Shown: piece by piece, positions 1 through 64,000 of the stretch
Numbering within the stretch: the first letter of the stretch is position 1
Layout: the number at the start of each line of letters is the position of its first letter
Assembly (NCBI RefSeq): GCF_042242105.1
Contig: NC_092032.1
Coordinates: 10,060,415 to 10,124,414, forward strand
Length of the DNA stretch: 64,000 bases
Source: Pempheris klunzingeri
Lineage: Eukaryota; Chordata; Actinopteri; Acropomatiformes; Pempheridae
Reading direction: 5' to 3'
Notes under the pieces: generated by a model
The model's input: the letters and a program-made list of their open reading frames with translations, nothing else
Databases searched by the model: none
Told to the model about the DNA's origin: nothing
Program-made: the position numbers and the translations under genes

Positions 1-1579
1 ATATGTTTGAGTAAAGCTTATTAAAGGCTTCATGCTCCAGTAATACTGTTGGTAATGCTGTATGTTATGCTGCTGCATTAACATCTGCAGACCTGAGGTG
101 AATAAAAGTATGATCTCTTAATTTTGTGGCTTATTCATCAAACTTTTCCTGTTTCTTAAATGGATGCATACAGTGGCTATTGTTAACATTTCTGCCTGGG
201 GGATTTAGATTGTTACAAGAGAGTATGTGCATTTGCAGGCTTTAATAATCCCATCACGCTTGCGGGTGGGAACAGGGGGAATATTCATGCAGCCATCCCC
301 AGTACCCGGCCGTGTGAAAATGCAATCAGCAGGTCAGAGTGGCATGCCTTAACATGTATGAACAATGTGTGACAGATTCACATGCTAGTGTGTGTGTGTG
401 TGTGTGTGGGGGGGGGGGTATTGTCTGCTGTGACATTCAATATTTTCATGTGTTTGGAGTCAGATTATAGCTCCACATTCTAAATGTTGACATTTGAGGC
501 CTTTCTTTGAGGGCTTCACCACACACTATATGATGTCGTCCTTCAACCAAATGTCATCCTTCAAAACCATATAAATGGGCAATGAATCATAATTGTATAT
601 GAGCAGCCAGTAAATAAGTATTCTTGCACATAAAAGCAGCATTTAGCACAAGATATATATGTCACCATAGCCTTGCAAAAAATTTAAAAAAGAAACATAA
701 CAAAGTGAAATGTATGAGTCGGTCTTCTTACATTCTATCAAAGTATCACATCATATCTGTTCAAGAAAATGTGGGTTTGAAGGAGAACCAATGAGGATAT
801 CCCAAGCCTCTACAGTCGATGCCTGTGCTTTATGCATTATAGCTTATGATCTTGATAACTCTCTATGATAGCAATATCCCTAAAGTGATTCAACCATTCA
901 AGCTAAGGGGAAAACCACAAGTGTTTTATGGCAGCTAGACCTGTTAAGTATGATTTTCCTTAGGGCTCACCGTTGAATAATAATAAGGTGTGCTGTTTAG
1001 GAAATGGGAATTCCAATATATTTTCAAGACTTTTACCCTCCTTAAACTAGAGATTGCATGAAAGCATGTGCCAATCCTGGCTGCACTTAGTTATATTTGG
1101 ACTATCTGTGAGTGTCATTTTGAAGTTGCTATAAGATATAGTAGAAAAATTCTGCACAAACAGAGTGAGTGAGCTGATGTGCTGGGTTTTTTGACAAAAT
1201 ATGTTGACCTAGATTTGGACAAGTTTGATGCCCTGTCCCTCAAGGTTATAACTTGAGGTCACAACTTCAGGACTCCCCCAGACTTTTGGCATTTTTAGAA
1301 ATTACATCATTTTAAATGGTTGCCACAAATACAGTAGAGGGTTAACTGCAGTGCTCAGTGGATAAGAGGATGAAGGTGAATCCATGGGCACAGATTGCTG
1401 ATTGCAGTTGCAGGTACAGGGACAAAGAAAACCCAGGAAGATGACTGAATTTGTCATATTTGAGGTAAATACTTGGATATATTAGTAAAGTAGAGAAATA
1501 CGTCGTCTGCGTAAAGGGAAATTTAGTGTTGTGTATCTTACACTACTACTACATAGAGTGATAAGTGAGATGTGTAGAT
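1..1579. other. Gene-free AT-rich stretch
   Basis: I see no exon-like reading frame with splice signals here. The only distinct item is a TG microsatellite running into a G tract at about 390-418. The stretch directly abuts the decayed LINE fragment that follows. Confidence 0.6.
390..418. repeat. TG microsatellite followed by a G tract
   Basis: About eleven TG units run directly into nine or ten G residues. This is a simple repeat with no gene around it. Confidence 0.9.
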
Positions 1580-2400
1580 TTAGTCTTACTGTCTGGGTCA
1601 ACAGCTCCAGTGACAATGCAAAGAGCAAAAGAGACAGTGGGCCGTCTTGATGCGGGACACTGCATGAGGACTAAAGTGTAAAGTGTTTTAAGCATTGATA
1701 TGGAGTTTCAACCAAATCCAAATTCATCCAAGACCAACCACAGGTATTCTGAACCTACTCTATCAAAGGCCTTTTGTGTATCCAAGATGAACACAGCTCC
1801 AAGGCGAGTGTCTGATTCAGATGCATGTATGATGTGAAAAGCCATCTGATATTGTCTGATGCAAGTTTCCCTCCTGGTTGGTCATGATGAATTAGCTTGC
1901 CAACATATGGCTCCAGTCATCTAACTAAAACTTTAGCAAAGAGCTTCTATTCTGTCATGATGAGCGATATCGGTCTGTAACTGCCACATCTCAGAGGAGG
2001 CTAGGCTTTTTAAGCAACACTGTTATAAGTGATGCATTTGGGTCGCGATAAAAGGTTCCAGTCTCTCGAGTATAATTAAAAGAATTTAAGAGAAGTGGTC
2101 TGATAACATCCGACAACTCTAAGAACTCTGAAAACTCTAGGAACTCTGAACTCTGGAGGCTGACCATCAATGCTTAGCAAATTTGCTCTTTGCATTGAAT
2201 TCAAAGCCTCTTCACTTTCTAAGACAGTAAGTGGTACCTCAGGGTATTCAGCCGATTCTAAGGGGAGAAAGAGGATTCGCCGCTTATAAAGCAATACCAC
2301 CTCTGAATTAATTTCCAAGAATACTTCAAGGTTATTCCTTAGTTGTTCCAAGAACTCATAATTCTGGTTCTGATTGAAGCAACACCAATTTCATGTATAT
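1580..2400 (-). mobile_element. Decayed L1-like LINE fragment (reverse transcriptase region)
   Basis: On the minus strand, broken frames read as a non-LTR reverse transcriptase. In order from high to low coordinates there is an ESEEALNSMQ-like stretch (about 2,210-2,170), then YRPISLIMTE (about 1,985-1,955), then a degenerate SSDNIR-type block, then FILDTQKAFDRV, corresponding to the family's LDAEKAFDRV motif (about 1,790-1,760), followed by a YLWLVLDEFGFG-like segment. Stops and frameshifts separate these blocks, so the element is dead. Motif order and the DAEKAFDRVEW-type signature point to the L1/Tx1 group. Both ends of the element are missing or unrecognisable. Confidence 0.8.
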
Positions 2401-5400
2401 ATCACTAGGGCGGGGTCAATATTATAATAGGAAGCACATTAGTAAAGTTAATACAATGGTCCAGGTGAGGAGAAGCAAACATGTTAATTCTGAAGTATGT
2501 CTTATGTTCTAGTATGAAAGTATAATCTTTAATTAGTGGTTTCCATTGGCACTATGGGTCAGTCAAATTCAGATCAGATCATACTGCCTATTTCATAGGC
2601 ATCCAACTTTCTGTGTCAGGCTATTCTCTTGTAATGCTAACAAGATGGCTGTATTCAATAGCCCCCCCCACCTGTCCGTCTTGAGAGGCTTTCTTTTTAG
2701 TTCCTGAGACACCCCTCCGAACATCGTATACATTAAATTCAGGCAGCCACTGGTAGCCAGCATAATTTCATGATGGTATCTGAAATTACAGACTTAAGCA
2801 ATTAAAGCAGCAAGAAACCTGATGTTTTTCTGAATGTTGTTAGTCCTAGTAGTATCTAGACAGCAGAATTGTTGACTGAATTTCATCAGGTAAAAATTGC
2901 ATTTTTAATTCATCTGCTCTTCTTTCCTCTTTTAACCCTTTAGTTTGACTTATATTACATCACAATAGTGCATTTTAAATCTTACTATTACCATTAATAT
3001 TAAGCCAGCCAACGCGGCTTTCTGTTTATCCTTTTGTACCATTAAGGAAAAAAACCTATCATGGATCAGAGATCATGTTTCTGTGATAAAAACACAGTGC
3101 CATCTCTGTGTCCAGCAAGGAAGCAGGTGTGTCAGATGCGCTCACCTAAGAGGACAGGTTCAGTCACTCTTCATTGATCCACGATCTGTATTGACCTACA
3201 TACATAAGCCTGCCTCTGTGTGTCCACCTGGTAACAGCTGTGATTCCGTCTCCTGTTGACATTTCTCCTTACTGTAAGTCTCGGGGAAGCTTTTCTAGGC
3301 CAATCCACTTCCTCTGAGATGTGGACAACTGAGGTGGTGGGTGTGTGACCACTTCTGACAGATAATTTGCCAAAAACCAATAGGATTGTCCTACTCTTTT
3401 AAAGCCCACATTTGTAGAATAAACGTTGCCAACAAGGCGTGTCACACTATAGGCTTTTTTTTTGCCTTCCACAACTATTACCCCATAATCCATTGCATAC
3501 TGGCAAATTGTCTTGAGGCGATTCTTGTTCACTCAGAAAGTCAGAAAATTGGCAGATTCAGTTATCTTCAAGGGCCACGTCGTTTAGATAATCCAGGCAA
3601 TAGTTCAAACACATTTTCACTCCACTCTTACTGCCCTACAGGGCAAGAACATATGGAAATGATGATTTGCAAAATCCTTTTACATTTAACTGTGTGAGTG
3701 CTTAGTTTTACATAAGCATGTGCACTGTAATTTGACAATATGTTAAGACATAAAGAGCATAATTTAACCTCTTATGAATATGCTTATAATATGATTACCC
3801 TGTAAACTACAAGGGGCTATAAGTCAGATATTGACAAGCCCTTGAAGCATATTCACTTATTTCTCAATCATTGGAAAACAGCTAGTAAAATACATGATTT
3901 CTCATAATTGCTATCAAAGTATTAAAGGGCTGAGATACCACAGACCTCTGGGTCAGAGTATTGATTTTGGATTAAACCCTCTGTTTTTAATCCCACAATA
4001 ATGTGTGTGTTAAATCCTCGGTTGTCTATCTACTAACGCGAAGATGAGCAATATATTTCCTCTCTCATTACTGTCGGCTTATTCCATTTAAACATAAATT
4101 TTTTTGTGTTTGTTAGTGACGAGGTGGAGGTGAAGCCTCTGCCTACTCAGCATGACTAATTGCCCATAAGTGGCCATTGCAGTGTTGGAAACAAAGCATC
4201 ACAAATACCAAACAAACACAGTGAGTCACTCAGTCCTGTATCGTGTTGTTCACAGCGTGGAGTAAGGAGAGAAAAAGGCATTTAATTTCATAGGCTTTTA
4301 AGCTTTTTACGTTTGATAGATAAATAGATGGATTTTGCTTTTCTTATTTTTACATTTGATAAATGCATCGTCAGAAATCCCCAGGGTGGATGAGGCTCCA
4401 GTGGCGGAAGGGAGTCATAAAGCCATTTTCCCTGTTACAGCTAATAAACAGGCTGATTGTTCTCTAGGTTGAGTGATGAGTTAAAGCAGACACTGAGGAA
4501 AATTACACTGCTAAAAGAAAACAACTGCTTTACCTCCTGGATACGCAACGCATGATTCAACCATGGCTGTTAGTGCTGGATGAAACCAGTTTGACAGTGA
4601 TTTGCATTTGAACACAAACAAGTGAACTCAAATTCAATGCATGAGCATGCCAGGTCGTGGAAAGTAAAGTGTCTGGACAACAGGAGGTCAGATTTTCCTG
4701 TGAGGAACGCTGGCCCGTAGCTTTAAAGCTTCTCAGAATATGAATGTTGTTCTTCATTTTCTGTCCAAGTCCCTGTTGACTTGTTTTTCATGTACCGTGC
4801 AAAGCTTTCTAGATTAGCATTCATACTTTAAGACGTTCCTTTGAGCCTCCAGTCGCCCCTCACTAATTCTTTTCCCTTCCAGTGTTTAGAAACCACAACA
4901 TACTGGCAGTCTGGTCAGTCTCCTTCCAGACCATATTAGTCACACAGCACAGAAGCCTGCTAACCCTCCTTTCCTGTGTTTATTTCACAAATGTGGATGA
5001 GTGAGAGTAAATTTGCCAGCCACTCCACTTCCCGGTTTGCTTGCCAAAGGTTTTCTCCAGCCAAGTTTAGCCACAGCTGTTAACAAAAGAGGTGTTTTTG
5101 TGCAAGCAACCCGGCTCTGTAAGGTATTTCTGTAATAGAGCTGAGATTTTTATCAGCACTTGTTAACACAAACCACCTGTGAATATATACACTTCAGCCC
5201 AGACTATGGTTATTTCAGCAGCCTATGAGAAACTGAAAAAATGTAAATGAATTAATGAAATGGATTCAACTCATTTTGTCTTCTGGTCCAAAGACACATA
5301 ACCACTACCTTCCACAAATGCAGCTTTAAGCATAATACCACCACTTTACTGATGCAAAATGTTTAAGATTTAATTAAAATAGATTTAAAAATGAAAAAAT

Positions 5401-8400
5401 ATCTTGATCTTTGATTCACAGCTTTCATCAACCTCATTTAAAGCCACAGAAAACAGTTGATTTAAGAAGTAAAAAAACGGACTTTTTGCAGCCAGGCTTA
5501 AATAGCCAGAGGGCGGCTATTTGGCTTCATGTCCTGTGTGAAACTATGTGTCAACATTTGCCTTTTATTTTTAGGTATAATTGACTTTTTAATTGCCATT
5601 TAAAAACTACTTGATAAAAAAAAGCTTTTATATATTATATTATTATATTCTATCTATTATATTTTTTATTATTAGTTTTTCAGTCACAGTTTGGTTAGGT
5701 TTAGGCAACAGAACTACTTGGTTAGGTTTAGGTAGCAAAACTAGGGACATGTTTCAAAATATAAGTAAATAACATTTTTGAGAAAAAATATCTTTGTAAT
5801 ATGCTTAATATATTTCTTACACCACCCCCACCACCCACCATGAAAAAACCATCCGGGTTTAAAGCATTAAGTGACTACTTAATGCTTTAAACCTATTTTT
5901 ACAATGGAATGAACATTCTTAATGATTTTTACAACACTGTTGTTCTGCTAGCAAAAAGCCAGATGGCTTGTTAGTGTGACAAAAGTGTTCACAAACACAA
6001 AAAGAGGCAAGAAAAGAGCTTCTGGAAAACGCACATCTTTATGGATCCATATCGCCCCAATAACAACAGATGAAGATGTCAGCTGCATGGTCATGATATG
6101 TAATAATGCAGTACAGCAGCGTACATGTCAGAGCCCGTCCACACCTTGTCTCACCATGATACAGATATAGTCGGCTCTCTCCTCTCGTCAAAGGCTTCAA
6201 CCCTCAGTGGCATTGTTTGAATCCAACTCCTTGCTGCCATGGCAACCAGAGCAGAGAGAGGAAGGGATATAAATGAGAGATAGTGAGAGGGCACGACCCA
6301 TACTACGTCTGACACTCTCTCATGATATCGTGTTTAGTAATCTGGCTGAATGAACAATGGTCGCTGTACTCAGGCAAGTTGGATTTAATTAGCACTTTCC
6401 TTCTCATGTCATTGCTTCCATTGAGATAGAAGACAAAATCAACTATAGTATCACCATGAAAGGAGCAGATATTTTACATCCTCTCACAGATATAGGAAAT
6501 ACATAGGAGTTTATCCTTTTAAAGCTTCACTGTCCATGTTTCCAGACACTTGCACCATGTAGTTCACTGAGAATTATTCTGTAATGAACTGCTGGGATTA
6601 ACTTCTGTTTACCTATTTCCTTCAACCGGCTAATCCTCTTCATGTGCTAATTTCCTTAATTTCCCATATTCTTTTCAATGACCCCTTTTGTGATTCCCAA
6701 AGTGGGGTGACAGGCAAAGGGTGCTACAGGATTAGTTCATTTCCATTGTTCAACTACATTTTTACAGTTTTCACAGCAGAATAAATAAGCAGTTAACATT
6801 AGAATAACTAATAAAAACACTTCTAAATGTGCATTATGCTGCAGCTAAGATTGGTGACATGACAGATGTTGTTGGCCTGTGTTCAAATTAATGCAACACA
6901 CTTTCTGGCTTTCTGCACTGCAGTCAGAAAAGATTATTGTAAATGCAAGCGGCACAAACTTTTCACACTGTAAGAGCTCAAAGAAATGCTGATACATCTC
7001 AGCCCTGTGTGAGATGGTCGGACCTGTGCTGACCAAAGCTGACCAAAAATCAGACTGCAGAGTGAAAGCTATTTGGGTTATTGCTTTTAGTGGGGAGTCG
7101 AAACTAGCTCTTGCACACCAGAATGCCACATCTCCAAGGAAAAGCTGTAAAATGCTGCAGTGATGCCACGTGAGCTCGTTGGAAAAAAGCCAAGTTCCAG
7201 TTCAAATACAACAGTAAAAGGTGATTGTGAATGATCTAAATGATCTTATTCTGAAGGATCAAGATTTAAAACAGAAGGCGCATTATGAAAAGAGCTACTG
7301 TATAACAGGGTTGAAGTGCTTTAGGATGGAGTTAGCCTTTCATCTAGACTATACACGTGCTAATACAGTTTACAACTGAATATCAAACCATTCATATCCT
7401 CAAAATATACATTAGTGTCCATGTTTAACTGTCACATTTTGTCTGTCGTGATATCAAAACCTCAAAAAATGACAATGGGATTAACTGAGCAAATACTAAT
7501 GTAAACAAAACCCTTAGAGCAACATCATTTCAGCAGTTATTGCTAATTACAGCAAATGTTTCAACATGCCTGTTTTCTAGCTTTCGTGGAGTAAGATAGG
7601 AGTTTCCCACTATTTTGAGACCACCGTGATTTTTGTGTATACTTGTTGTCTCATTTGAGGCGTCACGTCTCCACAGAGCGCCCAGACACACTGACTTACG
7701 ATTTCATTGATTATCTACAGACTGAGTGTTTTATCTTCCTCGGAGCTTTGATGTCTAAACTGAGTTATGCATGTGGAATAAAGCCTTATTTCATCTGTGC
7801 GGTGCGGGGAAATTGCAGGCTATGATTTCTGATTTCTGCCTTTTTATTCAGTGAAACGCCGCAGGCCATTGAAGTGCAGTTGTGGGATTAAAGACAAATA
7901 CTGTTGGTTACTGATGATATATTTAAGATTCACTTTGAGTCAAATAGGCACTCCTCCTTGTGAGCATGCTAATGCTCAAACAGCCAAGGACATATGAACA
8001 GAAAGTGAAATGTAAGAAGCCATACAACAATCCCTCTCTGTTCAATGACAAAAACACAAACTGCAGCACAGACGTTCTGTTTTTCCTCAGCCTCGTCCTT
8101 GGCTGCCTCTGCTGTTTCCACATGAGAGGATTGAGAGCCTCGTTGCTTTTCTCTCCCTCACACCTTTCACAACGCTGTTACCAAAGCAGCCGAATAGGTA
8201 GAAGAAGAGGACAATGTACCGTTGTGGAGTATTGATCTGCAATCAGACCTGTAAGCCTGTTGTCCAGAGAGTTGGCATGAGTTTCAGTCTCTCCTTCTCT
8301 GCAACAGGTTTTGATCTACGTGATCCCTGAATAAAGGACGCACACGGTTCATGCCTTCATACACATGAGAGTTCTCTCATCAGTAACACACGCATTCAGT

Positions 8401-9000
8401 ATCAGTGTACGATAACGATAACGATAAAAGACATATTTGGAAAGTGCTATTTGGAGCATGACTGAGATTGGGGTGTCAGACGGAGGCCTGAATAGGACAC
8501 ACTTCATTTTGATGCACAAGGCTAATTGATTGTTTGTCAGTGGTTCATTTCATCTGGAAGCACATAATGTGACCTCCAAGGGTGAAGCAAATCCGCTCAC
8601 ATTGCCTATTATTTGTTTGTGTTCACAAGCACATATATGTATAGCTATTAAATGTTAGCAGTCGTTTTTGTTATTTACAGCAAGAAATCCTTTTATATTG
8701 GATTGTTTTTGTGACTTTTCATTTTAGAGTTAGCACAACTGCATACAAAGTCAATGGAAAGACACTATTAGAAGCAAATTCATACATCTGTGAGAGTTTG
8801 AAAATGATGAATATGAATATTCTTCACAAACATACAGAGATGAAAAAGGGGAGAGACTGCAGGCAAATAACAGAGAGAACTGGAGCTTTGAGTTCAGACA
8901 GATGCTGAGCTGAACTCAAACACACAAGCACATTGCTGCATCTGTTGCTAGCTAGCTTCTAGCTAATATACTGTTGAGTGACCTTCAGGTCACATCACTT
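2401..9000. other. Gene-free intergenic stretch
   Basis: Only short open frames without codon-like composition occur here. There is a short repeat block at about 5,689-5,745. No tRNA, rRNA or conserved protein motif was recognised. It may be intergenic or part of a large intron of a gene outside the window; the sequence does not decide. Confidence 0.55.
5689..5745. repeat. TTGGTTAGGTTTAGG tandem block, fish interspersed repeat
   Basis: A unit of about 28-30 bases beginning TTGGTTAGGTTTAGG occurs twice in a row and is followed by AACAGAACTACT or AGCAAAACTAG. This kind of GGTTAGGTTTAGG block is familiar from dispersed repeats in fish genomes. It is not telomeric, since the unit is not TTAGGG. 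Confidence 0.5.
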
Positions 9001-9004
9001 TATG

Positions 9005-9310
9005 TCTAAACACATCTTTGAAGGAATACGATATCTTAATAAAATCGATATTTTTGAAAATGTGCTTATTTGCTTTTGTGCTGAGGGTTAGATGAGAATG
9101 AGAAGTTCAATGTCATTTTGTTCAATATCAAGTTAGCAACCAACTATCTTAGCTTAGCATAAAGAGGGGAAACAGCTAGCCTAGCACCACCTCACTAATC
9201 AGCATGTTACATCTTGTTTCTTTAGAGGTGCTGGTAGCTAGCTGTTTATAGTCTTTATGCTAAGGTAAGCTAAGCTAAGCTAAGCTACCTGTCTCTAGGC
9301 TGCAGCTGCA
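9005..9310. repeat. Fish short interspersed repeat, two copies in opposite orientation
   Basis: A forward copy reads GGAATACGATATC, then GTGCTTATTTGC, then GAGGGTTAGATGAGA, then the 17-mer CTTAGCTTAGCATAAAG (9,148-9,164) and AACAGCTAGCCT. A reversed partial copy follows: TTTAGAGGTGCTGGTAGCTAGC, then CTTTATGCTAAGGTAAG (9,253-9,269), whose reverse complement matches the forward 17-mer with one mismatch. An AAGCTAAGCT run lengthens the second arm. The text matches a non-autonomous repeat I know as common in percomorph fish. Further copies lie near 18,340 and 31,840. Confidence 0.7.
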
Positions 9311-11821
9311 AGAAAGGAAATAAGGGTATTTCCCAGAATGTCAAACAATTATTTTAATTACATGGATGGAATCACCAGTTTTAATCAAAATATTTTAACT
9401 TTCCCCAAGTGCCACTATATCAATGATTTTAATAAGGACAACTTTCTGCCAAAAAAAAAATAGTCCTTATGAAAAATTATTTACAGTGAGGGCTGTGAAT
9501 TATACAGAGTAACAGAGACAATCTGGAGAGAAGTCTTTAAATGATTTTCAGTCATGATACCATCCATACACATCCATAGTATTGGAGTAGAGAGACAGAT
9601 ATCTCAAATTATGGGTAAATAGAGCCAAAACTATCTGCATGAATAGATACCATCAGGGTTAAGTAAGAAAATGCTTCTCTGTAATTTGGGTGAACCAATC
9701 CTTCAACATATGATGCAGTGAGAGAGACGACGTTTCAATTACTTAATCCAAAACATCCATTACTTTATGAGTCATGTCTCCTAATCCAGATGTTGTTTCC
9801 TAAATCACATTTCCTGTTTTCTCTCATCTGCCATGCTGCTGCCAAACACATTTGTTGCCTAGCCTCACACACAGACACAAACACATTTCTATAAGTATTT
9901 ATGTGTCACAAATGACCTGTTTTCTCGTCTCTGGCCACGGCAAACAGCATGCAGCGTCAACAGCTTCTAGCCGAAGAGCATCATCCTCAGACACATTGAC
10001 AGTAGCTCAAAGCAGAGCCGCTGATGAATGACACTTTCCATAGGAAGGCAGGGAAGTGACTACTGAGAGTGGCTCTGCATAGTAATTCTATACAGTTAAC
10101 TCCTTGCAATGCCTTGAAAAGTTACTTAGAACTTGAAAGTGTAGAGTGAATAACAGGGATCTGGAGTATGAAATAACCCTCCCTGGCTATTATTGCTGCC
10201 TCCTTGGATGGCCACATTGTGGTCTCTGAGAGGTTAATGTAAACTTCTAACCTTGGTAACATGATTTCGACATGCCCTACAAGAAGTCGTCTGATGTTTT
10301 GTTAACCTAAAGCACAGATTGTGATTTTCAGTAGGAGTGGGGTGAACTTAATTACTATTCTGTCCAATAAAATGGCCGACATGTTTGTCCACTCATAGAC
10401 TTGAGTCCATTTCAGATTGGCTGCCAAGTAAAGCACCATTTGCTGGTTTGAGGTTATTTTACACTCTTCCCTTCCTTTGTCTCCTGACCAAACATCCTGT
10501 CCTTCAATTCACATCATTAGCCCGCAGCTATCCAGCCAGTGGTCTTGCTTAAGCTCCAGGGAGAAGTTTGCAACATCGGTCTAAAACCAGAGGTGGGGGG
10601 ATCGGGAGCATGAAGATGAATAACCATCTTTCCACCTCAAACTGTGACTCAGTGGGAAATTAGACATTACAGATGCTTTCACAATCTTTTTCAAGCTTGT
10701 TGAGTAAGAAGAAACATGTTTCACTGATATGGTCGAGGACAGGAAAGTGGTATATAGGCTTGTCTTGGACCGGAAATGAAACCTCTACAATTTTCACAGC
10801 AGTGCATGTTTTCAATCGTAGCGGGAGACAATTCCTCTGTGACCCAGAGCCTGAGGCTTCTCGCCTCTCCCACTCCCACTCACTCTTTCCATCCTGTAAT
10901 ACACCTAGAGACAGGGTGCCTATTCATGTACAACTTGCCCCATCAGGAGATGCATTCTTTATGGTGTTCTGTGTTTTAAAGGCCATTTATTTAAACTCCT
11001 ACAGAGGTGCATTAATCCCCCCCCCTCCCCAACATGCTTTCCAGATAATGCAAAACATACTGTGCAATTTAAAGAGAGAATGAATTCAAAACACTAAGTT
11101 TCTTTCTTTGTTTTTAAGCTTTCTCTGTCTTGGTTGATCATGAGTAATTCCCCTAAACCATTATAGAGTCATCATGATTTTTATCCACATCTGACAATTG
11201 TGATTTCATCTCTATATCCTGTGTTCAGTCAACAGAAGTCTTTGGGCCAGAAGATGGATTGACAGCGCTGATGTCTGCTGTATATTCCACTGAGAAGCCT
11301 ACTGAGGAGTGATTACTGTAATTCTAAAAGGCTTATTGAAGTGTTTGGATCAGTGCAGTGCTGTAATAACAGCTGCTGTACGTACGCATATTGAAAGCCC
11401 AGGGAGAGAGATTCATCCTCACGGAGCCAGGAGCCAAATTGACTGCATAATCCAGCATTTCTTCAAGACATTACCAGAACCAAACCACCAATTTTTCATT
11501 TGTTATGCGCAGAGGTTTGACAACTCAAGTTTCTTCTCTCTCCCTCTCTGAGCTCACTCTTATTTATACACACACACACACACACTTTGGTGGGAGCTAC
11601 AATGCAGGCATAAGTGGAAAATGTCCTTCATTCTTGGGTAGAGTTAGAGGGGTTGGGGGAGATTTTAAAGGGGAGGCCCCTCAAGATGTCTGACATGTTT
11701 CTGCAGGACCGCAGGCCACTGGCTGGCGCAGAGCACAGGCTTGTGGTGGGCTGTTTGTCTGCGTGAAGCTGGCATGGCCTCCCGTTCCCCTGCATCTGTT
11801 CCCCATTAGCGGAGCCGAGAG
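9311..11821. other. Gene-free stretch upstream of the six-exon gene
   Basis: No convincing exon was found. A pyrimidine run and a short CA microsatellite (about 11,567-11,586) precede the promoter of the next gene. The last few hundred bases (about 11,690-11,820) are richer in GC and probably hold the proximal promoter. Confidence 0.5.
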
Positions 11822-11827
11822 TATAAA
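11822..11827 (+). promoter_or_regulatory. TATA box of the six-exon secreted-peptide gene
   Basis: TATAAA lies 48 bases before the start codon at 11,875. With a usual spacing of about 30 bases to the transcription start, the 5' untranslated leader would be only about 20-25 bases, which fits a compact hormone-like gene. Confidence 0.7.
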
Positions 11828-11874
11828 GCAGGGAGCTGACAGGAGCTGGGAACACTCGAGTTCCTGCCTGGATC

Positions 11875-14800
11875 ATGGGGTTTACTATCTGGCTGTGCGT
11901 GCTCTGCCTGCAGGCGAGCCTGCTGTCACACGCCCTCGACTGCTCAGGGACGACACAGGGAGAGCTGTGTGTCAGCAGCCAGACTGCAGACGGACAGGTA
12001 AGAGGCGCATTTCTAATGGGTGGGATAGGGAAGGACAGTGGTAACCAAGGTGTTCATTAGGTATCAGTCGTCATCTGCTGTTGTGACACTACAGGGGCTA
12101 CAGGGGTGAATGCAGCCTGTTTAAATGCCGTTTGCCGGACCAAGCAGCATGATGACTACCCTTCTCTCAAATCAAAAAGAAGAAAAATCTGAATTATCAG
12201 CATTTTCGCCAGCAAAGACGCCTCAGAAGACTTTATGCGATGCATGCCGACAGTGGAAAGTCAGTTTGATTTTACTTCTAATAGGATAATATGTTTAAAA
12301 TTTTGAAAATTACAGTGAATGTGAATTGTGAATCATCAAAATAGACATTTCTGTCTCTTTTGTACAAGCCAAATCTCAGTGAACTCAAAGCTTGACAGTT
12401 TGTCTATCACTCCTTTCCTCTTTTAACAAAGATCCACGGGATTGGCATAGATTTAATAAAGGAAATCATTCAGGATTCATCCTTATCAGTACAGTCTCTG
12501 TTGAGACGTAGTGTGGTCAGTGTTTATACAGTAACTCAGCTCAGAGGAAACCTGTAACTCTGCTGGAATGTGAGTCCACTCAGACTCTTTGAAAAGAGGC
12601 TGCTGTGACGATGATAGTGGCCAAGTGTGTTTCAGGAGGGTAGGAGACGTGTACAGTCTAACCCTGACCTGTGGAGACATATAATTTTTTTTTCTGACAG
12701 AGACAAAGTCTCATTGTAATGGTTTATACAGCCACCACACCAAAAATACACCCTCCGTGGAACAAAATCTTTCAGCTCCTTTTTTGGATTTTCATGTGGC
12801 TGGCGGCTGTTATACTTTAAACTTGCGGTTGGCATTTTTCTGTGGACAGTCCTCATGTTCTGTCCAAAGTAATCACCCTCATCTGGACAACGGATTCGAC
12901 AGCTGCAAGAGCATTTTCACCCACACATGAAAGCGTTTTCATTGGGAATTCTGCTCCATCTGAGGGAGTTTGTGCCACATATGTGCTTTTCTGTAGCAGT
13001 CATTTGTATTGTAATTATAGCATGCGCAATTTGAAGCTTCAAATGCGGTGGAAACTAACTAATACCCGATGCAGCATCTTGTCAGAGGCTCCATTTGGTT
13101 TTGTTTACTTATGTTTTGCCTTTTCCCACCAGGGTCACTTGTGTTTATAATGAGGTAGAATGCTTTAAATTTGTCATTTATGGAACTCGTCAACACATAA
13201 CGTGCACGACAGCAGAAAGCCAGATGGATTGTGGCAGGTTATCCCCCCCTAAAATCCTGTGTGCGCACACACACACACACGCACAAAACATACAGCTCAA
13301 TTTTATGAGGCTGTCAAGATCAGAAGATCACAGGTCTTGCTTCCACCCAGTAATGCTGCCATGTTTGGTGACTTGAGTGCTGAGGAATTATTTGTTTTGT
13401 CAAGTGCAGTTATGACATAAATTGTAACTTTTTGTCAGACAAGACAATGCGTCTTGGGGAAGATTAAAAAAAAAAGAAAAAAAGCAGCGTCTGTTTTGAC
13501 TCTTGGTCCTCTCTTCTTCTTCCTCACAGTATGACGATCAGAAGCAGCAGAGGGCGCTGCCTTTACCTGAAGGACTGGTATGTGACACCACCCACTCCTG
13601 TCCCACTCAAGGGCATTGGTCCAGTCTGAAACCTTTAGCTCTTCCATGTGAGGGCAGGTTCAAAACTCTCTGGGTCGTGGTCATTGGAACACCACAACAG
13701 GCATAAGATGAGAGGACAGACGTCATGTTTGTAGGAAGAGACAAACAACAGAGGGAATTAAATGGAGTGGACAGGGGAGGTTGGTCATGATGGGTGGATG
13801 AGTTCTTTCTTTCTTATATAACTCAAAACACAGTTATGTTAATCCTGCAAACTGAATAACACTGATAGAAATGACTATATGATGTATTCACAACGAAGCT
13901 ACCATGGAAACATTGAGAGAAACAGACAAACACATGTTGATGAAGTCCCTTCCACACAGTGGAGATGTGTGCATCCCTCCAATAACATATTTATATTGCA
14001 ATCACCCCTTCAGCCCTTAACTGTACAGTTGTTGTGCCACATTGAATTCTCAAATATTCCACAAAGCTCGTTCCAGAGTGAAAACTACAACAATCAACGC
14101 AATGTAGGTCAACAGCAATCACCGCAAGCACTTCAAATGGCATCGCAAATGATTGCGAGGCAAATGTTTTGTAGCTAATGTAGTCGTCTTTGTTTTCAAC
14201 AGAGTGGAAAATGAGAAAGAGAAGGAAGTTATTATCCAATATTGGAAGCAGTCTTTTTTTCCGCACTTATATAACTTGGGGGGAAAATGAATTGATGGAG
14301 TCAAGGCCCTGCAGAACTCCTGTAAATGTACCACAAAGTCCTAATTGGCAAACTGAAACCTGTTGTTTCTCAAAGTGACAGTCCATTTATTAAGGAAACG
14401 AGTGGATCAATGGCAGTGCTTGGTTTATGTGCGGATCAATGAGAAATGCAGGAAATGGAGGGCCAAGTGACAATAATAATTTTCCTGTTTCTTCCCCTTA
14501 ATGTTTGAGTTTAACAGCCAGTAAAAATTAGACTGAATGTGACAAGGACAGTACAGAGCAGGAGACAACAGGGTGAGAAAAGGGCAAGGGCAAAACAACG
14601 TGCTCCACTCAGCATCCACTGCACACAGACAGGTCAGACGTGCAGGAACTGCTGTTTCCCCCTGAGGTTGTGGATGTGGTTGTGACTGTGTCACCCTTGT
14701 AGGTTTTGTTCAGACGTAAGAGACAGTTGGAGCGGAGGGGTCCCACCCACCTGAGCCACTCCAGCCTGCCTGGGGCCGTCTCTGTCAAAGGCTTCCCCAA

Positions 14801-15702
14801 CACCCTCATCCAGGTAAACCACTCTTGTTAGTCACGCAAGAGTCAGAGAGCAAAAAGCCAAACGCGGGGGAGGTGGGGACTGGTTTACAGCGGTGGCTGC
14901 TGCAGCCAAAGGTCCACTGACGTTTTAGTCATAATGTGTCATCTGTGTGCGCCGAAATGCAAAAGTGACTCAGAAACCACATCATTTGGTCACTGAACTG
15001 ATTTAAGAAAAACCATATAAGAGGATCTATTTCAGAATGTGCGTGCAGTATGTATCAGTGTATAGACTAATCCTCTGCTCTCTTAGGCTGACAGGTCCAG
15101 GAGACACTTGGTGCAAGTTCTGAATAAGAAAAAGAACAAGCGTAAATCACGCGTTGGATCCTTCTCCCTCCTTACCAACGACATGAAATCCACCCCCCTA
15201 CAGGTGAGTCTCCATGGCAACCCCTGAGTAGAGGAACAGCTGGGGCAAAGAGGCCGGATGTGGAGGCAGAGTTATAAGGCCACCTTACTTGGTTTTATTG
15301 GGTCATCCGAGTCTATTCACCAGTATGATCTGTTCAGTGAAATCGCTTTTTCACATCATACAAACAATATCCTTTCAGTTTTGCAGCGGAAAATGTCCCT
15401 CATAATTTCTTTCAATGTGCTGGAAGAAATGAATAATTATTCTATGTGGGACTTCACTTCCAGGTGACTAGAGCGAGGAGACAGGTGAAGGCCGACCCAC
15501 CCAAGAGGGGGAGTTCAGGTCGTTCTGGTGCATTCTCTGTCCTGGTGAGTCATTATCCAGTGTTTACTCTCCTAAACACAAATGTACTGCCTTTGATGAA
15601 TATTTATATGATGTGTTGTGTGGTCTGCAGGGAGATCCACAGAATGACGGACAGAACGACAGACCCAAAAGAAGCATAGAGAAGATGAGCGCGACAAAAT
15701 AA
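11875..15702 (+). CDS. Six-exon gene for an unidentified secreted basic precursor, 183 aa
   Basis: Coding exons are 11,875-11,997, 13,530-13,577, 14,703-14,813, 15,087-15,203, 15,464-15,544 and 15,631-15,702. All have GT-AG borders, every intron is phase 0, and the joined frame is open to TAA. Residues 1-20 form a signal peptide (hydrophobic core WLCVLCLQASLL, likely cut after SHA). The only mature cysteines are C23 and C32. Basic clusters suited to convertase cleavage are RRKR at 61-64, SRR at 98-100, KKKNKRK at 108-114, RARR at 136-139 and PKR at 146-148 and 172-174. Two related octapeptides occur, RVGSFSLL (116-123) and RSGAFSVL (153-160). This looks like a peptide-hormone or growth-factor precursor, but I do not recognise the family. 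The lack of a cysteine ring in the second half argues against adrenomedullin, CGRP and natriuretic peptides. The next gene lies 7 kb away. Confidence 0.75.
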
Positions 15703-16091
15703 GATGTTCTCTCTCATGTTGGTTAAGCCTAATGAGGGGTGTGAGCAGTACAATGTGCCCAAAAACATGTAAACAGGCTGAAGATTGGAGTTTAAATCGG
15801 ACATTTGGAAAAAGAACTGTGTTTAGTTGGTTTGAGGAATTCTCATGTGTGTGTCCACCATTGCTGTTTTAACTGTATCTTACTTTTATCAGCCAGTCTG
15901 CACTTAAGGATACTTTTTATATACTATTTTAAGTTTCTAATATATTCCTGCATGTTATAAAACATCACAAAAGATCCCATATTAATATTCTAGTTTGCCA
16001 TTGTGTTGTAACCTATTTAATCACAGATTCCTTATGAAGATTGGGGGTATATTTTTGCAGAAATATTTCTTGTGTTGTTGTATCAGATTTC

Positions 16092-16097
16092 AATAAA
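16092..16097 (+). terminator. Poly(A) signal of the six-exon gene
   Basis: AATAAA occurs 390 bases after the stop codon, in an AT-rich 3' untranslated region, and is followed by GT-rich sequence (about 16,105-16,125) that could serve as the downstream element. Confidence 0.7.
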
Positions 16098-16129
16098 AGT
16101 TTAGTGGAGACATATGGTGTGAAAGTCTT

Positions 16130-19100
16130 AAAACATTAAGCACTTTATGCTCCACTGGAGCCTCCTCTATAAAACTGTATAATAGTTTTACACTCTCGCG
16201 TTTTGCAGCAGCTCGGTCCTACCCTCCCGCTCTCCCAGAATAACACCCACACATGGGTCCGCGAAAGTGCCTACAACTGATTCATAAAATTAAACACCAT
16301 GGGGGTTAAACACCACTAAGTCCCCAATTACTGATGGCAAGTGTTGCATGAATCGTGCATGATTTGCAAAGATGGCAGCAGGATAAACTAACAGGAACCT
16401 CTTTTTTATGAGAGGCCCTCATCCATTTACACTACAGCAGCCAAGGGTAAGTCCAAATGTAGTCCAGACCATCTGTTTGAGGAGTCAAACTTTGTCTATT
16501 TAAATATCTTGTGTCATTTTTAATTCATTTGGCCTGGAATGGAAACACAGTGTGGTCTGGACCAGAAGATTTGTTTGAGTGTTTCTGCAGGACACTGACG
16601 TAAATGTGTGCACAAAATCTGATCTTTGTGGGCTGCTCTGCATCTGGGTCTCTCCCTATTTATAGCATATCACATTAAACAAAACACCTGTGGAACAAGA
16701 AAAACGGCACTGAGCTGTGATGAGTGTATGCTGGGTTAAAAATAAAAACAGCAAAAATGAGAGAAAAAAAACAAAACCTAAAATTGTACTCAGGCCCACC
16801 CAAAGTGATGCCACCAGAAAATCCAGAGCATGAGGCAATCTGATGAGGACAATGAGCCTGTCTAAAAGTGTAAGGCAATCTAAGTGAATGGGATGACTCA
16901 TCCTCCACTCATTTTCTGATCAAAGCTCTCAGCTCATGACGTAGATATGCAGTGCTCAGTCACATCTTCCTGGTTTTATAGACACAAACAGCGCACAAAG
17001 GAAGAAATAACACACCAAAATGTTATTTATAAACCAACCATTTTCCCTGAAGCACATAATTGATGCCGAATATGCTTCAGCAGCTCGCTCCGGGGGAATA
17101 TAGACAAGTGTTGGGTCCCGAGCTGCTGACACAGTCATCAGATAACCTGGATTAGCTGGTAGTGAACTGTCTTGCTGTCGTCTTGGTGACAAAGCTCCAG
17201 GATGCCATTCTGATTTCTGCGAAACAGCAACGCCGTGATAAAGACCAGGACCTTATTATTTCTGTTTAGACGCAACAAGAGAAACACAGCCTCTGTCACA
17301 CCCCTGTCATCCCTGTCACACATTCGAACACACACACACACAAACACACACACCGCTGTGACGGCTGCCAGCAGTGTATCACTGACTGGCTTTACCCCTG
17401 GGCTAATGCATTCTGGGAAACTCCCGGTTGATGACCTGATGGAACGAGGCAAAAGTATCCGAGTTTGTGTGTGTATCAGTTGAAAATAACATACACACAC
17501 AGATCCATCCTAAAAAAAGCCACATTGTCCACAGACAGGTTAGAAATAGACATTAACCGTATAAACCCGTTTACTCCGGTGATGTAAATGCTAAATTAAA
17601 GTTCAGTCGGAGCATGTGTCACTGTGTGTGGTCAACACAAAGGGAATCCTTCAATTTTTTTTCAGTCATTGTGGTTGTGTAATGATGTGTGGCATTGTTT
17701 CCGCTCTGCTTTGGGTTCAGTCATCCCCTTGAGAAGAAAGCTGATGATAATCGCTCCTAAGAAAATCATTTGGAAGCCTTCAATCTATAAGATTGTGGTA
17801 GGAAATAAGCAGAGTGGACTGTCAGAATTTCCCATAAAAGCTCAGTCAGGTTCATATGTAGTTTGTGGCTTTCGGTCAACATCCTTTTCAAGAAACCACA
17901 GTGTAAGTATTAGTTTCTGTTGACAGGAGCATCTCATCCCAAACAACATGCAATGTGGGAAAGGAGCCTCACAAACAAGTTGTATGTTAGCAGTGGAGAG
18001 CAAGTTTGTCTTTAAGGAAGATGGGATCAAATCTGAGTCAGGAACTACAGTCTAACACTGTGTCTCTTATTTTCATTACGATGTAAAGTACAATGTTGTT
18101 CCATCTAAAGAATAATTCCAGTGTATTACAAAATAGGTCTTTTTGTAGCATCATTGGAATTGGTGGTAAAGACACACAAGCAGTCAGATGATCATACAAG
18201 TTTTAAAGGAGCTCCTAGATGATTTATTCAAAGTTCTGTTGTTGTGCCTATATAAAGAAACTGAGAAGGTGATGATAAGAAAAGGACATCAGCTTCTTAG
18301 ATAGCTAGCTAGATACTTAGCTGCATTTGTTAAAAACCGTGACAGAAACATGACGACTAGCACAGAAGTGGCCGCTGAACTGCAGGAAACAGCCAGCCTG
18401 GCTCTGATCAAAGCGCCCAATACCTGCATATCAGCACCTCTGAGGCTCAGTAATTAACACAATGTATCTTCTTGTTAGTGTACATATGTGAGTGTGGCAT
18501 CCATCTTTTCATCTGTCTCTCCGAAAGGAGCATATTCCCCAAAAAGCTTTTTCATTCATGTGAAAAAGAAACCACTACAGCAGCTTTCAGAATGATATAT
18601 GAGGGTCTGATACATGGGTTTGTGCAAAGGCTGGTTTTTTTAGCATAGTTGTTCGTGCACATGGTTTTCCCATTCGTTTTGGGTGTGCTTACTTTTGGTT
18701 TTAGATTTTAACAAGAGGTTTAGATAATCTGGCTACACTGAGGGCTTGTTTACAGCTTGTCTGATAGTCTGACAGCAGCAGCCCACATGGCAGCAATGTT
18801 GCTGTGTGCTTAGATCACAGCAATTACTTAGGTCAATACAATCATAACTGATAGAAATGAAGGCCAAAACTACCAAAATAAATCAACCCAAGTGTTAATA
18901 AACCAGAATGATCTTTTAGCTTCATTGCACGAGGCTGTAGCGCTGTTATGAATAGTAACCGCTGACTTTCTGTAAAGTGTTATTGACAGTCAAGACAAGG
19001 TATTCCCTGCTCAATATTCCTGGAGTGGTTCTCCTCATCTATTCTCTGTTACCGCTGACCTCAGACTGTGACCACGCTTTCAGACTGAATTTGGCTCCTT

Positions 19101-22100
19101 CTCTTCATCTCCTGCCACTTCCCATCAGATCAGATACAGGGCGTTGGCTGTCTTCCCTCACCTCGTGTCACTGCTCTCTGGCCTGACATCACCTCCCCCA
19201 AACAGGCTCCCTAACTCCTCCTGTCAAAACTTCCTCTGACTGCTGTCACATCACAGAGGCCCTAATGAAGAAAAGGCAGAGACACACACACACAAACAGA
19301 GATGGTTGTGTGTGTATGTAACAGTAACAGTGTTGTGATGTCAGTTCAATATATCAGCCTGCTGACCTTTTAACATGTATGGCAGCGGGAGGGTTATTTA
19401 TGGGCCAATGCAGAATTCATTGACTTTTCCAGACTTTGTCAGCTTCTTATTATAAACAAAGCCTTCGCCTACACGTCCAGAGGCAGTCTGCCATCTGCAA
19501 TCCCTTCATTTAGTCACTGAAAACAAATGTCTACAAGAAGTCTCTGAAGCTGTGGAAATCTATTTTAGAACAATGTGCAATCAACTGATATGGACTGATC
19601 CGGGGATTCTGGGGCCCCAACGCCCCACTTTGCCTGGTTGGAAACCGTCAATGATTAGAAAATGATTGATCATAAAATGTCAGGAAAAACAGTGTCGGTT
19701 TAAGCTTGACTGCCATGCATTTTTGAGTTTATCTAATATATCTAAAAGAATTTCTTCAATCAACTACATAGAAGAAATCATAGTCTTTACCAAAATTGGT
19801 TTTACAAGATCTTCTCGTGCCAATAGCACCATGCCGGATGCCGATCTTGACATTCCAGGCATCATGAGTCCCCACATCCTTCACCATTAGTAATTCACAG
19901 GCATCCAATGCCTTTCGGTCTGGAGCGAATATTGCTAGAGTTATCCGAAAATTGTCATAAAAGCCGAGCACTGAGATGAGAGAAAAATGCAAAATTTTGT
20001 CAAATTCCATCTCTGGGCAATTCATCTGCTTAGCTCTCCTTGAAGATGATGGATGCCTGCTGAGTCACTGCCATGGGCCAATCTCTGCCCTGCTCAGTAC
20101 ATTAAAGCAGGAAATATTGCTGAGTTTGAGCCACTGCCCACTGTATAGCACCTCAGAAAGCTGATTTATTAAGAAGGGAATACTCTCAGACAGGATGAAT
20201 CAATTTCATAGATATAGATTAGAGTAGGATGGCAGAGGGAATTGATGATGAATTGAGAAAGCAGCATTTCTTAAAAATATCTCAACGTATCATATAAAGC
20301 CTATGGCTGATATCTACACTTAAACAATTGCTCAGAATCAACACAAATCCTGGTGTAATTCAGCTGCCCAAACATGACAAAGGATTTAGGATGAGAAACA
20401 GATAAAAGGAAGTGAGGCAGGTTCAGTTCAGCCGGAGCAAAGTGGGCTAAAGCGTGAGTCTTCTCCCTCCCATTCTCCTTCCTCTTTGGTATGACACGAA
20501 GGTCGTCGCGGGCTGTGAAGTGGACAGGGCTGTCAGTGGAGAGAGGAGCTGAGAGGGCAGCACAGGGAGTCCGACAGGCAGGGGGAGGAATTCAGATCAG
20601 CCTGGAGGTATTTAAGATGGAGCCACAAAGTTGAAAACTTCTTGTATAGGCTGTGAAAAACCACCGTGTCTGCTCAGCTCTGAGGAGTCCGTGGGGATGG
20701 AGGGATGGGCAGGCTGGAATAGGTCATATGGGCATGGGAGGTAGAAAATGTTGGCTGGAAATAGCACGCCTCCTCCAGCCTCTGGCCACCACCTCATTGT
20801 AATCATTTGTGAAAATTACAAAGGCTCTAAATTGCTACAATTAAGTATTGTAGATGAAAACAAGAGTGGAAGGGAACATTACATTCCTCAGTTACATTCC
20901 TCAAGGGCAGCAGAGTAATGAAATCTCCGGGCCAGGAAATATTTTGAAAGTATAAAAGCAGCATAACACATTAGGTCATTGTCTCTTAAGTCTACAAACC
21001 ACCTCAGGGACATCTGGTGAAGAATAAGGAGAAAAGTGCGTTTCATTTGTGGTTGGAAAAGATACCGACTTCCACATTCCAAGCCAGGCTCGCATGTAGA
21101 AGTCATTTTTCAAGACCAAAGCGGCACAAAATGACTTCTGATTGCTTGGAGTGATTAAGTCTTGCAAGGTAGCGCAGACTAGATAGACATCCCCTCTGTG
21201 CCTTTTCAAACCTTTTTATCACTCAGTCTGTAACTGCCTCCATCTCTATATCACATCTCTATCTCTTTATTATCTCTCAAAAGCTTTGCACAGTGAGTGC
21301 ATGAACAATAAACGTCAGTCAGCATCACAGATGTACGATAACGAATAAAATACCAAACGTTCTGTGGAGGAAAAAAAAAACAGTGGAAGTCGACAAGAAG
21401 TTGAAAGAAGCCAGGAAAGAAAGACTTTTTTGTGCTCACAGCTAAGAAACTTCCTAAAGTTCAACTCCAAGTCCATGAGGTCTGCCGGGTGCCAGCCAGA
21501 GCAGAAACGTATTAATATTTCATTTGAGGCTAAATCTCTCTCTGAACATTATGGAGAGAGAGAAAGAGGCGTGGGGGGTGGGGGGTGTTGGGGGCAGGCT
21601 CGTTGGCCCCAGAGTGTGGTCTCACATTGAATTTTGAAGTCCTAAATGGATGTTTCAAAACTGCAGAGCGGGTGGCGCTTTAGAGGTCCTGAGAGGACAA
21701 TAAATCATTTGGTCACACGTACTGCAGCTACGCCCGGGCCTCTCCGGATCAAAGAGCTCCCTCAGCATCTCTGTGCTCTCAAGCTCAAGCATGAAGTGCA
21801 AGAAGGGAGAGAAAAAGAACTCCCGTGTGAGACATTATATCTAAGTGTTGCATCAGCCATTTAAATATCTGTGAACAGGCTGCTGTAATAAAGAAGTACA
21901 ACGACCAGATAAACGCTTACAAAACGTAATACATGTGCAAGAAAGTGATGCTGCAAATATGCACAGTGCAAATACCAGGATTTCTTGTTCTGACCATCTA
22001 CAGGTGAATGTTATAGCTGAAAATGTCATGCAAACATTTTATCTTTGCATAAGGATTCTAATGTAATTGCAGTACATGCAGCTTCTGCAGAAAGTGCAGA

Positions 22101-22888
22101 AATATGGACTGGTTGTTGTATCTAGTGGCTTATTTCAGTCCAAACCCCATGCTGACAAGTGGTACCATCGCTGTGGTTGTCAAAGGGGAAAATGAGTTCT
22201 CATTTGAGGAGGAACGCCACTGGTAACTTCACTGGTTTATCTTTGAGTGCAGCTCAGCAGATTTCTCTCTCCCGCTGTTACAAATCCTTGAACATGGCGC
22301 TGATAGTCACTGTGTGCTAGTGTGACCAAAGCTGGCTACAGATTGCCCTCTTGTGGGTTTATTCTGCTATGCAACATGTGTGAACTTGTTCAACAGAGCA
22401 GTAAGTCAGTACACTTTTCTCATCTGGAGAGAGATCAGCTGAATTTCAGTGCATAGAATTCACTCTGATTGATTACCCATGTTCACGATCACTAAAATAT
22501 ACATTTGTGTCTAAATTTCTCCAAATCAATTAGTGTAAATTTAAAGTCACGCATTTTAAGAGCAAGGGAGTGAACGGTGTAGAATCAAAATAAAAAAGTA
22601 CTTAATGTAATACAGTGGGTTTGGTCTATTTATCAATATCCCAATGGATATGCAGGATCAAATATATGTGCATGATATTTTATATTATTATGGAACAATT
22701 AAAAAACTATTTTGGGATGTAAAATCTCATTTTTTCACATATCTTTGACGATAGTCAATAATTCTGGCGCACTTTAAGGTGTAGGTCTGCTGTTGTATCT
22801 TGAAAAAAAAAACAACTTTAGCAAAGTGATGGTGTCTGTACAAAGACACTGATCCACATAAAAGAGGAAAGTTACATGAGACCAAATA
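16130..22888. other. Gene-free intergenic stretch
   Basis: No exon-like frame or known motif is visible on either strand. I looked specifically for WD40-type exons on the minus strand that could complete the SPAG16-like gene and saw none. It holds short CA runs (about 17,329-17,352 and 19,284-19,295) and one fish repeat near 18,340. Confidence 0.5.
18340..18482 (+). repeat. Partial copy of the same fish short interspersed repeat
   Basis: The segments AAACAGCCAGCCTGGCTCTG, then CATATCAGCACCTCTGAGGC, then AGTAATTAACACAATGTATC with CTTCTTGTT match successive parts of the repeat family seen at 9,005-9,310. The beginning of the element is missing or diverged. Confidence 0.6.
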
Positions 22889-22894
22889 TTTATT
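22889..22894 (-). terminator. Poly(A) signal directly after the SPAG16-like stop codon
   Basis: Read on the minus strand, TGA is followed at once by AATAAA, so the 3' untranslated region would be only a few tens of bases. No poly(A) tract follows in the genomic DNA. Confidence 0.5.
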
Positions 22895-23656
22895 TCAGCA
22901 GATATTTTGCCTCTTTGACTGCACCCTGGTCTGACTCCTATTTGCAGATGTAGGGGGTCTTGGTTGGATCACTGGGGAGGTTTTCCCTCTGACACCCGGC
23001 TCTCCACAGAGGGGGAGGTGGTGCTGGGCTGCCTGTCCTTGGGCCTGGTCTCTCTCCAAAGACAGCAGCATGGTCTGCTTTAAAGCCGCCTGGTATTTTT
23101 CATTCATCCGCTTCACTGCAGGTTCGTAGCTGTCGCATCTCACTTTAAGCTTCCTTATTTCCTCGACGAGGCTGTTTTTCTCCTGGACAACGCGCTTGTG
23201 CTGCAGCCGGTGGAGGTCTCTGGCTTTCTGGACAGTCCCCAGGGTGTCGGCTGCGGCGGAGGCTGCCCGTCGGTACTCCTCCGCCTCCCGCTGCGCGTTT
23301 CTCAGCTCGCTGGCCAGACGCTGGTTCTCAGCGTACACGTCCGGCACCACAGCGACCCGCTCGGTATCCACCAAGCCTTTGTGCGCCATCTCGGTCCACT
23401 CCGTCTGAAAACAGTCGAGTGTGTCTGTCATGCCCATTTGGAGGAGAAAGGTGCGTAAAAAGTCATCCACGGGCGTTGCTTTGTGTCTGGGAGCAGCAGC
23501 ACTGGACTCTGGCCGCTCTTTAATAGCTTTCAGCGTGGCCTCCAAATCTTCCTCCCCCTCTGCCAAATGACTGCAGTCATCCTCGAGAGAAACTTCTTCA
23601 TACTGGAAGCCATCGTCACTCTGGTCCTCTTCTTGATATTTGCCTGCTGCGCTCAT
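22895..23656 (-). CDS. spag16-like: SPAG16/PF20-like N-terminal protein, intronless, lacks WD repeats, 253 aa
   Basis: SPAG16 (PF20) is a ciliary and flagellar axoneme protein of the central apparatus with an N-terminal coiled coil and C-terminal WD40 repeats. The frame from ATG at 23,656 shows an acidic start (FQYEEVSLEDD, GEEDLEA) and the family's conserved blocks DDFLRTFLLQMGMTDTLDCF and EWTEMAHKG. Then come VPDVYAENQRL, LHRLQHKRVVQEKNSL, CDSYEPAVK and LLSLERD. This corresponds to about the first third of the usual protein of about 630 aa. After residue ~210 similarity stops and a proline- and arginine-rich tail leads to TGA. The stretch is uninterrupted, whereas mammalian SPAG16 is split over many exons, so a processed copy or lineage-specific intron loss is likely. 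It lies head-to-head with ndufb4 and has an X-box just upstream. It could be a functional short isoform gene or a remnant. Confidence 0.75.
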   Translation of the reverse strand: MSAAGKYQEEDQSDDGFQYEEVSLEDDCSHLAEGEEDLEATLKAIKERPESSAAAPRHKATPVDDFLRTFLLQMGMTDTLDCFQTEWTEMAHKGLVDTERVAVVPDVYAENQRLASELRNAQREAEEYRRAASAAADTLGTVQKARDLHRLQHKRVVQEKNSLVEEIRKLKVRCDSYEPAVKRMNEKYQAALKQTMLLSLERDQAQGQAAQHHLPLCGEPGVRGKTSPVIQPRPPTSANRSQTRVQSKRQNIC

Positions 23657-23777
23657 CGTCTCATTTCACTCGTCCAGCGAGAGAGAACGTTTGGTGTTGC
23701 CATGGCGACGTGAAGGTCATTCAACGCGAGATTTCACCAGTTCACGTCCGCCCAGTCCCGTTCGTCATCAAACAATC
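23657..23777. promoter_or_regulatory. Bidirectional promoter between the SPAG16-like gene and ndufb4
   Basis: Only 121 bases separate the two start codons, which face away from each other. No TATA box is present. CpG dinucleotides are frequent (for example in the AACGCGAG and CACGTCCGCC stretches), as is usual for shared housekeeping promoters. Confidence 0.7.
23696..23709 (-). promoter_or_regulatory. RFX X-box
   Basis: GTTGCCATGGCGAC matches the palindromic RFX-factor X-box GTTGCCATGGCAAC at 13 of 14 positions. It lies 39 bases upstream of the SPAG16-like ATG. RFX factors drive ciliary genes through X-boxes close to the start, which agrees with the axonemal role of SPAG16. The match is seen; binding is inferred. 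Confidence 0.65.
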
Positions 23778-26371
23778 ATGGCGGAGTACCGAGAGGCGCC
23801 CTTGGCCACCCGGCCAAAAACACTGGATCCAAACGAGTATTTCAACCTCTCGCCGGAGTATCGACGTGCCGAACAAGAAAGGGCAACACTACGAGCGAGT
23901 CTGAAGAAGCAGTATATGACACAGCTCAACAATCCGCACAGAAAAGAGCTCATTGTAAGTGCCTGCCTGCCTGCTAGCTAACAATGTCACCCTTGAAAAT
24001 GGCTGAGGCTACTTGCTAACAGAAACATGTCAGGGCACATAAACGACACGAAGCCAGTTTTACTAAAGTATAGAGTCACATATTTATGTGCATTTTGTGT
24101 TCAAATGGAGGGCTGGATGGCACTAGTGTTATCTGTGCAGTTTAACTGCTGTGTGTAGTGTAGTGATTCAAAACCCGGTCAGACTTCAGAAATGCCTTTT
24201 TCCTACTCTGACGCCTAAATTCGTACGTTGTTAGATTTTACGATTTTAATATTTCCGTGTAAGTAAATTGAAGTTGAAGTGCTAGACGTCGACTAAATGC
24301 ATCTTTAATGATAATATTACCTTAAACAAAGTTGAAGCTACACAGCTGTAAGCTGACCCTGGTCCAGACTGTTTAATCTCGAGCTGCCTCAATAAGTCAA
24401 ACTGCAATTCATCAGATTTTGACAGTCTGCAGTAGCACATTTGTATTTGACAGTCATATGGTCGAAATTTGTCCCAACAGCCTACAGCTGTCTTACACTT
24501 TACCTGAAACTGATCAATTTGTCACACTCATGTACGTAAGTTACCTAATATTGTCATCTTCTCCCTCTGTATTGTAGTTATTCTGTAAACACTTGGCCTT
24601 TTCCACATCAGACAGGTCGACTCCTCAAAGTAGTTAACTTTTATTCAAGTGCTCCAATAAGCAATGACAGCATGACGGACAGACTGGCGACCAGTACCAA
24701 AGCAGCAAAATGGAATTCAGCCATGATTCATTTCTTTTCATTTAATTTAATTTAATTTCTTTCTACTGTGACATGTCAAAATGTTTTCTGTGAAAAAGGC
24801 TGTTCTGGAAGAGGGATGCCTCCACAGAGGCAAATCACGAGGTTCCTTCCTTTTTTTTCCAGTGTAAAGGTTTTCTAATGAAAATTAAGAGCTTAAGGAG
24901 AGGGTTTCACATGTCGCACAGATTAGAAATCTTTCTGTGATAAATGTGTTATTTTGAGCTGTATGACGGAAACTAACTTGATGCCAACAGCTTTGTTTAA
25001 TCATGATAACATACTTAGTCTCTTCTCTTTGCTCTTGTAATAAGTCATAATTAACTGTCTGAGTCTACTGAAAAGATTCTGTTTATAATGATCGATCATT
25101 GAAATTTAAAAGCGTTCGTTTGTCTTTACAGGAAGACCCTGCTCTGACACGCTGGGTGCATGCTCGCGGCAACCCTTACTCATTCTTCAAGCCCACATTC
25201 AAGACATCTCTGCTGGGTGCGATGTTTGGAGTTGTTCCACTCTTCGCCCTCTACTTCATCTTCAAGACTGACAGGGTATGAGCCAAGATGCACCGACCTC
25301 TCTTTACTTGATTGTCACATGTGTTTAATGAATGGCACAGTCACAAGGTTTGAGAACTACTAGTTACTAAAAATCTACAGATGCAGTGGCACATATTAAT
25401 GTTTATACCCAGAGCCCAAAATGCATTGAGCTTGGGCACGAAGACTTTGGGATTTTGGGAACCATTTATTCAGACTTTGGACCCACGGGTCTTCTCTTGG
25501 TTACATAAAGAGCAAGGCAGACTAGACCCAAAATAGGATAAATAAACATGGAAAAAACAGGATATGCCTGCATATGTTTCATATTATTCTTTCAATGTGT
25601 GTCATTTTGTTGTAGGAGTCTGAGATTTATTTCCCATCCCCTCTGCTGTACTCTTTTCTTTGCATCTATCTGCTATTATATTGACAATACTCAGTGCCAG
25701 TGGTGGTCAAAACATTGACTTTACTTGATATAATGATGTGATCAACACAGCAGTGACACGTGAGCACAAGGATTTTTACAGCACTAATATGAGGCTTATT
25801 TGCTAATCTAATACACTGATAATGACAATTATCAAGACTAGTTTAGCCTAAAAGAATGCTAAAATGTGACACGTGGTCCCGAACCGCATCATAGATTTCT
25901 GAAAAGCTATTTAGTTGAGGATTGGTACTCATTATACCCTTGTAGGTGCACAGTTGATCTGGTTTTCTTTTTTTTTGTCACAGTTCCATTCACATCAGAA
26001 ATGAATGCCTCACTTGAAAAGCTGCCTGCTTCCATTTTCCTCCCCATTGTCATGGAGATGTACCCTCTAAATTCTTGCCAATAGATATTCCAGTGAGAAT
26101 TTGGTGCAATTGTCACACTGCTGTGCTATCATGTTTGTCTCCCTCTCTCCACTGGGGGAAAAAAAAACCTGCTTGAAAATCATTAAGCGTTCGTCCATAT
26201 AACATGCAGTTGAGAGAATGTCTGGAAGGTGAAGAGGGTGAGAGTGATATGACTTTGTTGCCATGGAAACTGCATTAACCCGTCATCTGTTTGTCGTCTG
26301 TTTAACAGGATAGGAAGGAGGACCAGATTAAGGCTGGAACCGCCGAGCGTAAATACTGTTTGTCATCATGA
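23778..26371 (+). CDS. ndufb4: NADH dehydrogenase 1 beta subcomplex subunit 4 (complex I B15), 127 aa
   Basis: NDUFB4 is an accessory subunit of mitochondrial complex I, anchored in the inner membrane in the distal part of the membrane arm. Coding exons are 23,778-23,954, 25,132-25,275 and 26,309-26,371, with GT-AG borders and phase 0 introns. The 127-aa product is close to the human 129. Family features are the N-terminal LDPNEYFNLSPEYRRAEQER, the QLNNPHRK segment, EDPALTRWVHARGNPYSFFK at 60-79, one membrane span (LLGAMFGVVPLFALYFIF, 86-103) and a short KAGTAERKY tail. There is no cleavable presequence, as usual for this subunit. It shares its promoter with the SPAG16-like gene and converges on hgd, the same neighbour as in human 3q13. 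Confidence 0.95.
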
Positions 26372-26425
26372 TCCCAGATGTATAAAGACCACCTTTATGA
26401 TGCCAGTGCGTGTAATTATTATTCA

Positions 26426-26431
26426 AATAAA
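26426..26431 (+). terminator. Poly(A) signal of ndufb4
   Basis: AATAAA sits 55 bases after the stop codon, giving a very short 3' untranslated region, and is followed by a GT-rich stretch. Confidence 0.75.
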
Positions 26432-26439
26432 ATGATATT

Positions 26440-27067
26440 GTCAAAAACAGTGACGTGGCTTTGATTGGTGAAGGAAATGTGGACGGTGGTGCCGATCATT
26501 AACTACTTGTCAGTCAGTTGTGCTACAGCCTACCATCAAGTTTCATGAAACTCATACCAGCAGTTTTCCTCTAATCCTGCTCAGAAAGTCCCAAAATTAT
26601 GAAATAATGACATGAATGTCAGTGGCACAGGTAGAGAATATTCCAGTCACTTGAAGACTAATCCCTTATACAGGAATATCTAAGATTTGCTGCTTTAAGG
26701 TGCTACTCATACCAGACCATGTTACCAGCAATGCCTGAGTGTGTTCAACTGAGAAAGGTCTTTATTTATTTATTTATTTTTTATATATGCCCATCTCACC
26801 ATTTCATGGTATGATGTACAGAAACTGTTATTTTCATTTCCTACATGACAAACGGCAAACCTTTGTCACGAGTTTTATTGAATTAACTTAATTAATTGAC
26901 TTAATTGTCCGCATGAAATAAATGAATTGTTCTATAATTTCATGAACAGACGTAAACAAACAGCACCAGTTCCACAAATGCTACACTGATGGTAGTTATA
27001 TTTGATTATGCAGAATTGCAATTTTTTATCTGTGTACAACATTTATTTGGGGTTTTGCTGTGCTGTT
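26440..27067. other. Convergent spacer between ndufb4 and hgd
   Basis: This is AT-rich DNA that must contain the 3' untranslated region of hgd. On the minus strand, AATAAA-type signals occur at about 26,873-26,878 (CAATAAAAC context) and as an AAATAAAT run at about 26,760-26,780. Either could end hgd transcripts. No other gene is visible. Confidence 0.6.
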
Positions 27068-33922
<6,855 letters not shown>

Positions 33923-35640
33923 TGTGCTTTCTGTTAAAACTTCCCTCGGAGCTGTTCAAAGTGTTTCAGTGGTTACAAATTAACTTGCCGCTGACTCTTA
34001 ACGCATTCCCATCGGCCAAAATCCACTGCAGGGCGCGTGTGTGCCGGTATATGAGCTGAGTGGAAAGAGGGGGTTGGATTTCTACTCTTTCTCAATCTGG
34101 GTTTAATTAGGCCTTGACGGGCTCCGTGACGCAACAGCAGGGTCTCGGGCTAAGTGAGGAGGACGGGTCAGATGGCGCAAAATGTGAGCAAACAAAGTCC
34201 AGAGTCAGTGCCAAGACAAACAAGAACCGAAGTGACATTTGAAAGCTTTTCGTGCAACATACAGGTAAAAAAAGGTCCTCATTAATACAGTTAAATAGGG
34301 AAGGAGAAGCTAAATCACAGGTTTATAGGGTCACAGAGTAATCCTGACATGGTCTTTTAGTCTAACGTTGGTGAAGGGAGACAAAACTATGGATGCTTGT
34401 GTATGATAAACTAATTATAGTAGATATACTTAGGTAGGTTATAAAGGTCCATACACAATTCTCAGTCTATACATGGTGGTGCAACAGACGCAATATTAGT
34501 CTGTTATAGCGACTTTCATCATGGTCAAATAGTGACCTCATGTGGGACTGCTTGTGCAAACACTGGACTTCATGCTCATCCTCACGTCCTGCAAAACAAA
34601 CATCTAGACAAAACACATCTACGTAGTAACCTGGAGTCAACAGTAAAGGCTCGTTTTAAGCATATTTGTAAAAAAAAAAAAAAAAAAAACATATTTTACA
34701 CGAGTGTGTATTCTTGCCAACCACCTGACCGCTGGGCCAGCCGTCTCTGTGGATTTACTGCTCCAGCGGTTCATCAAGCCGCCCTTAATCTTGTCATGCT
34801 TAACGCACGCTGAGTTAGAATTTTATTTAAGCGAGTTATCTCTCCTGTTCGGCTGCATAATTAATCGACTTCTCTTAAAACCAGAATAATACACGCACTA
34901 ACCCCTGCATGCTGCAGTGAGCTATTCCTTCTTGATATGATCCGCAGGAGAAAAAAAAGGCCTCCAGAGGGCCTGTACGTGTCTTTACGCAAAATTTATT
35001 CAGTTCATTTCTTGGAATAGATGGTCAAACGAGGGGTACCTAATGTCCCCCGTGCAGCATGTATCAAAAAGAATCAATTTCGACTCTCTCATTCTTGCCT
35101 CGCTTCCCCTCTTGTCTATTTCTTTTCTTTTTGGGAGGTGTTGGGGAAGGGTAAATGATGGCAATTCTCATAGCGAGGCGCAAATAAACTCGCCGCGGCA
35201 GAAGTAACTGTTCTCCGGCGAGGCGTGCAGTCAGGCCCGGGCCCCCCGCTGGCAGCCAGTCAGGGTGCTGCGCCGGAGACGAGAAAGCCCAATGGCAGGA
35301 AAATATCACGTCCCAGTCTCCGGAAATTGATCCGCTCCTTGCATGGAGAAAGAAAATGAGCGATTTTAATTTCATCCCCGAGTCTGATGATAGAATTCTA
35401 GAGTATTTGGGTCCAATCCGGATGGTGCCTGTGTGTTTTAAGAGAGGCGGGAATAGCTGGAGACGGCGGAGAGGAGCCTGTTGTTGCCTACTGACAGTTA
35501 TGTCTATGCATGCGTAAGTGGGCCATAAATGCTTTGTTATTAGATGCCTGCTGAACTCAATGGCTTGATGGTAAATGGTACACTCACCTGGCACAGTCTA
35601 TCCCCATATTCATAAACAAGCAATCTCTCTCTCTCTCTGT

Positions 35641-35674
<34 letters not shown>

Positions 35675-35824
35675 CACATTTATTCTGTTGTGTGATGACA
35701 TCTTCAGCCTTTCATACCACATGCATTGTAAGTAGGTATGAAAGTGCATGTGCTATTTCTAACCCCCCCACCCCCCACCCTCCTTCTAAACTCTAACCTT
35801 CTTTAAGGGATCACTTCATCTAAA

Positions 35825-35860
<36 letters not shown>

Positions 35861-38800
35861 CTTAGTATCCCACCTACCCCTAGTAGCCTGTGGCCACCAC
35901 CTGGAATCTTATTAGTCCGGCTCAAATCATCAAGAAGTGTCTACCTGCATGGGTATGTGCTGTTGTGGGTATCTTAGAAAATCTACTTTTTCCGTTATGA
36001 TGTTACTTTGGTGAATTGATCCTTTAAAGGCCCTACACACGCACACAGGTGTTGTCAGTTATTCTGGGTGATTAAACCCCAGTTCAGATTAAAGCTGGGC
36101 GAATTTATCCTGGAAATGAGGTTAATTCTCCAAACTCAGTGCACCAATAAAAATTATAAATGTGTAATATGTCCCACCGCAATAGGTGGGGAATGTCAAT
36201 CGAGCACGGCCTGTGCTTGACCACGCAGCCCAGAGAGGAGGTCTCATCAGGCAAGATAATTAAAATCATGAGGCCTTCAACATGTCCATTACCATGGTAT
36301 TATATCTTAACAAGTCAGTATTGAGACTTCCGGCGTGCTGCATAGCTTTTGTGATGCCAACCATGCAGTATATTTTACAATATGTATAATTTATATAGTC
36401 CAGACTTCATTCAGCCAAATAGTGGTTAAAGTTATAGTGGTTGAAACTCCTCTACCAGAGTCTGAGCGGTGCACTGTGCTCTACCTGTCAATTTGTCATA
36501 TTTACTACATGCATATTGGTAGTTATATATAGATCATGTGAACTTTTGATTAAATTAATCAGGCAGTTGCAAGTAGCAACAACTAATTAGTGTGTGCTTA
36601 CACACTTTCCTGCTCTTGTTTCTTCGCACTAATGAGATTCTTTCATCTTGTCTTTATTCTTCTTCGAGCAGTGGGAAAGCAGCTGTCAGGCATGCTCGTT
36701 TTGACACAAAGCAAAGCAAACCACCACTTTGTACAGTATCGATAGGCGTAGATTCTACACAAAATATGTAATTGAGTCTTTTGTTGGCCTGGTGATATCA
36801 CACAAAATTCAAGCAAACCGCATCAGCAATTTAAAAAATGGCAGCGATGCGATTTGTTCTAATTGGCAACTTCTTTGTATTCTGCAGAGTTGCTACAATT
36901 GCATAAAATTTGCTGGATATGCCGAGAAAAGAACACTGAAACTTAACTTTGTGAAGGACATACGTGCACATGTTACCACCTGGCCTCATCTTGTGTATCA
37001 CTGGTAGGTAACTGATGTATTTGGATGTCACATCTAACAGGAAACAGCTTGGATTCTTGTATTTTGTAATTACAGCCCTGTTACACACTATTACGGCTTA
37101 ATGTTAAATGACTCCTGACATGAGCCATCCAGTACAACCACACACACACATCTGACAGCTCCATTTAACGCTGATTAGATTTGCAAGGACATGTAGTATA
37201 CCCTCTCTGTCTCTCCCTGAGTAGGTTGAGTATCTCCTGAATCCTATCTATCGCAGTAATGTTATGCAAATGGTTTAATATGAAGATAAAAGACTGTTGC
37301 AGCGTGTGGCGCTCTCCTGGTTCACAGCCTCGTGTTTCCAGGACGATAGCTCTAACGAGGAGGGCACTATTTGGGAGTCATTAAATGATGGCCTTCCTGA
37401 CATGCACTCGCTCACCACCACCGCCACCCGCCCCGCGTTGGCCATTAAAGCGGCTCACACCCACACCAAGACACACACTGCAGACGCCTTTTAGCGCCAG
37501 CTCCCAGTTTCTTACACATCACAGTGTCACAGAATAGAAAATTACACTCTCCTCCCACAGAGAAAATTGCTTTGGAATTGCTTGGTTATAAAGATGTGCT
37601 TTAAAGAGAGGGGGGTGCATGCAATAAAAAAAGGACACACACAAACACAATTACTTAAGCACTCTAAGGACAATTCTTACAAGTTAATCAGAGGATTTAC
37701 CAATTATTGATGTCAAAAGGATTTTGTTGGGTATCTTTTGTGGCCTGTGTTTATGTGCTGCATGTGCATTCAAGGTAGTTAGTTTGCATCTTTCTTGTTG
37801 TGTATATGTTCTGAATTATACTTTATAATAATTCATGGGCTACTGTACACACTAATAGCCATCTCCAAATGACTTGCTGCTTTCCACACAGCCACAGATG
37901 AGTTATTAAACAAAATAGGACATGGAAATAGAAGGAAACAGTTTGGCTGATGTAAGAACAACATAATGTAATGCACCAAAGCGGAGACACGAGTGGAGAA
38001 TTGAAGACAACAAGGTGAAAGGTGCATCAGCGTCAAGAGACGAGAGAGGCTTGACGGAGATGAAAGGGAGAAAATACAAAGTGGAAAATAGTAGAGAAGA
38101 AAGAAAGAAGGAGATAAAAGATACGAGGTGGTACAGCAAAGACACGTCAGAGTGGACAAGGAAGGAGACGGTGCACGATGAGACGTGACCTACTGTGACG
38201 TGGTATGAGACGATCGCTTTGCAAGGCATTATGGGATTCCAGGTGATGCAGGGCTGACCTATGGGAAAAAAAATTCAACTTGAGGGAGAAAGTCACGTGG
38301 TGGATATGCAGAAACTTGCCAAATTACCAACAACAAAACAGCAATGCCAACCAGGTCGACAGCTAAAGCACCAAAGCTAAGTCAAGCGTTAGCTAACGGG
38401 AGAGATAGCCATGACTAGCTAAAGCTAAAACTACATTTACTGATGGATTTTTCCTCTTGCTGTTATCTGTTGTTGAAAAATATCCCTTTTAATGAACCAT
38501 TACGTTGGAAATTCAGTCAATAAACATAACTAAATAAGCCAGTGGGTAAATTCAGTCAGGATGGAGACCAAAGGTGTTAGCTAAACTTCGCCTGAAGCTA
38601 ACTAGCTTATTAGCAGCGTATTGGATCTGACATTGGATTCATGTAATTTGATGTTATTAGTCTTAGCGACCTTGTAATCACATATTTCAACGTATTCGAT
38701 AATAGATTAATAAATTGTACTGATTTCAGAATACACATTATTAGTAGACAGGCAGACAGACACCGAGCAAAACAGACAAACTAAAAATATTTACTTATTT

Positions 38801-40299
38801 TCTTTGAAAAATTTGCTAAAATGACAACAACAACAACAAAAGCAAGAGAATTTTATTTTTTTGCAGATACTGCATTTCCTCCTTGAATTCCCAGAAGACT
38901 ATTAAAGGGCAGGGTGCAGTGTCTGCATCTTTCTATGTATTATTTAGCTTCCTGAAAGAATAATATGGCATTCACACCATGCGAGCATCCAAAATGCATG
39001 GCTCTGTATCTTTGTATTCATGTCTGAAACCTGTTACCCTCTGCAGATGAGCTGTGTAATGGCATGCTGTAGTTAACATAAAATGCTCTGTGAGCAGGTA
39101 ATGGGGCATACTGAGCCATAAATGTCCAGCTATAGGATACTCTGTCACACTGCCTGTGTACCCGACCCAGCAACACATCAGACACCTCATCACAAATGGA
39201 ATTAGCTCCCTGGACAGAACCAAAATGACAGGGGCTGGGTGTTTGGCAGGAAGTGTAATGGCATTGGAGGTGCTGGTGGTGTTTTCCTTGTAGGGGAACC
39301 AAAGGGCAGCAGTGTGTATCAGTCCAGACACTTAGTGTGGTGCCAGTTATACTATTCAGCCCTCCCTCTGGAGTGTGTGCACAGGTAGTGAGGATGCCTC
39401 CTCTAACTCTGTAGCTTAGCTAGGTAGTTTTGAGGGGTGGTGTGAGACGTGAAGAGGGAAACTTGAGGTGAATGGTCTTTGGACAAAGAATGAGTGTGTT
39501 CAACATCAGAGAACGAGGGGGGTGTGTTTATATCTGTGTGGTTTTCTTGCCCAAGTTCGCGTTTGACTGGTGCAAGTGTGTGACCGATGTTATATCAATC
39601 TGGGAATGATTGCGTGTGAGTTTCGGTGTCTCTGTGCACGCACTTGTATATGTGTGTCTGTCCCCAGCACCATCATTAGGTCGTAGGCAGTCCCAGTGTT
39701 GGGGGTGTAGCTTGGCTGCTCCTGCGGCCTCTCAGGCCAATTTAGGGGGAGAAAAGCACTTCGATCCTGGCCTGCAAGTCTGAGGGTCCCCAGCGGGAGG
39801 CAGCGCAGCCCTGCAATCTATATTGGATTTATTCCTTTCCCATCTACAGGCCCCACACACCCCACAGAGAGGAAGTCTCAACTGCACTCTCTCTGTCCCC
39901 TAAGACAATATGTTATGGCACACACATGAGTACACATAATCTTGTAAACACACACAGGCAGACACACACTCAGAGGCACACACACCTAGTCTATCTTCAA
40001 GGCACACTCCCCCACAGCAAGGAAGTTATAGCGGCACACTTTCTGTCCCTGTGGGAGCTGGGCCGGGGTCAAGATATACTGAGATTTGTGAGGGACAGAC
40101 AGACAGACAGACAGAGGGAATCATCCAAGCTATTGACACAGTGAGTTATTTGTGCCATCGTCCCATTGTTTCTCTCATGGAAAATATTGTTCAAATTTAT
40201 AAAGATCAGGGTGCAAAATGCATTTTTATCACATTAAAGCAAGAAAAAAAAAGAATTTACATAAAACTCAGACAAGGTCAGGGAGAAACGAGGTTCTTA
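33923..40299. other. Gene-free region upstream of hgd and toward arx
   Basis: hgd and arx are transcribed away from each other. The first 200 bases must hold the hgd promoter; no canonical TATA box is obvious. The segments 34,700-34,900 and 35,150-35,490 look non-repetitive and homeodomain-site-rich. Microsatellites occur at 35,623-35,672 and 35,827-35,857, and an A run at 34,669-34,689. No exon was found. Confidence 0.5.
35623..35857. repeat. CT/CA and CA microsatellites
   Basis: A CT run changes directly into about fifteen CA units (about 35,623-35,672). About 150 bases later there is a second CA run (about 35,827-35,857). Polypyrimidine and poly-C tracts lie between them. Confidence 0.9.
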
Positions 40300-41951
40300 A
40301 TTTAGTCTAATCAACTGTCATTTGCATCGCGCCATTTGCGCAAGGTATTGCCACTAACTGAATAAATGGACTTCTTCAGACTCAAGGGGGGGCACTCCGG
40401 TTTTGATAAGCTGGCAACATAACTGATTTGCATATATTACTTTGATTATCTCATTACTAGGATGATTCTTGCGGAATTTTTGACACTCGCGCAATCGAAT
40501 TAAAATTAAGGCACGCAATCAATAAAAGGGCAACGCGGCTGTGAAAACACACAGCACCCCAGGTTTGTATGGTCAACTAGCGACGATGATGACAGTTATG
40601 ATGATGATGATGATGGTCATGATGATGATGATGACCTCTTCAGCTCAGGAGCTCCCGGCCGCCGTAGTAGCTTTACGAGAGTCTCGGGCTCTTGATTCCT
40701 GTGATCAAAGCAGTAATCAGTGGAGACAATGGGGGTCGTGAAATTGCCGCTCTCGTGTGGGTGACCTATCCACCTGCCATGAATCCAAGAGTGGCCCGCA
40801 GGCGGCTCATGTTCCCACAATCGATAATAGCGCTCGCATCTTTCCTCCATCTGTGGAATGATGAAATCATGCGTAAAGACGCGCACGCCTCGGATAATTT
40901 TACAATGCAGTAGCCACAATAACCTGGCGCATTGTCGGGAACAGGTTCAGGCGTGAGGGCCATCAATCCATCTGAGCTCCAAGGTGTGTGATCAGGTGTA
41001 ATCTGCCACTAGAACCCCATCACAATGTATCTTTTGGTTTGATGGCTGTAAGAAACCCACATTTCTTATTAATTCTGCACGATTTTTCTGTGCGCCAAAA
41101 TCTGCAATAGGTCTGCTACATTATGACAAGTGGCTCATTTGTTGCCACACAATTTATTTGAGGGAAGACGATCTGGAGACTCCCTCTCTCTTCTCCTAAT
41201 AGACTCTCACTCGTCTGCGCACTAACTAAAGCGAAGGCACACGTCCACGTTTTAAATTCATCATGTAAATAATTATAGGCCTGGAAATTGATTTCCTTAC
41301 GACCTTCCCCAGCAAACGAGGCATCCGAACCCCCCCTTCCCAAAAAAAGGAAAGCTACTTCTGTTCAAGCATTAAGTCATTAATTATTTTCCTTACATAA
41401 GGACAAATTATCGAGTCAGTTGAACGAAATTAGAACCCTTTGTTTCTGATCAGACCGCATAACCGCTGGAAATTACGGATGATGGCTGCGTGCGCGCTCG
41501 CCTTTGTTGTTTCGATCATCGCCTGTCGCTCTGAACTCGCGCTAACAAAGTCATTAAATTGACTCCCTCTCGCTCTCATTATGCGGGCTGTTAATAACCG
41601 CTAATTAACTTTGCTTACGCGCGCCTTAAAAGCCTCCCACCCCTCCCCAGCACACGCTCTCTCTCTCTCTCTCCCTCCTTTTCCTTCTTTTCCTGCTTGG
41701 CCCCTCAAGCGGAGCAAGTGTCCAATTATGTCAGAGCGCGAGGACGCATGGAGGATGAGTCGCCGTCACCAAGGCCACGAGGCAGTTTGTGCACGTTAAG
41801 GACCAGTGTTTGCACGTGTTGCACAAGGACACACTTGTGGGATCACAGAATACTGACAGCAAAATGAGCCTGGGTAGGATAGGATCGGGGGGATGAACTG
41901 TGAATAAATGACTTTAATTCCCACGAAACACGCACGCAAATGAGTAATCAT

Positions 41952-42004
<53 letters not shown>

Positions 42005-43110
42005 CACATTCTGGGATAATAGGTGGCTCTTACCTGTCAGAGCAATTCGCTATTCCATCCAGGAGATGGCGCCAGTTGAATGACCTGCAAGGCGAAGCGC
42101 AGTCTGCAGGTCCTACATGATGGACTGTCACCAGCATCACCTCCACGGCCTTCACAGGAGAGCACGAGGCGTGGGCTGAAGGGGTGCAGAGGCAGCCTGC
42201 AGCACAGGAGGAAGGTGGTAAAACGTGTGTGTTCACAGCTCGCTTTTGATGCACAGATCCTCCCTCTGGCTTTAATGTGTTTAAGATGAATGCATGACAC
42301 GAGGAAGGCCCACGGACTGAGCCTTAACGCGCAGGGGGCACAGCGACGGTGTGTGGGAACAGAGAGCAGCCCGGTGTTTCCCTTGGGTGCCATCAAGTTA
42401 GGATGTTATGCAAATACAGCGGAGGCGGTGGTGGCGCTGAAACGGAAGGCGGCCTCTCTCCGCCATCTCTTCACCTGCACGTTAAATAGACGGAAAATTG
42501 AAAATGTGAAAATTGCTCTCTATTCCGTCCCCCTCTAATGTATGCGCGTAATTAGTGCATTTAAACAAAGCGCGGATGTCCTGCTGGCTGAAATGGCGGC
42601 TGACATCTCTTTTTCCACAGGGTTAATAACAGTGTGCGGATAAATGAATCAAATTGTGGCCCCCAAATTACAGAGCGACTCTAAATACCCGTCTGTATTA
42701 CGCACGTCTGTTTGTGACCGCGCAGGAAAAGGCATAACATTTTATATTGTTATTACACTCATTACATTGATTTGCGTGCAAATAAACAAGCTCGGAAGTT
42801 TGTGACACCACAAAAAGTTGCTGATGGATCGACTCAAACACCATCCGTGCGCATCTGCTTATTATAGCACTAGCAGGGGACAGCAGGTTTTATAGATGAA
42901 CCGTCTGATCACAGAGGAAATGTGCTGCACACGAAGGTTAATACATTATTTTCTCATTTTTACAGAGACACTTCGCAACATGTGTGCGAATTTAAAAACG
43001 AATAGTTGAAACTGAGATAGTTGATTTTAACTTCTCTAAATCTACTAAGCGGCCTTAACTAAACAGATCAATGGCGCCCCTATTTCAGTTTCAATCACAA
43101 AAGGGCTGTA
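40300..43110. promoter_or_regulatory. Candidate arx upstream regulatory region (conserved-element-like blocks)
   Basis: Three blocks read like developmental enhancers rather than neutral DNA: about 40,300-40,540, 41,390-41,630 and 42,540-42,730. They lack microsatellites, and TAAT/ATTA cores, CpG-bearing motifs and runs of mixed A/T- and G/C-rich words are dense (for example GGGCTGTTAATAACCGCTAA followed by TTAACTTTGC near 41,585-41,615). Their position 2-4 kb upstream of arx fits. Conservation itself cannot be seen from a single sequence. Confidence 0.35.
41954..42003. repeat. TG microsatellite, 25 units
   Basis: An uninterrupted run of TG dinucleotides lies between two of the candidate regulatory blocks upstream of arx. 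Confidence 0.95.
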
Positions 43111-43537
43111 AAGCCACCGCTTAGAAATAAATGAAAGAAGAACATGTGCAATTTTCTGGACATACTGTATATGTTATTGTTATTTTTCGTTTGCTGCGAT
43201 GCTCCAGCCCGGGCAGATACATAACGCAGGGGGAAGAAGGGAGAGAAAGGGAGGGAGAGAAGGAGAGAGTAAATTGCAGCTTGCTGAAGTTTTTGGATTG
43301 AATTCTGAAAATGATCCTTTTAACAGTGATGGGCTCTGAGGCGAGGATAAGGGTCATGCCATTCACAGCGGGTTAAATAGACTTTCATTTAAAATTACAT
43401 TCTCGATCCATCTCTCCGTCTCTCCCCCTCTCCACAGCGGAGGCCCTGCGTGCCATCCCGGCTCCCCGTGCGGCGTCTCACCACCGCCACCACCCGCACT
43501 TTTTAAGTCAATCCGCAACCCCAGCAGAGAGCAGGTG

Positions 43538-43656
<119 letters not shown>

Positions 43657-44675
43657 GTTAATCCTATTCATGCAAAAACACAATATTATTTAAATGCTGC
43701 ACCTTTAAACTGTTTTAGGAGATACTGTGATGCCGGTGTTGATATTTCTGTTTGTCTGGCTCTGACATGGCTCTCGCAGGTGCTGTCTGAGGTTGAGCGC
43801 AAACTCCGCGCCAGATTATTTTTTCTTCTTGGCACAAGGATTCAGGAGAGTCTGAAAAAAAAGAAAAAGGAACGTGGTTGTTCATGCAGCTATAGTGATG
43901 GACAGCAATTAAGACTAATCATCACAAAAACTGACAACAGGCCTGTAAGATTACATTATATTCTGGTTGATATTCCAGTGTGGTGTTGTTATTATTATTA
44001 TTATTATTGTAGTAGTAGTAATATTATCTAGATTATACTAATGTCTAAATATATTTTTTAGGAAAGTACACATTTGTGTGCCCACAAAGACATAGTAGTA
44101 TTGTAATAATACATCTAATATGAGTCCTACCAGGTATGATAGTTAACACTGTGCTGCATTCAGGTAATAATAAAGTAATACTGTAGCCCTACATATGTGA
44201 GGCACATTGTGACTCAGAGCTCAGGTGCTTCTAACATTTCTAACATTAAGAATGGCTTAGTGTTATTTAGGTGCCTCAGTAAGCATGCACAAAGCCAGGA
44301 CCCTGACACTGAAACAGCTAAATGGAATTCAGCCATCACTCATTTTATCATTTACACCTGTGCTTTTCACACTCTGACAGGCCAACATGTTTATTATAGG
44401 AAGAAAAAAAAGCCTATAGTGTTAAGATATTGTGTCATGTATAGATAAAACACACCTGTTTTTAGTTGTAAAAAAAAGTCACTGCACCACTTTTGCATTA
44501 TTAGATCATTTTTAATTTTTTTTTTTGCTTGAAATAGTTTTTCAAATTAAAACGAAAGAAGCAGAAAATAAAAAGTGATTTAAAGTGCTTCGCTTCGGCA
44601 GTTCGCTCCGCGGAGGGAAACGCAGTCCATGTCAGGTTTTGTTGCCTTTCCCTCAAATTAACTTTAATCGTAAAA

Positions 44676-44683
44676 TATATAAA
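44676..44683 (+). promoter_or_regulatory. TATA box of arx
   Basis: TATATAAA lies 415 bases before the arx start codon. Transcription would begin near 44,710. The resulting leader is strongly purine-rich. Confidence 0.6.
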
Positions 44684-44868
44684 GCGGCTCCTCGCTGTCT
44701 CTCTCCCCACATACACACGTACGAGCCAATCAGGCGCTCAATAACAGTCCACGCGTGTGCTGAGCGAGCGCGCGGAGCGGAGGAGCGCCTGGCAGACCGG
44801 AGCGCAGCGCGAGGCAGTCAAACCGCTGTCTGTCATTAGCTGAGAGGGTGACAGAGGAGGGAAGGAGA

Positions 44869-45048
44869 GAGAGAGAGAGAGAGAGGGGAGAGAGGGAGGA
44901 GGAGTGAGCGGATTCAAACAGACACACCGGCCTGAGAGGAGGAGGAGAAGAAGGAGAAGAAGAAGAAGAAGAAGAAGAGCACCGGACCAGGCGAGAGAGA
45001 GAGAGAGAGAGAGAGAGGGGAGAGAGAGAGAGGGAGAGAGAGTGGGAG
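44869..45048. repeat. GA- and GAA-rich purine tract in the arx 5' leader
   Basis: Three GA runs (about 44,869-44,884, 44,994-45,017 and 45,023-45,041) and an AAG run (about 44,945-44,978) fill most of the predicted 5' untranslated region. This is a long polypurine stretch on the transcribed gene's sense strand. Confidence 0.85.
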
Positions 45049-45090
45049 ACTGACAGGGGTTGCAGAAACTAGACGATCCGAAGCGCCGAC

Positions 45091-48000
45091 ATGAGCGGTC
45101 AGTTTGAGGAAGACATACACGACCGGGGCGAGAGGAAGAGCAGTAAATCCCCGACGCTGCTCTCCTCTTACTGCATAGACAGCATTCTGGGCCGCCGGAG
45201 CCCCTGTAAGGTCAGACTGATGGGGGCGCAAAGTTTGACGGGTCTGTCCGGCAGAGGGGAGCTCGACAAGACGGCTGACAGTAAGTTTTCCCTCAGCTGA
45301 GATGAAAAAAGGGGGAGTCCATGTTGGTTATTTGGGAGCAGTGTGTGGGAGAAACATGTAGGAAATCAGCTGGCTTCGTGCTGCGTTTTATGCAGCCAAC
45401 AGGTGAACAACGGTGTTTTAGTAGTGATGGTTTTAATAGTTGGGTGATAAATGTTCCTGGACTAAAGAGCTGCTGTAGAGTCCGGCAGGATCGTTCACAG
45501 GCTTACAAAAGTCTTTTAAGGTTCGCCGTTTTCTTATTCGTTGGTTCTTTTCCTTCCCAGGGCCAAAAGACCCCCTTTCCCTCAGCGCTGACATGCACCT
45601 GCCGCCCAAGCTGCGCCGGCTGTACGGCCCCGGGGGGAAGTACCTCCACGACCACGCGGACACGCTGGACAGGGAGCGGCTCCTCCTGGAGCAGGCCGGC
45701 GACGGCCTCAAAATCAGCCAGGCGCCGCAGGTGAGCATCAGCCGCAGCAAGTCCTACCGGGAGAACGCGTCGCTGAGCCGGGGAGAGGGCGACCAGAGCC
45801 CCGGGGAGGGCTCGGAGGACGGCAGCCTGGGACTGGTGGAGCTCGGCCCGTTGAAGTTCGAGGAGGACGCGGGGAAGGAGGAGAGCTGCGGGGACGCGGC
45901 CGCTCTGTCCCCGAAGGACGAGGAGAGGGAGAGCTTGAACGCCGGGGATGGGGACGTGAGGGACGGGGAGGACAGCGTGTGTCTGTCGGCGGGCAGTGAC
46001 TCGGAGGAGGGGATGCTGAAACGGAAGCAGAGAAGATACAGGACTACGTTCACCAGTTACCAGCTGGAGGAGCTGGAGAGGGCTTTCCAGAAGACACACT
46101 ACCCCGACGTCTTCACCAGGTAAGAAACATTTAAACTGCGCAAAATATGATGGTTTGAAGCGTGGAAAACTTTGCTGTGAAATTATAAAATTTGTCCTCC
46201 CTAAAATTATTATTATCATAATTATTATATCAGCTTTTAATTATCTGCGTGTACAATTTTAAAACGACAAAAAAAACAGGCCTTTTATTTTAATTTACAT
46301 TGCCTTCAAAACGTCTGTAATTAGTATACACTAGTCTACAATAATTGTATTATAACAAATAGCCCATATTTGTTCATATATGTATATAGTCTATATTATT
46401 ATTATTATTATTATTACTACTAATATTTTTATTACAGATCACTGAGCTTTAAATAAAATCCAAGAAACGCACTAAGACACAAAAAAATGCTCAGCAATGA
46501 TTCCGTGAATAAAGGTGATAATTAATTGCATTTATTTTCAAATGAACACTTCCTGGCCCCAGAAACATTTTTCCAGAAACAGTCCCAGTAATTCCACACA
46601 TGTCTAACTGTCTAACACTGTGCGGATCACACCTCATAAAACGTCCCAACACCAGACCCGTGCTTTGCCTAAGTGGACACAATAGGCCTGTAAGTGCCAA
46701 CACTGAGGACGTTTTGTTACCTGCATCCATCCGCTCCTGCTGATACAGAAGAAGTGTTATTCTCAGGAGGAAGAATTAACCGCTGCAGCTCACGTTACCT
46801 GCTGGACATGATACTGAATACAGAGAGAGAGAAAAGAACAACTGAGGGCCAAACCTTAAGCCCAAGGGCAGGTGTGCTCACACGCTCAGAGAACTTAAGA
46901 GCTTCCATGTTTTGTTTTGTTTCTCTGAGGGTTTCATGCTGGAAGAAATTTTTTTTTAGAAAATGACATTAGGATTTTTACGCAGCAGCGCCTGAAAAAG
47001 AAAATAATCTCACCTATAAACAACATTTCCTGCTCGATTAATAACTGATTGATACATCCGCCTTTTGTGCTGGAAAACAGGAGCTTTTCTGACACCACAA
47101 GACACAAGAACCTACATTTTCGATTTCCCTCACCATTGGGATTATTCATATTTTCCAATCGATTTACTTAAAGGCGACTTGTAGGTCTAATTTACACTGC
47201 AAGCCCATCTCGCAGCTGAAGGGAGCGTCAATTGCTTTGTGGCAGGCTAGTTTAGATGTCATTATTTCACCCATTATGTTGTTACAGTGACAGGCCTGTG
47301 CTAAGGAAAATCTAACAATCACTAGGCCTATTTCTACCCATCCGTGACAGGGAAAATAGAATATGGCCATGGCGTCTTTCTGCAGCCCATGCCAGGGAGG
47401 AGGGAAAAAAATCAAGCCTATTTTCGTCGTCTATTGTTGACAGTGAACAACAGGAGGGGACAAAACAGCAATTCTGCATCGCTTCCAAGCTGTGGCCTGT
47501 AACCTTGAATCTTTTCTTTCTTCCTCTTTCTTCCTCTGTCTCTCTCTCTCTCTCTCTTTTAAACATGCTTTCCAGAGAAGAGCTCGCAATGCGCCTGGAT
47601 CTTACCGAGGCCCGTGTTCAAGTAAGTGGCTCTCTGTTGATCTGTATCTAAAAAGAGAAGCCTTTGGCTCGTAAATCAAATAGGGAGGAGAGAGGGGGGA
47701 AAGAAAAAAAGCAGCACCCTCAAAATGTCCCCGGTGCTCAGCGCTGGATAATAACCGGTGATATGCGTCACTGATTGAGGATCAGCGATTACGGGCCAAT
47801 TTGAGGCAGTAATTTATTACAGTAAAATGTGTTAAATGGCCTCAGTCGCTGCGCGGGGAAGGTCTTTCCTGTTATTGAATGTTATTACTCACGAACGTGG
47901 ACGTTTTAGTGGCAATTAAAGCGACGCTGGCGATTCATAAAAAGCTCACTTAGTGCAGGAGCAAACAGTGTCTGTATTCCTGGGCTGAGATGGTGTTTGA

Positions 48001-48515
48001 ATTCCCATCAGAGGGGACAGAGAGGGGGCCAGGCCGAGATATCCGTGTGTGCATGTGTGTGTGTGTGTGTGTGTGTGAGTAAAAAAGATGTGAGGGAGGG
48101 AGGGAGAGAGGGGAGGGGAGGGGGGAGAAAGTGGGGAGGGATAATGCTATTTGATTTCCCATTATGTGATTGCAATAGACCTGCATTGATCCGATGCTTT
48201 GCACTTGGGAGCGAATGAGAGACCATTAAAGGTGTTTGCTCCCCTGCTCCCCTCCCGGTACCCCCCCTCCCCCCTGTCTCCCCCCTCCCTCCCTCGCTCT
48301 GAAAGCGTGGTTTGCATGTCGAAAGCTCGGGTTCATAACCAGAGAGACAGTTCAAACACGGTGGAAACTCCGGGAGGTTATGGCCGACGGTAAAACAACA
48401 GATGTCTCTTTAGGGGCCGTAGGTGAACAAATCACTTAACGGGCGCCATCAGGAGGTGATAAAAACTCATAAATTCCCGAGGGGCTGTGTAATGCTAAAC
48501 AGCCCTCTGGGAATA

Positions 48516-48556
<41 letters not shown>

Positions 48557-50604
48557 CCCTGTCGCTCAAGCTCGCCCGTTCAATCACTTCCCTCATGTTG
48601 ACATTTTGCTCATTGTGAGAGCCCCGTGCTTCTGCAGTGCAAACTGTGCAACAGTGGATGCGTGGGAAAGTTAAATACTCTCTGGGATGGAAGTCACTTT
48701 GTTCTACATCTCTTAAGAATTTAATTTAAAGCGCATTAATTGTTATTGGAGCCAGTTCAGCGGTAATTTTCTGGATCCTTTGTTAACACCGCTCTTAATT
48801 ATCTCCCCCCACCACCACCACCACCCCGGTGCCCGTCTAAAGGGACTGGGGGGGTTTAATTAGACAGAAAGTAGATTTAAGGGGGCCGTGAGCGGCAGGG
48901 TTTACCTTGCATGTAATTACCGTTGACTTTCCGCCTATTGGCCACCACCTGAACTAGACAACTATTAGAGCACACTGACACAACATTCAATAGAGTCTAG
49001 TCATGTTAATCACAAGGACACATGGCTGTGATGTCAGCAGGACAGGGAGTTCTCATTATTTACAGCATGAGAGACCTGCACGTCCAAACAGTTACATGGA
49101 CAAGGGCGACTTGTCTCCTGGTGGACATCATGTCATCTAGAGAGGAGCCTTTATGCAGCAGAAGTGGCCTCTTTGTATATTGATTCAGCTGTTTTTTATG
49201 CAGCCTCCTTAGAACGTGTGTCTATCTTCCTTAAACTATGATTTGTTTGGTGCTGCCTTTGTCATCTTCCTCGCATTAATATCTACACATATTAATCTGT
49301 GTCACCTCTCCTCAGGTGTGGTTTCAGAACCGCAGGGCCAAGTGGAGGAAGCGTGAGAAGGCCGGGGTGCAGGCCCACCCGTCAGGCCTGCCGTTCCCGG
49401 GCCCCCTGGCAGCGGGCCACCCCCTCAGCCACTACCTGGAGGGAGGGCCCTTCCCTCACCACCACCACCCTGCCCTGGAGTCCGCCTGGACAGCCGCTGC
49501 AGCCGCAGCCGCTGCCTTCCCGGGCCTGGCCCCACCGCCCCACAACGGCTCCGCTCCACCCCTGGCCACCCCGCTCGGCCTGGGCACTTTCCTGGGCACG
49601 GCTGCCATGTTTCGCCACCCTGCCTTCATTGGACCCACTTTTGGCAGGTAAGCTGCACCCATGCACAGACCTCCAGCAGACCTGCTTTCTGCTCTTTACA
49701 CTTCTCCACGCCGTGACCACCAATCTCTGTGCCCATAGGACTCCATGTTCATCCCTGTATTATCAGTAAATCACTACAATTTTGCAGACAGAAAAAGGCA
49801 CAGCAGCTAAAACATAATGCAACTCTAATGACAGATGTCGGTCACACTGTCCTACTGTTTATCTCAGTGTCTGATTAGAAATGTGTTACACTGTTAACCA
49901 TTCACAGTGGTGTGTAATCTCTATGTCAGATGCCCTAATAGACGAACCAAACGTGTGATCCTGTGAGAAAAGCTGTGAGGAGGGGTGACACGGCACACAT
50001 TCCATATGCCACAAGAACATCATTAACCTACTGCTCTCCATGTTAAGGTTTATTTTAGGGAAGTCAGCGCGCAAAACATGATCTAAATCTATTTAGGAGG
50101 ATTAAAAACTGAGGAAACTAAGAGGAAAAAATAAACACTGGCACAGTGAAAATCTTAATTAGCAGGCAGGGGTTGTTCCATAGACAGGATAATAGGAGTT
50201 AGAATTGCTCTCATGTAAAGAGCAAAGAGCCAGTTTTAGCTTGAAAAATGAGACGTCTGTGCTATTTTGCAATGAATAATTGACGGTTGAATATTGTGTG
50301 CAGAATCCATAAATGTTGCTGATTAAGGTTGTCTCCTTTCAGACTTTTCTCCAGTATGGGTCCCCTGACCAGTGCTTCCACCGCCGCAGCTCTCCTCCGC
50401 CAGCCCGCCCCTCCTGTAGAGAACCCCTCCCACGCGGGCCCCGTCCTCCCCGACCCTACCTCTTCTTCCTCCACCTCCTCTTCCTCAGCAGACCGCAGGG
50501 CCTCCAGTATCGCCGCGCTGCGCCTCAAGGCCAAGGAACACTCGGCTCAGCTCACCCAGCTTAACATCCTGCCCACCGGAGCCGCAGGGAAGGAGGTGTG
50601 CTGA
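45091..50604 (+). CDS. arx: Aristaless-related homeobox transcription factor ARX, 462 aa
   Basis: ARX is a paired-type homeodomain regulator of forebrain interneurons and pancreatic alpha cells, acting in the nucleus mainly as a repressor. Coding exons are 45,091-45,280, 45,561-46,119, 47,576-47,621, 49,316-49,647 and 50,343-50,604, with GT-AG borders and a continuous frame. Landmarks are the N-terminal octapeptide/eh1-type motif (YCIDSILGR, 27-35), an acidic region (about 150-210), the homeodomain at 220-279 and the C-terminal OAR domain (about 427-445, [18 protein letters not shown]). The homeodomain carries Q269 and N270 at homeodomain positions 50 and 51. The five-exon layout and the split of the homeodomain over exons 2-4 match mammalian ARX. 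It is shorter than human (562 aa) because the two long N-terminal alanine tracts are absent. One run of eight alanines remains (325-332). By its pola1 linkage this is probably the arxa-type copy. Confidence 0.97.
47740..47955. promoter_or_regulatory. Candidate conserved element in arx intron 3
   Basis: This block lies between the exon carrying [15 protein letters not shown] and the exon starting VWFQNRR. It is free of simple repeats and contains GATAATAACCGGTGAT, AGTAATTTATTACAG and GGCAATTAAAGCG, several of them palindromic TAAT/ATTA-type homeodomain sites. Function is inferred only. Confidence 0.3.
48053..48077. repeat. GT microsatellite in arx intron 3
   Basis: A run of about 12 GT units is followed by a G/A-rich stretch to about 48,140. 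Confidence 0.9.
48519..48552. repeat. GT microsatellite in arx intron 3
   Basis: A run of about 17 GT units lies in the same intron, 440 bases after the first GT run. Confidence 0.9.
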
Positions 50605-51809
50605 ACACTCAACACCAGCTCTAGGCCTCCCTGTCCTGGGCTTACGTCCCATTCCATGACACCCACCCCACCCCCCCAAAAAAACCCACTCATACCTCTG
50701 GAGGCTGATGTCCTGATGTCCCCCTGTTCAACCACCCCGTTACCTCACGTTTCCCCAACAAAATAGCACGACCAAATTCTAAAGAGCACTGGCTAAAAAA
50801 GCATGTGTGTGTGTGTGTCTGGTAATCACAGTTATTGTGACATTGGTTTTACACTCCATACACACACCTCTCTGAGTCTAGTTATGTCATTATTTTAATA
50901 TTTTACACTCATCTAACAATTACTGTATTTTAAGATATATATTTCTAAAGATTTCTTCAAACATCAAGTGCAAGTTTGAGACACTTATACTTAAATATTT
51001 CCATTTGATGCCACTTCCACATACTTCCACTGCTACATTTCTTTTCTTACTCCACTACTTTTATTCATCAGCTATTATCTACTTGAAAATTAGGATTTGA
51101 CATTAAAAAAAACAGTTGATATAGTTAAATATTTTAAGCATTATTACAGGTTAAACTGTCAAACAATATATAAAAAGTTAAAATTACATTCATTTAGACC
51201 AACTACAACATGCTACTTGTGCACCGATGCATTACAAAGTTAAAATAGATCAGTAATGTAAAATATTGCAGTGACACTCACAGGGTGCTTTTTGCTTTTG
51301 ATACTAAATTTTGCTCATACTTTTTCTGTAATATTTACAAAATAGGACTTTTACATGTAACTGAGTGTTTTGGCTACTTTTACTTTAGCAAAAAGCTGTC
51401 GGTTGAACACACACACACACACACACAAACACACACTGAGCCGAAGAGCCGCAGGGGAGCCCAGCCTTTTGGAAAGGATTCCTATGTGGACAACTCGAGT
51501 GCTCGACATTAACACCGCTTCATCTGTATGCATTGATGTGGGCGGAGCCAGTCTGCGTCTGTATAATAAAGGCGAGTTGGAGGAGCCCCCCCCCACCTTC
51601 TCACTCCCCCCCTCACCCCCAGAACCAAAGGAAAACTGTCCATAGACCTTCCATAGCCTTCTCTGCAGGCCTGACTCCTCTCCACTGCTCTCCTGTCCGC
51701 AGTCACACTCAGCCACACCGCTGCACACCACACGTTTAAGTCTCCACGTCACACCGCACTCATTTAGCTCGTTTCCATCGTTGTCAGCGACACATTTCTG
51801 TAAATTTGC

Positions 51810-51832
51810 CCCCCACCACCACCACCTTTATC

Positions 51833-51863
<31 letters not shown>

Positions 51864-51864
51864 C
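51810..51864. repeat. CAC/CAT trinucleotide repeat in the arx 3' untranslated region
   Basis: Runs of CAC units pass into CAT units about 1.2 kb after the arx stop codon. The region lies before the predicted poly(A) signal and so should be transcribed. Confidence 0.8.
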
Positions 51865-52212
51865 AGCAGTGGCATTTCCGCTGAGTCTGACTCCGGGACA
51901 CGTGAGCAAAGCTGAGACCCGAGATTCTGACTGTGTGAAAGAAAAACTGTACATATTGTGTAAAAAAGAAAAAAAAAAGTACCACAAGAAGGGATGAGTC
52001 GTGTATATTTCAGGAGACCGTGTTTTGATAATTTGCACTCGGTGTAGTGTTAAATGAATGTCGCCCTGTGTAGAATTTCACCTGTGTTTATGAATTATTA
52101 GGTTTTTAGATCATTATTTATGTCAACACTTTCCCCCAGGAACTGAGTGAAGGAACGCTTTTTTTTCCTTAATAAGTGATTGTAAGTTTCCTGGTTTAAT
52201 AATGCTAATTTG

Positions 52213-52218
52213 AATAAA
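52213..52218 (+). terminator. Likely poly(A) signal of arx
   Basis: AATAAA lies 1.6 kb after the stop codon at the end of an AT-rich stretch. A second AATAAA-type signal occurs at about 52,330. The long 3' untranslated region agrees with what is known of vertebrate ARX messages. Confidence 0.55.
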
Positions 52219-52759
52219 TTACACTGGTAAAACGAGTTATCTTTTATTATTTTAAATTCCTTTAGGACTGACAAATAGGCCTAAACCAGGAAAAAATAAA
52301 AATGTGAAATAGAATATTATAGAACTATTAATAAAAGCTGTTATGAAGAAAACGTGTTTGCTGTCTTACATTGAAGAGTAAATCTGCAAGATGCAAGAAA
52401 ACTTTTAATTCCTTCATTCTAGATAAATATCACTGACTAAATAGTGAGGTAAAATAAATAGATACTAACTTCAGTGACGTGTGTGATGTTCAACGTGCCT
52501 GCTGAGGGAGGATAAACACGATTTTTTTCTAATCTTTCCAAAGAGGAACTCATGGCAGGAGGCTCCACCTGAATGAGGGAACATGTATTAGGTGTGTAAT
52601 CCAGCGCGCTGCGTGCGTCGATCCTCTTCAGCAGAGTTGACAAAATACTGACCATATATTCATGAGCTTAATCCCCAACATGTGAAACGCGCGACAAAGG
52701 CGAGGGGTTTTCAATTAGATCGCCCACTTTATCTGGGGGAGGAGGAGGATGAGGAGGAA

Positions 52760-52791
<32 letters not shown>
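52760..52791. repeat. Homopolymer of 32 G residues
   Basis: An uninterrupted G run follows a GAG/GAT-rich segment. Such runs can form quadruplexes and are prone to sequencing error, so the true length is uncertain. Confidence 0.8.
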
Positions 52792-53248
52792 CGTCACAAA
52801 ACTTCCTTTAAAAGCCTTTAAAGGCGCTAAATTGGTCTTAACATCTGTAATGCCGTGTCGATGGAAGCGGGTCCCCTTTGTCATTAATGAAGTAACAAAC
52901 CACTTCATCAAACGGCTTTCACACTCACACCTCATAGAGTTAATTCCCCTGAACCCCCCCCCCCTCTTTCTCTCCATTGGATCTCTCTACTAATGCAGGA
53001 CTATTACAGCAATCAATGGTTATTCTCCTCCGTTTGACCCATCCATGGTGCCCGACCAAACCGCGTGAAATTACCCCGCGGATTAATGTAGTCCCTCTTT
53101 TTTTATTATTGTCTGCACCTGTGAAAACCCTCCTCTTATCCCCCTTGTTTTACAGGTCCTCTACCTGTTAATCACCCAATTTAGTCCCAAAAAAAGCAGG
53201 AGTCAGGTCCGATGGAGAGATATTTCTGTACATTAATGTATGTGTCCA

Positions 53249-53257
53249 CACACACAC

Positions 53258-53306
<49 letters not shown>
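53249..53306. repeat. CA microsatellite downstream of arx
   Basis: A run of about 28 CA units has a single CG interruption. Confidence 0.95.
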
Positions 53307-53308
<2 letters not shown>

Positions 53309-55589
53309 ATGCTCGCCCTGGCAGCCTCGCGCAAAGTCACCCAACTGCTCCTTGCATAATGCTTTAAAAAAAAAAAAAAAACAGGAAAAAAAAAGAAGAT
53401 AAAAACCAATTTTCTCTTGTGCGCCCCAAACCATCATCCACGATGTGAGAGCTCCATGTTTTTTAAAATTCCCGTTCTTTTGCCCGAGCCCAGTGGAGCG
53501 TGTGTGTTTTTTTCCTGTAGGGTTTTGATGAGATTGTCCGGGGAGTTTTAATCTTATTGTGAATACAACTAATGAATGGCAAACCAATTTGTCCCTAATA
53601 TCTGGGGAATGTCGGGAGGCGGGTGACCTGCTGGGCGCGAGGCTTAAACTTTCTTTGCAGCGCAAAAAGGCGAGAAAATTGAAATGCTGTCGCAGGGCAG
53701 TGGCTCTGGATTTATAAAGTCACACTTGTTGGATGTGTATTCTTTCATTCAAGACAGGCCTGCACTTGGGATTAGGCCCATGAGGTTTCTTGTTGCATGA
53801 ATGATCAAGATAATGAATGTTGATATGAAAAAAGGTGAATAACTGTCCAATCATGCGGCGTTTTCCTGCAAATTGGCTGCAAAAATAAGGAGAAAAAAAT
53901 CTGCATGATTTGGTGGATTGTGTCAGTGCATGGGCCTTAATGCTCCTGCCCGCCTCTCACAGGTTAATCCAGGTGTCCAGAAAATGTCCTCCCACTGATT
54001 TATCGTGCCCATTTTCATCACCACCGCCCCCCCCCCCCCCCTCAGCTGTTGGACTTGATTTGGCCCGTGATTTGGATTCTCCCGGGCCTCGTTTCTCCCA
54101 CCGCGTCCGCGCCTGAGAGAATAGGCCCAATCACTCCACAGCCTCAGCCGGATCAGTCCTCACTCAGTCCCCGGGAGAGGAGCTCTAAAAGGCGCTTTGA
54201 TGAACCCCCCCCCCCCGCCCTCCATTCCTCCCTCCCTCCCCAGGCGGAGAACCGGCCCCGATGAAAGACCTGAATAGCAGGGCCACGGCACTCCGCTCCC
54301 CTCTCGGATCGCCCCTTAATTCCCCGTCTCTCTTGCTCTCATCCAATTAGCTCAGTGTATTAAGCGGTTTATCGTCTCATAACCGCCCTTTCAGCTCCAA
54401 CAAGGGAGACACTTTGCAATAGGACCAGCTCTCCTTTTGACACCCTTTCTGGTGCTTGTATGTTCCACCGCGCTATGAATAACAGGGACAGAATAGGGGA
54501 CTAATTCCCTCATCAAAGCCTACCTTGTCCATTGCTGGTCAAAACGACAAGCAATAAAGCTTAACACGACAATACAAAGAGACTTGTTCGACCTTATTAG
54601 CTTAGCAGGGTCGAATTAATGCAGGGACTCAATTTGACTGGGTTTAGTCCAAACTGGGAGGACAAAACGGGGCCCTCACTTGGAAGAGAAACCTGCAGCC
54701 TGGTAGTGGGAAGAGCAGGCCTGTGCATATCCACTGGGACCTGCAGCTGATTGAATCCAGCAGAAAATGGAAGCAGAAAGAGGCTAAGCAACTGCGGGAG
54801 AAGCAGTGGAGCTGATATGATTTAATAAATATGTTAAGTTATGAGCAATAGGCTGTAAATGCGCCCAGACACTTTCTCTCACACACAGCATGTTCTATCC
54901 ATTGCATAGTGAATCATGGTTTAAGTGTTCAGCCCACTTAAGGTTGCCTTCACAAGTCACAGTGGTTTGAAGTGATTTGTGAGGCGTGCAGTGTTTATGG
55001 AAATGCACGCTGCAGGATGGAGTAAAAAAAAAAAAAAAAAAAAAAATTCACTCAACTGTATTAACACAAAGAAGAATTCTTGGATGGAAATGGCGAAACA
55101 CTTCATGGAGCGAGTTACAGACTGAACTTTAACTACAGCAGAGGAAATGCATACCTTGTTCAGGAAGTGACTGAAGATATAAGTTCCTTTAGTGTGTTTA
55201 TGTGAGGCCATGATGTCACCACGATCAGCCGTCACTCTGATGTGACAGGTAAAGCAAGACGCTGGATTAGCTGAAAGCAAACATTCCCGCCTGAGTCGTA
55301 ACAGGAGTGGACGGTAAAGATAAAATCCTCTATTTAGAAATAACTGAACCAACAGGGGCTGTTTATTCACCTGTAATCAGGTTAAACTCACAGAATCTCA
55401 TCCGTATATTTAATGAGTAAAGTTAGGGACATTCCATATCAGTGTTTTTGTCACCAAATCTAATTAAAAGATAAAAACCAACAATGTTTTTAGTCCGTAT
55501 CTTAATGCTTTACAGCTTCTCTGCCTGCGTGCCCATTCACTCTCTGAAAATCTAAGTCTCTTAAAATACATCGTAATTATGTACTTTTA

Positions 55590-55930
55590 ATTTTCAAAAA
55601 CACCAAGTAATTCCCCAAAACAGCTGGGCATTGCAATTTTTTAGATCATTTTACTGAAACAAGGACGAACAACATATTTGTTGGAGACTATTTGCAGCGG
55701 TGGAGTGATACACATTTGGCGAGTATTTACAGCAGGACAATGCATGTGGGATCAACTCAGGTTCATGGGTAATGTAGGAGCATGTCAACATCTGCCACTC
55801 TGGTGTGTTTTTAATAGTTTTTGGACAACAATGGAGCTCTGTGGCACAGAGGAATGAAATCTGTCGGATCAGGCTTCGGCTACACGGGCCTCACTTTGTC
55901 ACAATTGTCTATCTTTGTTGAAAATAAGAA
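55590..55930. repeat. Fish dispersed repeat (TTTTTGGACAACAATGGAGC family)
   Basis: The blocks TATTTGTTGGAGACTATTTG, TTTGGCGAGTATTTACAGCA and TTTTTGGACAACAATGGAGC, then CTCTGTGGCACAGAGGAATG and GGCTTCGGCTACACGGGCCT, correspond in order to a dispersed repeat I know from many teleost genomes. A diverged partial copy lies near 61,520. Confidence 0.6.
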
Positions 55931-56481
55931 AACAATAGAACATCACCAGACTCGTGTTGTTAAAATAAAGTGAAGTGATGCTTAATTTACTAAACCAGAT
56001 GCCCCCACACAATGAAATGTTTACTTACTTTTGCTGGTGCTTGTTGTGTTACGGAGTGCAGTGGTAACAGGAAACATGAAGACACTGCAGGATATCCATC
56101 CACCAATTTCTATCACCCTGCCACAATGCAAATAACACAACATGAACATCTAATCCATTTAGCTTTTTATTTAGATTTCAGTATCAAAAAAGGTTCTCAT
56201 CAATATCAAAACACCCAATACGCAATATTCTGGTCATTACAAAAAAAACCCAAAAAACAAGCAATACAAATTGGATACATAGAAAATTACAGGCGTTAAA
56301 ACACAATCTGGACAGAGGAAGGAGGGAGAGAGACTGAAAGGGATGAAATGACATCAGTTAAACAGAGGCAGTGGAGGAGAAATCAGCTGTTCGATATGGA
56401 GACAAAAGACCGAGGCGTGTGGCCTCCCTCACCCCATCACTCCCTGCATCCTCCTCACTCCTTTCTTTCATCCTCTGATCT

Positions 56482-56591
56482 GACACACACAGACACACAC
56501 ACACACAGACACACACAGACAGACACAGACAGACACACACACACAGACACACAGAGACACACACACACAGACACACAGAGACACATACACA

Positions 56592-56625
<34 letters not shown>
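56482..56625. repeat. Compound CA/CAGA microsatellite
   Basis: CA runs are interspersed with CAGA and CATA units over 144 bases and end in a pure CA run of about 17 units (about 56,592-56,625). Confidence 0.95.
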
Positions 56626-56627
<2 letters not shown>

Positions 56628-57116
56628 ATGAATGGTGGTAATCAGAACAAGTGTCCGATCGCTGTAGGCATCCACTGGTCTTAGTGGTCGGGGTCACTAT
56701 CATTGGCTAATTAGCGTCTTTTGGAGTATAGTGGCTGCTCTGAAGATAAGTCATTTGTGCGTGTCACACACGCGCGCACACACACACACTATCATCAGAC
56801 TACCATTTAGGTGTGATTGCTACTCCCCTTTTACCATACAGAGTCAGTGTGATGGGGTCATGTCATGAGAGTGCGTGTCCATATGAAGAGTGTCTATGTG
56901 AAGTAACTGGAAGGGTGAAAGGGTGTGATTGGGTTTCAGGTCATATAACAAGCCCATTAGGTTCAGGGGAGTTAAAAGGTCAAAGTCCACAATCGCCAAT
57001 CCATTCCGAAACCAGCAGGAGAGAAAACAGATGTAACTGAATGTGCAAATCTCCGGTTTTGAGTCCGACGCTGACGCCTCTTGGTGTCGTCGTCTTTGCA
57101 GGTGTGTTTGTGTCCT

Positions 57117-57122
57117 TTTATT
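57117..57122 (-). terminator. Poly(A) signal overlapping the pola1 stop codon
   Basis: On the minus strand the last lysine codon, the TAA stop and the next bases together spell AATAAA. If it is used, the message would have almost no 3' untranslated region. A further candidate lies near 56,166-56,172. Confidence 0.4.
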
Positions 57123-57254
57123 TGAGGGAGGAGAAGGCCTGGAAGAGTTTGGCCAGGTTAATCTCAGAGTAGCCGCTGGTGGCCAAGGCTTTGTCTGGCA
57201 CTTCCTTCAGCCTCCGATAGACTTCTCTTTCTCTCTTCCACTGCTTTGCTTGAT
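57118..57254 (-). CDS. pola1: Terminal coding exon of DNA polymerase alpha catalytic subunit (partial gene)
   Basis: POLA1 is the polymerase subunit of the primase complex that starts DNA replication in the nucleus. This exon begins after a pyrimidine-rich CCCCCAG acceptor, in phase 1 (two bases complete a codon), and encodes the last 44 residues. The key stretch is LATSGYSEINLAKLF near the C-terminus, which corresponds to SRSGYSEVNLSKLF at the end of human POLA1. Upstream EVYRRLKEV corresponds to QDYRKLKNT. The exon ends FQAFSSLK-stop, two residues or so from the human end. Strand and place, tail-to-tail with arx, equal the mammalian POLA1-ARX arrangement. All other exons must lie beyond the right edge of the window. 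The match rests on recalled sequence, but the combination with synteny is strong. Confidence 0.85.
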
Positions 57255-58719
57255 CTGGGGGTGAAGGAGGGAGAAAAAAGGAGAGTTATCGTCGCCAGAG
57301 CTCAATGGAAGACGGGTCAGCTTCTCAACTGCATCAAAGTCAATACCACAGGCTACTGCACCGTGTGCATTTCAAAGTAGCGTCTCGCTCACTAGATGAC
57401 TCTCATCCCCCTCCATCCCTGTGATTAGATCCTACTGGAAGAGGAGCGGAGCGCATGGCGGCTTTGTGTCAACGCTAATAAACACAGAGGAGAGTTTCAC
57501 CTTTAACAGATCCAATGCCATCTCCTGATAATGCTATCACTTGTAGGGCCGTGAGGGGCATCGCAGAATTGGACTGAGGGGTCGATGGCAGTATGTGCGC
57601 ACACACAGGATCATGAGATCGATAGAAAAGCCCAGTGAGAGCATGAAGTCAATATCTTGTCCCTTTTATCCCTTCAGGTGGGCCGTAATAAGGCCAGAGA
57701 GAAGACTGAGAGCTGCTATCCCAGGCAGGGTGGCAACCAAAACCAAATCTTTACAGTATTATACTGAGCGCCAAGTGTAGATGAAGTATCATGAAACCAA
57801 GTAATAACAGTCTATCAGACCAAAGAGTGCAGCAAGCTGCACCAGGACTAATGGTGTGTTGACTGGCGGGGTCACTGCTGAAGAAGCAGAAAAATGGGAA
57901 AGAGAGAAAGTTTTGTTTTGTTGGCAAGTGATCGGATTGTACAGAATTCACCTCGTTTCACTCATGTTGAACACGAATTTAGGTTTTTCTACCTGTTCAT
58001 TTTCTGTTATCAGGTATAAATCATAGCGATACCACATCTGTCTAAACCAAGCACCGGAGAAACCCACCAATCAGAGGATGTAAGCAGCAGTACATTCACA
58101 AACCTCAAGAGATAAACTACATAGACATATCATCATCAGATAGAATACTTAAATATATAAAACTCAACCAGACAGAAACACAGTAGGAAAATACATTGTC
58201 AGTGCATAAGCCTAATACATACAATAGTATGTTGATCAGTGAATGAAGTGTATAATTATTTTTCCTTTTCCCGCTTATGTATTTGTAATAATGCTTTTGT
58301 TCTATGAAGGTTACCTGATGAAAGTCTGAAGGTTTTTCTAATAAACAAATGCATGAAATAACTACTTACCACAAAAAATGAACAATGAGTGCTTAAATTT
58401 GCAAAAAATTAGGGCGGCAACTGGAGCTGAGACAATTAGTCGATCCACAGAACACTAATATGGGACAACCAGCAGCTACATCACTACTTCCCAGAGTCAA
58501 TGAGGAAATTATTTGTTTTGTCTGACGCGCGGTACAAAAACCAAAGATACTGAATTTATAATGACATTAAGAGAAAATCCTTCCATGAGAGAGAGAGAGT
58601 CATTAAGAACCACGATGACCGTCACATTTACGTATTTTATGACAAACAAATAAATTAAAAACTTGTTCTAAATGGTGACTTGCCTGTTATCTATCTAGAT
58701 CACATACTGTATATAAAAC

Positions 58720-58898
58720 AAACACACACACACACACACACACACTCCATATGGCCAGTTGTCATGTCCCCACCATCTCCTCATTCCCATCTCCTCTTGT
58801 GTCCTTCCTGCCTGCTGCATTAGTGGCTGCTGGATAAATACCAGCCCACTGACTGCCCAAGGGAACAAAGGTTAGATACACAGAGGTCTACAGTGAGG

Positions 58899-58929
<31 letters not shown>

Positions 58930-58930
58930 G
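58720..58930. repeat. Two CA microsatellites
   Basis: CA runs lie at about 58,722-58,746 and 58,902-58,929. Confidence 0.9.
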
Positions 58931-59689
58931 CAGACAACTGATGGTAGTTAAACACTTAAAAAGCACACTAAGTCACAGTCATGGCGACTAAAAAACATCC
59001 ATGTGACAAACAGTAATCACACACAAACACAGACGATGGTGTGGTTGACTGAAACGCCAGCAGCAACTATTACCAGATAATCCTCATGTTAGCAAGGACA
59101 AGGATGGAAAGATAGAGGAGAGGGGAGAGGAGAAGCAGGGAGAGGCAAACTAGTCTATTTATCTGGGGAATAGAAGGGGGGTGATGATGCATGATCAAGC
59201 GAAAGCAATCATGTCATCATTTCTGAAAGGTAGGAGAAAATAATTCTCCCCCTCCTCTCCTCTTTCCCCTCTTCCTCACTCCTTTCTCTTTTCCACCTCA
59301 ATCACTGTGTGGCGAACAGATAAAAGAATGATTTAAGAGTCACGGAGAGGAAAAGAAAGAGGGAGAGACCTTGCTGCAAGTCGCAGCACAGTGGGGAGTG
59401 CAGTTCAAATAAATAGCCTCCCTTAAAGAGCGAGTGTGGGGCGGAAAGGAGACAGGAGAGGGGAGACGGCGTCGCTGGGAAGGCCTAGATGTGAGGGGAA
59501 AAGGAGCGAGGAAATAACAAGAACGACAGGTGACGCCTGGAATTAAAGATGGAAAAGGCTGTATGGATGGAAAGCACACTGAAGACACAAATGTAGCTTT
59601 GGATCCCAAAAACTTTGCCTAATTGATTGCCTTACACATCATCTCTCTCTTCCACTCGCACACATACACACACTCGCACTGGGAGTGTA

Positions 59690-60010
59690 TCAGGGGTTAT
59701 CTTTGCTCTAACTAGGTGTTGTCACACACTCGCGCATACTCTGGCGGTGCTGGGCATGAGTAGATCGGGGCTCTGCACGCTCTAACTAGGTGTAAATACA
59801 ATAACAAGCCTGTAATTAAGTGAGCATGATGAAGTTAATGGAGATCGGCCATTCCGTCGGCCGCCTCCATGAATATTCTATTAGGCTGGTGGCGACGGGC
59901 AGCTGGAATAGCAGTTAATTTAATCACCACTCGGAGCACAGGGAAACTTCTTTGTGTGAGTGTAATTGCACAGAATGAATAATTGATTTGACAATCGCAC
60001 CCGCGGATTT
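59690..60010. promoter_or_regulatory. Candidate arx enhancer block in the pola1 intron
   Basis: This non-repetitive block contains a 15-base motif GCTCTAACTAGGTGT twice (59,705-59,719 and 59,779-59,793). It also has GCCTGTAATTAAGTGAGCA, AGTTAATGGAGATCGGCCAT, CATGAATATTCTATTAGGCT and CAGTTAATTTAATCACCACT. Dense TAAT sites and CpG words at an intronic position 2.5 kb past the last pola1 exon fit an ancient developmental enhancer. Conservation has to be tested. Confidence 0.45.
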
Positions 60011-60059
60011 TGCCACCCCGCTTTGTATCGGCGGAGAAAGGGAGGGTGAGCGTGGAAGG

Positions 60060-60067
60060 TGAGGAGC

Positions 60068-60098
<31 letters not shown>

Positions 60099-60175
60099 CA
60101 AAAGAGAGGGGGAAGAAAATGGAGAGGGAAGAGATGGACAGAGCGAGAGGAAGAGGAGTGGGAGGGTAGAAGAGG
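60060..60175. repeat. GA-rich low-complexity tract
   Basis: GA, AAAG and GGAG runs follow the candidate enhancer block directly. A similar purine tract lies at about 60,325-60,430. Confidence 0.8.
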
Positions 60176-60503
60176 ACCAAATGCAGAGTGCTGAGAGGTG
60201 GCAGGGAAGCTGTCGGTAAATGGATCATTAGAAAAGCGCAGCTCAAGGACAATTTATATTTTATCAATGCGGCAAAATTACATTATTGCTCACACACGCA
60301 ATCATACTGCCCACACTCAAGATTGAGACCTGGAGGGGAGGGGTGAGGGAGGGAAGAGAAAGGCAACAGATAGACGGAGGGAGGGAGGGAGATAAAAAGG
60401 GAGGGCAGGGGAGATGGAGAGAAGAAAAGTGACATGAAATGATTTGAAAGTCATTGATACGGGATGTTCCCAGCTTAGGAGCGGACAGCATGTTTTTTTC
60501 ATA

Positions 60504-60504
<1 letters not shown>

Positions 60505-60534
<30 letters not shown>

Positions 60535-60550
60535 TGTGTGTGTGTGTGTG
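60505..60550. repeat. TG microsatellite
   Basis: About 22 TG units have one TA interruption. Confidence 0.9.
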
Positions 60551-60709
60551 CCTCTGTATAATCTATTAGAGATCTCCTGCAGCGGATGAAATTACCTCCA
60601 TGTTTTACTCAGTCGCAGCAATCAGGCACAAAAATGCAATGTACATGTAGATAAGACAGGCGCACGCTTGCAAACGTGCACGCACACAAACACGCTGCGG
60701 CACTGCGGT

Positions 60710-60849
<140 letters not shown>

Positions 60850-61069
60850 GCTGATCCAATTACATTCAGCCTTGACTCAGAGCTCTTTTATGTAAAGCTA
60901 TTTTACTTAAATGTGCTTTATTGTGTGTGTTCAGTACAAATGTAAACATGTACATTCAGACTCTGGTGAATGGCTGAACCATAAATACTCAGGTATCATC
61001 CATAACTGTTACCACAGAGAGATAAACAACGCGTTAGTCTTCTTTAATACTTTCAGCCCGTCTGTGGCT

Positions 61070-61260
61070 CTCTGGGCACATTTAAACCTTCAGGTTGAAT
61101 CGGACTCTGGTTCGTTTTTTCCCTCATGGTGTGACTCGTTTGGGCTGATCTGAGCACAGTAATCACACTCTGATGCAGGCCAAAAGAACCGCGCAGAGAC
61201 TCTTTGGAGGAATTGGTCTCGGTCCAGTGGGGGGAAAGCGATCCCACCCGTAGGTGAGTG
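61070..61260. repeat. Possible non-autonomous DNA transposon remnant
   Basis: The stretch with GAATCGGACTCTGGTTCG, then AGACTCTTTGGAGGAATTGG and TCTCGGTCCAGTGG resembles fish repeats carrying CGGACC/GGTCTCGGTCC words. Termini and target duplications were not found, so this is tentative. Confidence 0.3.
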
Positions 61261-61519
61261 CGCTTTGAGCAGATATCATTGGTTACATGCGTCTGAGGCA
61301 GGAGCGTCAATAACAGGTCATGTAGCTTTCAGTGATGCATCCTGTTTCGCTTTAATTTCGTGTGGGTTTTTACCAAGTTTACCAACTCATCCACTGACTC
61401 ATACGGCACAAAGTATTGCTTTGAAAACACCTTCAATTCCAAGCCAATTCATTCCTACTGAACACTTTGCTAAAAAAACGACAAATTCTATATAGATTTT
61501 AAGCAAAATAATTCCCTTA

Positions 61520-61620
61520 AGCAGCTGAGCTGGGTAGATTTTTACCAAACGTTACTCAAACAAGAGGAATCAGTGCATTTGTTGGGGACAAGTTAGCAAG
61601 TATTCTCAGCAGCCTATTTA
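61520..61620. repeat. Diverged partial copy of the repeat at 55,590-55,930
   Basis: GCATTTGTTGGGGACAAGTT and AGCAAGTATTCTCAGCAG parallel the corresponding blocks of the copy at about 55,675-55,735. Confidence 0.45.
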
Positions 61621-63299
61621 TTTCTGCTTCAAAAGTCATATACAAAGCTCACTGATGACCAGAATTAAGATCTATAGATCTCTCTAGATTTATGATCTTA
61701 AATGGTGGAAGGTTGAGTTCGAAACTTCAAGTTGTCAGCATAATGTATAAACAGCTCTTCTAGAAGCAGATGAATCTTTGTACGCTCACTACATGTCACC
61801 ACCAGACAGGTATATATGCACAAACAGTGTCGACAACACTCAATGGACAGGCGCACACAGCAGAGTAGGGTAGGGTGTATAGGATTGTATGTCTCCTCCC
61901 TGTAATCTGAACAGTGTGGGCCCTGGGTGTGTAATGCAGTAATATGTGTTATTACTGCCCCAGGACAGAGGGATAACACCTTAAACCTATATTTTATAGC
62001 AGCATGAGTGTGTGTATACATGCATCATCCTCCATTTGAGGAAAGCAGTGGAACGAGTGTCTGTTGGATATTAATCGTTTGGTGGAGACACAAGTCAGTC
62101 AGTGTTGTCAGATAAGATTAACTGATGTGGTCATCCAGAGACAGCAACCCAAACCTGCTGATTAACACTCCATGGCACCTTCTGAGTACAAGTAGAACTA
62201 CAATATTGTGAATTTCATATCAGTCAGTATCAAAATAATTTATGTTTTTATGTACAAAACATGAGTAATTTTAGTTCAGTTATAGTTCGTTCTGTGTGCT
62301 ATGATGAGTTCCATGTCAGCCTTGCAGCAAATTATATCTCATCCTGTTGTTAATCTGGCATTATGGCATGGATGAGGCATTTTAAATTGTAACCTACACG
62401 ATACAGAAATCACTTAAAGCAAACAACCACCAATGTAATTAATTCAGTCTGTTAATTAAGAATCATTTGTTTGAGATTGTCGAGAACATCAGTCAGCTAC
62501 ACATTTTTTATGGCCGTCACTGTGACAAGTCAGGGGAAACTTGTTGTGAATAGTAACTGCAGAGCGCTAGGCGGTGCTGAACGCTAGCTGCACAACAACA
62601 CTGGGTGTTTCAGCTTGGATGTGGTCACATTTTCTAACTTTAAAACAGATATCGTGCTAGGTCAACAGTTTGCATTAGAAGTGTATCTGATTGTGAAACA
62701 GTAAGTGCACAGACTGCTTACATTACACATCTGATTCCTACTGAAAGACACTGATCTGGTGTCAGCGGACCACAAAATCTTTGACTTCGTCACGAGACAA
62801 GATGCTAAACTGCTCCCCAACCATGTGTTGTATACTGAACACTGCACACTGTAGACAACAGACAACACATTTCCAACACTTTACCACTGAGTATAGAATG
62901 TACTGTAATGTATTTTGCGATACAAAATAAGGCTGAAACCCAGGAAGAGAAAAGTCTGGTGCAGATCAGAAAAGCTGCAAAGCACAGGCACATATAGAAA
63001 AGAGGAGAGTCGTGAATTGATTGGCGATGATTTCTTGCATCTGGGCTAAGACAGAAATAAAAGAAAGCAAAAATGGAGGCTATAATCATGTTAGTACTCT
63101 TTCCCTTTGCCCCCCTCTCCTCCTCTACACCGGTCCAATCCCTCTATTTCAGCTCCCTCCATCCTCTGAGTGGTCATCTGTTGATTACACGTTATATTTA
63201 CCTCTGCTGTCTCACTCTTTCGCTGCCTCACTTGGGACCTGGCTGGCACACTCACTTGCAGCATTCAGGCATACATACATAAATAACATACATACATAA

Positions 63300-63550
63300 A
63301 TATTTAATCAAAATAAATAAATGACTCGGCCCAGCGGCCCTTTCTAATCAAGTGACATCAATCAGGGAGAACTATGGGTAAAGAGGCCTTGTGGCTGACG
63401 CCTACTGAGCGCGCCCAGAGCGCTGGAGTAGCGTCTATTTGAGTCCAAGGGGGGAAATATACGCTCCATGTCCCATTATAGGAGAAGGGCTATCCTTTCG
63501 TCAGCGCGCCCATTACTCCCCCTATCATTTCCCCAAATCTAAAACCTGTT
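63300..63550. promoter_or_regulatory. Candidate conserved element near the right edge
   Basis: Between an AT-rich run and a GA-rich tract lies a complex block with TTTCTAATCAAGTGACATCA, then ATCAGGGAGAACTATGGG, then AGCGCGCCCAGAGCGCT and CCATGTCCCATTATAGGAG. It has no repeat character and no open frame of note. It is a plausible second intronic enhancer of the arx-pola1 locus. Confidence 0.35.
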
Positions 63551-63835
63551 TTCAATCAACACAGCCAAACGAGTGCCTGTCCAAGAGAGGCAGAGAGAGA
63601 GAGAAAAGAGAGAGAGAGCAAAGGAGAGAAAGCGGTAGAGATGGACAGTGAGGGTAGGGGTAGAGGGAGAGTGATCGAGGGCTCTTTCCTTCTTTCTTTC
63701 AGTGATTGGAGCGTTTTGCATTCTGTATGTGTGTGTGATTGAATCCGTCTCCTAAATTAGGGCTGTCGACTCGAGGAGCTGAATGTCCTTAACCCCCTCC
63801 CCATATCCAATGCCCATACTCTGCTACTCATGTGA

Positions 63836-63880
63836 GTGTGTGTGTGTGTGTGTGTGAGTGTGAGTCTGTGTGTGTGTGTG
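63836..63880. repeat. Compound TG microsatellite
   Basis: TG runs are broken by GAGTGTGAGTC units near the end of the window. Confidence 0.9.
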
Positions 63881-64000
63881 TCTCACATCATTGGTGAATA
63901 TTGTAAGTGTAGCCTGGGTAAAAGGTTTACGTATAGCCATTGATTGCTAATGCTATGTTGTATGTGTTGTTGTGAGGAAGCATTTCTTGGACATCAAAAT

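Follow-up and report, generated by a model that had tools for sequence, protein, structure and literature searches.

Precursors that convertases process into several peptides share a signal peptide, an acidic propeptide and peptides split by basic sites, and they often devote one exon to each peptide. Osteocrin/musclin is secreted, and its active part is basic, lacks cysteine and has basic cut sites; spexin is also a small secreted precursor. The genes for secretory calcium-binding phosphoproteins (SCPP) have phase-0 introns throughout, a separate untranslated first exon and products that are acidic or rich in P and Q, and many fish antimicrobial genes occur as tandem families. In the parts of the open-licence literature that were covered, we found no description of a precursor with the features reported here, nor is there one in the examined parts of a cichlid prohormone survey (PMC4992253). 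In a zebrafish enteroendocrine peptidome study, a gene that had been left without annotation proved to encode secretin (PMC12714231).

The 64-kb window analysed here, which covers C21:10060415-10124414 of the Pempheris klunzingeri genome and to which all positions without a contig name refer, contains a probable gene that follows the layout of one exon per peptide. Its likeness to the multi-peptide precursors is one of design, not of sequence: unlike them, it has no amidation signal and no known peptide motif, and its cut sites are of the furin type. The gene comprises the following features, to which the predicted peptides P1 to P3 and a possible additional exon are assigned.

11822-11827, plus strand: TATA box (TATAAA)
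11875-11997, plus strand: exon 1, with the start codon, the signal peptide and the first part of the acidic propeptide
13530-13577, plus strand: exon 2 (16 aa), acidic propeptide
14029-14103, plus strand: possible optional phase-0 exon (25 aa) in intron 2; weak, may be chance
14703-14813, plus strand: exon 3 (37 aa), RRKR and then predicted peptide P1, QLERRGPTHLSHSSLPGAVSVKGFPNTLIQ...
15087-15203, plus strand: exon 4 (39 aa), RSRR and then predicted peptide P2, HLVQVLNKKKNKRKSRVGSFSLL...
15464-15544, plus strand: exon 5 (27 aa), RARR and then predicted peptide P3, QVKADPPKRGSSGRSGAFSVL...
15631-15702, plus strand: exon 6 (23 aa plus stop codon), with the last part of P3, RPKR and the C-terminal SIEKMSATK
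16092-16097, plus strand: poly(A) signal AATAAA

The six phase-0 coding exons proposed by the first-pass annotation agree with a base-by-base check of their coordinates, and all five introns run from gt to ag in phase 0. The splice sites had been described as good, and none of the 10 falls below the 95th percentile of the GT or AG sites in 264 kb. The ATG at 11875 stands in a strong start context (A at -3, G at +4) and is preceded by an in-frame stop at 11824; the stop codon that closes the 183-aa product ends at 15702. The TATA box and the poly(A) signal were likewise found where they had been placed, at 11822 and 16092. The distance of 53 bases from the TATA box to the ATG would suggest that no untranslated exon precedes exon 1. 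Compared with SCPP genes, the introns have the same phase, whereas coding here appears to start in the TATA-proximal exon and the product is basic. The complete gene model of the first-pass annotation is supported by these checks, and the locus is very probably a real protein-coding gene.

The product begins with a segment that a crude hydrophobicity rule classes as signal-peptide-like, in line with the signal peptide claimed earlier, and we infer a cut after residue 20. Behind this predicted cut, an acidic propeptide of 40 residues (net charge -4) extends to RRKR and is followed in order by P1, RSRR, P2, RARR, P3, RPKR and a nine-residue tail. The number of R-x-[K/R]-R sites (n = 4) compares with 0.34 expected, and none of 20,000 shuffles was as good. 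Exons 3, 4, and 5 have their site at residue 4, 3, and 3, respectively, and exon 6 has its site at residue 11. Together with the signal-peptide-like start, this excess of sites supports the description of a secreted basic precursor with convertase sites. Two of the individual sites listed at first, RRKR and RARR, are present as stated, but the one given as PKR reads RPKR, and RSRR (residues 97-100) had been missed. The second half of the protein indeed lacks cysteine, the only cysteines outside the signal peptide being C23 and C32, both in exon 1. No N-glycosylation site is found in the 183-aa product.

We read the locus as a real single-copy gene encoding a secreted precursor that is processed by furin-type cleavage, is partly exon-duplicated and gives rise to basic peptides acting outside the cell, and we assign this reading a probability of roughly 0.55. 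Judging from the motif, furin or a related convertase would cut the precursor at its four R-x-[K/R]-R sites during passage through the secretory pathway, which would free the acidic propeptide, three peptides of about 33-37 residues and a short tail. P1 and P3 begin with Gln, and this N-terminal residue could become pyroglutamate. The peptides, P2 above all, may act outside the cell through their charge and the shared GSFSLL/GAFSVL motif, with a receptor, or an anionic matrix or cell surface, as candidate partners. The hormone, defence and matrix alternatives discussed below are more specific versions of this reading, with which they overlap.

The first of these is a true peptide hormone or neuropeptide precursor that would be stored in granules and cut by PC1/3 or PC2, with one of P1-P3 acting on a G-protein-coupled receptor. 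The signal-peptide-like start with several basic sites, the small size, the exon-per-peptide layout and the TATA promoter would all suit such a precursor, but the cut sites agree with furin, the peptides are basic and of considerable length, and no Pfam hormone family is matched. Furthermore, the G-[KR]-[KR] amidation signal is absent from the 183-aa product, and this lack, combined with furin-type instead of simple dibasic sites, would argue mildly against a classical neuropeptide. Three RE1-like sites are present in the window versus 0.53 expected (at most two mismatches to the pattern), the nearest to the gene only at 31258, which also speaks against the hormone interpretation. Taken together, we regard this form as possible, if unlikely; the first-pass suggestion of a new or poorly described fish peptide system is likewise one option out of several.

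The family searches used the whole protein, the six exons (exon 2 with 30 preceding intron bases) and a profile of exons 3-5 as queries. In Pfam, the whole protein matched only Sec31 (E 0.04, 14.3 bits vs. a cut-off of 25), and among the single exons only exon 1 had a match, to a model for a carboxypeptidase A inhibitor (E 0.59). The Pfam peptide-hormone families (CGRP, natriuretic peptide, PTH, glucagon, galanin, NMU, etc.) gave no profile match in a type of search that can miss short peptides. VIP, tachykinin, calcitonin, hepcidin, piscidin, actinodin, and SCPP, which were also considered as families, had no Pfam match. In the PDB, ribosomal proteins were the best match in both the protein and the profile searches (E 0.36), and the next ten matches of the exon 3-5 profile were HTRA2 chains (E 1.1). 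None of the Pfam and PDB matches is above chance level, and the earlier statement that the product matches no known hormone family is supported for these two databases, in which nothing exceeded the cut-off. NCBIfam, a prokaryote model library of little weight for a fish protein, gave no match, and the viral and prokaryote contigs yielded no relatives, which says nothing about fish.

The gene might instead belong to a known hormone family from which it has diverged strongly, as profile signal gets lost in short peptides. By analogy, the fish secretin of the peptidome study was identified only through peptidomics, distant homology and synteny (PMC12714231). We consider this quite unlikely, as no defining motif was recognised and the spexin-like and musclin matches of the genome lie on other contigs, the other families having been compared via Pfam only. 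Spexin shows a loose likeness by eye at LERR...SRR; the precursor has no profile match to the spexin family (PF15171), and the NWTPQ-type mature peptide is absent. Two spexin-like matches over the Pfam cut-off are found in the same genome (C22:17920055-17920114 and C5:9327842-9327895), consistent with two spexin genes. The precursor also lacks a profile match to osteocrin/musclin (PF11037), and the musclin match of the genome (69 bits) is located on contig C4. These matches on C22, C5, and C4 make it unlikely that the precursor gene is a displaced spexin or musclin copy.

Exons 3, 4, and 5 each open with R-x-[K/R]-R and carry a G-[S/A]-[F/V]-S-[V/L] stretch, and R, R, G, and S are the invariant columns of their alignment, in which a start-codon rule rendered the leading residue of exon 5 as M. 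Local alignment of the six pairs among exons 3-6 resulted in uncorrected P values of 0.006 for exons 4/5 (3000 shuffles), 0.02 for 3/6, and 0.03 for 3/5 (3000 shuffles), while the pairs 5/6 (0.28), 4/6 (0.52), and 3/4 (0.69) show no similarity. As these values are uncorrected and the pairs 3/4, 4/6, and 5/6 are null, the case for a repeated module comes down to exons 4 and 5, which probably constitute a duplicated module, with exon 3 as a weaker candidate for another copy. At the DNA level, three two-copy repeat families of 19-26 bases occur within the gene, none of which joins exons 4 and 5. In our preferred reading of a partly exon-duplicated precursor, exons 4 and 5, and perhaps exon 3, would have arisen by duplication of a symmetrical phase-0 exon. 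There is a slim chance that the gene belongs to a fish-restricted secreted signalling system, in which the exon-duplicated precursor would release two or three related peptides that share a G[SA]FS[VL]L core, act on their own receptor and stand outside the named hormone families.

Phase-0 repeated exons and a basic, cysteine-poor product would also be compatible with a structural protein that is trimmed by furin and belongs to the extracellular matrix or to a particular tissue (cartilage, skin, egg coat). This seems doubtful, since the protein is small and matches no Pfam matrix family, and four separate sites would cut it to pieces. We are similarly sceptical of a host-defence precursor that frees several cationic antimicrobial peptides, to which we would give only a slight chance. 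P2 is the most basic peptide with a net charge of +8, and P1 (+2) and P3 (+1) are weakly positive, but the helical moments are not above those of shuffles (913, 1117, and 1904 of 2000 shuffles at least as high for P1, P2, and P3, respectively), leaving the idea of amphipathic helices unsupported; the hydrophobic fraction of the three peptides is 0.18-0.32. In addition, no further copy of the gene was found in its genome, in contrast to the many fish antimicrobial genes that occur as tandem families.

The copy number was assessed across the Pempheris klunzingeri genome (646 Mb, 439 contigs), in which the precursor matches only its own exons at E 0.001. The gene is thus most likely single-copy, and since no further copy was found, a transposon origin is unlikely. 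A search at E 10, with the best candidates scored, gave one other match, on contig C13 (E 1.5, 34% identity). The open frame in which it lies has 130 residues and includes a basic stretch but, by eye, no module led by R-x-[K/R]-R, and the match was dropped as a paralogue.

The chain of exons was compared with chance by searching the region 11700-16100 for the best six-exon, phase-0 chain led by a signal peptide under the crude hydrophobicity rule. The best result is exactly the six claimed exons (score 133.6), while the reverse strand of the region has no such chain in the same search. None of 100 dinucleotide shuffles holds any signal-peptide-led six-exon chain, and only two of the 118 tiles of 264 kb do, one being part of the precursor gene itself (119.0) and the other scoring 78.8. 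With the signal-peptide rule dropped, a six-exon chain is found in 3 of 150 shuffles (best 82.9; 0/150 reach 133.6), and one of the 118 tiles, which falls within a long multi-exon prediction in the left flank, scores higher (155.0). Since exon number and phase were taken from the claimed model, the test is in part post hoc. For chains of three, four and five exons, the region exceeds all 150 shuffles, and 19, 9, and 3 of the 118 real tiles, respectively, score above it, the tiles being counted regardless of whether they are genes or non-genes. A seven-exon chain that includes the 25-aa exon at 14029-14103 scores 144.3 versus 133.6 for six exons.

Codon usage, scored with the human table, is not decisive for the gene model. 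The score is positive in five of the six exons (total 35.9 bits), and among six frames it favours the claimed one only in exons 2 and 4; in the others, another frame is slightly better (other vs. claimed: exon 1, 9.7 vs. 9.4; exon 3, 12.6 vs. 11.3; exon 5, 5.3 vs. 4.7; exon 6, -0.3 vs. -1.4). A general gene parse gives the claimed model scores of 29.6, 14.6, and -0.4 at three exon penalties. The first two penalties recover exons 2, 4, and 5 with their exact boundaries and exon 3 with a start at 14714, whereas the strictest retains no more than exon 4 and the late-starting exon 3; at all three other first and last exons are preferred. An earlier gene-finder run called 75 and 83 genes with settings that were far too permissive. 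That the locus is not a functional protein gene, as a chance exon chain or a decayed gene, would agree with the modest codon score, the claimed frame not being favoured in four of six exons, and with the low parse scores, but is very improbable, as none of the shuffles equals the locus when its splice sites, its signal-peptide-like start, the open chain and the cut sites are taken together.

The neighbourhood of the gene includes the following features.

22895-23656, minus strand: long, intronless frame, presumably a SPAG16-like N-terminal part
23775-23981: first exon of NDUFB4 (Pfam)
near 25.2 kb: later exon of NDUFB4 (by eye)
45091-50600 (ends approximate), plus strand: homeobox gene that we take to be ARX-like, with the homeodomain identified by Pfam

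The SPAG16-like frame has no Pfam family at E 0.01, and a relative with 44% identity is present on contig C19. No WD-repeat part was recognised by eye in the listed frames of at least 55 aa between this frame and the precursor gene. In the ARX-like gene, the first half of the homeodomain is above the Pfam cut-off and the remainder is just below it (21.7 bits). Its C-terminal part has a strong match only to itself in the genome, and the best other match is weak (E 1.3e-4), so that a second teleost ARX copy is not seen. A frame at 1708-1881 on the minus strand reads like a fragment of what we take to be a LINE reverse transcriptase, and a long CA/TG microsatellite at 60650-60860 gives TH/CV repeats when translated in several frames. 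In the 64-kb window, neither the Rfam scan nor the tRNA scan gave a match.

The gene of our preferred reading would encode a convertase-processed secreted precursor, which is a known kind of protein, here without a family match in Pfam and PDB. Should the gene prove to lack both conservation and expression as peptides, it would be an ordinary lineage gene. The zebrafish peptidome illustrates that an unnamed gene can be the missing orthologue of a classical hormone (PMC12714231). The clear cut sites in the precursor would make the prediction and synthesis of its peptides easy, and if the gene is expressed and conserved, it would add an unassigned secreted precursor to the catalogue of fish peptides.
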